Positions 1 through 48,377 of a stretch of 48,377 bases of DNA are shown here, piece after piece. Origin of the DNA: a virus. Below the pieces are notes generated by a model. That model ran no database searches. It worked only from the letters and a program-made list of their open reading frames with translations, and had not been told where the DNA came from. Made by a program: the position numbers and the translations under genes. How positions within the stretch are numbered: the stretch's first letter is position 1; each line of letters starts with the position of its first letter. The DNA lies in IMG/VR virus record IMGVR_UViG_3300017773_000019, positions 1-48,377 of that record. One strand, given 5' to 3'.

Positions 1-180
1 AAACAAGGTTATACACATATACCTTATACCAATGAAATAGAAGATGTAAATAGTACAAGTATGATAATGTTGACTAATAGACCAGATAAAAAAGCAGTAT
101 TACGTAGTAAGTTTGCAAAGTTTAGTCCTAGAGATCAGATGTCTGAGGAACTAGGAAAATACCAAGGAGGTTTAATTTAA
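1..180 (+). CDS. Partial phage protein, C-terminal end only
   Basis: An open frame enters from the left edge and ends at TAA 178-180, leaving 59 residues without a start. The visible part is mixed charged (for example RPDKKAVLRSKFAKFS) and ends LGKYQGGLI. I do not recognise the family. It lies one base upstream of the 629-residue virion gene, whose ribosome site (AAGGAGG) is inside this gene's last codons, so the two are probably translated together. By position it would follow the portal or packaging genes, which are absent from the window; this is inference. Confidence 0.75.
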   Translation, partial: KQGYTHIPYTNEIEDVNSTSMIMLTNRPDKKAVLRSKFAKFSPRDQMSEELGKYQGGLI

Positions 181-181
181 G

Positions 182-2071
182 ATGAATAGACAAATGGAAA
201 TGTCCTTTATGAGAAAAGGTGGCCTAAAAGATGATGGGCTTAATGAAGACCCTGTATCTGGCAACAAAGTACCTTCTGGTTCTATGGCTAAAGAAGTAAG
301 AGATGATATACCTGCAATGCTTTCTGAGGGAGAGTATGTAGTACCTGCAGATGTGCTTAGATTCTATGGAGTAAACTTTTTTGAAGATTTACGAAATAAA
401 GCTAAATCAGGCTTGACTAGTATGGAAAAGAATGGTAGAATAGGTGGTACTCCATTATCACAAGAAGATATCTCTCGTAATATGCAACAGAGTATGCAAC
501 CTCCTTCACAACCAATGCCTCCTATGCCACCTCAACCAATGGCTGAGGGTGGAACTAGTGGTGTAACAGAATCACTACGTGTACCTATGACTCGTGAAGA
601 ACTTCTACGTAGACGAGAAGAACAACGTCAACTAAATGAAATGGAAGCAAATCCTAAATCTAGAGAAGATATAGAAGAACCTAGAGCTACTATAAATACC
701 TATGAAGTTGATGGTAGGATGCAAAATGCTATTGATTTTAAAGATGGCACAAGAATGTACGCTTTTGAACTACTTAATAGATTTAGAGATGCAAAAACTG
801 CTGCGGACCCAGTGCTTGAATTTGGAATTGGTAAAGAAACAAGTAGAATGATTGATCAATATTTAGAAGAAGCTAATCCAACAAAAGAAGAGTTTATAAG
901 ATACTTTTTTGAGCAACGTAGACTTGCAAAGGGTGGTGTTATAGGTGCAAGTAATGGACCAGACATGGGTACATATACATCTGGTTATAATCCTGCAACA
1001 GCTAGGTATGCCATGTTTCAAGGTACTTCATCTCAACAACAAGCTCAAGCTGCTGCTGCCCAAGCTGCTGCTGGAGAAGAGTTAAGTTTTATGAGACCTC
1101 ATTATGATAAAAATGGTAATAAAATGATGGTTGAATATATTGGAACCTCTGCAGAAAATGCTGTAATAAAAACAGGTCCAGATGGCCAACCAATTCAAGC
1201 TGAAATTCTTGAAAAATATCCATTAACTGAAGCTGAATATAATGCAATAGCTAAAGATTTAGAGGTTGAAAATAGAAATAAAAGACCTTTTGAAGAAAAA
1301 GTAACTTCTGATACTAGTTGGATGGAAGGTATTACTGCTAATAGTGCTATAGGGCTAGAAGATAAAACTAAAAAACTGTTAGGAAATCTAAGTTCAAAGA
1401 AAATTGGAGAATTAGGGTTAGAAGATTTTGGTGCATTACCTAAACTTTTTTCAGGTATAACAAAAATTGATGCTTTAGCTAAAGCTAATGCTATGGTAAA
1501 ATATGCAAAAAGTGTTGAAGGAGAAGATAGTGAGACTGCAGCTAATATAGAAAAACAAATTGAGAGTTTATACTCAGATGCATATAGAAATGCTTTGAAA
1601 AAATTAGGATTTGCACAAGGTGATATGTATGCTCAACAGATTCAAGATTTTGTAGCAGGACCAAAAAAACTACCAGAAGGTCAAACTAAAGAATATACAT
1701 TTAAAAATCCTGATGGTTCAGCAATGAAATTAGGTCAAACAGAGGGAGGTTCTTCTTTTGATCTTGCGGAAGCTCTTTCAGGAGAAAGAGGCTCTCGTGC
1801 TCAATATCTTGCTAATCAACAAATTCATAGTCAAGGTTTACGGGCAAAAAGAGAAGAACAAATAGCTAATAATGTGCCTGAAGAAGATTTAGTAGAGGAC
1901 ACTAGTTATTATGGTTCAAATGAAGGTATAGTTGATACTATTAAAAATTTATTTTCATCAAATGAAGATAATAATAATTCTGCAACCTCAAATAATAAAG
2001 GTGGTTTAGCCACTAAAAGAAAAACTAAAAAGAAAAGCCCTAGAACAACAGGGCTTGCAGGTAAACGATAA
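182..2071 (+). CDS. Virion-associated protein of unknown function, 629 aa
   Basis: The N-terminus carries a block I remember from many marine phage virion proteins: DDIPAMLSEGEYVVPADVLR at residues 41-60, followed by FEDLRNKAKSGL and GRIGG. Residues 90-120 are Pro/Met/Gln-rich, a helical charged region follows, and the last 30 residues are Lys/Arg-rich with KGGLATKR. There is no membrane segment or catalytic motif I can name. AAGGAGG lies 11 nt before the ATG. It stands just upstream of the scaffold and capsid genes, so a head or head-connector role is likely, but the function is not known from sequence. Confidence 0.8.
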   Translation: MNRQMEMSFMRKGGLKDDGLNEDPVSGNKVPSGSMAKEVRDDIPAMLSEGEYVVPADVLRFYGVNFFEDLRNKAKSGLTSMEKNGRIGGTPLSQEDISRNMQQSMQPPSQPMPPMPPQPMAEGGTSGVTESLRVPMTREELLRRREEQRQLNEMEANPKSREDIEEPRATINTYEVDGRMQNAIDFKDGTRMYAFELLNRFRDAKTAADPVLEFGIGKETSRMIDQYLEEANPTKEEFIRYFFEQRRLAKGGVIGASNGPDMGTYTSGYNPATARYAMFQGTSSQQQAQAAAAQAAAGEELSFMRPHYDKNGNKMMVEYIGTSAENAVIKTGPDGQPIQAEILEKYPLTEAEYNAIAKDLEVENRNKRPFEEKVTSDTSWMEGITANSAIGLEDKTKKLLGNLSSKKIGELGLEDFGALPKLFSGITKIDALAKANAMVKYAKSVEGEDSETAANIEKQIESLYSDAYRNALKKLGFAQGDMYAQQIQDFVAGPKKLPEGQTKEYTFKNPDGSAMKLGQTEGGSSFDLAEALSGERGSRAQYLANQQIHSQGLRAKREEQIANNVPEEDLVEDTSYYGSNEGIVDTIKNLFSSNEDNNNSATSNNKGGLATKRKTKKKSPRTTGLAGKR

Positions 2072-2113
2072 GGCTACTCAGCTACGGCTGACCCCAACAT
2101 AAGGAGAATAACA

Positions 2114-3001
2114 ATGCCTGAACTAGCAGAAGTAGAAACACCAAAGACTGCAGGATTTGTAGACAGAGGTTATAACTACGAACGTAAACGTAAAAAACTT
2201 GAGGATGAAGAAGAGGAGATCAAACGCCTTGAAGCTAAACAAGCAGGAAAACCAGAAAAGCAAGAAGAAGTTACCCAAGAAGCAGAGACCGATACAGAAG
2301 ATGAAGAAAAGACGTTATCTGCAGAAGAAAGAAGCTTTAAAAAACGTTATGGTGATCTTAGGCGACACATCCAAAAGAAAGAAAAAGAATGGGAAGAGAA
2401 GTTAGAAGCTCTACAAAAACGTTCTGTAAGAGAGGGTATTATACCACCCAAGTCTGATGAAGACATTGAAAAGTGGGCTAAAGATTATCCTGATGTAGCT
2501 GGTATAGTAGAAACTATTGCTGCTAAGAAAGCACAGGAGATGTTTAATAAAGCTGATATAAAACTTCAAGAGATTGATGATGCTAGAATAGAAGCACAAC
2601 GGATTAAAGCAGAAAACTCTATCCGTAAATCTCATGAAGACTTTGATACATTAAGAAACTCGGATGAGTTTCATGACTGGGCAGATGAACAACCTAAGTG
2701 GGTTAGAGATGCACTTTATGAAAACTCAGATGACCCAGCTTCTGTAGTCCGTGTTATTGATCTTTATAAAATAGATAATGGTCTAACTAACACCGATAAG
2801 AAAACTAATCGTAAAGCTGCAGCTTCTACTGTTACTAAACGTAGTAAGACACAGATAGATGCAGAAGGTGTAAGCAACTCAATATCAGAATCTCAGGTAG
2901 CTAAAATGACTGCTAGAGAGTTTGAAGAAAGATCAGACGAAATTACCAAAGCAATGCGTTCTGGTAAATTTGTTTATGATATGTCTGGTAATGCCAGATA
3001 A
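2114..3001 (+). CDS. Capsid assembly scaffolding-like protein
   Basis: 295 residues, highly charged and mostly helical: a long Glu/Lys coiled-coil-like stretch fills about residues 20-110, followed by a helical middle and a short basic region near residue 230. Scaffolding proteins of T7-type phages have this composition and sit directly before the major capsid gene, as here. It likely guides procapsid assembly and leaves before DNA fills the head. The start has a strong ribosome site (AAGGAGAATAACA then ATG). The call rests on composition and position, not on a recognised catalytic or family motif. Confidence 0.72.
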   Translation: MPELAEVETPKTAGFVDRGYNYERKRKKLEDEEEEIKRLEAKQAGKPEKQEEVTQEAETDTEDEEKTLSAEERSFKKRYGDLRRHIQKKEKEWEEKLEALQKRSVREGIIPPKSDEDIEKWAKDYPDVAGIVETIAAKKAQEMFNKADIKLQEIDDARIEAQRIKAENSIRKSHEDFDTLRNSDEFHDWADEQPKWVRDALYENSDDPASVVRVIDLYKIDNGLTNTDKKTNRKAAASTVTKRSKTQIDAEGVSNSISESQVAKMTAREFEERSDEITKAMRSGKFVYDMSGNAR

Positions 3002-3004
3002 CTG

Positions 3005-3032
3005 TTGACAAACAAAAAAACAACAGTATAAC
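3005..3032 (+). promoter_or_regulatory. Sigma70-like promoter before the capsid gene
   Basis: TTGACA at 3005-3010 and TATAAC at 3027-3032 are separated by 16 bases, immediately after the scaffold stop codon. It would give the capsid gene its own transcript with a leader of about 195 nt. The flanks also form a CTGTTG/CAACAG inverted repeat. Confidence 0.55.
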
Positions 3033-3043
3033 TATAGGCATAG

Positions 3044-3075
3044 AGATAAAAGCCTCTTTTGACTACCTTTTATCT
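3044..3075 (+). promoter_or_regulatory. Stem-loop in the capsid gene leader
   Basis: AGATAAAAG at 3044-3052 pairs perfectly with CTTTTATCT at 3067-3075 across a 14-nt loop. It lies in the 233-nt gap between scaffold and capsid genes, just downstream of the predicted promoter. A second weaker dyad (around TTAGTTGGCCGACTAA) is near 3140-3155. No U-tract follows, so a transcript-stability or leader role is more likely than termination. Confidence 0.45.
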
Positions 3076-3234
3076 TGCCTTAATTTCCAAAAGTCTAAAC
3101 TATTAAGAACTACCTGTTCAAGTATAGGCCCAGTGGTATTTAGTTGGCCGACTAAGTATCCTCTGCACCCTAGAAAATGCACAGCCTCTTTTCGGTGTTA
3201 GCTTTTTCAAGCCAAATATCAGGAGGATTTTATC

Positions 3235-4308
3235 ATGGCTTTTCAAACCGCATCGGGTTATGGGAATTTACCTAACGGTAATTTTAGTCCTATAATCTAC
3301 TCCAAAAAGGTTCAGCTTGCATTCCGCAAGTCTACCGTAGTAGGAGATATTACTAACTCTGATTATTTTGGGGAGATTGCCGCACAAGGTGATACCGTCA
3401 AAATTATCAAAGAACCTGAAATTTCTGTGCAGGAATATGCCAGAGGTACACAGGTTACAGCACAAGACCTTGACGATGAAGACTTTTCTTTAGTTATTGA
3501 CAAAAGCAACTACTACGCTTTTAAAATGGACGATATCGAAGAAGCTCACAGTCACATTAATTTCATGGACTTAGCAACAAATCGTGCTGCATATCGTTTA
3601 TCTGATCAGTATGACCAAGAAGTTCTTGGCTATCTGTCAGGTTTTAAACAGTCTGCACTACATGCAAAAGCAGATACAGCTAATACTACCGTTAATGGTA
3701 CAAAGGCTGTTAGCACTGCAGGATCAGATGAATTGCTTACAAGCATGAAACTGATCAAAAGTTCATTTGGCAATATTACAACTACATCTGCAGGGGATCA
3801 CTCGATTCCAGTAACTGCACGTATGCCAGGTGCTACTTCACTACCGACTGCAACTGTTTCACCTGCAATGATTATTGCTCGTATGAAACGTGTGCTTGAT
3901 CAGCAACAGGTTGATACACAAGGAAGGTGGCTGGTAATTGACCCTGTATTTATGGAGATACTTTCCGATGAAGACAGCCGCTTCATGAATGGAGACTACG
4001 GTGAGTCTGGTGGACTTCGTAATGGTCTTGTTATCAATAACTTTCATGGGTTCCGTTTGTACACATCATCTAACCTACCAGCAGTAGGTACAGGTCCAGG
4101 TACATCAGGAACATCGAACCAAAACACTAACTTTGGTATGATTGTTGCTGGACATGATTCTGCTGTTGCAACTGCAGAGCAGATCAATAAGACTGAAACA
4201 TATCGTGACCCTGACAGCTTTGCTGACATTGTTCGTGGTATGCATCTATACGGCAGAAAGATTCTTCGTCCTGAAGCAATCGTAACTGCTAAATATAACG
4301 CAGCGTAA
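3235..4308 (+). CDS. Major capsid protein (HK97-fold type expected)
   Basis: 357 residues, the usual size for a phage major capsid protein, placed after a scaffold-like gene and before head accessory and tail-tube genes. The sequence shows capsid-like features: an N-terminal block with YSKKVQLAFRKSTVVGDIT, a DTVKIIKEPEISVQEY strand-rich segment, a helix around residues 110-135 (LATNRAAYRLSDQYDQEVLG), and a C-terminal RGMHLYGRKILRPEAIV block. Ribosome site AGGAGG stands 8 nt before ATG. It has its own promoter and structured leader, as expected for the most abundant virion protein. The family is assigned from memory of related marine phage capsids and from context. Confidence 0.85.
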   Translation: MAFQTASGYGNLPNGNFSPIIYSKKVQLAFRKSTVVGDITNSDYFGEIAAQGDTVKIIKEPEISVQEYARGTQVTAQDLDDEDFSLVIDKSNYYAFKMDDIEEAHSHINFMDLATNRAAYRLSDQYDQEVLGYLSGFKQSALHAKADTANTTVNGTKAVSTAGSDELLTSMKLIKSSFGNITTTSAGDHSIPVTARMPGATSLPTATVSPAMIIARMKRVLDQQQVDTQGRWLVIDPVFMEILSDEDSRFMNGDYGESGGLRNGLVINNFHGFRLYTSSNLPAVGTGPGTSGTSNQNTNFGMIVAGHDSAVATAEQINKTETYRDPDSFADIVRGMHLYGRKILRPEAIVTAKYNAA

Positions 4309-4323
4309 GGGAGGATATAACTT

Positions 4324-4860
4324 ATGGCTACTTTTGATATGACCTCAAAAGCTACTGCTGGTGTCGATTCTGACAGCATTGCAGCAGCTACCTCTCGTCA
4401 TGCAGCAATGGGCATGTACATGCGTGAAGCACGTTTGGACATTGCTAAAATGGTAGAAGATGGATACTCCTGTACTAATGGAGACATCTTTCAACTTCTA
4501 GAAATTCCTGCTAACACTCTTGTATTGTTTGCAGGTGCTGAAGTTGAGACTGCCTTTAATGGTACTTCACCAACTGTAGATATTGATTTTGCAGCAGGTG
4601 ATGATATTGTTGATGGTGGTGACGTTTCTTCTGCTGGCTTCTTGGCTTCAGGTACAAACGGTCAAAGTATGGTTGTAAATACTGCTGCTGCAGATACATT
4701 TACAGCACATGTAACAACTACAGATACGATTGACGTTAAGTTAATTGCTTCATCTGCAGATGTTACGACAGGCATCTTACGTTTGATGGCATGTTGCATT
4801 GACACAGGTAAACGTGGGCGAGTTGCTCCAGATATTGTGGATCGTGACTTACTTGCATAA
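4324..4860 (+). CDS. Head accessory or decoration protein, putative
   Basis: 178 residues, small-residue and beta-rich (many Ala, Thr, Asp, Val), with an N-terminal helix (RHAAMGMYMREARLDIAKMV) and a C-terminal strand block (GILRLMACCIDTGKRG). It directly follows the capsid gene with a strong GGGAGG ribosome site and precedes a stem-loop that may end the head transcript. Position and composition suggest a capsid decoration or stabilising protein. I cannot name a specific family. Confidence 0.6.
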   Translation: MATFDMTSKATAGVDSDSIAAATSRHAAMGMYMREARLDIAKMVEDGYSCTNGDIFQLLEIPANTLVLFAGAEVETAFNGTSPTVDIDFAAGDDIVDGGDVSSAGFLASGTNGQSMVVNTAAADTFTAHVTTTDTIDVKLIASSADVTTGILRLMACCIDTGKRGRVAPDIVDRDLLA

Positions 4861-4867
4861 TAACTTT

Positions 4868-4907
4868 AGGGGCTGGTGTATACTGGCCCCTTTAGCTTAC
4901 CTAAAGG
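4868..4907 (+). terminator. Partial terminator overlapping a ribosome-site hairpin
   Basis: AGGGGC (4868-4873) pairs with GCCCCT (4886-4891), followed by a short T-run (TTTAGCTT). A second perfect stem, CCTTTAG (4889-4895) with CTAAAGG (4901-4907), overlaps the first and contains the AAAGG ribosome site of the next gene. The two stems cannot form together. It may reduce read-through from the head genes into the tail genes. Confidence 0.45.
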
Positions 4908-4914
4908 AAACATA

Positions 4915-5853
4915 ATGGCACTTACCTTTTTATCATTAACTAATGATGTTATAACAAGAATGAATGAAGTAGTGCTTACTTCTAGTGATTTTACTGCATC
5001 TAGGGGTATACAAACACAATGTAAAAATGCAGTAAATGATTCTATAAGATATATTAATCAAAGAGAGTTTGGTTATTCTTTTAACCATGCTTCTAATAGC
5101 TCTACACTAACTCCAGGTGTAGCTAGATATACTGTACCAACAAGCACTAAGTCTTTAGACTATAGTACAGCTAGAATTAAAAAAAGTACAACTCTTAGTG
5201 CAACTGGTAGTAATCTTACAAACTTAAACTATTATGAATACATTGACAGTGATTATGCTAATCATGAAGATGATATAGCGAGTACAACACTTAATGGTTC
5301 TCACTCTACCTCTGTAACAACTCTTACTCTTACATCTACAACAGGTTTTGACTCTTCTGGTAAAGTCTATATTGGTGGTGAAGAAGTTACATACACAGCT
5401 ATTTCAGGTAATGATATTACAGGATGTACCAGAGGTGCTAATAGTACTACTGCTGAAACACATTCTAGTGGAGTTACAGTAACACAATTTGAAGGTGGTG
5501 GTGTACCTAGACAAATTGTACGTACTCCAGATAATAACTACCTACTTTATCCCTATCCAGATAAACAATACACATTAGCATTTGATTATTACACATTTCC
5601 ATCAGACTTATCTGCACATGGGGATACTACTTCTGTACCAGATAGATTTGGTCCAGTAATTGTAGACGGTGCTACAGCTTATGTTTATATGTACCGTGGT
5701 GAACAAGCCCACTACCAATTAAATTTTCAAAGATTTGAAGATGGTATTAAAAATATGCAAAGTTTGCTTATTAATAAGTATGATTATGTAAGGTCTTCTA
5801 TGATAACTAGGCCAGGATCATCTATGAACTTTACCTCTGGAGTTGTTACTTAA
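4915..5853 (+). CDS. Tail tubular protein A-like (gatekeeper/adaptor)
   Basis: 312 residues from the ATG at 4915, preferred over an upstream alternative start because AAAGGAAACATA precedes it. The N-terminus (DVITRMNEV, QTQCKNAVNDSIRYINQREF) and the C-terminal block (FDYYTFPSDLS, PDRFGPVIVDGATAYVYMYRGE) resemble T7 gp11-type adaptors that connect portal and nozzle. In the middle, residues about 118-190, sits an inserted beta domain (LTSTTGFDSSGKVYIGGEEV, TGCTRGANSTTAETH). A closely similar domain is inserted in the next gene product. The gene ends with a TAATG overlap onto the nozzle-like gene. Confidence 0.75.
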   Translation: MALTFLSLTNDVITRMNEVVLTSSDFTASRGIQTQCKNAVNDSIRYINQREFGYSFNHASNSSTLTPGVARYTVPTSTKSLDYSTARIKKSTTLSATGSNLTNLNYYEYIDSDYANHEDDIASTTLNGSHSTSVTTLTLTSTTGFDSSGKVYIGGEEVTYTAISGNDITGCTRGANSTTAETHSSGVTVTQFEGGGVPRQIVRTPDNNYLLYPYPDKQYTLAFDYYTFPSDLSAHGDTTSVPDRFGPVIVDGATAYVYMYRGEQAHYQLNFQRFEDGIKNMQSLLINKYDYVRSSMITRPGSSMNFTSGVVT

Positions 5854-7595
5854 TGCCAGATAGTTCTCAGGTACAACCAGCAGCATTTAATTGTGAAGGT
5901 GGGCTAGTCTTAGACAGGTCCACTTTTCTTATGCAGCCTGGAGAAGCTTTAGTTTTAGAAAACTTTGAGCCTGACCTTGAGGGTGGTTACAGAAGAGTTA
6001 ATGGCTTCCGTAAATTTATATACCCTATAGTACCACAAACTTCTGATTCTGGTGAAAAAGTTTTAATGGTTGCTAACTTTGCAGATAAAGTATTAGCAGC
6101 TAGAGGGGAAAAGATATTTTCTGCTGCGTCTACTGAGTTAGGGCTAACAATAACTTCTACTACAGCTATGACAGGCTCTGGTACAATCACTGTTGATTCT
6201 ACTGCAGGGTTTGCTTCTAGTGGTACAATACAAATTGGGTCAGAACTGTTTACCTATACTGGTGTTACCAGTACAACATTTACAGGTGTAACAAGAGCAA
6301 CATCTAGTACTACTGCAGCTACTCATATTTTTGATACTGTAGTATCTCCTTCTAGTTGGACAGAGATAGACACAGGCAGAACTAGTGCATCTAAGTATAC
6401 TTTTGAAAGATATAACTTTGATGGTAATGATAAAATAATATTTGTAGATGGTGCTAATGCCCCTGTAATATTTAACACATCTCTAACTGCTACAGATGTA
6501 AGTGAAAGTTCTGTATCTGGTTCTAAGTTTGTAGCTGCGTATAGAAACCATATGTTTTATGCAGGTAAATCTACTACACCACAAGAGTTAATATTTAGTG
6601 AACCTTTTGATGAGGATGGTTTTCAGTCAGCAGATGGTGCAGGTAGTATTAAAGTAGATGACACCATTGTAGGACTAAAGGTTTTTCGTAGTAATTTATT
6701 TATATTTTGTGCAAATAGAATATTTAAACTTACAGGATCGTCACTATCAAATTTTGCAGTAGAACCAGTAACAAGAAACATTGGTTGTATTAATGGTGAC
6801 ACAATACAGGAATTTGCAGGTGATTTAATATTTCTTGGTCCTGATGGTTTACGTACAGTTGCTGGTACATCTAGGATTGGTGATGTTGAACTTGGTACAA
6901 TATCTAAGAATGTACAGTCTTTATTTGATAAGAACATAAAAGACTCTTCTCTTTTTGAGAGTGTTGTAATACCTGATAAGACACAGTATAGAATATTTTT
7001 TACAAAAGATACAGTTGCAGATAACCTTACAAGAGGTATTGTATGTGTAATGAGAGGAGAAAACTATGAGTTTTCTGAAATACTTGGGATAAGACCATCT
7101 TGCACTGATACCTTTATTGATGCAGGAGATGTAGCTGTACTACATGGTTCTTTTGATGGGTTTGTACACAGACAAGAAAAAGGTAATACTTTTAATGAGA
7201 CTGTTATCTTTGGTAGGTACAGAAGCCCTGACTTAAGTTTTGGTGATTCTGGTATAAGAAAACATATGCAGAGAGTTATTCTTAACTTTAAACCAGAGGC
7301 TGCTATTGACGCAGATTTATTTTTAAGGTATGATAACGAAAGCGTTGAGTCACCAAGACCTGCTGCATATGCTTTAGATACATCTAAGATTGCTGCACAA
7401 TACGGAAGTGCAACTTATAGTACTTCTTCTTCTACTACACAGTTTGTTTATGGTGGTGGTACACAACCTTTGCTGAGACAATCTGTAGAAGGATCAGGAT
7501 TTACTGTTGCACTAAAAGTAGATGACGGTGGAGAAACTGCACCGTACTCACTTAAAGGTTTTCAGTTAGAATATCAATTAGGAGCTAGACGCTAA
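5853..7595 (+). CDS. Tail nozzle / tail tubular protein B-like
   Basis: 580 residues, beta-rich. The opening (FNCEGGLVLDRSTFLMQPGE, ALVLENFEPDLEGGYRRVNG) and the propeller-like body (YRNHMFYAGKS, FRSNLFIFCANRIFKL, GDLIFLGPDGLRTVAG) fit T7 gp12-type nozzle proteins that form the distal tail tube. Residues about 88-155 hold an inserted domain (VDSTAGFASSGTIQIGSEL, FTGVTRATSSTTAATH) matching the insert in the upstream protein. It is coupled to both neighbours by TAATG overlaps, consistent with stoichiometric assembly of the tail. Confidence 0.75.
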   Translation: MPDSSQVQPAAFNCEGGLVLDRSTFLMQPGEALVLENFEPDLEGGYRRVNGFRKFIYPIVPQTSDSGEKVLMVANFADKVLAARGEKIFSAASTELGLTITSTTAMTGSGTITVDSTAGFASSGTIQIGSELFTYTGVTSTTFTGVTRATSSTTAATHIFDTVVSPSSWTEIDTGRTSASKYTFERYNFDGNDKIIFVDGANAPVIFNTSLTATDVSESSVSGSKFVAAYRNHMFYAGKSTTPQELIFSEPFDEDGFQSADGAGSIKVDDTIVGLKVFRSNLFIFCANRIFKLTGSSLSNFAVEPVTRNIGCINGDTIQEFAGDLIFLGPDGLRTVAGTSRIGDVELGTISKNVQSLFDKNIKDSSLFESVVIPDKTQYRIFFTKDTVADNLTRGIVCVMRGENYEFSEILGIRPSCTDTFIDAGDVAVLHGSFDGFVHRQEKGNTFNETVIFGRYRSPDLSFGDSGIRKHMQRVILNFKPEAAIDADLFLRYDNESVESPRPAAYALDTSKIAAQYGSATYSTSSSTTQFVYGGGTQPLLRQSVEGSGFTVALKVDDGGETAPYSLKGFQLEYQLGARR

Positions 7596-10030
7596 TGGGA
7601 GCGACATATACAAGACAAAAAACGTATACAGACGGTGATATAATTCAAGCATCTGATACTAATGATGAGTTTGATCAGCTTCTTGCTGCATTTGCTTCTA
7701 GTACAGGACATACTCACGATGGTACAACAGGTGAAGGTGGACCAATAACTAAGCTGTTAGGTACAGGAATTACTATAGGTGATGGCACTTCAGCTACAGA
7801 TATTACAGTAACCTTTGATGGTGAGACTAATGATGGTGAATTAAAGTGGATGGAAGACGAGGATTACTTTGAGTTCTCAGATGATTTACTTATTGCATCT
7901 ACAGAAAAGATACAGTTTCGTGACACCGCTATATTTATTAACTCTAGTACAGATGGACAGCTTGACATTGACGCAGACACAGAGCTAGAGATTACTGCAC
8001 CTACTGTAGACATTAATGCTTCTACTGCAGTTACAGTTAGCAACGATCTAAAACTAGACAGTGATGCTGCTGTGCTAGGCTTTGGTGCTGATAATGATGT
8101 CACACTTACACACGTAGCTGATACTGGTTTGTTGTTAAACAGCACTATGGCTTTGCAGTTTAATGATGCTTCTCAGTTTATTAACGCACCTAGTGCTACC
8201 GTACTAGATATAAACGCTACTGATGAAATAGAACTTAATGCAACACTAGTAGATATAAACGGTAATGTTGATATATCAGGAACACTTACTGTTGCAGGTG
8301 CTTTAGACTTTGGTGATCTTGACATATCTAACGTAGGTAGTATTGCCCTTGATACTATTACTAATGATGGTACAGACATTACGCTAGACTCCTCTGGTGA
8401 CATTATACTTGATGCTGATGGTGGAGATGTATTTGTAAAAGATGCAGGTACAACCTATGGCTCACTAACAAACAGTTCTGGTAATCTAGTTATTAAGTCA
8501 GGCACTACTACAGCCTTAACATTTAGTGGTGCTAATGCTACACTAGCAGGTGATCTTACTATTAGTGGTGATGACCTTACAATGGCTACCAATACTGCTG
8601 GTGCTCTACTTATTGCAGATGGTACTAACTTTAATCCTACTGTTGTAGGTGATTTATCAGAAATTAGTACGGTAGCTAATGATGACGTATTCTTAGCTGT
8701 TGATACTTCTGGTGGTGGACTTAAAAAAATTACTAGGAGTGCTATTGTATCTGGCCTCGCTTCTTCTGGTGCTATATCAAATGTAGTAGAAGATACTTCA
8801 CCACAATTAGGTGGGAATTTAGATACTAACTCTAATAACATATTAATTGATGATGCACACTTTATTGGTGATGAAAATGGTAATGAACAAATTATTTTCC
8901 AAACTACTAGTTCTGCAGTCAATCAATTTGATGTAACTAACGCTGCAACAGGTAATGCACCTAAATTATCTACAACAGGTGGAGACTCTAATATTGATCT
9001 TGAGTTAGAGGCAAAGGGTACAGGACATCTAACTGTTCGTGGTAATACCAATGCAGGTGCAATACAATTTAACTGTGAAAGCAATAGTCATGGTCAAATT
9101 GTACAATCACAACCTCACTCTGCTGCTGTAACTAACACTATGCTATTACCTGCAGGTTCTAGTTCTACTCTTGTGTCGCTTGTATCAACAGATACACTAA
9201 CAAATAAAACTTTAACATCCCCTAAGATTAATGAAGATGTAGCAGTCACCGCAACAGCTACAGAGTTAAATGTGTTAGATGGTATTACTGCAGTAGTAGG
9301 AGAACTTAACGCACTTGACATAGGTTCAACAGCAGTTGGTACAGCAGTAGCATCTAAGGCTGTTATACTTGATTCAGATAAAGACTATACAGGCATACGT
9401 AACTTTACTATAACAGGTAATTTATCTGTTGGTGGTACTACTACAGTTGTAAATACAGTTACAATGAACGCAGCTAATGCTGTTGTATTTGAAGGTGCTA
9501 CAGCAGATGCACATGAGACTACTCTTACTATTGTTGATCCTACAGCAGACCGTACTATTAATCTACCTAATCAAAGTGGTACAATACCTGTACTAGCTGC
9601 AGCAAGTAACACTGCAATTACTTCTACACCAGCAGAGTTAAATATTTTAGACGGTGTAACTTCTACGGCAACAGAACTTAACTTAATAGATGGTTCTTCT
9701 GCAGGAACAATAGTAAATAGTAAAGCAGTAATTTATGGATCATCAGGAGAAGTAAATGCAACAACACTACAAATAGCTGGTACATCTATTACTTCCACTG
9801 CTGCAGAACTAAACATACTTGACGGTGTTACTGCTACTACCTCAGAACTAAACTTACTAGATGGTGGTACTTCTGTTGGTGGTTCTATAACACTAGCAGA
9901 TGCTGATGGATTTGTAGTTAATGATGGTGGAACAATGAAGACTATTCCAGCAACAGATGTAAAAACTTATGCTGCTGGTAGTGCTGCAACTAAGGGATTT
10001 GCTATTGCTATGGCAATAGTATTTGGATAA
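7595..10030 (+). CDS. Tail fibre protein with ELNxLDG repeats
   Basis: 811 residues, very rich in Thr, Ser, Ala, Asp and Gly with regular beta-strand spacing, typical of a trimeric fibre shaft. The N-terminus (RQKTYTDGDIIQASDTNDEF, then GHTHDGTTGEGG) is the fibre attachment type common in marine phages. The C-terminal third repeats T(A/S)(T/A)ELN(V/I/L)LDG at least five times, each followed by a short variable piece. It likely joins the tail and presents receptor-binding surface, perhaps with the following adhesin genes. It starts in a TAATG overlap with the nozzle gene. Confidence 0.75.
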   Translation: MGATYTRQKTYTDGDIIQASDTNDEFDQLLAAFASSTGHTHDGTTGEGGPITKLLGTGITIGDGTSATDITVTFDGETNDGELKWMEDEDYFEFSDDLLIASTEKIQFRDTAIFINSSTDGQLDIDADTELEITAPTVDINASTAVTVSNDLKLDSDAAVLGFGADNDVTLTHVADTGLLLNSTMALQFNDASQFINAPSATVLDINATDEIELNATLVDINGNVDISGTLTVAGALDFGDLDISNVGSIALDTITNDGTDITLDSSGDIILDADGGDVFVKDAGTTYGSLTNSSGNLVIKSGTTTALTFSGANATLAGDLTISGDDLTMATNTAGALLIADGTNFNPTVVGDLSEISTVANDDVFLAVDTSGGGLKKITRSAIVSGLASSGAISNVVEDTSPQLGGNLDTNSNNILIDDAHFIGDENGNEQIIFQTTSSAVNQFDVTNAATGNAPKLSTTGGDSNIDLELEAKGTGHLTVRGNTNAGAIQFNCESNSHGQIVQSQPHSAAVTNTMLLPAGSSSTLVSLVSTDTLTNKTLTSPKINEDVAVTATATELNVLDGITAVVGELNALDIGSTAVGTAVASKAVILDSDKDYTGIRNFTITGNLSVGGTTTVVNTVTMNAANAVVFEGATADAHETTLTIVDPTADRTINLPNQSGTIPVLAAASNTAITSTPAELNILDGVTSTATELNLIDGSSAGTIVNSKAVIYGSSGEVNATTLQIAGTSITSTAAELNILDGVTATTSELNLLDGGTSVGGSITLADADGFVVNDGGTMKTIPATDVKTYAAGSAATKGFAIAMAIVFG

Positions 10031-10044
10031 AAAGGAAAACATAA

Positions 10045-10410
10045 ATGGCAACTCCAAATATAATTAATGTAGCAACTATTACACCTAAAGTAGCAGTTGG
10101 TGCAGTCACAACAAGTAGAGCATCTATTGTTGATGTTCCTGCAGAAAATTGTGCAAAAATAAACTCACTTGTAATAACAAACATAGACGGTACTAATGCT
10201 GCTGATATTACTGCAGAAGTAAGCACAAATGATGGATCAGATTATACAGTAGTGTTAGCTAGTACAATATCTGTACCTGCTGATGCATCATTGGTCTTAG
10301 TGGGTAAAGACAATGGTTTTTATTTAGATGAAACAGACATCCTTGCATTAACAGCTTCTGCAAATAGTGACTTAACATACTTAGTTAGTTATGAGCTTCT
10401 GGTAGACTAA
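10045..10410 (+). CDS. Small tail-associated protein, unknown
   Basis: 121 residues, almost all beta-type sequence: valine-, threonine- and alanine-rich strands (VVLASTISVPADASLVLVGK) and a closing DLTYLVSYELLVD. No signal peptide or membrane helix. AAAGGAAAAC lies before the ATG. It sits between a fibre and a fibronectin-type adhesin, so a virion tail or baseplate accessory role is likely. I recall similar small proteins beside marine phage fibres but cannot assign a function. Confidence 0.55.
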   Translation: MATPNIINVATITPKVAVGAVTTSRASIVDVPAENCAKINSLVITNIDGTNAADITAEVSTNDGSDYTVVLASTISVPADASLVLVGKDNGFYLDETDILALTASANSDLTYLVSYELLVD

Positions 10411-10422
10411 AGGTAATTAGTG

Positions 10423-11592
10423 ATGGTAAGACGTAATGGTGGCTTTATTGGTACTGATGGATTAGATGCACCTGATCCACCCACAGGTGTTACTGCATCT
10501 TCTGGTGATGCATCAATTAGTGTAGCTTTTACTGCACCTACTGATGTAGGTACATCTGCTATTACAGGTTTTGTAGCAACAACAGATGATGGTAATGGTG
10601 GTACAGGTACATCATCACCTATTACTATAAGTAGTTTGACTAATGGTACAGCATACACAGCTAGAGTTTACGCTATAAATGCTTATGGTACATCTGCTGC
10701 TAGTGATGCTAGTGACAGTGTTACTGCTATTTCACCTAGAGCAGTATTTATGGGTGGTGAAGCTAGTGGTATTCAACAGGCTGATATAATAGATTTTGTT
10801 GTTATTACAACTACAGGTAATGCTACTGACTTTGGTGATCTTACAGCAGGACGTAGAGATTTAGCTGCTCTATCTAGTTCAACTCGTGCTGTAGCTGGCG
10901 GTGGTGAATCTTCAAATGTAATGGATTATATTACTGTAGCTTCTGCTGGTAATGCAACAGACTTTGGTGATTTAAGTGGAAATTCTCGTCATGCAGCAGG
11001 GTTTTCAAACAATACAAGAGGTCTTTTTCATGCGGTTAATCACTCAGGTGACTCAAGTAATGTAATAGAATATATTACCATAGCCTCTACAGGTAATAGT
11101 ACTGACTTTGGTAATCGTACTGTTACTCACACAAAAGCTGGAGGACTTGCTTCTACTACTAGAGGAGTTATGGGGGGTGGTCATGGAGAAAGTAATGTTA
11201 TTGATTATGTAACTATAGCCTCTACTGGTAATGCAACAGACTTTGGTAATCTTACTGTAGGTAGATATACACTTGCTGGTGCAAGCAATTCTACTAGAGG
11301 TTTATTTATGGGAGGTGTTGGTAGTGGGGCGCAAGTAAATACTGTAGATTATATTACTATAGCAAGTACAGGTAACGCAACGGACTTTGGCAATTTAAGT
11401 GAAACTGTTTCTGACAATGCTGGTGCAGCTAATTCTACTAGAGCATTAAGAGCAGGTGGCTACGGTAATGCTTATGAAGTAGATATTGATTATTTTACTA
11501 TAGCATCAACAGGAAATGCTACAGACTTTGGTGATTTAAGTGTAGGCCGTCTGACATCTGGTGCAAGTGTTTCTCACGGAGGTATAGGCTAA
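10423..11592 (+). CDS. Adhesin: fibronectin type III domain plus beta repeats
   Basis: 389 residues from the ATG at 10423 (a GTG codon just before is less likely). Residues about 15-105 form a fibronectin type III domain: DPPTGVTASSGDASISVAF, then SSLTNGTAYTARVYAINAYG. The rest is five to six imperfect repeats of about 45-50 residues built on I-A-S-T-G-N-A-T-D-F-G-(D/N)-L and S-T-R-(A/G) followed by a Gly-rich turn, a kelch-like pattern suggesting a beta-propeller. The end, HGGIG, and the repeats are shared with the next gene, so the two are paralogues. It probably decorates the tail or capsid and binds surface glycans. Confidence 0.7.
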   Translation: MVRRNGGFIGTDGLDAPDPPTGVTASSGDASISVAFTAPTDVGTSAITGFVATTDDGNGGTGTSSPITISSLTNGTAYTARVYAINAYGTSAASDASDSVTAISPRAVFMGGEASGIQQADIIDFVVITTTGNATDFGDLTAGRRDLAALSSSTRAVAGGGESSNVMDYITVASAGNATDFGDLSGNSRHAAGFSNNTRGLFHAVNHSGDSSNVIEYITIASTGNSTDFGNRTVTHTKAGGLASTTRGVMGGGHGESNVIDYVTIASTGNATDFGNLTVGRYTLAGASNSTRGLFMGGVGSGAQVNTVDYITIASTGNATDFGNLSETVSDNAGAANSTRALRAGGYGNAYEVDIDYFTIASTGNATDFGDLSVGRLTSGASVSHGGIG

Positions 11593-12539
11593 TGCCCAAC
11601 TATAATGGCGTATGGAGCCTCTCAACACAGTTTCAGTATGCAGCTACGTGGCCTCAACCACCAATAGTTGCATTATTTGCAGGAGGACAAAACAGTAATG
11701 TAATTGAGTTTATGCTTTTCTCAAGTACAGGTGGTAGCTCTGATTATGGTGATCTACATGTTGCTAATACAGCGTCAGCTATGGTGGGTAGCACAACAAG
11801 GGCAGTACATTATGGTGGAGAAGATGTTACAAGGATGGATTTTTTTCCTATAGCTTCAAGTGGCACTGTTGCTGATTTTGGTGATACAAGTGTAGAAAGA
11901 AAATATTTAGCTGGATTTGGTAATACAACAAGAGGTATTTTTGCAGGGGGATATACAGGTTCTACTTACTATAATGTTATGGATTATATTACAATAGCTT
12001 CAACAGGTGATGCTACAGATTTTGGAGATTTATCGGCTGCAAAAACCCAGAACGCTTCTGCAGCTTCAACAACAAGAGGCTTAATATTTGGAGGGGCCAC
12101 TGGTAGCAGTGTTGGTTCCAGAATAAATGTAGTAGAGTATGTAACTATAGGTAGTACTGGTAATACAACAGACTTTGGTGATATGTCTGTAAAAAGAGGC
12201 TATCCGGGAGGACTATCTAGTAATACTAGAGCATTAGTAGCTGGTGGTAGGACTGAAAGTAATACGCAGACTTTAACAATAGATTACTTTACAACAGCTT
12301 CAACAGGAAATGCGACAGATTTTGGAGATTTAAATAATGATGGTACTAATAGAAATGACGGAACATCTAATGGCATAAAAGGTGTTTGGGGGCCAGGAAA
12401 TTTCTCTGCAGCAGGTACTAGTTATACTTACGATACTGTCACCATAGCAACTACAGGAAATGCTACAGACTTTGGTAATCCAGCAGACAATAAACATGGT
12501 AAAGCTGCAACGTCTGGTGCTCATGGAGGCATAGGCTAA
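11592..12539 (+). CDS. Adhesin: kelch-like repeat protein, paralogue of upstream gene
   Basis: 315 residues with the same kelch-like unit as its upstream neighbour (IASTGDATDFGDLS, SSNTRALVAGG) but without the fibronectin domain; the N-terminus is instead a short aromatic segment (YNGVWSLSTQFQYAATWPQP). It ends in the same HGGIG. Start and stop both lie in TAATG overlaps, so the trio of adhesin genes is translated as a chain. The layout suggests tandem duplication followed by exchange of the N-terminal anchor. A receptor-binding or surface-sticking role is inferred from repeat type and place. Confidence 0.68.
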   Translation: MPNYNGVWSLSTQFQYAATWPQPPIVALFAGGQNSNVIEFMLFSSTGGSSDYGDLHVANTASAMVGSTTRAVHYGGEDVTRMDFFPIASSGTVADFGDTSVERKYLAGFGNTTRGIFAGGYTGSTYYNVMDYITIASTGDATDFGDLSAAKTQNASAASTTRGLIFGGATGSSVGSRINVVEYVTIGSTGNTTDFGDMSVKRGYPGGLSSNTRALVAGGRTESNTQTLTIDYFTTASTGNATDFGDLNNDGTNRNDGTSNGIKGVWGPGNFSAAGTSYTYDTVTIATTGNATDFGNPADNKHGKAATSGAHGGIG

Positions 12540-14542
12540 TGTCACAAACACGATACCTTAAAAGCATGATTACACCTACAAAGGTAGAGCCTACTACTAG
12601 TGATGCACACATAGCAGGTACAGCATCTGGTGTGTGGTCTGCTCAAGATCAACTAGAAGCTAGACGTGGTGGTGCATGGCCTGATGCTAGTGTAGCTGAT
12701 CCAGATACACTTATTGAGAATAACTTTAGTATAGATTTGTGGTCAGGTGATGGAGATGCAGCAACAACAACAATAACTAACAATATTAATTTATCTGGTA
12801 AGGGTGGCCTTGTGTGGATAAAGAAACGTTCTGCTGCAGATGGTCATATGTTGATTGATACAGTTAGGGGCGCAGGTGTAGGTTTAGAATCCCATTCTGA
12901 TTCTGTAGAAAGTGATATAAGTGCTAAAAGTTTTCAGTTTAACACTAATGGTTTTCAATTTGATACTGCAGATGGACAGTTTAATGCATCTAGTAGCACA
13001 TATGTAGGTTGGACATTTAAAAAAGCCCCTAAGTTTTTTAGTATATTTAAATTTACTCACTCAAATGGAACAGATACGGTAAAAGATTTTGCAGATGACG
13101 GTATAACTACTTTAGGTATGGTTGCTGTTAAAAAATTAGATCAAGCAAATCAAAACTGGAATGTGTGGCATCGTAGCTTATCTGCTAGTAATAAAAAACT
13201 TAGATTTAATACCACTGGTGCAGAGACTGGTTTAACTGAATTTAGTATAAGTGGAACTACAGTAACATTTGTATCAGGGGAAGCATCAGCAGATTATGTA
13301 ATGTATGTTTGGCAACATGAAACAGGGTCTGACTCTATGATTCAATGTAGCTCATTTACAGCTAATGCTAGTGGTGAAATGTCTGTTGATTTAGGATTTG
13401 AACCTCAGTTTGTAATGATTAAAAATAGACAATCCGCAGATGACTGGCTCGTCTTCGACACAATGCGAGGTTATACTACATCCCAAGATGGAATAAGAAT
13501 TAAATGGAATACCAATGATGCTGAAGCCGCATTGGCTGAGGGGGGTCATCCAAATGCTACAGGGTTTGCAACAGATGGCGATGGGCCTCTTAATGCTCAT
13601 ACCTACATCTACGTAGCAATTAGAAGACCTAACATGGCTACCATAACGGATGCTACTAAGGTGTTTGCTGTTGATGACCGTAATGGTTCAACCCCAGAAT
13701 TTACTTCAGGTTTTCCTGTAGATTTTGCTCTTATAAAAGATACTGATAATGCTAGTAGTGATTGGGAAGTTAATACAAGACTTTTAGGGGCAACAAAATT
13801 AATTACAAATGACACAGATGCAGAAGCTAGTGACTCTGATGCTAAGTTTGATCTTATGAACGGACATAAAGGAGGTGGAGATGCAGGTGAATACAGTTGG
13901 ATGTGGAAACGTGCTAAAGGTTATTTTGATGCAGTTGCTTATACTGGCACAGGTAGTGCAAGAACAATAGCTCATGGATTAACTGTTCAACCAGAAATGA
14001 TATGGGTTAAACGCAGAAATGGAACAACAGCTTGGGCTGTGTATTATGGAGATAATACAGATTACTTAGTATTAAATACTGATGCTGCAACTGTAGATGA
14101 TGCTACTTATTGGAATGATACATCTCCTACTACAAGTGTATTTACATTAGGTACTAGTTCAGTAGTAAATGGAAATGGAGACACATGGGTAGCTTATCTT
14201 TTTGCAACCCTCGCAGGGGTAAGTAAAGTTGGGTCATACACAGGCACAGGAGATGCTTCTGCTCAAACAATAGACTGTGGATTTACTTCTGGGGCTAGAT
14301 TTGTATTAATTAAATGCACTAGTCATTCTGGACAATGGCACTTATTTGACTCAGCTAGAGGTATAACCTCAACTAAAAATGATGGCGTACTTTACCTTAA
14401 TGGACAGGGTGCAAGTCAAGCAGAGAGTAGTGCATTTGGTTCAGCCATTGATGCGATACAACCTGACTCGTCAGGATTTAAAGTTCAATACTCAGATATA
14501 AATACAGATGGGCGTAGTTTTTTATTTTACGCTATAGCTTAG
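12539..14542 (+). CDS. Multi-module tail adhesin, 667 aa
   Basis: The protein repeats a module about six times: a strand pair of the form h-V-x-I-K-x-R, about ten residues, then W-x-h-(F/Y)-D-x-x-R-G. Clear copies are GLVWIKKRSAADGHMLIDTV, QFVMIKNRQSADDWLVFDTM, PEMIWVKRRNGTTAWAVYY and ARFVLIKCTSHSGQWHLFDS, spaced roughly 90-110 residues. This repeat family is frequent in marine phage tail proteins in my memory; its structure is likely a string of beta-sandwich modules. Starts in a TAATG overlap with the kelch-like adhesin. Probably the distal receptor-binding element of the tail. Confidence 0.65.
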   Translation: MSQTRYLKSMITPTKVEPTTSDAHIAGTASGVWSAQDQLEARRGGAWPDASVADPDTLIENNFSIDLWSGDGDAATTTITNNINLSGKGGLVWIKKRSAADGHMLIDTVRGAGVGLESHSDSVESDISAKSFQFNTNGFQFDTADGQFNASSSTYVGWTFKKAPKFFSIFKFTHSNGTDTVKDFADDGITTLGMVAVKKLDQANQNWNVWHRSLSASNKKLRFNTTGAETGLTEFSISGTTVTFVSGEASADYVMYVWQHETGSDSMIQCSSFTANASGEMSVDLGFEPQFVMIKNRQSADDWLVFDTMRGYTTSQDGIRIKWNTNDAEAALAEGGHPNATGFATDGDGPLNAHTYIYVAIRRPNMATITDATKVFAVDDRNGSTPEFTSGFPVDFALIKDTDNASSDWEVNTRLLGATKLITNDTDAEASDSDAKFDLMNGHKGGGDAGEYSWMWKRAKGYFDAVAYTGTGSARTIAHGLTVQPEMIWVKRRNGTTAWAVYYGDNTDYLVLNTDAATVDDATYWNDTSPTTSVFTLGTSSVVNGNGDTWVAYLFATLAGVSKVGSYTGTGDASAQTIDCGFTSGARFVLIKCTSHSGQWHLFDSARGITSTKNDGVLYLNGQGASQAESSAFGSAIDAIQPDSSGFKVQYSDINTDGRSFLFYAIA

Positions 14543-14550
14543 AGGAACTA

Positions 14551-14784
14551 ATGGGATTACTTAGATACAGAGAAACAGGTGAACTAGTTACAGAAACAGA
14601 GTTTCGTTTTAGAAACAGAAAGCGTAGACCACATAATGTACCACCTATGGGTGAATTAACAGAGGCATGGCTTAATGGTGAAGGTATAGACGTTGTGTTT
14701 GATGGGCCAAAGGCAGGACCAGTATGTGACGGTGCATTTAAGAACTCTGACGGTAAATGGTACACCCAATGGTCTAACGGATAG
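14551..14784 (+). CDS. Small phage protein, 77 aa
   Basis: A compact, charged 77-residue protein with an Arg-rich N-terminal third (RFRNRKRRPHN) and a C-terminal segment with GKWYTQWSNG. AGAGGAACTA precedes the ATG. It ends the adhesin chain and is followed by a predicted promoter. No membrane segment or metal motif. I do not recognise it; a chaperone for the adhesins is possible by position only. Confidence 0.6.
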   Translation: MGLLRYRETGELVTETEFRFRNRKRRPHNVPPMGELTEAWLNGEGIDVVFDGPKAGPVCDGAFKNSDGKWYTQWSNG

Positions 14785-14787
14785 TGC

Positions 14788-14816
14788 TTGCATTTTATTA
14801 CATTTTATGATATAAC
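14788..14816 (+). promoter_or_regulatory. Sigma70-like promoter in the virion block
   Basis: TTGCAT at 14788-14793 and TATAAC at 14811-14816, spacer 17. Transcription would begin near 14823, giving an 18-nt leader for the 281-residue gene, which has no clear ribosome site of its own. It fits a fresh start for the internal-protein segment after the adhesins. Confidence 0.5.
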
Positions 14817-14840
14817 TCTCCTCTAAGAACAATAAGAACA

Positions 14841-15686
14841 ATGGAGTTTAACTTGTCAACAGAATTAGCTATAACAACTACACTAAATGAAGCACTACCT
14901 ACTGCTGCCCCTGAATACAAATCTATGCTTACTAACATAGCTGAAAAGATGCCAGCAGTCACACAGGCCACCAGCAACTTTCACAAGTCACACAGTCAGT
15001 TTATGGGAGTTACACTAGACGTAACAGCTATTACACCCATACGTAGCATTAAACACACACTAGCTGAGATAGACAAAACACGTAGTGCTTTACAGGAAGC
15101 TTACATAAACCTACGTAAGAAAGAAGTAAAGCTAAAGAAGAAGCAAGCTAAACTACTAGACTGCAGTGATCCTCTTGGACGTGAGCTATTAGAGATAGAA
15201 ATATTAGAGATACAAGGTCACTTAGAAGGAACACGTAATGCAGTACAGGGTGCTGTACGTAAGATGAACTTCTTTACTAATCAGTATGACAACCTGATGA
15301 AAAAGATAGGTAAAGAAGAACTAACAGAGGAAGACTACGAATTAGAAGAAGCACGTTACCACATTATGACTTGTATGAAGCAAGCTTTAAATAGTGCAAG
15401 ACCAAGACAAGGTGTGATTGACGAGGGTAACATGATCTACTTGTTTGACTTAGGTATCAATGCAGCCCAAGCTCAAGCAGAAGTATTCTCTTATCTTAAC
15501 TGGGAGAATGAACTAGTTAAACAAGGCAAAGCCCCAGAGCATGAGCATACAGTGCAGTGGCTTGAGGGTTGTGCAGATAAATGGGCAGGGTGTCCTGCAG
15601 CGTTTGCTAACAGTAGAGGGTTTGATGTATTTGACCCTACGTCATTAGCTAACACACCACAGATAGAGGATAAAAGTAATGGCTAA
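14841..15686 (+). CDS. Coiled-coil phage protein, 281 aa, unknown
   Basis: 281 residues. The N-terminal 70 residues are mixed helical; residues about 75-165 are a strong coiled coil rich in Lys/Glu/Leu (AYINLRKKEVKLKKKQAKLL); the C-terminal third has aromatic and Cys residues (LEGCADKWAGCPAAFANSRG). Codon choice looks more C/G-ending than the fibre genes around it, closer to the replication genes. It is led by a predicted promoter and overlaps the following membrane gene by 8 nt. Similar proteins occur in marine phages, with no function I know. Confidence 0.6.
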   Translation: MEFNLSTELAITTTLNEALPTAAPEYKSMLTNIAEKMPAVTQATSNFHKSHSQFMGVTLDVTAITPIRSIKHTLAEIDKTRSALQEAYINLRKKEVKLKKKQAKLLDCSDPLGRELLEIEILEIQGHLEGTRNAVQGAVRKMNFFTNQYDNLMKKIGKEELTEEDYELEEARYHIMTCMKQALNSARPRQGVIDEGNMIYLFDLGINAAQAQAEVFSYLNWENELVKQGKAPEHEHTVQWLEGCADKWAGCPAAFANSRGFDVFDPTSLANTPQIEDKSNG

Positions 15687-15942
15687 CGATAACTGGCACT
15701 TGAGCAAGTCTGTACCATTAACATTAATTTTTGGTTTGTTTGTGCAAGGTGCTGCTATCGTTTGGACTGTAAGCACAATGACTTCTGATATAGAAGTTAA
15801 TGCCTCTAAGATTATAGAGGTACAACAGAGGTTAGGCCGTATGGAGGATGCAGTACACGGACAGGCTGTATCTATGGCTAGAATAGATGAAAACATAAAA
15901 GCTATTCGTCTGTCTGTAGAAAAGATGGCAGTTAGAAATTAA
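15679..15942 (+). CDS. Small membrane protein with one TM helix and coiled coil
   Basis: 87 residues: a short cytoplasmic N-terminus, one transmembrane helix at about residues 12-34 (VPLTLIFGLFVQGAAIVW), then an amphipathic helix with heptads (IIEVQQRLGRMEDAVHG). This layout suits an inner-membrane spanin-like or holin-accessory protein, but it could be a virion or ejection component. It overlaps the gene before it by 8 nt and the 58-residue gene after it by TAATG, so three small genes are tightly coupled. The lysis assignment is only suggested. Confidence 0.55.
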   Translation: MANDNWHLSKSVPLTLIFGLFVQGAAIVWTVSTMTSDIEVNASKIIEVQQRLGRMEDAVHGQAVSMARIDENIKAIRLSVEKMAVRN

Positions 15943-16118
15943 TGTTATGTGCATTAAGCCTTGTGGCATTTGGGGTGTATCCATATGGTATAATGTACAA
16001 AGCTTGTGAGTATCGTTGCCCAAGAAAAAAATCAGAAACATATTATTATTATCCAGTTACAATTAGATTACCCACAGATATTTCTTGCCCCCTTTATTAT
16101 AGAGTAGACGATGATTGA
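15942..16118 (+). CDS. Small Cys/Tyr-rich exported-type protein, 58 aa
   Basis: A 58-residue gene joined to its neighbours by a TAATG overlap upstream and an 8-nt overlap with the next ATG at 16111. The first 19 residues are hydrophobic (CALSLVAFGVYPYG), then come four cysteines in total after the start region (CEYRC and a later SCPLYY) and a YYYY run, ending in DDD. It looks like a small exported or membrane-anchored protein; an outer-membrane partner for the upstream single-TM protein is conceivable. I recall similar short proteins in marine phages but no function. Confidence 0.6.
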   Translation: MLCALSLVAFGVYPYGIMYKACEYRCPRKKSETYYYYPVTIRLPTDISCPLYYRVDDD

Positions 16119-16578
16119 AGTATTAGCATTAGCAGGGGCAGTCAGTCAAATAGCTGGCTCTATAAGTTCAGCAGTCAAGGCTGGTAAAGATGTATCTGAT
16201 CTGTTACCTCACTTTGGTAGACTAGCTAAACTAGATGCAGACATACAGGCTGCAGAGTCAGGTAAACACAAAGGCCCACTAGGTAGACTAACATCATCAG
16301 AAGAAGAAGGTTTTGCAATAGCACAAGCCAAGATGAAACATAAGGAAGCAACTGACATGCTAAGAGAAACTTGTCAGTTATTTGGACCACCAGGGATGTG
16401 GGATTTAGTAGTAAAAGAACAAGCTGCTGCAAGACAGAGACAACAGGAAGCAATAGAGTTGCAAGCTAAACAAAGAGATCAATTATTTTGGGGAATATCT
16501 GTAACAGCAGGTGCTTTAATATTTGTAGCTGGTCTTGTATTTATGTTTTGGGGTTTAAATGAAGCGGTTAATGGATAA
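16111..16578 (+). CDS. Tail-anchored membrane protein, 155 aa
   Basis: 155 residues, helical and Ala/Gln-rich, with one C-terminal membrane helix at about residues 127-150 (ISVTAGALIFVAGLVFMFWG) and an N-terminal Ala/Gly/Ser hydrophobic helix (VLALAGAVSQIAGSISSAV). The two hydrophobic ends and the charged middle (QEQAAARQRQQEA-type) recall small virion or membrane proteins found between fibres and internal virion proteins of marine phages. A role in ejection or lysis is possible. No enzyme motif. Confidence 0.55.
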   Translation: MIEVLALAGAVSQIAGSISSAVKAGKDVSDLLPHFGRLAKLDADIQAAESGKHKGPLGRLTSSEEEGFAIAQAKMKHKEATDMLRETCQLFGPPGMWDLVVKEQAAARQRQQEAIELQAKQRDQLFWGISVTAGALIFVAGLVFMFWGLNEAVNG

Positions 16579-16601
16579 GAAAATGAAACAAGGAGTAAAT
16601 T

Positions 16602-19600
16602 ATGGCTATATTAAATAGTGATGGTAGTATTGATAATACTGCTATGATGCAACAAAAAGAAGAAGCCATAGCAAAAGCACAAGCCATAGCACAAGCAAAA
16701 AATAAAGCTGCTTATAATGAATATTTAGCAAAACAAAAAGCTGCACAAGAGGCAGCAGCTTCAGCTAGTAGTGTTGATACTACTGCTATGATGCAACAAC
16801 AAAAACAAGCCATAGCAAAAGCAGAACAAGAACGTCTAGCTAATATAAACATTGGTGGAATTTCTGCAAGCGATATTTTAGAAGCTTCTGTAGGGTTATC
16901 TGAAGTTAATTTAAATGAAATGGATTTAAATAATGACGGTAAAGTAACAAGTGCAGATGCTCTTGAAAGATTTAAAGCTGTAAAAGCTATGGAAGATAGA
17001 ATAAAAGCTACACAAAAAGCTGCACAAGAGGCAGCAGCTTTAGAAAGCGGCTATCGTGGTCCACTAGAACAGGTAGCATTACAAGATACTAATGAACGTA
17101 TAGCTAATATAAACATTGATGGAATTTCTGCAAGCGATATTTTACAAGCCTCTGTTGGATTATCTGAAGCTAATTTAGATACAATGGATTTAAATGATGA
17201 CGGTAAAGTAACAAGTGCAGATGCTCTTGAAAGATTTAAAGCTGCAAAAGCTATGGACGATATAAGACAAGCTCAGATCAGACAAGCAAAATTAGATGCA
17301 ATGCTTAAAGAGGAAGATTCTGTGCTTAAAGAGGAAGATTCTGTTACTGTGCCTGATACTGTTTCAGATATAGTACAACAGACTACTCCTGCTGCAGTTG
17401 AAGAAAGTCCACCAGAAGTATATCCAATGGACCCAAGCACTCTTGCTATACCTTCTGAAGCAATAGCTCCTACATATAATCCGTCAAGAGTTGGTACTGG
17501 TATTTCTACAATGCCAGCAGAGTCTTTTACCACTAATGTTGGTAATCAAGCTACAGACCTACAAAGTAGAGCTGCTGATCAAGCTACATTTTATCAACCA
17601 CAAACTATCGCAGAAAAAACAGAAGCTGGTCAAGACTTATCTGCATTTGCAATAACACAGAAATTATTTCGTAATTCTGCCACAGGTCAACAAATTTACA
17701 TTCCTTTTTATGGGGATCAGCCACAGTATCCTATTCCTTCAGGATATTATGAAGTTGATATTACCACTGGTCAATTTCAATACCCAATGATACTTGGCTC
17801 TGCAACTGCACAGGCTTATAATCCAGTCTTTGCAGGTGGTAATACTTTTACTGCAAACAATCAAGGTGGTATGACACAAGGTTTTAGTGGTGAAGATGGA
17901 AGTGTTGTTACTAAATCTCCTTCACTAATGGAAGAGTTATACGGTACAGTAAGTTTTCAAAATCCCATGAATCCTGCTCAAACAATAACACAAACTCCTG
18001 CAGAATACACACAGTCTCTTTTAAATAAACAAGCTCAAGCAACCTTTAATCCTGCCACTCAAGTTGCAATGCCTAATGTGGCTCAGATGTATGAGCAAAG
18101 ATATGATCCTACTACTGGAAAAATAATAGATGCTATGCCAGGAACTGTGATTGAAAGCACTGCTGGTCAATCAATAGCAACAGCACCTATTATTAAATCA
18201 GATCAAATAGCCCAAGTAAGTGATGTGTATCAGAGTCGTGGACCTGGCTCTGCTGAGATAAGAGATGCTAGTGGTGCTATTGTAGCTGATGCTATACCAA
18301 TTCCAGGTGCAGCTCAAATGAACTTAACTCAAGCTGCTCCTGCAGTATCTAAGGTATTACAAGGTGGTACTACTGTTAATTATCAAGGTATGGCTGATGC
18401 TATTGATGGTGCAAACTGGGATGTAACTACTGGCACATTTAACATGAATGGTGTACAATTTACACCTGATCAGTTTGTAGCTGCTAATAACCTAAATCTT
18501 GGCGACTATATGACCACTACTGGTGGACTGCAACCTGCTACTCAAACTAAACTATCCGATTCTGTTGTAGGTCAGCAGCAGCAAAGACAGAAGATAGACC
18601 CTTCTACTGGTAAAGGTATGTTTGATCCTAGTACTGGTGATCCTATTATGGAAACCTATACCTCTATGGAGGATGCAGTTGCTGCACAAGGTAGAGCTAC
18701 AGAAGTAGGTGTAAGACAGAAAGCTGACCCTGTCACAGGTGAGCTTATGGTTGATGCTAATAACAACCCTATTATGGAAAGAGTTTTACCTAAAAGAACT
18801 CTAGATCAAACTGAGGGTGCTAGTGAACTTATTACTGGTACTGGTGTAGATCAATCTAAAGTAGATACAGCATTTGGTACAGGTGAAGTAGCTGCAGCAT
18901 CTATTCAAGATGAACTAACAACTTTAATGGCTCAGTTTGAAGGTGGTGAGACACCTACATGGGCAGCAGGAGCTATGAGAAATGCTACTGCTATAATGAA
19001 TGAACGTGGTCTTGGTGCTTCTAGCATGGCTGGTCAGGCTATCATACAAGCTGCTATGGAAGCTGCATTACCTATTGCTCAGATTGATACTGCAAATAAA
19101 CAACAAGTGGCCTTGTTTAAAGCAGAACAACGTGCTAAGTTTCTTGGTATAGAGTTTGATCAAACATTTCAAGCTAAGGTGCAGAATGCAGCTAGAGTCT
19201 CTGAGATAGCTAATATTAACTTTAATGCTGAACAGCAGATTGCATTAGAGAACTCTAGAGCTGCTAATACTATGAATCTTAATAATTTAAATAATGAGCA
19301 AGCGTTAGTAATGGCAGAGGCAGCAGCACTATCTCAATTAGATATGGCTGGATTAAGTAACTTACAGCAAGCAGAAGTACAGAATGCCCAAAACTTCCTA
19401 GCTATTGATATGGCTAGTATGAATAACAAACAGTCTACAGCATTGTTTAAAGCACAGCAGACTACTAACTCTATGATGACAGATGTAGCAGCAGCTAATG
19501 CAGCAGCACAGTTTAATGCTACTAGTGAAAATCAGACAACTCAGTTTATGTCTAATTTAACTTCTCAGATATCTCAGTTTAATGCTGCACAACAAAATGC

Positions 19601-20063
19601 TATAAATCAGTTTAATGCTAAAGAAGCTAATGCTGTAGCAGAGTTTAATAGTGCATTACAAAACCAAAGAGAGATGTTTAATTCTCAAAACTATCTTGTT
19701 GTAGCTCAAGCTAATGCACAATGGAGACAATCTATAAATACTACTAATACTGCAGCTCAGAATGTAGCTAATTTAACCTATGCTAAAGAAGTTAATGGGC
19801 TTACACAAAAAGGTATTGATGACTACTGGCAGAAAGAAAGAGATATAATGTCTTATATCTTTGCACAATCAGAAAACTCTGCAGAGAGAGCTGTTAAGAT
19901 ATTATTAGGTGAACAGAATTTGACTGGTGTTAGAGAAAGACTAGATATGTTAGATAATCAATCTAAATCAGCTTTCTACACAAAATTAATACTTGGTGAT
20001 AAGGGCATAGCTGATTTACTTCCAAGTATATTTAAAGATAAAGAAGAAACAACAACAGCTTAA
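16602..20063 (+). CDS. Large internal/ejection virion protein with Ca-binding repeats
   Basis: 1153 residues. The N-terminal 230 residues hold two near-identical 88-residue repeats, each with a dockerin/EF-hand type loop: DLNNDGKVTSAD and DLNDDGKVTSAD (Asp, Asn, Asp at positions 1, 3, 5 and Asp at 12), followed by ALERFKA. The middle is Pro/Thr/Gln-rich with YDPTTGKII-type and DPSTGKGMFDPSTGDP motifs. The C-terminal 350 residues are Asn/Gln/Ala-rich helices typical of phage internal core proteins. Position before a transglycosylase-like gene and a 1314-residue protein suggests a DNA-ejection channel component. Ribosome site AAGGAG. Confidence 0.65.
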   Translation: MAILNSDGSIDNTAMMQQKEEAIAKAQAIAQAKNKAAYNEYLAKQKAAQEAAASASSVDTTAMMQQQKQAIAKAEQERLANINIGGISASDILEASVGLSEVNLNEMDLNNDGKVTSADALERFKAVKAMEDRIKATQKAAQEAAALESGYRGPLEQVALQDTNERIANINIDGISASDILQASVGLSEANLDTMDLNDDGKVTSADALERFKAAKAMDDIRQAQIRQAKLDAMLKEEDSVLKEEDSVTVPDTVSDIVQQTTPAAVEESPPEVYPMDPSTLAIPSEAIAPTYNPSRVGTGISTMPAESFTTNVGNQATDLQSRAADQATFYQPQTIAEKTEAGQDLSAFAITQKLFRNSATGQQIYIPFYGDQPQYPIPSGYYEVDITTGQFQYPMILGSATAQAYNPVFAGGNTFTANNQGGMTQGFSGEDGSVVTKSPSLMEELYGTVSFQNPMNPAQTITQTPAEYTQSLLNKQAQATFNPATQVAMPNVAQMYEQRYDPTTGKIIDAMPGTVIESTAGQSIATAPIIKSDQIAQVSDVYQSRGPGSAEIRDASGAIVADAIPIPGAAQMNLTQAAPAVSKVLQGGTTVNYQGMADAIDGANWDVTTGTFNMNGVQFTPDQFVAANNLNLGDYMTTTGGLQPATQTKLSDSVVGQQQQRQKIDPSTGKGMFDPSTGDPIMETYTSMEDAVAAQGRATEVGVRQKADPVTGELMVDANNNPIMERVLPKRTLDQTEGASELITGTGVDQSKVDTAFGTGEVAAASIQDELTTLMAQFEGGETPTWAAGAMRNATAIMNERGLGASSMAGQAIIQAAMEAALPIAQIDTANKQQVALFKAEQRAKFLGIEFDQTFQAKVQNAARVSEIANINFNAEQQIALENSRAANTMNLNNLNNEQALVMAEAAALSQLDMAGLSNLQQAEVQNAQNFLAIDMASMNNKQSTALFKAQQTTNSMMTDVAAANAAAQFNATSENQTTQFMSNLTSQISQFNAAQQNAINQFNAKEANAVAEFNSALQNQREMFNSQNYLVVAQANAQWRQSINTTNTAAQNVANLTYAKEVNGLTQKGIDDYWQKERDIMSYIFAQSENSAERAVKILLGEQNLTGVRERLDMLDNQSKSAFYTKLILGDKGIADLLPSIFKDKEETTTA
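16851..17259 (+). repeat. Direct repeat pair, 264-bp period, inside the ejection gene
   Basis: About 145 bp beginning ATTGGTGGAATTTCTGC at 16851 recurs, with few changes, from 17115 (ATTGATGGAATTTCTGC). The period of 264 bp equals 88 codons, so frame is kept. It encodes the two dockerin-like loops. The high DNA identity points to a recent in-frame duplication. Confidence 0.85.
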
Positions 20064-20077
20064 TAGGAAACATAATA

Positions 20078-20956
20078 ATGACTCAAGAGGCTAACTATAA
20101 AAATAGTCCCATACTATCTCGTAATGCTACTGCAGCTAAAGCTCTCAGAGCTTCATCAAACATACAAAAAAGTCCTAGAAATCTTATGTCTCCAGCTATT
20201 ATGCCTAGAAAAAAAGATTTAGCTGTATATGATGATAAAGACCCAATAGAGGAAGCTTTAAAAAGAATTTCAAGTAATACAAAAGCTTCTGCAGAGATAC
20301 GTGATGAATACACCAGAGTTCTTGGAGAGGCTAATACTTCTAGAGCTTTGACAGATGACACAGGTAAACCTGTAACCGTAGATGAAGCTAACGAGAGTAT
20401 AGAAGCTGATGCTGTTTCTGCTAGAGAAGACTCTCTAGGTCTTATGAGTAGGTCTGAGGCTTCTGACAACCCTGTTCTAGAGAGATTTGCCGCAGAGGTA
20501 GAAGAAGTTAAAGGTAATTCTAGATTTATGAATAAGTTATCAGAAATGCAAGATAAATATACAGGTCTTACTGAAGAAGAAATTTTTATAGCTCTTGCAA
20601 GAGAGAGTAGTTTTGGTAAACAAATGGGTAGTATAGGTAATGCTTTTCAAATTAAAAAGACAATAGATGGTAAACCTAATGAGAAAACGGCAGGTATAGA
20701 TTTTGATGCTTTAGAAGCTTCTACTGATCTTGCTGATCACTTAGAGGCATTTGATACATATCTATCTAATTGGAAATATAATGGTAAAGCTTCTGTAGGT
20801 ATGATGTTAGCTGCACCAGGAAAACGTAATGCTAAACCTAATACTGTTATTTACAAAAAAGGTTCTGCTAAAGCCGAAGCAAATCCTGGTTGGCAAAATA
20901 GTACAGGTAATGTTACAGTACAGAGTATAGATCAATATTATAGAGGTATTAAATAA
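20078..20956 (+). CDS. Virion protein with transglycosylase-like C-terminal domain
   Basis: 292 residues. The first 120 are disordered and charged; LGLMSRSEA lies near residue 127. The C-terminal 140 residues look lysozyme/transglycosylase-like: EEEIFIALARESSFGKQMGS with a candidate catalytic Glu in ARESSFG, then GNAFQIKKT and a closing TVQSIDQYYRGIK. Such domains let ejected internal proteins open the peptidoglycan at entry. It ends by TAATG overlap with the next gene, inside the internal virion protein set. The enzymatic call needs structural comparison. Confidence 0.55.
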   Translation: MTQEANYKNSPILSRNATAAKALRASSNIQKSPRNLMSPAIMPRKKDLAVYDDKDPIEEALKRISSNTKASAEIRDEYTRVLGEANTSRALTDDTGKPVTVDEANESIEADAVSAREDSLGLMSRSEASDNPVLERFAAEVEEVKGNSRFMNKLSEMQDKYTGLTEEEIFIALARESSFGKQMGSIGNAFQIKKTIDGKPNEKTAGIDFDALEASTDLADHLEAFDTYLSNWKYNGKASVGMMLAAPGKRNAKPNTVIYKKGSAKAEANPGWQNSTGNVTVQSIDQYYRGIK

Positions 20957-21546
20957 TGATAGACGCTTCCTTAACCTTTGATAGACCTCCTGTTGGTTAT
21001 GCCTTAACCAAGGAACCTAAGAATGTTCCTTTTGAGCATCCACCAGAACTTACAGACCCTGTAGAGGCAGTAACCTATCACTTAGATAAAATGAATGATC
21101 CAGAGGCTTTTGAAGATATTGTTTTCTTTTTAGAGAATGGTATTGATATTGCCACATTGGTTCAAGGTATCTGTCGTGGTGGTGTTATGGATGGTATGCA
21201 TAGCTTAGATGTAAGCTTGATTATTGCACCAGTTTTACATGAGTTTATTAAGGATGTAGCTGAAGTAGCTCAAGCAGATTTTGATGAAGGTCTAGATGAT
21301 CCAGAAGCTAAAAGAGTTATAAAGTATCAAAGAGATGAAGTTAGAGCAAACAAGATGTTAAAAGAACTTGGTATCTCTGTTGACAAACGTGTACAAGCTG
21401 AGATGAATACTCAAGATATGATAGAGCCTGAAGGTATGGGAGCAGAAGTAGAAGTTGCTGATGCAATGGTTGAACCAGAGGCAGAGTTTAGTATGGAAGA
21501 TATAGAAGAAAAACCAATGGGCCTTATGTCTAGAGGAGAAGCGTAA
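20956..21546 (+). CDS. Virion protein of unknown function, 196 aa
   Basis: 196 acidic, mostly helical residues: EHPPELTDPVEAVTYHLDKM near the N-terminus, a helical core with FFLENGIDIATLVQGICRGG, and an acidic tail ending GLMSRGEA. That last motif nearly repeats LGLMSRSEA in the upstream protein. Starts and ends in TAATG overlaps, so it is co-translated with the neighbouring internal proteins. I recall relatives next to ejection proteins of marine podovirus-like phages, with no known function; a core-stack or chaperone role is inference. Confidence 0.6.
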   Translation: MIDASLTFDRPPVGYALTKEPKNVPFEHPPELTDPVEAVTYHLDKMNDPEAFEDIVFFLENGIDIATLVQGICRGGVMDGMHSLDVSLIIAPVLHEFIKDVAEVAQADFDEGLDDPEAKRVIKYQRDEVRANKMLKELGISVDKRVQAEMNTQDMIEPEGMGAEVEVADAMVEPEAEFSMEDIEEKPMGLMSRGEA

Positions 21547-22775
21547 TGTTTGGTATTAAGATGGAACGTGGTTCTTATTCTGGTATAATGCAAGAAGAAG
21601 GGCGTAAAGAGTTATTAAAAGAAAAAAGAGCAGCTCGTGCTGCAGCAGAAGAAACTTGGCAAAATAGATATGATATGCAGAAAAAAGATGCTTGGGATAC
21701 ATATCTTAAGAAAAGAAAGAAAGAGCAAGAAGATGCACTAGAACTTAAAGCTAAAGATTTTGAGAATGACATATTAAAAAAAATTACGGAAGGTTTAATA
21801 ACGAGTGGTGATTTTGATATTACAGGTGTTACTGCCAGTGATGGAACTACTTATAAATCTAAAGATAGTTTATTAACTGCTGCAGATTCTGCAAAAGTTA
21901 TGTATAGATTACTAGGAACTGATGACGATATTACAGGTGCTATTAGCAGAATACAAGCTACTAATAGTAGAGTGGCTATGAATGCAGCAGCAAAAATGAC
22001 ACAGAGAGTTGTTAAAGAACTTAAACAAAAAGGATATAAGTCAGAAGAAATATTAAGAGAAATGACTAGGGATTTAGTAGTACCTGTTTTAACTGATGCT
22101 ATATTAACTTTACCAGACCCCTCAAAAGCAGATGCTATGATTGATAGTCTTACTAAGGCAGATATAAAACTTACTAAAACTATTGAAGGTTTAATTAGAA
22201 GTAGAGTTGGTCAAGTGGGCAGTATGACCATACAAACTGAACCTGTAGTTGTAGAATCAATGAGTGCTGCAGAACTAGACTCTCAGGACAGACGTATTAC
22301 AAATCATATTAAAGCTAGAGCTAAAGCTGAGTTAGGTAGATTAACTTCTGCTAAAGCTATTTTAAATGAAAGACGTATAAATGCTACCACTCAAGACGAA
22401 AAAACAGAGATTGAAATTCTTACTCAGTGGGTTGCACGAAGAGATGATACAATTACAAGGGCTTACGAGGCTGCAACTCAAGATGATGACTTTTTTGACT
22501 TGATTGCTCTATATGGAAACTCTGCAATTACACAATCAATTAAACGTAATGAGCCTAGAATGAGTGGTGAAATATCTTTAATATTTGAACAAGCATCTAA
22601 ATCTAATCCTATTGAGATTTCAAGTAAAAAATTTCTTGAATCTTTATTTGGATTAGGGTTGTTTAAAGAAGTAAAAAGTGCTGTAGATAATGAAACATAC
22701 AGTGCAGAGGGAGATTATTTTAGCTTTATTGACAGTAATGGAAATTCTATTTTACGTACTTGGGACGGTAATTAA
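21546..22775 (+). CDS. Internal virion protein, helical, 409 aa
   Basis: 409 residues, almost entirely helical and charged. The N-terminal 75 residues are a Lys/Glu coiled coil (LLKEKRAARAAAEETWQNRY); the rest alternates helices and short Asp/Ser/Thr-rich linkers (ADIKLTKTIEGLIRSRVGQ). No catalytic motif. It lies between a short acidic protein and the 1314-residue ejection protein, with TAATG coupling upstream and a 2-nt gap downstream. The arrangement matches T7-type internal core genes in series. Confidence 0.6.
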   Translation: MFGIKMERGSYSGIMQEEGRKELLKEKRAARAAAEETWQNRYDMQKKDAWDTYLKKRKKEQEDALELKAKDFENDILKKITEGLITSGDFDITGVTASDGTTYKSKDSLLTAADSAKVMYRLLGTDDDITGAISRIQATNSRVAMNAAAKMTQRVVKELKQKGYKSEEILREMTRDLVVPVLTDAILTLPDPSKADAMIDSLTKADIKLTKTIEGLIRSRVGQVGSMTIQTEPVVVESMSAAELDSQDRRITNHIKARAKAELGRLTSAKAILNERRINATTQDEKTEIEILTQWVARRDDTITRAYEAATQDDDFFDLIALYGNSAITQSIKRNEPRMSGEISLIFEQASKSNPIEISSKKFLESLFGLGLFKEVKSAVDNETYSAEGDYFSFIDSNGNSILRTWDGN

Positions 22776-22777
22776 TA

Positions 22778-25700
22778 ATGACAGAGACTTTTAGCTTAAA
22801 AGGTTTTAAAGATAAGGAGCCAATTCTTCCAAATCTTATCCCTGAAAAAGAACCTGTAAATTTAAATAGCTTTAACTTAAAAGATTTTGATATTGATCTA
22901 ATGAGTATTGAACCTGAAAAAGATAAGTCTTCTTTTAGTTTAGAAGAGGAGGGTTTAAATAAAAAAGAAAATGGTTTTACGCTAGAAAGTTCAAATAAAA
23001 TTATAAACTTAGAAGAAATACATAAGAATAGGTATGATAGTAAGGATTTGTACAGAGATCAAATACTTGCTGATGATGATCTTATGGAAATAGTGTACCA
23101 AAATCTTGAAGCTAGATTTCAAGATAGGTCAATAGGAGGTGATATAGCAACTCTTGGAGCAGGTGGTGCTACTGGTGGTAATGTATTCTCTAAAAGAAAT
23201 TATCGTAAAATGCCTAGAGCTAGAGCATATGAACTTTGGGAAAATTATCAACGTAGTTTTGATGCTGCTAATTCTGTAACTGTAGGTAATGATATAATTT
23301 TTGGTATGAATGCAGATAGTGATACAAAAGCTAAACTAGGTGCTGGCTATAAACTAGCCCAACTAAGAGAAAATATTTTTGCAGGTGCTTATAAAAGAGG
23401 TGCATTTGGAGAGATGTTTGATGGTATTTGGGATCATATGACAGCTACTGTAGGGGATGTAAGTACTCCTATAGCTTATTATTTAGGTGCTGGATCAAAG
23501 GCAATGGGTAATAAGTTTGGAGGTAAAAAATTTGCTGATGCTATGATTGCAGCATATGATAGAGCTATTAAGCAAGGAGCCACTAAAAAAGCTGCAGCAA
23601 TAGCTGTCGGTGATTCTGTAGCTAAAGCAGCTCCTGCAGCTTTAATAGATGCTGGTATAGCTTTTGGTGTTGATCTTGGAAGACAACTGCAGCTTATAGA
23701 TTTTGGAGTTCAAGAACAATATAGTAAAGCAGAAGGTGCTTTAACTGCTGCAGGTGGTATGATGTTTCCAATCTTTGCTGGTGGGTCAACATTATTTAAG
23801 GAGTTAAGAAAAACTCCTGCCTTAAATAAAACATTTCTTGGTTATCAAAAGATAGATAAGATGATTAAGAAGTATAGTTCTGAAGAAGCTAACAAAAGAA
23901 TAAAAGATATGTTAGACAACGAAGGTTTATTTAGAGCTGTTGATGCACAGTTTGGTACTGTTAAAGGAAAACCTAAGAACTTCTTACCTTGGGAAGCTTT
24001 AAAAAAGGATGCTACAGATAGACTGACAGCAGTACCTGGAGCTAAAAGAGTAGATGCAGGAGCTAACAATGCTTTCTTTCGTTATCTATTCTTAGGTGAT
24101 CCTGATAATGGAGTTAAAGGTTACTTTCAAGCTTTAGAGGAAGCGGGTTTTGTTATGCACCCACAGCTATTAAAACAAGCTGGTAATGTTACTAGTGCAT
24201 GGGCACAAACAATCTCATTTATAAATCCTGCTAAATTAGATAAAATAGTTAGAGATTGGGAAGAACAAACTGGTTACGTGTTAGATGGTGTTAGGCCTAA
24301 AACCAAAGGTGCTAATGATCCAACACCTATCACTGGTAAGATAAGTCCTAAAATGTTACAGTCTCAAATGGCTAGGGGTACTAGCCTTGGTGGTGAAGCA
24401 CTCTGGTTATCCTCAGAGCTATCTAGAATGCAGAAAGCTAATGTTAGTATAAAAGATCAATTAGGGGTTTATAAAAAACAGGCTGACAGTATAGATAATC
24501 CACTAAGATTTCAAGCTTCATTATCACTATATAAAAGATTAATAACATCTCATTTATCTACTGCTGGTGCTAACGTTCGTGGCTTTAAAACTTTAGTTAG
24601 TTTAAATACTGCAGCAGATTTTGTTACAGGCTCTTTAGACCTTACAACAGCGGGTCTTTCAAAGACTATGGGTGTTATACTTGGTAGTCCAAAATTTAAT
24701 GCTTCGGCTGTAGAGTATTATAATAAGGCTTATGGTAGATATGGGGGTGCATTAAGAAGAGTTGCTGATACTATATCCCCAGATATTCCTATGGAATATG
24801 CAGATGCCATACTAAATATGAATCCCAAAATAATGGAGAAATTGTTTAGGGATGTTGCTGGTGATGGTGGTGTACAAGATACACTAGCAATGTTTAATCT
24901 TGATGGAGAGTCTTATAAAAAAAGACTTAAAGATGCAGGTCTTCTTAAGAAGACATTTGGTACTACAGAACGAGTGCTTTGGAAAGGTGCAGATGCATAT
25001 ACAAAGGGAATACAAACCATAACTTTTGCAATACTACAAGATAACTTAACTAAACGTTTTGCATTTGGTACAAACTTAAATCAACAGATTATGATGAAGT
25101 ATGGTGTACCTCCAGAGAAGTTTTTTTCTAATCCAGATGTAGAATTTATAATGGCAAAACCAGAATTTCGTGAGCTTATGGAAAAAGCTGCATACAGAAC
25201 TATGAGAGAAACTGCATCTGTAAACTGGTCTACTTTACCTGCTACTAACTATATGAGATCGGCTGCAAGAGCTATTGAGGTTTTTACTAATAAAACTCCT
25301 GGTGGTTACATAGTGCCTTTTGGTAGTTTTTTAAACACTACTTTAGCAACTTCTGGTGATCTATCAGGCATTAATGCTGCTATTCATTATATTAGAAAAT
25401 CTGGTAAAGTCTTTGGTGCAAACGTGTCAGTAGACCCAGTTACTGAAGAGGGTGCAGACCTTTTAGCTAAAGCAGTTGTTGGTTGGACTGCAATAGGTAT
25501 AGGTGTTGGTACTAATACTCCAATAGAAGATGCAGATAATACAACTAGTATGTCAGCTCTTGACAGAGTTCGCAATGGTTATACTTTTGATCAAGAAGTA
25601 CAGAGTGATGGAAAAATACGTAATGTAGAGTTTGAATGGCCTGTATCTACAATAAGAGCAACTTCTCAAGCTATAGCTCATGGTATGATTGAGACCGATG

Positions 25701-26722
25701 AGTATAATTTAAGCAGAGTTGCTAAAAAATTAAGATCAGATGAATCTTTCAGGAAGAAGTTTATAGGTGCAATACCAAGAGACCTTTGGATTAATTTAGG
25801 TTCTCAAATAGGTCCAGGTCAAGCTTATAGAGATTTTGATAATTTTGGTAGGTCTCTTAATAGAAGTATGAATAGACTTTTGGACGGGGATGTTGGTCTT
25901 TTAGCTTTTGGTCTAGAGGTAGCATCACCTGCTGTATCTAAATCTGTTGCAGGACTTACTAGACATGTTGATCCACTTAATACTGCCTATGGTTTATTTA
26001 ACAACATGAATATGAACCCTGATTTAAGGCAGGGCAATAAATTTTTTAATGATTCTACAAAATATCTTAACCAACTTGATTTTATACCCCCTGTATTTGG
26101 AACTAAAATTGGTGGTGGTGCACAAGATTTACCTAGAAAATCTACTCCCACTAAAGGTTTATTAAGTGGATTTGATGTTGACTTAGGTAAACAATTTGGT
26201 GGAATTAGAACAGATAGAGAATCTACATTAATAGAACGTATGTTTAAATCTGCAGGTGAACCTATATTTAAGGCAAATAATTTTAAAGGTACTGCTAAAG
26301 TACGTAATTATATTAATTCACTATTAGCTCCTGAGTTACAACTGCAAGCTCAACTAGCTCAGGATAAGTTAGAAAACAGGGGTTTAAATTACTTTAACAT
26401 GAAGCAATATCAAAAAACACAAATTTTAAGTGATATACGAAAAAAAGCTAAGGCTGGAGTGGAACGTGTATTGGATAAGGGGGGAGTTGTGCCTGAGACA
26501 ATGAACTTGGTACGGCAACTAACTGCTCAAAAGAGCAAAACGTTAGATGCTTTAAGCATTACAGGTTATTCTTTTGATAAAAGATTTTTTGGGTTTATGA
26601 ATATATCATTTGATGAAAAGATGGATAGGATAATGGAGATGGAGGATGGTTATGCTCAATTAATGACTTTAAAACGAATGGTTGATACACATAAGGAATG
26701 GAAAGACGCTTTACCATACTAG
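22778..26722 (+). CDS. Large DNA-ejection / internal core protein, 1314 aa
   Basis: The largest gene and the last of the virion block. The N-terminal 100 residues repeat a short F-x-L-(K/E) theme (FSLKGF, FNLKDF, FSLEEE, FTLESS). Then follow Gly/Ala-rich, possibly membrane-active helices (STPIAYYLGAGSKAMGNKFG; APAALIDAGIAFGVDLGRQL) and long helical stretches to the end. T7-type ejection proteins of this size form a trans-envelope channel at infection. No lytic motif is evident, that role may fall to the 292-residue protein. The gene ends 4 nt before the terminator hairpin. Confidence 0.65.
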   Translation: MTETFSLKGFKDKEPILPNLIPEKEPVNLNSFNLKDFDIDLMSIEPEKDKSSFSLEEEGLNKKENGFTLESSNKIINLEEIHKNRYDSKDLYRDQILADDDLMEIVYQNLEARFQDRSIGGDIATLGAGGATGGNVFSKRNYRKMPRARAYELWENYQRSFDAANSVTVGNDIIFGMNADSDTKAKLGAGYKLAQLRENIFAGAYKRGAFGEMFDGIWDHMTATVGDVSTPIAYYLGAGSKAMGNKFGGKKFADAMIAAYDRAIKQGATKKAAAIAVGDSVAKAAPAALIDAGIAFGVDLGRQLQLIDFGVQEQYSKAEGALTAAGGMMFPIFAGGSTLFKELRKTPALNKTFLGYQKIDKMIKKYSSEEANKRIKDMLDNEGLFRAVDAQFGTVKGKPKNFLPWEALKKDATDRLTAVPGAKRVDAGANNAFFRYLFLGDPDNGVKGYFQALEEAGFVMHPQLLKQAGNVTSAWAQTISFINPAKLDKIVRDWEEQTGYVLDGVRPKTKGANDPTPITGKISPKMLQSQMARGTSLGGEALWLSSELSRMQKANVSIKDQLGVYKKQADSIDNPLRFQASLSLYKRLITSHLSTAGANVRGFKTLVSLNTAADFVTGSLDLTTAGLSKTMGVILGSPKFNASAVEYYNKAYGRYGGALRRVADTISPDIPMEYADAILNMNPKIMEKLFRDVAGDGGVQDTLAMFNLDGESYKKRLKDAGLLKKTFGTTERVLWKGADAYTKGIQTITFAILQDNLTKRFAFGTNLNQQIMMKYGVPPEKFFSNPDVEFIMAKPEFRELMEKAAYRTMRETASVNWSTLPATNYMRSAARAIEVFTNKTPGGYIVPFGSFLNTTLATSGDLSGINAAIHYIRKSGKVFGANVSVDPVTEEGADLLAKAVVGWTAIGIGVGTNTPIEDADNTTSMSALDRVRNGYTFDQEVQSDGKIRNVEFEWPVSTIRATSQAIAHGMIETDEYNLSRVAKKLRSDESFRKKFIGAIPRDLWINLGSQIGPGQAYRDFDNFGRSLNRSMNRLLDGDVGLLAFGLEVASPAVSKSVAGLTRHVDPLNTAYGLFNNMNMNPDLRQGNKFFNDSTKYLNQLDFIPPVFGTKIGGGAQDLPRKSTPTKGLLSGFDVDLGKQFGGIRTDRESTLIERMFKSAGEPIFKANNFKGTAKVRNYINSLLAPELQLQAQLAQDKLENRGLNYFNMKQYQKTQILSDIRKKAKAGVERVLDKGGVVPETMNLVRQLTAQKSKTLDALSITGYSFDKRFFGFMNISFDEKMDRIMEMEDGYAQLMTLKRMVDTHKEWKDALPY

Positions 26723-26726
26723 AAGA

Positions 26727-26750
26727 GGGGGCTTTGATGCCCCCTTTTTT
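26727..26750 (+). terminator. Intrinsic terminator between convergent blocks
   Basis: GGGGGC (26727-26732), loop TTTGAT, GCCCCC (26739-26744), then TTTTTT. It follows the last virion gene directly. On the minus strand the same stem is followed only by a broken T-run (TCTTCT), so it works best for the plus strand and may act partly on the convergent replication operon that ends at 26749. Confidence 0.92.
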
Positions 26751-26946
26751 ATTTCTCCTCTAGCATATAGTCAGCCCAATCATATGCAGCCCTTCTAATT
26801 TCATCGCTTCTATTTGCTCTACCACTACTTAGTAGTCCAGTTAGTGCTTGACCTGCTAGATAAATCCTAGCCGTTAAGGGAATCTCAGAAACTTTTTTTT
26901 GTTTCTTACCTGCAAATTTTTTAGCCTCTGTCTCTAAGTCTCCCAT
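26749..26946 (-). CDS. Small basic phage protein, 65 aa
   Basis: The last gene of the long minus-strand operon. 65 residues: a Lys-rich N-terminal helix (KKFAGKKQKKVSEIPL) and an amphipathic helix (ARIYLAGQALTGLLSSG) with an acidic-aromatic end (WADYMLEEK). AGAGAGG stands before the ATG. Its start overlaps the end of the RMF-like gene by 26 nt. No family recognised. Confidence 0.6.
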   Translation of the reverse strand: MGDLETEAKKFAGKKQKKVSEIPLTARIYLAGQALTGLLSSGRANRSDEIRRAAYDWADYMLEEK

Positions 26947-27100
26947 TATTAGCCTCTCTTTGTTTTACAAACTCCAAGTTCTTAAAGTAGGCTTTGTTAA
27001 AGCCAAACTCCCAGTCTCTGTTTTGTTTAGTATTAATTGGGTGGGGATTACCCAAGTTACCTTTTTTAAAAGCCTCAAAGCCTTTTTCGTAAGGTTTCAT
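26921..27100 (-). CDS. RMF-like small protein, 59 aa
   Basis: 59 residues, joined to the DUF3310 gene by an ATGA overlap and preceded by AAGGAG. The sequence YEKGFEAFKKGNLGNPHP, then WEFGFNKAYF, follows the ribosome modulation factor pattern: Y-x-x-G-x-x-A-x-x-x-G, N-P-(Y/H), and W-x-x-G-(F/W)-x-x-A. Bacterial RMF inactivates ribosomes by forming 100S dimers; phage relatives are common but their action is unproven. It may tune host translation or simply share the fold. The family call is by eye and moderately sure. Confidence 0.65.
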   Translation of the reverse strand: MKPYEKGFEAFKKGNLGNPHPINTKQNRDWEFGFNKAYFKNLEFVKQREANNGRLRDRG

Positions 27101-27372
27101 TTATGCTTCTCCTTCATAGTTTCAAGCATTTTATTTAAATACCACTGAGCCTTTTCCATATCTTCCACAGGCTTTAGTTTATATCTGTGGCGGTGTTGGT
27201 ACTTAATCATGTTACCCTGACAGTAACTGATAAATCCATCAGTACCTAATACTTGTTTAATATAGTCAACACATTCTATATCTCCTCCTAAGTTATAGTG
27301 AGCAGGTTTATTTACCACATCATAATCATCATCTAAAGTTATAGTAGTATCACCCATTGTTAGTATATCCAT
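27097..27372 (-). CDS. DUF3310 family protein (T7 gp1.7-like)
   Basis: 91 residues with the DUF3310 signature: VNKPAHYNLGG at 20-30, IECVDYIKQVL, then YCQGNMIKYQHRHRYK and EDMEKAQWYLNKMLE. In T7 the related gp1.7 acts as a nucleotide kinase on dGMP and dTMP; whether this shorter form is active is unknown. Its place beside RNR, MazG and ThyX in one operon supports a nucleotide-metabolism role. Start follows the upstream stop directly (TAAATG) with GGAG in front. Confidence 0.8.
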   Translation of the reverse strand: MDILTMGDTTITLDDDYDVVNKPAHYNLGGDIECVDYIKQVLGTDGFISYCQGNMIKYQHRHRYKLKPVEDMEKAQWYLNKMLETMKEKHK

Positions 27373-27816
27373 TTACATCTCCACTAATTCTGCAGATACG
27401 AAAGGTATATGAAAGAATAACTCTCCTTGCCTTATGTATCTACCTTTTGCTTCACCAAGGCTTTCTTTAGTTAGTAAAGTATCTTTGATCCGCCAAGCTT
27501 TCTTTAAGTCTTTTCTAAAAACATAGAAGTTTAGCACACCATTCTCACCTTGGTATCTATCAAGTAACCTTTGTTTACGTTCAGGAATCCTTATGTCTTT
27601 CCAGTGCTCAGGCCAGTCTCCTTCCCAACCGACCTTAACTTCTGCTTCATTGAAATAAGTATATCCGTGTTTTTGAGATATAACATCTACATGGTAATTC
27701 TCCTCAGTATTTACAAGCACATGATTTTTCTTTTTAAGATAACCCACAAGTGCATCTTTAGCTTGACTATCGTATGCTTCATACAAAGCACGATTAAATT
27801 TTTTCCTTACCGGCAT
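27373..27816 (-). CDS. Small PD-(D/E)XK-like protein, 147 aa
   Basis: 147 residues. YHVDVISQKHGYTYFNEAEV followed by KVGW gives an (E/D)...D...E-x-K arrangement (H-V-D at about 43, E-A-E-V-K at 57-61), typical of restriction-like nuclease cores, although the final strand is unusual. I remember a conserved marine phage family with the same N-terminal RKKFNRALYE block and a Y-F-N-E-x-E-(V/I)-K core. It starts right after the RNR stop (TAAATG), with the ribosome site in the last RNR codons. A nuclease for host DNA breakdown or branched DNA is plausible, not shown. Confidence 0.6.
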   Translation of the reverse strand: MPVRKKFNRALYEAYDSQAKDALVGYLKKKNHVLVNTEENYHVDVISQKHGYTYFNEAEVKVGWEGDWPEHWKDIRIPERKQRLLDRYQGENGVLNFYVFRKDLKKAWRIKDTLLTKESLGEAKGRYIRQGELFFHIPFVSAELVEM

Positions 27817-29730
27817 TTAAGCTCCTATGTCTACTACTTCACAAACGTCACCAGAACAAGCCATAGTTTGACTACCTGATGTATTGTCCTCTTGTTCATA
27901 CAGGGAAAGTTTACTCCAGTCAATAACCTTTGGCATTAAACTTGAAAGATTTTTATAGTCACTCTTTCCAATCTCTTGATAAGGTGCTTGTTGATAAGTA
28001 TGCTCATTATAAGGTAAGAAAGATACACCACTCATTTCATCAAAGTACTCATAGACAAAAGCACCAACTGCAAACCATTCATCTTTTTTAACATTGACAG
28101 TGATACTTGGCTTATGCTCACACCAATGTCTCTGATACATTAGCCAAGTCTCTAATTGTTCAATAGCAGACAGGTCTGAAGTAACAACGGCATTAATAGG
28201 AGACTGTACAGGAAAGCTAAATACTGTGGTAGCATCAGGCTTCATCACATCAGGTTCACTAGGCACTCCTTGATCTTTCATAAACTGTGTCAAGGGGTCT
28301 TTGTTATCACCTCTGACGGTTCTAATATAGTACTTTGAATGTCTTGGATGGATTCCAGAGGCCGAATCAACAAGTTGGGAGACTGTTCCTGATGGTTTAA
28401 CGCAGGTGATTGCAGCAGAGGTAGGAATACCCAAACGGTCAGCCCACAGATTATTAGTATCAACAGAAAGTTTACGTAATGTTTCAAGAGTTTTATCCAA
28501 TCCTTTGTTAGAGGTGGTCATCAAAGGGTTGTCCATTATCCCTGTGAGTGACACACCCAACAGTCGTTCTTCTTCTGTATTTCGTTGCCACACCTTTCGC
28601 AGATATGGGAACTTTGTATATGTTGACTGTATTGTTCCCAGTATAGTTGCCAAACGGACTTTTTTACTAAGAGATTCGATATCATCTGTAGCCCTGACCA
28701 CAACTTCCGTAAGATTACAGAACTGATACGGCCTAAGTATAATCTCAGAGCATGGGTTAGTGCCAAACTCCCATTCACTGTCACGTCTACCATACTTCGC
28801 AGCTTGCTTCTTGCTTGCTTCACGATTGAATATACCACGTTCTCCACTCCCTGACTCCACTAGTGCCATCCACTCACGCATAAAAGATATGGCATCTGGT
28901 TTCTCTGTGTAACTAACAGAGTTATTAGCCAATGCACGTTGAGGATCATTGTCCCACCATGCACCTGACTTAGCATGACGCATACGATCATCACTTAGAT
29001 TAGATAAGGATATCATAGCTGAACGTCTGACACCACCTACTACAACTACCTCACCAATCTTACACATAAGATCGTGACACTCAAGGGAGGAAAGCTTACG
29101 CCCCTGTGAGTTCTTAAAGATAGTGACTGCGAAGTTAAACAGGTCAACCAAAGGTGCAGGACCACTTGCTCTACCGCCAAAGGTTTTAAGTCTTGCACCT
29201 GCAGGACGTACACGAGAGATATCCCACTGAGGTATCTCACCAGCCCACAGGAGAGCAAGAACTTGTCTGAACGCCTTAGCCCAACCCTCTTTACTGTCTT
29301 TGACAACAACAGTAGTCTCACTGTAGAACAACTCAGGAACTTCAGGGAGCTTACTAATGAACTGCCTCTCGACACTGAATCCAACACCAGTGCCACACAA
29401 CAAGATGAACATAGCCTCATCGAAGGACTTAGGGTCATCTACGGGTAAATAACTACAGTTGTAGCCAGCAGTATTGTCACGTTCTAGAGCTGGACCAGCA
29501 GTCATCATAGCTCTCATGCTAGGCATAACTTCTTGGCTTAGAATTGCATCATATATGTGATCAAGAGTATCGGATAAATCACCACCTTTTAGTTTTGGCT
29601 CTATTACATTAGTAATATATCGAAACACAGTCTCACTCCAGCCTTCTCTTCGTCCTTCATCCTCTAACCACCTAGCATAACGTGAGGTGTGTATAAAAGA
29701 TTGATAATCTGTTGGTAGTAAATTGCTCAT
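27817..29730 (-). CDS. nrdJ: Class II (B12-dependent) ribonucleotide reductase
   Basis: 637 residues, close to monomeric adenosylcobalamin-dependent reductases. Key residues are present: redox Cys92 (YNCSYLP) and Cys338 (QFCNLTE), active-site Cys327 with Asn325 and Glu329 in GTNPCSEIIL, the phosphate loop CVKPSGTVSQL at 443-453, and a C-terminal Cys625-x4-Cys630 pair (ACSGDVC) for re-reduction. It converts ribonucleotides to deoxyribonucleotides without oxygen, but needs host-supplied B12. It is ATGA-coupled to mazG upstream and to a small nuclease-like gene downstream, within the replication operon. Confidence 0.93.
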   Translation of the reverse strand: MSNLLPTDYQSFIHTSRYARWLEDEGRREGWSETVFRYITNVIEPKLKGGDLSDTLDHIYDAILSQEVMPSMRAMMTAGPALERDNTAGYNCSYLPVDDPKSFDEAMFILLCGTGVGFSVERQFISKLPEVPELFYSETTVVVKDSKEGWAKAFRQVLALLWAGEIPQWDISRVRPAGARLKTFGGRASGPAPLVDLFNFAVTIFKNSQGRKLSSLECHDLMCKIGEVVVVGGVRRSAMISLSNLSDDRMRHAKSGAWWDNDPQRALANNSVSYTEKPDAISFMREWMALVESGSGERGIFNREASKKQAAKYGRRDSEWEFGTNPCSEIILRPYQFCNLTEVVVRATDDIESLSKKVRLATILGTIQSTYTKFPYLRKVWQRNTEEERLLGVSLTGIMDNPLMTTSNKGLDKTLETLRKLSVDTNNLWADRLGIPTSAAITCVKPSGTVSQLVDSASGIHPRHSKYYIRTVRGDNKDPLTQFMKDQGVPSEPDVMKPDATTVFSFPVQSPINAVVTSDLSAIEQLETWLMYQRHWCEHKPSITVNVKKDEWFAVGAFVYEYFDEMSGVSFLPYNEHTYQQAPYQEIGKSDYKNLSSLMPKVIDWSKLSLYEQEDNTSGSQTMACSGDVCEVVDIGA

Positions 29731-30089
29731 CTATTATCACCGTTTCCTTTAAGTGTATTGTTTTCTCTACGTTTAGCTAATTTAGCAAGATTATCTGAGG
29801 CTATTTCACCCATGTTTAAACCTAAGTCTCTACATACTGCAGCAATGTACCACAGGCAATCTCCTAGCTCACTACCTATTGCCTCTTTGTCTAGTTTACC
29901 ATCCCTAACAATCTTCTTTACCTTGTTTGCTACCTCACCTGCTTCACCAGCAAGCCCTAGTGTAGGGTAAAGTATCTGTACAGATGCAGGATAGATAGCT
30001 GTAGTAGCTGCTGCATTCTGGTACTCAGTAAGAGTTAGGTCTGCTTTGTTGTAAAACTCAAAAGCATCTATATCAGTTTGATTTATCAT
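29727..30089 (-). CDS. mazG: MazG-like nucleotide pyrophosphohydrolase
   Basis: 120 residues, single-domain MazG type. The helical metal-binding core is seen as LGLAGEAGEVANKVKKIV (E-x-x-E) and GSELGDCLWYIAAVC (E-x-x-D). These enzymes cleave NTPs or dNTPs, and in phages are proposed to clear modified nucleotides or affect (p)ppGpp levels. Its ATGA overlap with the RNR gene supports a nucleotide-pool role. A 10-codon open frame (30086-30118) ends across the mazG start and might couple its translation. Confidence 0.85.
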   Translation of the reverse strand: MINQTDIDAFEFYNKADLTLTEYQNAAATTAIYPASVQILYPTLGLAGEAGEVANKVKKIVRDGKLDKEAIGSELGDCLWYIAAVCRDLGLNMGEIASDNLAKLAKRRENNTLKGNGDNR

Positions 30090-30110
30090 TGTTTATCATC
30101 CATTGTTATT

Positions 30111-30278
30111 CTAGTCATTTCTTTTTACCTCACATTCTTCTACAACTATATCATCTATATCATATAGACTTAGATTTATTAATTCTGCTATCACATCTAC
30201 ATTGTTTCCATAGGTTTCTAAGAAGTTAGCACTTGGGTCAACGGAGATTTTAACAGATATTTCAAACTTCATATCCAT
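30111..30278 (-). CDS. Small acidic protein, 55 aa
   Basis: 55 residues: a basic-hydrophobic strand (MKFEISVKISVD), then an acidic helix (LYDIDDIVVEECEV). It fills the gap between the 82-residue gene and mazG, in the same direction. AGGGG lies about 8 nt before the first ATG; a second ATG two codons later is possible. Without it the operon would have an unusual 200-nt gap. Unknown function; real gene likely but not certain. Confidence 0.5.
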   Translation of the reverse strand: MDMKFEISVKISVDPSANFLETYGNNVDVIAELINLSLYDIDDIVVEECEVKRND

Positions 30279-30289
30279 GATAAAGACCC

Positions 30290-30538
30290 CTAGTTATAGC
30301 CAGGTGATGAACCAATGTCAATAACAATCGGTTCAATATTTTTTATGAAGTGTTTTTTCCATTCATAAGCAGAGTCAAAGTCCTCAAACCAAAAGTTATC
30401 TTCACCTAAAACTCCATCAATTTCTGCTTTACATACCATGCAATATTTACTCCCTTCTGGTGTATCGTAAGCTTCTTCTTTAGGCATATCTTCAATAGCC
30501 AATGGACCCTCTAAAATATCCCATATTTTTACTAGCAT
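30290..30538 (-). CDS. Small phage protein, 82 aa
   Basis: 82 residues from the ATG at 30538, which overlaps the previous stop (TAATG) and has AGGA in front; a TTG start 15 nt earlier is less likely. Sequence is acidic and aromatic, with one Cys pair (YCMVCK) and FWFEDFDSAYEWKKHF, a helix seen in small phage proteins of unknown role. It sits between the junction-nuclease gene and mazG. No function assigned. Confidence 0.6.
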   Translation of the reverse strand: MLVKIWDILEGPLAIEDMPKEEAYDTPEGSKYCMVCKAEIDGVLGEDNFWFEDFDSAYEWKKHFIKNIEPIVIDIGSSPGYN

Positions 30539-30885
30539 TAATGTCCTTTCCAATTCTTTAAGAGATTCATATAGTGATCTAGCTCAACCATCACTATCCA
30601 AGGCTTACGGTCTGACCTATAGAAAACTACAGGTTCACCTTTAGCATGTCTTTGTGCCTGTTGTAAATACCCATATACTGTTTTTAATTCATCTTTTCTA
30701 CGTTTAACCTCAATGCTTAAAGGTATTTTTTTATGGGCTGCAGGAGATAGTTGTATATCTGCTCCAGTATCTCCCATAATTGTAGACTTAATATCATCAG
30801 GTTCAAACTCAGGAAATGTTTTTAGTAACTTATCCCTTATCTCCTGTTGACCAAGCCTACCTTTCTGTTTACCCCTCTTGGTCAT
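30538..30885 (-). CDS. Holliday junction resolvase-like PD-(D/E)XK nuclease
   Basis: 115 residues with a restriction-like nuclease core: an N-terminal helix with Glu15 (LGQQEIRDKLL), GDTGADIQLS (Asp43) and SIEVKRRKD (Glu59-x-Lys61). The size and the basic N-terminus (TKRGKQKGRLG) fit archaeal-Hjc- or RusA-replacing resolvases found in marine phages. It would trim branched replication intermediates before packaging, the T7 endonuclease I job. It follows the exonuclease gene in the recombination part of the operon. Confidence 0.75.
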   Translation of the reverse strand: MTKRGKQKGRLGQQEIRDKLLKTFPEFEPDDIKSTIMGDTGADIQLSPAAHKKIPLSIEVKRRKDELKTVYGYLQQAQRHAKGEPVVFYRSDRKPWIVMVELDHYMNLLKNWKGH

Positions 30886-30891
30886 AACTAA

Positions 30892-31668
30892 TTACATCCA
30901 TGAAGGTTTCTCAATGACTGTATAATCACCCCAACCTGTGCCATAGTCTACATCTTTCTCTGCCTTTGCAATAACAGCTAAGGTTTTGTGTAGCTCTTTC
31001 GTAGCCCAAGACATAATGTCTGATCCCATAACATGTAAATGAGAAAGATAAGGAGCTGACTTTTCACAGGCAATGAAGCTAAACTTTGATACATTAAAGC
31101 CAGCTAACTTGCAGGTGTAGACGTAATGAGCACCTTGAAGAAAATACCCATACTTTATACACTCGTTTAGAAAACCTCTAGGACTTGCATCCTGTGTTGT
31201 CTTAACATCATACACTGTACCCTCAGACTCAATCATAAGGTCTGGTCTAGTCTTAAGTGTCAGACCTGAAATAGGGTCTTCGATAAAGATACTAATCTCA
31301 TTTAACCTGTCAGAGTGATTTAAAGCATTGGCACATATAGGATTACCTAAAGCACCTCTAGTTATGCAGTTAGCTACATTATACTCAACCTCAGTCAGCA
31401 GTATCTGATCTGAGGTTAGATTTTCTTTCATAGATTTAAAAGCCGTACTAGTTTTAGTCTTTGGCCCTTTAACTACTAAGTTACGAGTATGCTCTAATAG
31501 GTTGGCATGTACTGCGTTTCCTATAGCAAAGGCTGCACTATTAGCATTACGTTTCTCACCTTTCCAATGAGCTAATGATTTTTTAAATACAGACTTTACT
31601 GCGCTTGAGGAAATACCATCTTTTGAATGGTACTCCTCATTAGACATATCCTCTATGAATGTTTTCAT
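30892..31668 (-). CDS. RecE/Cas4-like PD-(D/E)XK exonuclease
   Basis: 258 residues. Motifs of the exodeoxyribonuclease VIII/Cas4-like group: SNEEYHSKDGISSSAVK at the N-terminus, FAIGNAVHANLLEH with His54, Glu124 (LNEISIF), Asp143 (TRPDLMI) and DVKTT with Asp154 and Lys156. The fold digests duplex ends to single strands, fitting a T7 gp6-like job in recombination and host DNA recycling. It follows the SSB stop directly (TAAATG), probably translationally coupled, and pairs functionally with SSB and polymerase. Confidence 0.82.
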   Translation of the reverse strand: MKTFIEDMSNEEYHSKDGISSSAVKSVFKKSLAHWKGEKRNANSAAFAIGNAVHANLLEHTRNLVVKGPKTKTSTAFKSMKENLTSDQILLTEVEYNVANCITRGALGNPICANALNHSDRLNEISIFIEDPISGLTLKTRPDLMIESEGTVYDVKTTQDASPRGFLNECIKYGYFLQGAHYVYTCKLAGFNVSKFSFIACEKSAPYLSHLHVMGSDIMSWATKELHKTLAVIAKAEKDVDYGTGWGDYTVIEKPSWM

Positions 31669-32172
31669 TTAGAACAGCACTTCGCTGTCTTGTTTTACTT
31701 CCACAAGTGGTGGTGGAGCCATGTCTGCAGAAGTATCTGCAATATACTCAACATGGTCAATTACTGTAACCTTGTCAAGCCGTGTGCCTACAATATTCTT
31801 ACGGCTTGTATCATACACTGATAACTCCACCTCCACTGTAGACCCATTACCTATTGAACCATTAGTATCATAGTTATAAGGTTTATTGTCTGACCATACA
31901 ACTAGGGGAGCACCACTATCCCAATCCCTGCCTGTATCAAACTTACGGACAAACTTTACTTTAGTTCCACGCCCCATTGCATCTGGTGCGCCTCGTTTCA
32001 TAGAACGAGAAGCTGACAACTTACTCATGTTATCATCGTCTAGAATTACATCAATAGTGCAAGCACCGTTGCAATCTACATAGGTATTATCCCAACCTGT
32101 CATGTCACGGTTTTGTGTGAACACTTTTGCCCACTCTGCTATTCCAGTTAGTTTTACTTTACGTGTAGCCAT
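31669..32172 (-). CDS. Single-stranded DNA-binding protein, T7 gp2.5-like
   Basis: 167 residues from the ATG at 32172; the ATG four codons upstream is rejected because it contains the GGAGGG ribosome site. The body is an OB-fold-like series of strands (FTQNRDMTGWDNTYVDCNG, GSTVEVELSVYDT) and the end is acidic with a terminal aromatic (QDSEVLF), as in T7 gp2.5, whose C-terminal Phe contacts polymerase and primase-helicase. It lies between polymerase and exonuclease genes, which are its likely partners at the fork. Confidence 0.8.
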   Translation of the reverse strand: MATRKVKLTGIAEWAKVFTQNRDMTGWDNTYVDCNGACTIDVILDDDNMSKLSASRSMKRGAPDAMGRGTKVKFVRKFDTGRDWDSGAPLVVWSDNKPYNYDTNGSIGNGSTVEVELSVYDTSRKNIVGTRLDKVTVIDHVEYIADTSADMAPPPLVEVKQDSEVLF

Positions 32173-32186
32173 TTGGCCCTCCATTG

Positions 32187-34034
32187 TTAATGCACGTCAC
32201 TATAACGTTGACCATACTGTACATCAATACCTAAGTCAACATTTAATTTAAGTTCTTTGTTAAGTTTTTCTATAGCCCAGTTTAAAGCATCACTGTGCTC
32301 ATTCTGTTCTCCTTCTTTTACAAGGTTGATAGATTCGTCATGAAACTGACCAATGATATTTGGCCTACGTGTTCGGTAGTATGCAACCCATTTGTCAAAA
32401 CAGTATGCACCAGTAGATTGATTTAGTGTAGAGAACACATCTTTCTCATAACGTAGTGAATGCCAGAACCCACTCACAGGATTCTTAACCCACATCTCAC
32501 CGTTGATCTTTCTTATCTTCTGATCTTCGGCAAACTCTTTTACTGACCAGTTTCTGTCCCAATACGCATCAAGAATTGATTGTGCATTAGGTACAGTCAT
32601 ACCAGTAGTACGTGATAGCTTAGGTGCTCCTACACCATAGGTAGCAGAATAGTTGACCACCTTATAGTTCTTACGTAGTTCTTTAAGCTTTGGCATGTGA
32701 CCTCTGTTATACTTGTCAATATCATCTTGAGTAACAGCTCCAGCATGTTTTGCCAAGTCTAAATGAGGATCAAAACCAGATTGTGACATTTCTGCCACGT
32801 AGTCAGGATCGTAAGGGTGCATGTAATGACGCTTGGTAGTATCCTCCAAGGAAGTCATATCAGCACCACAAAGAACATAACCATCTGGAGCTGTCAAACA
32901 ACCACGTATCTCTGCACCCCAAGGTTTGTCAACACCAGGAAGGTTGACTAAAGGTTTTTGGTGTTTAAAACGTAGTGTGTTTGTCAGGCCAGCAATCTCT
33001 GCTCTAACATAGCCATCTTTTTCACAGTCAAGAAACCCTGCAAATATACCTAACCTATGTTGTATTACGGTCAGACCTTCTAACAATTTAATTGCTGGAT
33101 GTTTATCTGCAAGAAGCTTTACAGACTTTGTGAGTTCTCCGTTCTGTCTGATCTGTTCTAGCTTACGTTCTTTGCCAGTGTCTTTGTTCTTTAGATACTT
33201 AAACGTACAGGGTTGCCAGCCCAACTGCATAAGCCAACTCTTAACTTGATCTGTAGAATTAGGATTAGCTGGTTCTACTCCTTTTATTATATCAATAGGT
33301 TTGTCATGATTTGGTGGTAGACATTTCTCCTCAAGAAGATTAAACCAATTTACACCATGACTAGATAAACTACCGTCAGACTTATACAAAACTTTTGGCT
33401 TTGCTTTCTGTCTATAGATTGTACGCATAGGCATAGCAGAACGTAGCTCTGCTACCTTTTCTGCCTGTTCTTGTAACAAACTATCTACACAGTTCTGTGC
33501 TAACTGTACATCTAGCTTCCAACCAACTTTCTCTGCACTTGCTGCACAGTCCATCTTGAACTCTAGGTAACGAAAGAACTTGTCTAGCTCTAGCTTGTCT
33601 TCGTAGATAAACATATACTTCTTAAGCATATCTTGCCACAAGCTCCAGTTTATCTTTACATCTTCTATACACCGATGTTGGTACTCCTCCCTAGTTAAAT
33701 TAAGCCAATCTGATATCTTTGGCTTAGGTATATTAAAGTCTTCGCCAAAAGAATCAAGACCATGTTTAGGTCTGCCATAGTTTATAACCCATGACATAGG
33801 TAGTGTATCAAACAATCGGGCAGTAATATTAATACCCAATATCTTTTCAAGTAAGGGTACATCATACCTTACGATGTTATGACCGATCAAACCTTTTTGA
33901 CTAAGGACTAGCTTACGCATGTCGTTATATCTAAACAGAGTGTCGTATTTAATACCATCAGATGTATAAGACAGGCAGTGTATTTTTGTAGCTTCATCCA
34001 ATAGTCCGTCTGCTTCTACATCAAATACTATCAT
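32187..34034 (-). CDS. Family A DNA polymerase with 3'-5' exonuclease
   Basis: 615 residues. The exonuclease domain has DVEADG (Asp5, Glu7), GHNIVRYDVPLL (50s) and IEDVKINW near 123-130. The polymerase domain has motif A CGADMTSLED with Asp392, motif B RKNYKVVNYS with Arg454, Lys458 and Tyr462, and motif C GQFHDES (His565, Asp566, Glu567). Tyr462 is at the position called 762 in E. coli Pol I, as in T7. No DnaJ-like insert, unlike HMO-2011 polymerase. Compared with T7 polymerase (704 aa) it is compact. ATGA-coupled to the primase-helicase. Confidence 0.95.
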   Translation of the reverse strand: MIVFDVEADGLLDEATKIHCLSYTSDGIKYDTLFRYNDMRKLVLSQKGLIGHNIVRYDVPLLEKILGINITARLFDTLPMSWVINYGRPKHGLDSFGEDFNIPKPKISDWLNLTREEYQHRCIEDVKINWSLWQDMLKKYMFIYEDKLELDKFFRYLEFKMDCAASAEKVGWKLDVQLAQNCVDSLLQEQAEKVAELRSAMPMRTIYRQKAKPKVLYKSDGSLSSHGVNWFNLLEEKCLPPNHDKPIDIIKGVEPANPNSTDQVKSWLMQLGWQPCTFKYLKNKDTGKERKLEQIRQNGELTKSVKLLADKHPAIKLLEGLTVIQHRLGIFAGFLDCEKDGYVRAEIAGLTNTLRFKHQKPLVNLPGVDKPWGAEIRGCLTAPDGYVLCGADMTSLEDTTKRHYMHPYDPDYVAEMSQSGFDPHLDLAKHAGAVTQDDIDKYNRGHMPKLKELRKNYKVVNYSATYGVGAPKLSRTTGMTVPNAQSILDAYWDRNWSVKEFAEDQKIRKINGEMWVKNPVSGFWHSLRYEKDVFSTLNQSTGAYCFDKWVAYYRTRRPNIIGQFHDESINLVKEGEQNEHSDALNWAIEKLNKELKLNVDLGIDVQYGQRYSDVH

Positions 34035-35638
34035 GCTGCTATGTCACTCCTTATGTATGGTTCATCTTCTGACAAAAGAGTTGTCTCTGGATCATAGTAG
34101 ACAGCACCTGCCTTACCTAACTTAGCAAATGGCCTGTTCTTATCCACGATAAACTCGGTAGTATTCTGTACAATCTCATCGTCAGAATCAACATCCCGTT
34201 CAATCTTTATACAGATGATTGCTTCTTCTTCAAGAGACCCTGCATACTTAGTCCTACCATCGTCATTAACCTGTGATATAAATACTACACCAATGTTAAG
34301 CTCCTTGGCTAACTGTGCCATACGTGAGCCTAGTGTGGTCAAGGTGCTGGTAGCACCATCAACTCCAGTCTGCGACAAATAGGCTAACCTTTGTACATGG
34401 TCTACAAATATATAGTTAGCTCCATAGACAGATGCAGCAAGCCTTACGTAATCCAGTAACTTAAGAGGATCATCATGACTACGCATTTCAAAGACAATAG
34501 TTCTTTCACCTTGAGTTGCCTCTTGTGCAGCCTTGATTACATCAATCTCTGATATACCATTATATGCTGCATCATCTTTTGTCCTGACGTTTATACCTAG
34601 ATGGTAGGTAGCCATAGCTCTGTAGGTAGTAGACTTCATTTCCTCCATATGGAGTAAAGCAATATTAGTGTCAGGGTTCTTTAGTAGACCTGTCTCAAAG
34701 TATCGTATCACCTCTGTTTTACCCATACCTCTAGGTGCTTTGATAAAGGTTAAGCCACCCTTGACCATGCCACGTATCTTACTGTCAATACCTGAATGAC
34801 CTGTGGGCGTATACTCATAGGGATTCTCGTTAAGTATAGCTGCCTCTACATCAGAGTCAGAACAAAAGAAATTCTCTGGGCTATATCGTTGGGGCTTCTT
34901 AGCTGCCCACATCAATTCCTTTTCATCACCAGAAGTTAAAAAGTCATTAGCATCTTTGTGCTTAGACATTGGCACATACCAAAACTTTTCTGGAAATGAT
35001 TGGTAGAGTCGATCAGCAGCTCTACGTCCAGCATCATCAAGCTCACCTGCATAAATGATCTCCTTAAACGTAGACAGATACTCATGGTTCTGTTTGATAA
35101 ATTTATCACCAATACTAGCAGATGGTAAAGACTTCACAGGAAATGTTTTACCTAGTATTTGAAACAAAGATGCAGCATCAAACTCACCCTCTGTAAGATA
35201 AATACGTTGACTAGTGCCAGCATTAAATTCTGGGCCAAACAGATGGTTCATGCCCATGCCACGATCTTTTGTCCAAGTCTTAGACTTATCTGAGATTAGT
35301 CTGTACTTAGTAGTGTGTGGATATTTATAGGCATACCTTACCTGTTCACCATTCGGGCCTAGCTGTATGGCTATACCGTATAGTTCTGCCACCTCTGTAT
35401 CAAGACCTCGTATACCTTGATATGTTTGAGATGTAACCTCTATGTCCATAGGGTTCCTCCTATCTGGAAGTGGATACTCATTCTTTGCCCACTCAAATGT
35501 TTCACCCATACCCTTCATAGGGTATGATTTACCGCATGAATGACAATGACCATAACCATCATCATTCCAATTAAATGCATCGCTTGATGCACAGTCAGTA
35601 TAAGGGCAAGCTAAATGTGGATTATCACCGTCTGCCAT
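34031..35638 (-). CDS. Primase-helicase, T7 gp4-like
   Basis: 535 residues combining primase and replicative helicase. A zinc ribbon uses Cys11, Cys16, Cys32 and Cys35 (spacing Cys-x4-Cys and Cys-x2-Cys). The TOPRIM domain shows YLTEGEFDAA with Glu150 and AGELDDAG with Asp201/Asp202, then KDANDFL. The DnaB-type motor shows Walker A APRGMGKT (301-308), Walker B YIFVDHVQ (409-416) and KNRPFAKLGKAG near 500. It unwinds DNA and lays primers for the family A polymerase encoded next. It overlaps the thyX end by 14 nt and the polymerase start by 4 nt. Confidence 0.95.
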   Translation of the reverse strand: MADGDNPHLACPYTDCASSDAFNWNDDGYGHCHSCGKSYPMKGMGETFEWAKNEYPLPDRRNPMDIEVTSQTYQGIRGLDTEVAELYGIAIQLGPNGEQVRYAYKYPHTTKYRLISDKSKTWTKDRGMGMNHLFGPEFNAGTSQRIYLTEGEFDAASLFQILGKTFPVKSLPSASIGDKFIKQNHEYLSTFKEIIYAGELDDAGRRAADRLYQSFPEKFWYVPMSKHKDANDFLTSGDEKELMWAAKKPQRYSPENFFCSDSDVEAAILNENPYEYTPTGHSGIDSKIRGMVKGGLTFIKAPRGMGKTEVIRYFETGLLKNPDTNIALLHMEEMKSTTYRAMATYHLGINVRTKDDAAYNGISEIDVIKAAQEATQGERTIVFEMRSHDDPLKLLDYVRLAASVYGANYIFVDHVQRLAYLSQTGVDGATSTLTTLGSRMAQLAKELNIGVVFISQVNDDGRTKYAGSLEEEAIICIKIERDVDSDDEIVQNTTEFIVDKNRPFAKLGKAGAVYYDPETTLLSEDEPYIRSDIAA

Positions 35639-36359
35639 TTGCTATATTTTTCTCCTTTCCTCTTTGTCTTTCATCATCAGTCATAGGTCTGATCTTTAGA
35701 CTGCCTGTTAGTGACTGCCAAGACTCACGAAATAAATCAAACATGTATTCGTGTATCTTAGTAGCTACTAATTTTGTTTCGTATTGTGTATCTTCCTTGA
35801 GTCTAAGATTACACATATCAGAGAAGGCGTCAAGACTACCTGACCAATACCATTCTGTCATGGTGCTTTGAGGCAACACCATACGTGCTTGCTCTGGTGC
35901 TACACCAAGGTACAAAAGGTCTTTATAACATTCCAGAGCATGATACTCAAAGCAAGGCAGTGCATCATAATCTATATCAATGACACCAGAGCTACCTTGC
36001 TTTTTATCTAATGCTTTGCCACGCCAATCTTTAGGCACATAGAACTCAGGGTCATCATCCACGTACCTACGGCTAATCTCATTCCATCGTAGGAACTTGT
36101 GCTTCACTAGTTGTCTAGCTACAAAGATAGGAGCCTTGATATGGAACGAAGCAAAGCAGTGACCAAAGGGTGACATATGCCTGTGCTTGGCTAAGTATTT
36201 TATAAGTTTTATATCTCTGTCATGCAAGATAGGCTTAAGACTTGCACCATCTACGCCAGCATAGCCTAATGCCTTTATCTTCTTACCAAAAGATACTCTA
36301 GCTGCATTTACTACAGTGAGGTCATCACCCATGTGTTGTAGATATGTCACAGTAATCAT
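35625..36359 (-). CDS. thyX: Flavin-dependent thymidylate synthase
   Basis: 244 residues of ThyX type: HRHMSPFGHCFASFHIKAP, then the signature region and SRRYVDDDPEFY. The usual RHR-x7-S motif reads Lys86-His87-Lys88-x7-Ser96, so both arginines are lysine; I recall similar replacements (KHQ) in other phage ThyX proteins. The enzyme makes dTMP from dUMP with FAD and methylene-tetrahydrofolate. It is ATGA-coupled to the 33-residue coiled-coil gene in front and overlaps the primase-helicase behind, tying dTMP supply to replication. Confidence 0.92.
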   Translation of the reverse strand: MITVTYLQHMGDDLTVVNAARVSFGKKIKALGYAGVDGASLKPILHDRDIKLIKYLAKHRHMSPFGHCFASFHIKAPIFVARQLVKHKFLRWNEISRRYVDDDPEFYVPKDWRGKALDKKQGSSGVIDIDYDALPCFEYHALECYKDLLYLGVAPEQARMVLPQSTMTEWYWSGSLDAFSDMCNLRLKEDTQYETKLVATKIHEYMFDLFRESWQSLTGSLKIRPMTDDERQRGKEKNIANGRR

Positions 36360-36457
36360 TTACTATCTCCAGATAATAGTTTCTCCAATACCTCAAGTCT
36401 TTTCTCAAGGCTCTCTACTTTCTTTCTCAGTTCTTCTAAGTAATAGTTATTGTTCAT
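36356..36457 (-). CDS. Miniature coiled-coil protein, 33 aa
   Basis: 33 residues, nearly all one amphipathic helix: LEELRKKVESLEKRLEVLEK keeps Leu/Val at heptad a/d positions. It is joined by ATGA overlaps to the Na/Pi transporter gene in front and thyX behind, with AGGGAG 6 nt before the ATG, so it is very likely translated. It could dimerise or trimerise and act as an adaptor. Function unknown. Confidence 0.65.
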   Translation of the reverse strand: MNNNYYLEELRKKVESLEKRLEVLEKLLSGDSK

Positions 36458-36885
36458 CCGAATCTCCCTACAAATTTAGCAATGTGATTTACAAAAGGTA
36501 ACAGGCTTAGTGCCATTAAGAGGTTAGCACCTGTATGTACCATAGCAATTCGTAACGTATCACCTCTTGGTATACCATCTGATACAAAGAAACCTGCCAA
36601 CCATATAGTTCCAGTTGTACCTAAGTTTGCACCTAACACGGCTGCTATTGCAGCAGGTAAGGGTAATGCTCCACTAGCCACCAAAGCTATGATTGCAGTT
36701 GTACTTAGAGAACTAGACTGCCAAGCTAGTGTCATGGCTATCCCACCTATAAACATATAGATAGGGTTGCCTAAGAACCATTGTAGATGATCTATGTTAC
36801 CTAGTGACTTCATACCACCACTAAACATCTTCAAGCCTATGTAAAATACTACTAAACCTACTATTATATTCATGTAACTAGTCAT
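36454..36885 (-). CDS. Half-size Na/Pi cotransporter-like protein
   Basis: 143 residues, four membrane helices, one copy of the Na+/phosphate cotransporter repeat: AWQSSSLSTTAIIALVASG with QSSS at 56-59 and VLGANLGTTGTIWL with GANLGTT at 85-91. Full transporters of this family (PF02690 type) have two inverted QSSS repeats in one chain, so this form would need to dimerise. The role could be phosphate uptake during infection, when nucleotide synthesis drains phosphate; that is inference. It overlaps the upstream exported-protein gene and is ATGA-coupled downstream towards thyX. Confidence 0.8.
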   Translation of the reverse strand: MTSYMNIIVGLVVFYIGLKMFSGGMKSLGNIDHLQWFLGNPIYMFIGGIAMTLAWQSSSLSTTAIIALVASGALPLPAAIAAVLGANLGTTGTIWLAGFFVSDGIPRGDTLRIAMVHTGANLLMALSLLPFVNHIAKFVGRFG

Positions 36886-37210
36886 TTACAAACTTTCCTT
36901 CTCTGCCAAAACTAATCAGACAGTATGCTCCGTAAGATGGATGGTATTCTACCACAGTGTATGTACCTTCATCAAGGTTCATATAGATTGCCATAGGCAA
37001 TAGCACAGGCGTATCACTGAATCCATCAGGTTCTTTGACTGTAGTTAGTTGCGTAGCCTGATAGATTTTTTGTTGTTTAAAAGTACGTAAGGTAGAGAAT
37101 GTTTCATCTTCACTACCACACATCACTGGTTTAGTTTGCATGTCTCCTGCATGGGCAGGAGCACATCCCCCAATAGACAGACATGCTATTAATACTGACC
37201 TAGTAATCAT
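36878..37210 (-). CDS. Exported or lipoprotein-like protein, 110 aa
   Basis: 110 residues. The N-terminus MITRSVLIACLSIGGCAPAH is a signal peptide; IGGC offers a lipobox at Cys16, while AHA-G offers a signal peptidase I site instead. The mature part has two further cysteines (MCGSED, AYCLISF) that could form a disulfide, and beta strands (EGTYTVVEYHPSYGAYCLIS). It overlaps the Na/Pi-type transporter by 8 nt and may be a periplasmic partner, or a surface protein such as a superinfection excluder. Both ideas are inference from order alone. Confidence 0.6.
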   Translation of the reverse strand: MITRSVLIACLSIGGCAPAHAGDMQTKPVMCGSEDETFSTLRTFKQQKIYQATQLTTVKEPDGFSDTPVLLPMAIYMNLDEGTYTVVEYHPSYGAYCLISFGREGKFVND

Positions 37211-37404
37211 TTCTTTTCTCCTATGTTCATTGGTGAGTATACCTCACCGTTGTAGTTTGGGTATTTCTTATCGTCAACCCCAAAGTTACAAGATGCAAGA
37301 AGGAGTAATGTACCTATGATTATATACGTGGCTTTTTTACACCACTGTAAGAATTTTGTGTACGTAACCTCTGCTTCTATCTGCGCTGCTTCTCTAGGGG
37401 TCAT
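37207..37404 (-). CDS. Small single-TM protein, 65 aa
   Basis: 65 residues from the ATG at 37404, chosen for GGAGGGG 6 nt upstream. A soluble helix (REAAQIEAEVTYTKFLQW) precedes one membrane helix (ATYIIIGTLLLLASC), then a hydrophilic tail with tyrosines (YPNYNGEVYSP). Overlaps the gene before it by 11 nt and the exported-protein gene by ATGA. Together with the next two genes it forms an envelope-directed trio. No family recognised. Confidence 0.6.
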   Translation of the reverse strand: MTPREAAQIEAEVTYTKFLQWCKKATYIIIGTLLLLASCNFGVDDKKYPNYNGEVYSPMNIGEKK

Positions 37405-37609
37405 ACATTTCCCCTCCATCACCAAATTTAGCATCCCACTCATCTTTGGTAATACCAGATATTATAAACTCTCTTTCATACATATTTAGATTAGGAAATG
37501 CATCTTGTATCAATGCACCTTTTTCCCAAGCCACAAATTGATCTACGGTTACATCTAAGTCCAAAGTATTTATCTTACCAGATATAGGACTAAGCCTTGG
37601 TAATTTCAT
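37394..37609 (-). CDS. Conserved small phage protein, 71 aa
   Basis: 71 residues in a pattern I know from many marine and enterobacterial phages: PRLSPISGKINTLDLDVT, then QFVAWEKGALIQDAFPNLN, then EREFIISGITKDEWDAKFG. Function is unknown to me despite wide occurrence. AAGGAGGGGAAT precedes the ATG, one of the strongest ribosome sites in this operon, so it may be made in quantity early. It overlaps the next small membrane gene by 11 nt. Confidence 0.75.
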   Translation of the reverse strand: MKLPRLSPISGKINTLDLDVTVDQFVAWEKGALIQDAFPNLNMYEREFIISGITKDEWDAKFGDGGEMYDP

Positions 37610-37709
37610 ATTCCCCTCCTTTGTGTTTTTGTTTACGTGTAAGCACAGGTTTCTTCTTATCAGGTATCACCTGTGGTCTGTACTTAGGTTGTCTGACATC
37701 TTTAGCCAT
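37590..37709 (-). CDS. Short basic phage protein, 39 aa
   Basis: 39 residues from the ATG at 37709, chosen because it lies just after the preceding stop (37717); a longer form from 37781 would overlap the upstream gene by 65 nt. Sequence KDVRQPKYRPQVIPDKKKPV then TRKQKHKGGEYE is very basic and resembles short phage proteins with an RQPKYR-Q-V-(I/V) core. No clear ribosome site, so coupling to the upstream gene is likely. Function unknown. Confidence 0.5.
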   Translation of the reverse strand: MAKDVRQPKYRPQVIPDKKKPVLTRKQKHKGGEYEITKA

Positions 37710-37716
37710 AGGATTT

Positions 37717-37902
37717 TTAGTGTAGTTTTTCACTATACCAATCCCCCCAATTTTGTTCAAGAGCTTCATGAAACTCTGCATTATCAGCTAACAGATAGAA
37801 CAGCTCTGAAAGCTCTTTTCCATATTCATCATGGATTCTTTTTTCCTTAAACACATCACCCCAAAATCTAAAATGTTTTGGTGGTATATCTCTTCTAGTC
37901 AT
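37717..37902 (-). CDS. Small protein after integrase, 61 aa
   Basis: 61 residues, ATGA-coupled to the integrase stop. N-terminus TRRDIPPKHFRFWGDVFKEK is basic and aromatic; the rest is an acidic helix (ELSELFYLLADNAEFHEALE). Size and position directly behind an integrase would suit an excisionase, but I see no clear winged-helix or HTH motif. Treated as unknown. Confidence 0.55.
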   Translation of the reverse strand: MTRRDIPPKHFRFWGDVFKEKRIHDEYGKELSELFYLLADNAEFHEALEQNWGDWYSEKLH

Positions 37903-38783
37903 TGTCTTTGTCTCCTATCCAATGCAGCAGTAGCTGTCTTTAAACTAAATTTGTTATATGGGTTTAGACTAGATACATTCTTATGTCCTGATACAGATTG
38001 TATTGCTAGGTGATCTACACCACTCTCAATCATCTGTACTATGGCGGTCTTACGTAGGTCTCCCACCCTTAACTCAGAGGGCAGTCCTGCTAGGGTTTTG
38101 ACCTCTCCAAGTAGGGTGGTCATCTGAGACACCGTTAGCGGCCTGTAGGCGGTGTCCTGTGGCCTGTGATAGGGTACTACGTATTGTTGGAAGTCCCAGT
38201 CTTCTTTCTGTTCGGATAACATCGTAATTAAATTATCTGGTATTGGTAATTCTACAGTGGCTCCACGCTTTGTCTGAGTTATCTTAACCACAGAAAGATC
38301 AAGGTCAACTGAACTCCAAAGCAGATTACGTATATCTACTGGACGTTGACCCCACTCATAGCACATCAGAACTATCATACCTATGTTACGCCATTTGAAA
38401 TCTGTAAAGGCTATATCTAAAAATGCCATGACTTGATCATGGGTCCATACAACAGATCGGGGATCACTGGTACGTTTGTGTACCCTAGCCATAGGGTTGT
38501 ATAATATCTCATCCATGTTAATTAGGTAATTCATGAGCACAGAGAATACTCTGGAGTTATGATTAGCATTAGACGTAGAGGTGTCTAACTCCCAAGTGTC
38601 ATAGACCTCAGTACAGAAGGGTACAGTCAACTTCTTGACATTGATGTTACCAAGTGTTCTGCCTAGTACAGACATACGACAGAAAGCTGCTAGGCAATAC
38701 TCATAATTCTTTTGAGATGAATTAGACAACGAGTTAAACTGACGAGTTCTAACATATCTATGAACAGCATCTTTAAATTTCAT
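37899..38783 (-). CDS. int: Tyrosine recombinase (phage integrase)
   Basis: 294 residues, with an N-terminal SAM-like core-binding part and a C-terminal catalytic domain. Catalytic residues: Arg147 (GQRPVDI), Lys172 (TQTKRG), Arg244 (VGDLRKTA), His267 (SGHKNV) and Tyr276 (NPYNK). The usual His three residues before the second Arg is Gly241 here. No DNA-arm-binding N-terminal domain is obvious, so it is a short form. It heads the replication operon behind a strong promoter and palindrome cluster, with ribosome site AAGGAG. Integration of this phage is likely but no attachment site was found. Confidence 0.9.
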   Translation of the reverse strand: MKFKDAVHRYVRTRQFNSLSNSSQKNYEYCLAAFCRMSVLGRTLGNINVKKLTVPFCTEVYDTWELDTSTSNANHNSRVFSVLMNYLINMDEILYNPMARVHKRTSDPRSVVWTHDQVMAFLDIAFTDFKWRNIGMIVLMCYEWGQRPVDIRNLLWSSVDLDLSVVKITQTKRGATVELPIPDNLITMLSEQKEDWDFQQYVVPYHRPQDTAYRPLTVSQMTTLLGEVKTLAGLPSELRVGDLRKTAIVQMIESGVDHLAIQSVSGHKNVSSLNPYNKFSLKTATAALDRRQRQ

Positions 38784-38799
38784 GTCATCTCCTTATGTA

Positions 38800-38878
38800 A
38801 ACTTAAAGTTATACTTAAAGTTTCTAATAATACTACTATTATTATTATTATTGAAACCTTAAGTATACTTAAAGTATA
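38800..38878. promoter_or_regulatory. Operator cluster A: ACTTWAAGT palindromes and 13-bp core
   Basis: Sites: AACTTAAAGTT (38800-38810), TACTTAAAGTT (38812-38822), CTTAAGTA (38858-38865) and the perfect 15-bp palindrome TATACTTAAAGTATA (38864-38878), the last touching the -10 box of the integrase promoter. Between them lies AATACTACTATTA (38829-38841), followed by an ATT run. Region 44383-44502 has the same core and palindromes. On the minus-strand transcript GTTTC and GAAAC around the AT run could also form a hairpin. A repressor-operator role is the leading idea. Confidence 0.75.
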
Positions 38879-38912
38879 TAGTACGTATAAGCATTTAGGT
38901 CAAGTGTGTCAA
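38875..38912 (-). promoter_or_regulatory. Promoter(s) of the integrase-replication operon
   Basis: Reading the minus strand: TTGACC (38903-38898), 17-nt spacer, TATATA (38880-38875). A second option is TTGACA (38912-38907), 17-nt spacer, TATACG (38889-38884). Both sit just after the hydrolase stop codon and place the start site within the operator cluster, leaving a leader of about 85 nt before the integrase ATG. This is the only strong promoter seen for the 12-kb minus operon. Confidence 0.65.
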
Positions 38913-38916
38913 GTTG

Positions 38917-39885
38917 TCACATGTATCTTCTTCTAGCATAATCACTGAGATACGTATCATAATCTGAATAATTATCAATATTAGCCTCCTCAATAATACT
39001 CTCAGCAGTCCAACCATAGGAATCCATTAGCTTTGCAACCTGAGCTGGATACTGAGTTATAATAGTTTGTATATCATCTAAAATAGAATTTTTACTAGCT
39101 ACACTATTCCACCCATAGTTGTAGTATCTATTGTCTTCTACTATTAGTGGATCACGAGTAAACACTAACTTAGACCAGTCAGCATTGACTAGGTTTTCAA
39201 CTAAAATGTCAAGGTATTCAAGGTCTTGTGTCTCATTCTTAGTGTGCTGATTGTAGTAGCCAACACTAATATTGGTACACTCGGACACAACGGTTTGATA
39301 CTCATTACTGTCAGTATAAGAGCCATTGTCATCTGCTTTAAGTTGTGGCATATTGACAGCATCAGAGAATGACTTAGCAAAGTCATCAGAGGCTGTACGT
39401 AAGCCCATCTGGTGTGTGATCACAGACTTGTCACCATATCTATCGAATGATATCACTGCGTCGATATGACTCAACCAGTGAAACTTATCATTGTACACAT
39501 AGTCATTGATCAAAGCACTACTACCCCTACAACCAACCTCTTCTGCTGCATGTACTACATAGATACCATTAACACCGTAATCAATCATACTAAGCATTAC
39601 GTATATGCCAGTAGTGCAATCAGCACCGAGACAATTTGACACATTAGAGTCAGCTATTGACACTACATCATTCATAACCACTAGCTTCTGTAAGCCCTCA
39701 GTCTTGTGAACTGTATCATGATGTGCTGTAAAACATAAATTAGGCTTGTCACCCACTATGTGAATGTAGTTGCCATGTATATCAGGTAATCCGAATACAG
39801 GTTCAAGGAACCGTTCACAAAATTCTCGTTGGGTAGCAGTACCCTCTGGGCGTTTGTAACCCAACATTTCTATTAAACTATACAT
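38917..39885 (-). CDS. M20/M28-type zinc hydrolase (aminopeptidase-like)
   Basis: 322 residues. All five metal-site positions of co-catalytic zinc exopeptidases are in order: His55-x-Asp57 (AHHDTVH), Asp89 (GADCTTG), Glu115-Glu116 (AEEVG), Asp148 (SFDRYG) and His214 (YNQHTKNE). It lacks a signal peptide, so it should act in the cytoplasm on peptides, acylated amino acids or related small molecules; the substrate is unknown. The C-terminal 80 residues are extra, acidic and Tyr-rich. Last gene of the five-gene minus module. Phage copies are uncommon in my experience. Confidence 0.82.
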   Translation of the reverse strand: MYSLIEMLGYKRPEGTATQREFCERFLEPVFGLPDIHGNYIHIVGDKPNLCFTAHHDTVHKTEGLQKLVVMNDVVSIADSNVSNCLGADCTTGIYVMLSMIDYGVNGIYVVHAAEEVGCRGSSALINDYVYNDKFHWLSHIDAVISFDRYGDKSVITHQMGLRTASDDFAKSFSDAVNMPQLKADDNGSYTDSNEYQTVVSECTNISVGYYNQHTKNETQDLEYLDILVENLVNADWSKLVFTRDPLIVEDNRYYNYGWNSVASKNSILDDIQTIITQYPAQVAKLMDSYGWTAESIIEEANIDNYSDYDTYLSDYARRRYM

Positions 39886-39886
39886 A

Positions 39887-41440
39887 TTATATATCCATTT
39901 CTTCTTGTTTCATTTCCCAAAGATCATCGGAGTTTAACTCCCAATCTTCATCTAACTCATCTCTAGCCACAGTGTCACCATCGACAGTTTCACAGTACTG
40001 TGATAAAGGGTACAACTGATCATTCCAATCAGAGGTGAAGTACTCGTCAATCTTACGTGGGGATACCCACTTATCCTCAGACTCGCAAAATAGTGCATCA
40101 TCCTCATGCCACCACTCATCATCATCTTCACAATGTACAAAGTGGTCATGCAGACAAGCATTAGATACCAACTGACTTTCTATACCCCATCTATTCTCAG
40201 ACCAAGTAACAGTACCATCATCTATATGATAATCTTCCATAGCATACTCACAGTGAAAGTGTCTCTCCCAATAGCAGTCAGAGCAATATATCTCACCAGT
40301 AGTTTCAGAACTGTAGACATCATCTTCATTCATAGAGCAATCACACATAACGCATGTGTAGCCATTACCAAGAACTCCACCATAATCACTAGCACATATA
40401 TCACCATGATGAGAAACTATGAGATACTCGTCACCACTTATTAATGATTGTGGTTCTAGGTCAAGGTATGGTGCAACATATTGATCCTCACCGTGATGTA
40501 TAGCCTTGAGTTTAGCACCTACCCAACTAGCATCTTTGCTGAAAGTCGCACCAATACTGTTGAGATAAGCATCAATCATGTCAATAGACTGCTCAGACAC
40601 ACCGTAGACAGGGCCAGCTTGAGGAATATTATCTGGATGAGTCATCCACACTACACAACGTGATGCAATGCGATCATCTTGGTCTGTAGTGTACACAATC
40701 TCAAAGTCACCACTGGCATAAGCAGCCACAGGATGTGTAGACAGATGGTCAAACTCATAACGCATACAACTAGCTGCACTAGACTTACGTGACCATGTGG
40801 TGTCTATATTCTCTGTAGGTGATTGCTCATGTGAGTAAGCCTTGATGAAATCATCAGCATCACGAGACTTCCTGAGTGTAAGGTTACGTGGTGCAAACTC
40901 TTGCAAGAACTCATCAACCAAGGTAATAATAGACTTGTGATCAAGCTCAGGAAACATCAAGGTCAAGGCACGTCCAGGTTTCATAGCCACCTGTCTGTCA
41001 TTGTCTCTGTCTTTCTGAGATTGAAAGATAGCAACCTTACCATGTGCAATCTTAGAACGCATAGGCTCAAAGGCAAGTAGCCTGTGTGTAGTTTTAACAC
41101 ATAGCTGTGGACTAGCAAGACCATAGTCATCCATCTTGATACCTATCCAATGCCTAAGTCTACGATCTTGAGCATTGAAGTATTGGTAATCCTCATAGGA
41201 ACCCCATTTGCGTAGAACTAGGTCATCCTCACAGGGATTCTCTACGTACACACGTTTAACAATAAAGCCCTGCAAGCTATGAGATACGAAGTAAAAGCTC
41301 TCACCATTGTCCAGTGTAATCTTACCAGCAATGTCATTGTCATTCCCATGTGACACATTATACACAGGGTAATCCTTGAAGGGTGTCAAGCCCTCTGGAT
41401 AGTCCTCATGTTCTCGTAAATTTGCCATTAAAGCATACAT
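39887..41440 (-). CDS. 517-aa phage protein with Cys-pair zinc-like region
   Basis: Start set at 41440, preceded by AAGGAGTAATACA; the longer frame would overlap the upstream gene. Three parts: an N-terminal domain with VAMKPGRALTLMFPEL; a central block with SCMRYEFDHLSTHPVAAYAS and VVWM that I recall from a conserved phage family; and a C-terminal acidic part with Cys pairs (CVMCDCSM, YCSDCYWERHFHCEYAMEDY, later HCEDDDEWWH and FCESED), like a LIM or treble-clef zinc site. Function unknown. It lies 1 nt before the hydrolase gene, so the two probably act together. Confidence 0.65.
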   Translation of the reverse strand: MYALMANLREHEDYPEGLTPFKDYPVYNVSHGNDNDIAGKITLDNGESFYFVSHSLQGFIVKRVYVENPCEDDLVLRKWGSYEDYQYFNAQDRRLRHWIGIKMDDYGLASPQLCVKTTHRLLAFEPMRSKIAHGKVAIFQSQKDRDNDRQVAMKPGRALTLMFPELDHKSIITLVDEFLQEFAPRNLTLRKSRDADDFIKAYSHEQSPTENIDTTWSRKSSAASCMRYEFDHLSTHPVAAYASGDFEIVYTTDQDDRIASRCVVWMTHPDNIPQAGPVYGVSEQSIDMIDAYLNSIGATFSKDASWVGAKLKAIHHGEDQYVAPYLDLEPQSLISGDEYLIVSHHGDICASDYGGVLGNGYTCVMCDCSMNEDDVYSSETTGEIYCSDCYWERHFHCEYAMEDYHIDDGTVTWSENRWGIESQLVSNACLHDHFVHCEDDDEWWHEDDALFCESEDKWVSPRKIDEYFTSDWNDQLYPLSQYCETVDGDTVARDELDEDWELNSDDLWEMKQEEMDI

Positions 41441-41444
41441 TGTA

Positions 41445-41936
41445 TTACTCCTTCCATTCGGGTTTCTTACCCCAGTTCCAAGTAAGTTTGATGTTACGTT
41501 CTTTCCATCTGTCATTCATATACAGGCGGTAGGCTTGGTGTGTATCACCCATTTCTGAGTAATCAACACCACGTTCTAAATTCCTAGCACAATTAGCAAA
41601 GGGTGTCAACTCCTCACGAGGAAATTCACCACCATCAGCAAATTTTTGTAGTGCAGGTATTAGCTTAGCAGATGCATGGTTGCCAATCTTTTGAGTAAAC
41701 ATCCATGACATATGACTAAGCAACCATACAAAATTAGCACGACTAGCCCTTGCCCACTTACTGCAAGGGTGATTCATGTAGGCAAGTTTATACACTTGTA
41801 GATTAGTGTCAGGATCAAGCCAACGTACAGCAGTAGACAACATCTGAGCAGACTCAAGTATCATCTTATTCTTGCGTATATCATCCAACCACAACGCAGA
41901 TTGGAATGGGCAAGGATCGAAAGCAAATATATTCAT
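41445..41936 (-). CDS. Conserved phage protein, 163 aa, unknown
   Basis: 163 residues with three motifs of a family I remember from large and medium phages: MNIFAFDPCPFQSALWLD then MILESAQMLSTA; NHPCSKWARASRANFVWLL; and a Pro-rich segment with FANCARNL. The family often has CDKHV-x-KM near the start, whereas here it reads LDDIRKNKM, so a possible Cys/His site is lost. GGAG with an 8-nt gap precedes the ATG. It stops 4 nt before the 517-residue gene. Function not known to me. Confidence 0.65.
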   Translation of the reverse strand: MNIFAFDPCPFQSALWLDDIRKNKMILESAQMLSTAVRWLDPDTNLQVYKLAYMNHPCSKWARASRANFVWLLSHMSWMFTQKIGNHASAKLIPALQKFADGGEFPREELTPFANCARNLERGVDYSEMGDTHQAYRLYMNDRWKERNIKLTWNWGKKPEWKE

Positions 41937-41961
41937 TAGGTTTCTCCATGATAATTTCTAG

Positions 41962-41986
41962 GTGTAGCACCATAAAGATGCTACAC
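41962..41986 (-). promoter_or_regulatory. Intergenic stem-loop
   Basis: GTGTAGCA (41962-41969) and TGCTACAC (41979-41986) form a perfect 8-bp stem with a 9-nt loop between the tandem-HTH gene and the 163-residue gene. No T-run follows on either strand. Likely an attenuator, processing or stability element. Confidence 0.55.
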
Positions 41987-42008
41987 TCTGCTGCTATCAT
42001 CACCATTA

Positions 42009-42509
42009 TTAGATATTGTCAATAACATCTTTTAGTGTTTTAATCATCATTCCCATGTCATGTTGTAACTCAATGACCTGAGTTTTGAGATCGACAACCT
42101 CACCCTTGAGCTGACCATTCTGTTGTTTGGTCATCATAAAGTCATAAGACTGACGCTTGACAGCCTGTGGCTGCAAGTGTTGAGTGTATAGGTTGTAGTT
42201 GTAATGTTTATTGCGGTAGCCTAACTTGGTGCGCCACTTAGATATAGTACCTGTAGCGATCCCAAAGTGAGCAGAAGTTTGCTCAAGTGTTTTGTTCTCA
42301 TAGAACTGACAGACCTCATGCTGAAAGCTCATGCTATTTGGATTAGCACCCATCGGCTTAGATGCATAGCCTAACCGCTTGCGAAATCTTTGTAGAGTGC
42401 AAGAAGAAATACCAAATTTAGCAATGGTATCAGCAGTTGTGTGATCATCATAAAAATCACATACAGTTTTCTTGAAAGCCTCGTCGTAACGTACACCTTT
42501 ATTGCCCAT
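42009..42509 (-). CDS. Tandem helix-turn-helix DNA-binding protein
   Basis: 166 residues from the ATG at 42509, preceded by GGAGGTTACA. Two similar HTH units follow one another: FKKTVCDFYDDHTTADTIAK then FGISSCTLQRFRKRLGY, and VCQFYENKTLEQTSAHFGIA then TGTISKWRTKLGY, each followed by (A/R)(S/N)K. The rest is a coiled coil (GQLKGEVVDLKTQVIEL) for oligomerisation. The HTH resembles transposase OrfA or Rep-type domains, but there is no catalytic part. Best read as a regulator; targets could be the palindromes upstream. The long leader (42510-42681) is highly structured. Confidence 0.75.
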   Translation of the reverse strand: MGNKGVRYDEAFKKTVCDFYDDHTTADTIAKFGISSCTLQRFRKRLGYASKPMGANPNSMSFQHEVCQFYENKTLEQTSAHFGIATGTISKWRTKLGYRNKHYNYNLYTQHLQPQAVKRQSYDFMMTKQQNGQLKGEVVDLKTQVIELQHDMGMMIKTLKDVIDNI

Positions 42510-42547
42510 TGTAACCTCCGTTGAATATGGGTTGTGGTATCCAAACG

Positions 42548-42613
42548 ATACCCCACTACACACCACCACCCTAATTGGGAGGTAGAGAAGAATGGCAGTG
42601 TGCAGAGGGGTAT
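42548..42613 (-). promoter_or_regulatory. Long stem-loop in the HTH gene leader
   Basis: Arms 42548-42563 and 42598-42613 can pair over 16 positions with one mismatch and one G-U (outer part ATACCCC with GGGGTAT, inner part CACAC with GTGTG). The 34-nt loop holds a second stem around CCC-AATTA-GGG. It ends about 40 nt before the tandem-HTH start codon, so a cis-acting RNA or a protein-binding dyad is likely. No T-run. Confidence 0.55.
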
Positions 42614-42641
42614 AGTCTAGCAATATGTTATTTAAACATAC

Positions 42642-42674
42642 ATAAGCACCCCACGATCTACATGAGGTGCTTAT
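42642..42674 (-). terminator. Hairpin after the early-type gene, terminator-like
   Basis: A 13-bp stem (ATAAGCACCTCAT with GTGGGGTGCTTAT on the minus strand, two G-U pairs) and a 7-nt loop start 7 nt past the 165-residue gene. The downstream sequence GTATGTTTAAA gives only a weak T-tract, so partial termination is expected. Confidence 0.6.
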
Positions 42675-42681
42675 AGTCTGT

Positions 42682-43179
42682 TTAAGCAACCAGAGCTTTG
42701 AGGGCTTTGATCTTAGCAGATGGTATATCGTCACCATCCTTTAGTCCATCCTGACGACGCTTATCAGCTCTAGCAATCAGAGCACTGATAGCATCGTCAA
42801 GGTTTAATGGTTTGTAATCAGGCTCAGGCTTGAACTCCCAGAACGGTGTCTGGATAGCAGCCTGAGCATCATCAGCACTGATCTTAGTACGCTTGGCATG
42901 ATATGCAAAGCACTTGTCATCAGCGTTCCAGACGAATGTAGCATAAGCCTCCACCCATGCTTTGAAAGCATTGGCACGTCCCATAGCAGGGATAGCATTA
43001 AGCAAAGCGTTCATCTGACGAACAGCAGTATTGACATCATTTGTGTCATGCCACCGACGAACGATAGAGCATCCAGCACGATGAATGTCCGATTGAATGG
43101 ACTGTCCACGTTTGCCAATGCTCACAATCATTTTGTCGATTGCACTATCAGTTTTGATAAGAGTAATTTTAGTAGCCAT
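42682..43179 (-). CDS. Early-type phage protein, 165 aa, unknown
   Basis: 165 residues from the ATG at 43179, preceded by the same GGAGGTTACAATGG as the tandem-HTH gene. Helical N-terminus (IDKMIVSIGKRGQSIQSDIH), a central segment (NALLNAIPAMGRANAFKAWV then EAYATFVWNADDKCFAYHAK), and a basic C-terminal helix (LIARADKRRQDGL). I recall the same plan (about 160 residues, K-A-W-V near the middle) in phages of Alphaproteobacteria near the start of early regions; function unknown. It is the first gene transcribed leftward from the large intergenic region. Confidence 0.65.
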   Translation of the reverse strand: MATKITLIKTDSAIDKMIVSIGKRGQSIQSDIHRAGCSIVRRWHDTNDVNTAVRQMNALLNAIPAMGRANAFKAWVEAYATFVWNADDKCFAYHAKRTKISADDAQAAIQTPFWEFKPEPDYKPLNLDDAISALIARADKRRQDGLKDGDDIPSAKIKALKALVA

Positions 43180-43598
43180 TGTAACCTCCAACGATGTAGC
43201 TAAGTACCACACACTCACCATGAATGTGCAGAAACAAGCTACACCGAGAGCCGTTCGCTAGGCGGCTCTACGGGTCACTAGTCGGTCGGTGGGTGCAAGT
43301 CTCAGCATATATCCCCAAGGCTTATGAGCAGTGACCGCATACGTACTCATAAACACCAACCATATATAACCATAGTCACAGATAACTTAGACGGGTTGAC
43401 AAGTATCGCATGGCACAATTAGATTGCACACTAGCATTGATACGAACGCACCGAATGTTATCTATAACCGCCGCTCTACCGTTCTCCCTAGCACAATTCG
43501 CACTAGGACTTACGACACTATCTTATTGGGCAGCACCAAACCACCACCGATAGAGCTTCTGGCTATGCATAAAGAACAGCATATAATGTAGGATAGAG

Positions 43599-43639
43599 AT
43601 CGGGTTCAAGCGTACTCCCCGATACCACCACAGTATCGG
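43599..43639. promoter_or_regulatory. Two mutually exclusive hairpins
   Basis: ATCGGG (43599-43604) can pair with CCCGAT (43618-43623), or CCGATAC (43619-43625) can pair with GTATCGG (43633-43639). They share the central CCGAT, so only one can form. The layout recalls attenuators or recombinase/replication dyads, but no gene follows closely on the plus strand. Confidence 0.4.
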
Positions 43640-43779
43640 ATACAACCTGTAAAATCTCTAAACTTCTTTTCGTAAAACTGTTATGACATATCCAAACGGG
43701 TTTTACTAGTACCTATAAAGAGATCAATGAAATCAATGACTTAGCCTATAGTATTCAATAACTTGAATATGTTAAAAAA

Positions 43780-43811
43780 CGAATCAGTCCCGATGGATAC
43801 CGAATCAGTCC
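43780..43811 (+). repeat. Direct 11-bp repeats, 21-bp spacing
   Basis: CGAATCAGTCC at 43780-43790 and again at 43801-43811, exactly two helical turns apart, so a protein would meet both on the same DNA face. CCGAAAGTATA (43810-43820) overlaps the second copy and recurs inverted at 44050-44060. Confidence 0.75.
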
Positions 43812-43825
43812 GAAAGTATAGCTGA

Positions 43826-43987
43826 CCTATCCCTTTGGATAGGATATACTTTAGGGTAGCTAACACCTATCCATCGGTATAGGTTGGGCATGATAGTAAT
43901 TCGGATAGGTCAATATCTCATATGGGTAGCGTGATAACTCTTTTGGGACTAGACCTATCCGTTGGTATAGGATAAAGCGTGATAGTA
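43826..43987. repeat. CCTATCC...GGATAGG palindrome array
   Basis: A perfect dyad CCTATCC-CTTT-GGATAGG (43826-43843), a near copy CCTATCC-ATCG-GTATAGG (43866-43883), a half site GGATAGG (43903-43909) and another near copy CCTATCC-GTTG-GTATAGG (43954-43971). Between them GC(A/G)TGATA recurs at 43888, 43929 and 43977. The constant 4-bp spacer marks one dimeric binding protein. Initiator iterons or a repressor array. Confidence 0.75.
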
Positions 43988-44029
43988 CTAAGGGATACAT
44001 CTTTATTGCCAAAGTGTGCAAGCTCTACT

Positions 44030-44065
44030 CTTTCGGGTAGTTTTTCGGGTATACTTTCGGCTATA
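44030..44065 (+). repeat. Triple TTTCGG(G/C)TA tandem repeat
   Basis: CTTTCGGGTAG (44030-44040), TTTTTCGGGTATA (44041-44053) and CTTTCGGCTATA (44054-44065) follow one another with a 12-13-bp period. The third overlaps TATACTTTCGG, the inverse of 43810-43820. Possibly another array for the same control protein. Confidence 0.6.
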
Positions 44066-44305
44066 CAATCAACTATTGTCTAAAATATCTATACTTTTGA
44101 GTATGTTAGAGCTATTTTGTGCCGTAGAAACGCAAAGGTATATGATAGTTTTCTTTTGGACTAGCCATAAGAGCATGGGGGTATGGGCCAGGTGGGGGTG
44201 CGTGGTATGTATATATGCCCAATGCCAGAAATTAGGTTTTTTAAAGGGTGTAACATTATGTAACAATTTGTGATAAAGCTATAATGTCGCATGTTACCCA
44301 CATAT

Positions 44306-44350
44306 TTGTGATCACAAGGAGTTACAAGCAGATATTTTTATGTGATCACA
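44306..44350. promoter_or_regulatory. Two TGTGATCACA palindromes
   Basis: TTGTGATCACAA (44306-44317) is a perfect 12-bp palindrome, and TGTGATCACA (44341-44350) repeats its core 34 bp further on; a degenerate site TTGTGATAAA lies at 44268-44277. They stand just before the rightward promoter at 44372, where an activator or repressor could act. Confidence 0.65.
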
Positions 44351-44371
44351 AAATAAATTTGCATGTACCTC

Positions 44372-44401
44372 TTGACATGGCCGCTTAAAGTATTATATAA
44401 T
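44372..44401 (+). promoter_or_regulatory. Consensus sigma70 promoter of the rightward operon
   Basis: TTGACA at 44372-44377 and TATAAT at 44396-44401, spacer 18: the best promoter in the window. GCTTAAAGTA lies inside the spacer and the 15-bp palindrome AATACTTAAAGTATT (44399-44413) covers the -10 edge and start site, so strong repression is expected. A second possible promoter, TTGACT (44547) with TATAAC (44570), spacer 17, runs into the next start codon. Confidence 0.75.
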
Positions 44402-44502
44402 ACTTAAAGTATTCTTTAAGTAACCTAAAGTTTTTAATACTACTATTAATATTATTAATATTATTAATACTTAAGGAATACTTTAAGTAATACTTTAAGT
44501 AT
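44383..44502. promoter_or_regulatory. Operator cluster B: ACTTWAAGT palindromes and 13-bp core
   Basis: Sites: GCTTAAAGTA (44383-44392), AATACTTAAAGTATT (44399-44413), TTCTTTAAGTAA (44412-44423), a weak CCTAAAGTT (from 44424), TACTTTAAGTA (44479-44489) and ATACTTTAAGTAT (44490-44502). The core AATACTACTATTA is at 44436-44448, in the same plus-strand orientation as in cluster A. The leader of the 44578 gene carries most of these. Confidence 0.78.
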
Positions 44503-44577
44503 GGTGTGCAAATCTTAAATTTCTTTCTGTCGTACCATTTAAAGTGTTGACTTTTACTCCAATACAGGTTATAACTT

Positions 44578-44829
44578 ATGAGTAAAACAAAATTATACTC
44601 GTCTGATAAGGTCATTGAAGAATTTTATAAGGCTTTAGCATCAAGGGACGAAGGTAAACTACGAAGAGTACACATACCAAGGTCTGATGTGTTTTATGTA
44701 AGAGAAAAAATATACCAAGACACAGGCATTAAGTATTCTTTAGACAGAATCGAGAGAGCAATGTACCTAGAGGGTATGCTTAGTGCTTCTGATGTCTTTG
44801 AACCGAATAGAAAGAGAGAATATGGCTAG
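44578..44829 (+). CDS. First rightward gene, small basic protein, 83 aa
   Basis: 83 residues, basic N-terminal half (EGKLRRVHIPRSDVFYVREK) and a helix with RIERAMYLEGML. A weak ribosome site (AGGTT) precedes the ATG; the -10-like TATAAC stands 3 nt before it, so the operator-bearing upstream promoter (44372) is the more likely source of its message. Being first behind the most strongly controlled promoter, it could be a regulator such as a Cro-like protein, yet I see no convincing HTH. Overlaps the holin-like gene by 8 nt. Confidence 0.6.
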   Translation: MSKTKLYSSDKVIEEFYKALASRDEGKLRRVHIPRSDVFYVREKIYQDTGIKYSLDRIERAMYLEGMLSASDVFEPNRKREYG

Positions 44830-45043
44830 TACTATTATTGATAACTATAAAATATTCCCCAGATTAATGATGCTTGTAGTAACTATCCTTACTTACCAGG
44901 CTACCCACTGGTTTATGAACCTACCAGACCCCTCTAATGCACAGGCAGGACTTGTATCTGTGTGTATGGGTGCGCTAACAGGTTGCTTTGGTATCTGGAT
45001 GAACAAAGAAGCTAAAACAGATAGGGCAGTAAATGAGAAGTAA
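44822..45043 (+). CDS. Putative holin, two membrane helices
   Basis: 73 residues from the ATG at 44822 (an upstream non-ATG start is less likely). Two membrane helices: PRLMMLVVTILTYQATHWFM and QAGLVSVCMGALTGCFGIWM, with a short PDPSNA turn and a charged tail (NKEAKTDRAVNEK). This is the layout of a class II holin, and I recall this YKIFPRLM...PDPS..QA family beside phage lysins. It would form the membrane lesion that times lysis. AGAGAG before the ATG; overlaps genes on both sides. Confidence 0.7.
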   Translation: MASTIIDNYKIFPRLMMLVVTILTYQATHWFMNLPDPSNAQAGLVSVCMGALTGCFGIWMNKEAKTDRAVNEK

Positions 45044-45149
45044 AAAGACAACTCCTAAAAAGAAACCTGTTAAAAGAGATATGGCTATTGTAATATCTGT
45101 TGGTGCTATACCGTTAAAGAAAAAGCCTAGAAAGAAAGCAAAGAAGTGA
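45033..45149 (+). CDS. Very basic small protein, 38 aa
   Basis: 38 residues: RSKKTTPKKKPVKRD, a short hydrophobic strand (MAIVISVGAIPL) and KKKPRKKAKK. It overlaps the holin-like gene by 11 nt and ends 1 nt before the next ATG, so it fits the operon exactly. Probably binds nucleic acid or membranes; function unknown. It may be translated by coupling since no clear ribosome site is seen. Confidence 0.5.
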   Translation: MRSKKTTPKKKPVKRDMAIVISVGAIPLKKKPRKKAKK

Positions 45150-45150
45150 T

Positions 45151-45360
45151 ATGTATTTAATAGTAATGGTAATGCTACAAACAGGGCAGTATAAGATAGT
45201 TTCAGATCAAATGTTATATGCAACAATGGACATATGTGAGGTTGCACGTACAACATTAATGGAAAAGTTAGAAGAGACTAAACCTTCAGAAGATGCTACT
45301 GTAGTATCTAAATGCACAATGTTATCTTTTGAAGTAGATAAATCAAAGGTTACATTATGA
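45151..45360 (+). CDS. Small protein near lysis genes, 69 aa
   Basis: 69 residues with a short hydrophobic start (MYLIVMVMLQTG), a helix (ATMDICEVARTTLMEKLEET), then VVSKCTMLSF; two cysteines (about residues 29 and 55). It lacks a full membrane helix. ATGA-coupled to the 3TM holin-like gene. It resembles short exported-type phage proteins of unknown role; a spanin component is possible but not supported by a clear signal peptide. Confidence 0.5.
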   Translation: MYLIVMVMLQTGQYKIVSDQMLYATMDICEVARTTLMEKLEETKPSEDATVVSKCTMLSFEVDKSKVTL

Positions 45361-45815
45361 TTACATTACTTGGAAGTTTACTAGGATTTGGTACTTCGTT
45401 TCTACCTGAAATATTAAATTACTTTAAAGCAGGACAAGAACACAAACATAACTTAGAACGTATGTCGCTTGAAATGGACATGATGGCAAAGCGTAATGAG
45501 CTAAAGCTTAACATCATAGATAAGCAAGCAGAGATTAAAGAAACAGAGGGGCTATACAAACATGATAGCATGGATGCAGGAGGTTTTATTAACGCACTAC
45601 GAGGCAGTGTCCGTCCTGTCATCACTTATGTTTTCTTTGGCCTTTTTGTTGCCATTAAAGTAACAGCACTTATATCTCTTATGGATGCAGGTAATGATCT
45701 TGGTAGGTCACTGTCTTTGATTTGGGATGATGCTACAAGTGGACTATTTGCAGCTATAATAAGCTTTTGGTTTGGTGGCAGAGCAGTATCCAAGTATGTA
45801 AAAACACCAGTATAG
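45357..45815 (+). CDS. 3TM holin-like protein
   Basis: 152 residues. An N-terminal hydrophobic helix (LLGSLLGFGTSFLPEILNYF), a long charged coiled coil (LERMSLEMDMMAKRNELKL), then two membrane helices (VRPVITYVFFGLFVAIKVTA; SGLFAAIISFWFGGRAV). Order and spacing match the three-helix holin group known from the Rhodobacter gene transfer agent (PF11351 type, from memory). With the two-helix candidate at 44822 it makes two holin-type proteins for one endolysin; one may be an antiholin. ATGA overlap upstream. Confidence 0.7.
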   Translation: MITLLGSLLGFGTSFLPEILNYFKAGQEHKHNLERMSLEMDMMAKRNELKLNIIDKQAEIKETEGLYKHDSMDAGGFINALRGSVRPVITYVFFGLFVAIKVTALISLMDAGNDLGRSLSLIWDDATSGLFAAIISFWFGGRAVSKYVKTPV

Positions 45816-45828
45816 TAGAGAGAATCTA

Positions 45829-45981
45829 ATGAGTCTATATGAAAACATTCATAAAAAACGAAAGAGTGGAAGATCAATGCGAAAGAAAGGTGCTAAAGGT
45901 GCTCCTACCTCTGCTAACTTTGCAGCAGCAGCACGAACCACTCGTAATAAAAAAGTTAATAAGGTGAAAAAGAAAAAATGA
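45829..45981 (+). CDS. Small basic phage protein, 50 aa
   Basis: 50 residues of a short family I know from many marine phages: SLYENIHKKRKSGRSMRKKG followed by AKGAPTSANFAAAARTTRN and a Lys-rich end. AGAGAG precedes the ATG and the stop overlaps the endolysin start as ATGA. High charge suggests DNA or capsid binding. Function unknown despite wide conservation. Confidence 0.65.
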   Translation: MSLYENIHKKRKSGRSMRKKGAKGAPTSANFAAAARTTRNKKVNKVKKKK

Positions 45982-46430
45982 CATTTAAACTAAGTGAAAG
46001 AAGTCTAGGTAAACTTAAAGGTGTAGATGATACATTAGTAGAAGTTGTTAAAGAGGCTATTAAGCTAACTAAAGTAGACTTTGGAGTTACGTATGGTCTT
46101 AGAACCTTAGAGGAACAGCAGAAGCTGTATGATTCTGGTAGATCACAAACTATGAAATCTAAACATCTTGATGGTAGAGCCGTAGACCTTGTAGCATACT
46201 TTGGTTCTGATATATCTTGGGAGTTAAATGTCTATGATGATATCTGTGATGCAATGGCAGAAGCAGCCAGGAGACACACACTATCTGTTAAGTGGGGAGC
46301 AGCATGGTCTGAAGGTGACATTAGGATGTATACAGGTACAGCAGAAGATGCTATGAATGCCTATGTAGACTTGCGTAGGTCACAAGGACGTAGACCCTTT
46401 ATTGATGCCCCTCATTTTGAGATGATGTAA
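45978..46430 (+). CDS. Endolysin: M15 L-alanyl-D-glutamate peptidase type
   Basis: 150 residues with the zinc peptidase pattern of M15/VanY-like endolysins (T5 lysin type): GLRTLEEQQKLYDSGRSQT, then SKHLDGRAVDLVAYF with His63 and Asp70, KWGAAW near 105-110, and DAPHFEM with His146. It would cut the peptide bridge in peptidoglycan at the end of infection. No signal peptide, so release depends on a holin. ATGA-coupled to the 50-residue basic protein, three genes after the first holin candidate. Confidence 0.88.
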   Translation: MTFKLSERSLGKLKGVDDTLVEVVKEAIKLTKVDFGVTYGLRTLEEQQKLYDSGRSQTMKSKHLDGRAVDLVAYFGSDISWELNVYDDICDAMAEAARRHTLSVKWGAAWSEGDIRMYTGTAEDAMNAYVDLRRSQGRRPFIDAPHFEMM

Positions 46431-46513
46431 TTTGGTGGCTAAACAATTAATTTGATAAAGCAGCAGAGGTAAGATAGTGAACCGCCCATGTTCCCCTGCA
46501 AATTAGGATTAAA

Positions 46514-46759
46514 ATGGCTAGAAACTACAAAAGTGAGTATACTAACTACCACAGTACCCCAAAACAAAAAGTTAATAGAGCTTCTAGAAACTCTGCTAGA
46601 AGCACTCTAAAGAAAACTGGTATAGTTAAAAAAGGTGATGGTAAAGATGTTAATCACCGTAATGGAAACCCAAAAGATAATAGAAGGTCAAACCTTTCAG
46701 TAACAACTAAACGAGCAAATAGATCGTTTCCTAGAAATAAAAGAGCAGGTAAAAAATAG
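46514..46759 (+). CDS. HNH-like small basic protein, 81 aa
   Basis: 81 basic residues. GDGKDVNHRNGNPKDNRRSN then L matches the second half of HNH nucleases (H-x-x-G-x-x-x-D/N-N-R-x-x-N-L), yet only one conserved His and no other metal ligands are present, so it may bind rather than cut DNA. I recall the family (DGKDVxHxxGNPxNN) in many marine phages, near packaging genes. The 83-nt gap before it holds a weak GCAGAGG/CCCCTGC dyad. Its stop overlaps the next GTG start. Confidence 0.65.
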   Translation: MARNYKSEYTNYHSTPKQKVNRASRNSARSTLKKTGIVKKGDGKDVNHRNGNPKDNRRSNLSVTTKRANRSFPRNKRAGKK

Positions 46760-47049
46760 TGGCTGGTAAAAAAGGTACAATGAAGGGTCATAGCATCAAA
46801 GGAGGTCATAAAAGACCAACTAAATCTGGTGCTGGTATGACTAAGAAAGGTGTTGCTAAATACCGTAGAGATAATCCTGGTTCTAAGTTAAAGACTGCTG
46901 TAACTGGTAAAGTTAAAAAAGGTAGTAAGGCAGCTAAACGTAGAAAATCTTTTTGTGCAAGAAGTGCAGGGCAAATGAAGAAGTTCCCTAAAGCAGCTAA
47001 GAATCCTAATTCAAGGTTACGTCAAGCTCGTAGACGATGGAAGTGTTAG
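46759..47049 (+). CDS. DUF6321-like basic protein, 96 aa (GTG start)
   Basis: 96 residues. The start is GTG in the overlap TAGTG with the previous stop; no ATG fits as well. The sequence KRPTKSGAGMTKKGVAKYRR then DNPGSKLKTAVTG and RRKSFCARSAGQMKKFPKAA to RRRWKC matches a widely conserved phage family of unknown function (DUF6321 as I remember). Very Lys/Arg-rich with two Cys. Possibly a virion or DNA-bound protein. Confidence 0.75.
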   Translation: MAGKKGTMKGHSIKGGHKRPTKSGAGMTKKGVAKYRRDNPGSKLKTAVTGKVKKGSKAAKRRKSFCARSAGQMKKFPKAAKNPNSRLRQARRRWKC

Positions 47050-47349
47050 ATGACAAAAAAGAAAGACCCAAAAGTAGGAACAGGTAAGAAACCTAAAGGG
47101 TCTGATCGTAGACTGTACACAGACGAGAACCCTAAAGATACCGTATCAATTAAGTTTGCTACAATGGCTAATGCAAAAGCTACAATAGCTAAAGTAAAAA
47201 AGATAAAGAAACCTTATGCAAGAAAGATTCAGATATTGACAGTAGCTGAACAACGTGCTAAAGTAATGAAGAAGACAGCAATAGCAAATGTCTTCAAAGC
47301 AGCTAAAGCAGACTTGCGAAGGAAACACAATGCCGTATCTAACAAGTAG
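47050..47349 (+). CDS. DUF5872-like basic protein, 99 aa
   Basis: 99 residues; start codon directly follows the previous stop. KKPKGSDRRLYTDENPKDTV followed by SIKFAT and KIKKPYARKIQILTVAEQRA is a pattern I know from marine phages, probably DUF5872. Highly basic. Together with the two genes before it and the last gene in the window it forms a Lys-rich group. Function unknown. Confidence 0.7.
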   Translation: MTKKKDPKVGTGKKPKGSDRRLYTDENPKDTVSIKFATMANAKATIAKVKKIKKPYARKIQILTVAEQRAKVMKKTAIANVFKAAKADLRRKHNAVSNK

Positions 47350-48013
47350 TATACCATATTTTAAAGCATGGGTAAGAAGAGAGTATACAAAGAATCACGA
47401 AGAATATCACGGAGAGTTTCTACACTGCATGGTGGTAGCAGTGACAACGATGCCGAACAGAACTCTCAGCTTCCAAGTTATCTTTACAGGATGCGAGTCA
47501 GACGATTCGGAAGAAGACCAGAATATACACGGAGGGGCAATGTGGGCAAGAATGCCTCTGACAGCTCTGGTAGCTGATGTACCTTACGAAGAGTGGCCCA
47601 CAGAACTACCACCCTATATGGCACAGCCTTGGGATTGTATGTCGCACACACACAGTGTGTACAAGATAGAGAGAGCTAGTCCTGCTCCTTGGATTGCCAA
47701 AGTAGATGGAGAGTTCTATCCTGCCAAATACTATTTCACTGTTGACTATACTGACAATGAAGTAGCTGACGATCCTGCACAACATAAACAGTCTCACGTA
47801 TTAGAGCTGTTAGATGCTGGACAATATACAGGTAACATGGTTGCGTTGCCCAATAATAGAGTGAGAGTAACTCATCCAGCTTGGTTTGAAACAGGACAAG
47901 GTGCTCCTGACTTTAGACCTAATCAACATATTTATAACTCTAAAGAAAATGTAGACTATGTATGGGATACACAAAGAGTTTTTAACAATTTATACAGTGA
48001 GGATCAACAATGA
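47330..48013 (+). CDS. Conserved phage protein, 227 aa, unknown
   Basis: 227 residues from the ATG at 47330, chosen for AAGGAAACACA in front; it overlaps the previous gene by 20 nt. Features: PYFKAWVRREYTKNHEEYHG at the start, an FHCM-type strand (EFLHCMVVAVTTMPNRTLSF), GGAMWARMPLTALVADVPYE, and QPWDCMSHTHSVYKIERASP. Beta-rich without signal or membrane segment. I recall relatives close to terminase genes of marine phages; function unknown. ATGA-coupled to the next gene. Confidence 0.7.
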   Translation: MPYLTSSIPYFKAWVRREYTKNHEEYHGEFLHCMVVAVTTMPNRTLSFQVIFTGCESDDSEEDQNIHGGAMWARMPLTALVADVPYEEWPTELPPYMAQPWDCMSHTHSVYKIERASPAPWIAKVDGEFYPAKYYFTVDYTDNEVADDPAQHKQSHVLELLDAGQYTGNMVALPNNRVRVTHPAWFETGQGAPDFRPNQHIYNSKENVDYVWDTQRVFNNLYSEDQQ

Positions 48014-48357
48014 AGATGAAGAAAAAGGGCATGGCTAATGGTGGCATGGGTAAAAAAATGAAGAAAAAAGGTATGGCTAAGGGCGGTATGAAAAAGGGTT
48101 ATGCTGCTGGTGGTGTTAGCAAACCAGATTTCTTAGATATTGATAAAGATGGTAATAAAAAAGAATCCATGAAAAAAGCTTCTCAAGATCGTAAAGGTGT
48201 GATGAATGGCGGTATGATGAAGAAAAAGGGCATGGCTAAAGGTGGAAAAGTTATGACTTATAACATAGGTGGCATGGTTAAGTCACAAGGTAAAGTTAAT
48301 ACTGGCATTCGCATGGCTAAAGGTGGTGCAATGGGTGGTATGAAGAAGAATAAATAA
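48010..48357 (+). CDS. Lys/Met/Gly repeat protein, 115 aa
   Basis: 115 residues dominated by repeats of KKKGMAKGGM or close copies (KKKGMANGGMG, MKKKGMAKGG, RMAKGGAMGGMKK) with one ordinary segment (KPDFLDIDKDGNKKESMKK) that could bind a cation (D-x-D-x-D-G). Such proteins are common next to phage packaging or head genes and are often seen in virions; role unknown. ATGA overlap with the upstream gene. Only 20 nt of sequence follow to the window edge, with no further gene visible. Confidence 0.7.
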   Translation: MKMKKKGMANGGMGKKMKKKGMAKGGMKKGYAAGGVSKPDFLDIDKDGNKKESMKKASQDRKGVMNGGMMKKKGMAKGGKVMTYNIGGMVKSQGKVNTGIRMAKGGAMGGMKKNK

Positions 48358-48377
48358 TTATAAGTGGTCAACCCACA

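Follow-up and report, generated by a model that had tools for sequence, protein, structure and literature searches.

Two similar clusters of short palindromes, referred to as E1 and E2, flank a block of five genes in a 48,377-bp virus record (IMGVR_UViG_3300017773_000019, the whole of which is called the window below), raising the question of what these twin elements do. The virus looks like a marine, roseophage-like one; its relatives include Puniceispirillum phage HMO-2011 and Roseobacter phages CRP-2, CRP-9, CRP-13 and others. One arm of the genome points left and carries integrase, ThyX, primase-helicase, DNA polymerase A and ribonucleotide reductase; the other points right and carries orf83, endolysin, coat and structural proteins. 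The leftward arm has E1 on its promoter and the rightward arm has E2, and the cumulative GC skew has its minimum near E2, where the arms diverge. The five genes that the first-pass annotation had placed between the elements were found, and encode an M28-like peptidase, a 542-aa protein, a phrog_624 protein, an HTH protein and a phrog_1448 protein. That annotation offered two readings of the locus, one repressor switching both promoters or a cassette that the recombinase removes or swaps. The sequence comparisons reported here favor the former: E1 and E2 are probably paired operator arrays through which one sequence-specific factor coordinates two operons.

Palindrome arrays at two divergent promoters

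E1 (38801–38875) has four sites in the window, ACTTAAAGT at 38801, 38813 and 38867 and ACCTTAAGT at 38856. Its predicted promoter, TTGACC-N17-TATATA (38875–38903, minus strand), fires left into the integrase and replication genes, and the first gene behind it encodes a tyrosine integrase of 294 aa (37899–38783, minus strand; PF00589, 1.1e-19; phrog_1, 2.4e-38). Read on the minus strand, site 1 (ACTTTAAGT, 38867–38875) is centered near +1 and site 2 (ACTTAAGGT, 38856–38864) lies 11 bp from it; beyond a dyad-like, AT-rich core (38822–38855, containing AATACTACTATTA at 38829–38841) come site 3 (38813–38821) and site 4 (38801–38809), both ACTTTAAGT and 12 bp apart.

E2 (44383–44500) overlaps its promoter, TTGACA-N18-TATAAT (44372–44401, plus strand), which fires right into orf83 and the lysis and structural genes. 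The left array (44383–44431, plus strand) comprises GCTTAAAGT at 44383, ACTTAAAGT at 44402 (centered near +1), TCTTTAAGT at 44413 and ACCTAAAGT at 44423; the right array (44469–44500, plus strand) comprises ACTTAAGGA at 44469 and ACTTTAAGT at 44480 and 44492, with a phasing of 11–12 bp. The sites at 44383, 44413, 44423 and 44469 are imperfect. Between the arrays, an AT-rich core (44432–44468) holds AATACTACTATTA at 44436–44448 and TATTAATATTATTAATA palindromes; half-arrays are separated by an AT-rich core in both elements. The consensus promoter claimed for each cluster is borne out at E2, where the sigma-70 match is 12/12. The E1 promoter does point left as claimed, but is weaker than that of E2 and is missed by a strict sigma-70 scan; relatives have a TTGAC/TTGAT -35-like word at its position.

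The clusters are real. Exact ACTTWAAGT occurs six times in the 48,377 bp, always inside E1 or E2, against 1.26 copies expected genome-wide; six copies were reached in none of 100 shuffles of the window, and three copies per cluster in none of 3000 dinucleotide shuffles of either element. Palindromes of up to 15 bp, as first described, are present in both elements, and an 18-bp palindrome lies at 44388–44405. The sequence said to be shared in the same orientation fares less well. The 13-mer AATACTACTATTA, part of a 14-mer, does occur twice in the same direction, but its repetition is only weakly above chance, because sharing of at least 13 bp arises in 3.6% of AT-rich shuffled element pairs (P about 0.04) and because E1 and E2 also have a 13-bp match in inverted orientation. 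Nor is the orientation conserved: the elements have the same-direction arrangement in 14 of 31 genomes, i.e., at random. The E1 core sequence shows no conservation across lineages.

Conservation and covariation in relatives

Relatives were collected by an integrase scan, which yielded 80 IMG/VR loci, and by scans with orf83 variants, which yielded 80, 80, 80 and 54 more, some contigs recurring. Their arrays are made of 8–9 bp ACT-N2/3-AGT palindromes, with the first site near +1. With an array defined by a minimum of two ACT-N2/3-AGT (or ACCTTAAGGT) sites, 47 of 49 distinct regions upstream of the integrase qualified; windows drawn at random from these loci did so in 5.3% of cases. Of the distinct elements upstream of orf83, 66 of 69 had an array, and for CRP-9-type loci this figure was 41/45. 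Neighboring sites are mostly 10–12 bp apart, the number of sites per array varies between genomes, and in most genomes a site is centered ~34–38 bp from the first base of the -35, close to the +1 predicted from the promoter. A genome thus carries one recognition motif at two promoters far apart, as in lambda, and the sites extend into the region where RNA polymerase would start, judging by that predicted +1. Relatives with the same promoters and no conserved palindromes, which had been named in advance as the case that would speak against a shared repressor, did not turn up. Nine CRP-2/CRP-1-type loci have E2 palindromes of their own, and a search for twin arrays in these loci found no convincing E1.

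The two arrays of a genome also vary together. Sharing of 8-mers between E1 and E2 was 0.208 within lineages and 0.120 between them (17 lineages), a level attained in none of 20,000 permutations (p<5e-5); with shuffled E1 the values were 0.021 and 0.019. Site-length class, assigned by majority in 34 genomes, was 9 bp at both elements in 26, 8 bp at both in 6, discordant in none, and unscorable in 2. Of 69 distinct E2 elements, 43 carry 9-bp sites exclusively, 10 carry 8-bp sites exclusively, and one contains at least two of both kinds; on the integrase tree the 8/9-bp label needs two changes, one also being possible. The site variants themselves follow suit: one relative (L049) has ACCTTAAGGT in both elements, CRP-9 has ACTAATAGT-like sites in both arrays, and CRP-13 has ACTAACAGT-like sites in both. 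Gene conversion between the elements could partly account for this within-genome likeness; simple copying seems a poor explanation because arrangement and orientation differ between the elements.

CRP-9 and CRP-13 gave no integrase match, and both keep both arrays, each with its own variants; loss or ancestral absence of the integrase has been suggested for these phages (PMC8528129). Seven further CRP-9-like loci likewise have both arrays, 3.9–6.6 kb apart, with no integrase in the fetched stretch. Judged from these array sequences, the operon control is independent of the integrase.

Arrays that are conserved, helically phased, placed at the start site and covarying in motif and spacing support the proposal that one repressor switches both promoters; because the paired arrays of relatives change their wording in step, a shared on/off switch is a better account than excised DNA. 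We propose a single sequence-specific factor, most probably a phage product, that binds tandem palindromes at both main promoters, its sites in this phage being ACT-N3-AGT, one per helical turn, with one centered on the transcription start. At E1 it would control the leftward integrase/replication/metabolism operon, and at E2 the rightward orf83/lysis/terminase/structural operon; in CRP-9, the operon that starts with the orf83 homologue goes on to include the endolysin, terminase, portal and coat genes. By binding cooperatively along the array, the factor would most likely exclude RNA polymerase, and with polymerase excluded at both promoters, both operons would be repressed and released together.

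Alternative readings of the elements

It is improbable that the elements act as RNA leaders, i.e., nut/put-like antitermination or processing signals in which a long AU-rich hairpin after each promoter modifies elongation or mRNA stability. A promoter does directly precede each element, and long RNA hairpins are possible (-20.3 kcal/mol for E1 and -28.9 kcal/mol for E2 of the window; mean z -4.3 and -2.5). However, in each element either strand folds more stably than its shuffles, and the transcript strand outdoes its complement in 25 of 31 E1 elements but in only 6 of 31 E2 elements, so that the preference for the transcribed strand that nut/put signals would lead one to expect is seen at one operon only. 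This disfavors an RNA hairpin in both leaders because selection would favor the transcribed strand twice. The strand favored in folding at both elements is the genome minus strand, for which local base skew is the sole explanation we can offer. The arrays furthermore overlap -10/+1 and vary in site number, and each unit is itself palindromic with a 10–12 bp phasing. Where the spacing changes from 9 to 8 bp, it does so uniformly across all sites, as would better suit the geometry of a protein on DNA.

We also have little confidence in a reading of the arrays as RDF sites, in which a Cox/Apl-like orf83 would bind E1, by the integrase and a nearby attP, as an excisionase, and E2 as an autoregulator. 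Coliphage 186 Apl and P2 Cox have arrays at one-helical-turn spacing, located in some phages at the int region and main promoters (PMC7498355). E1 and E2 share this spacing and match the P2-like layout of arrays at the int promoter and at an operon led by a small protein (PMC7498355); moreover, tRNA-Arg(TCT) lies between E1 and int in many integrase-bearing relatives. On the other hand, Apl sites are direct 6-bp repeats (PMC7498355), whereas E1 and E2 units are palindromes, not direct, non-palindromic repeats. CRP-9 and CRP-13, which lack the integrase, retain the arrays as well as the tRNA, contrary to the association with a tyrosine integrase expected of RDF arrays. No attP is mapped for this phage group, a search of genome contigs for prophages and att sites found no relative, and orf83 has no detected HTH family. 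Because the sites are palindromic and the arrays integrase-independent, we do not class E1 and E2 as RDF arrays.

A replication origin made of iterons and an AT-rich unwinding region is very improbable. Each core is AT-rich and flanked by repeats, and E2 sits near the skew minimum at the divergence of the arms, but the skew change also tracks gene direction, and operators better explain why each of the two elements is fixed to a promoter and has a site close to +1.

Least credible, and rejected here, is the cassette reading, in which the twin elements are integrase target sites whose recombination excises or exchanges the five-gene segment: E1 adjoins the integrase, the window has a direct repeat of the 14-mer, and gene content between the elements is wholly different in CRP-9 and another relative (L055), but arrays are kept without an integrase, the conserved core and fixed orientation of a tyrosine recombinase target pair are both lacking (core match near chance; orientation as above), and none of 30 loci joins E1 to E2, the integrase–orf83 distance being 4.0–7.8 kb in all 30.

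Candidate regulators and related systems

The first-pass annotation had named a 166-aa and an 83-aa protein as possible binders of these DNAs. The former, an HTH protein (HTH166; 42009–42509, minus strand; PF13518, 1.8e-5), is not favored as the regulator, since it is not universal: a profile search finds none in L055, CRP-9 or CRP-13, although all three retain the two arrays. No 8-bp genome has DBP163 (phrog_624), but two 9-bp relatives (L053 and L055) lack it as well, and it is therefore not the universal factor either. A Pfam search of early genes in L055 and CRP-9 gave no recognizable repressor, the part of the gene set that was searched contained no cI-like repressor, and no ribbon-helix-helix (RHH) protein appeared among the proteins scanned.

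The 83-aa protein (orf83; 44578–44829, plus strand) is the first gene of the right operon and was present as the first gene behind every E2 examined, a universality that is partly by construction because E2 was located through orf83. Its homologues are 39–84% identical to the window protein (49-row alignment). A first structural model, built without remote homologues, was of low confidence; the better AlphaFold model is helical (pLDDT 84.5) and had only two close-range matches, both to unnamed or uncharacterized viral proteins. Searches of Pfam, NCBIfam and PDB gave no family or solved-fold match, neither an HTH family nor any known DNA-binding domain was detected, and no residue separating the 8-bp from the 9-bp class was apparent by eye. 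We infer that the conserved 83-aa protein is the best candidate. That orf83 itself binds both arrays is a tentative assignment; the odds are slightly higher for some other phage protein and somewhat lower for a host protein. A little more doubtful than that assignment is a broader proposal, in which orf83 would be a DNA-binding regulator outside any recognized family, acting through paired arrays on the replication and structural operons in a marine phage group that is very widespread; its dimer geometry would have switched between 9 bp and 8 bp, all sites at the two loci having changed in concert.

The nearest parallel in layout is lambda OL/OR, where two multi-site operator regions with 17-bp sites serve one factor at divergent main promoters kilobases apart. 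E1 and E2 are likewise two multi-site regions on divergent main promoters, kilobases apart. Unlike OL/OR, they have 8–9 bp sites at 10–12 bp phasing, four or more of them around an AT-rich core, and no CI/Cro relative was recognized among the genes searched. Short 8–9 bp palindromes repeated about every turn fit the binding geometry of RHH proteins (MetJ/Arc-type), and the E1 and E2 palindromes at one-turn spacing resemble such operators; the orf83 model, however, is predicted to be all-helical, with no clear N-terminal ribbon.

HMO-2011-type and CRP-9/CRP-13 marine podoviruses have the same gene order, an orf83 homologue and tRNA-Arg(TCT), with an integrase in part of the group (PMC9038755, PMC8528129, PMC6918029). 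E1/E2-type arrays are apparently undescribed in these three papers, which mention neither promoter nor repressor and, so far as they were checked for these, no palindromes, intergenic sequence or attP; we found no account of operon control in HMO-2011-type or CRP-9/CRP-13-like phages. High abundance in the sea has been reported for these phages (PMC9038755). The arrays supply concrete, predicted operator sequences together with a candidate regulator, and integrase-independent control of two operons bears on whether the phages have a lysogenic switch. The natural series of 8-bp and 9-bp variants allows a co-evolving repressor–operator pair to be tested.

Sequence flanking the orf83-side array

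The sequence TGTCGT was found 5' of orf83, the 83-aa protein gene, in all 69 distinct regions containing E2, the palindrome array at the orf83-side promoter (69/69). In the window this box and, 3' of it, another promoter-like sequence (TTGACT-N17-TATAAC) lie within 44524-44575, a segment that adjoins the orf83 start. To the left of E2 is a long stretch without coding (window 43200-44370), which contains hairpin repeats resembling GACCTATCCNTTNGGATAGG at 43824, 43864 and 43952, repeats of CGAATCAGTCC at 43780 and 43801, and two copies of TGTGATCACAA at 44307 and 44341. E2 appears to have been tandemly duplicated in the related IMG/VR locus L149, where two array-core-array units are consecutive (3724-3907). 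Across 31 genomes, the more stable folding tended to fall on the minus genomic strand at both E2 and its integrase-side counterpart E1, irrespective of promoter direction.

Between E1 and the integrase gene

Many relatives carry a complete tRNA-Arg(TCT) between E1 and the integrase gene (e.g., L009:9822-9898, L019:9869-9945); the window has no such tRNA. The integrase-less Roseobacter phages CRP-9 and CRP-13 have it too, downstream of E1. The window is also without the very short conserved reading frame (about MDDPHDDCTHWIGKI) that in most relatives, such as L009, L020 and L022, lies directly 5' of the integrase gene and overlaps its start.

Variant proteins and a putative auxiliary gene

The integrases of L174, L065, L068 and L071-L080 have an extra N-terminal region ahead of the portion that they and the integrase of the window have in common. 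The orf83 of L176 looks chimeric, its first half resembling that of L126 and its second half that of L163, which suggests recombination inside the gene. A 143-aa protein (window 36454-36885, minus strand) matched the Na+/Pi-cotransporter family PF02690 (2.9e-15), and its gene is possibly an auxiliary gene for phosphate uptake.
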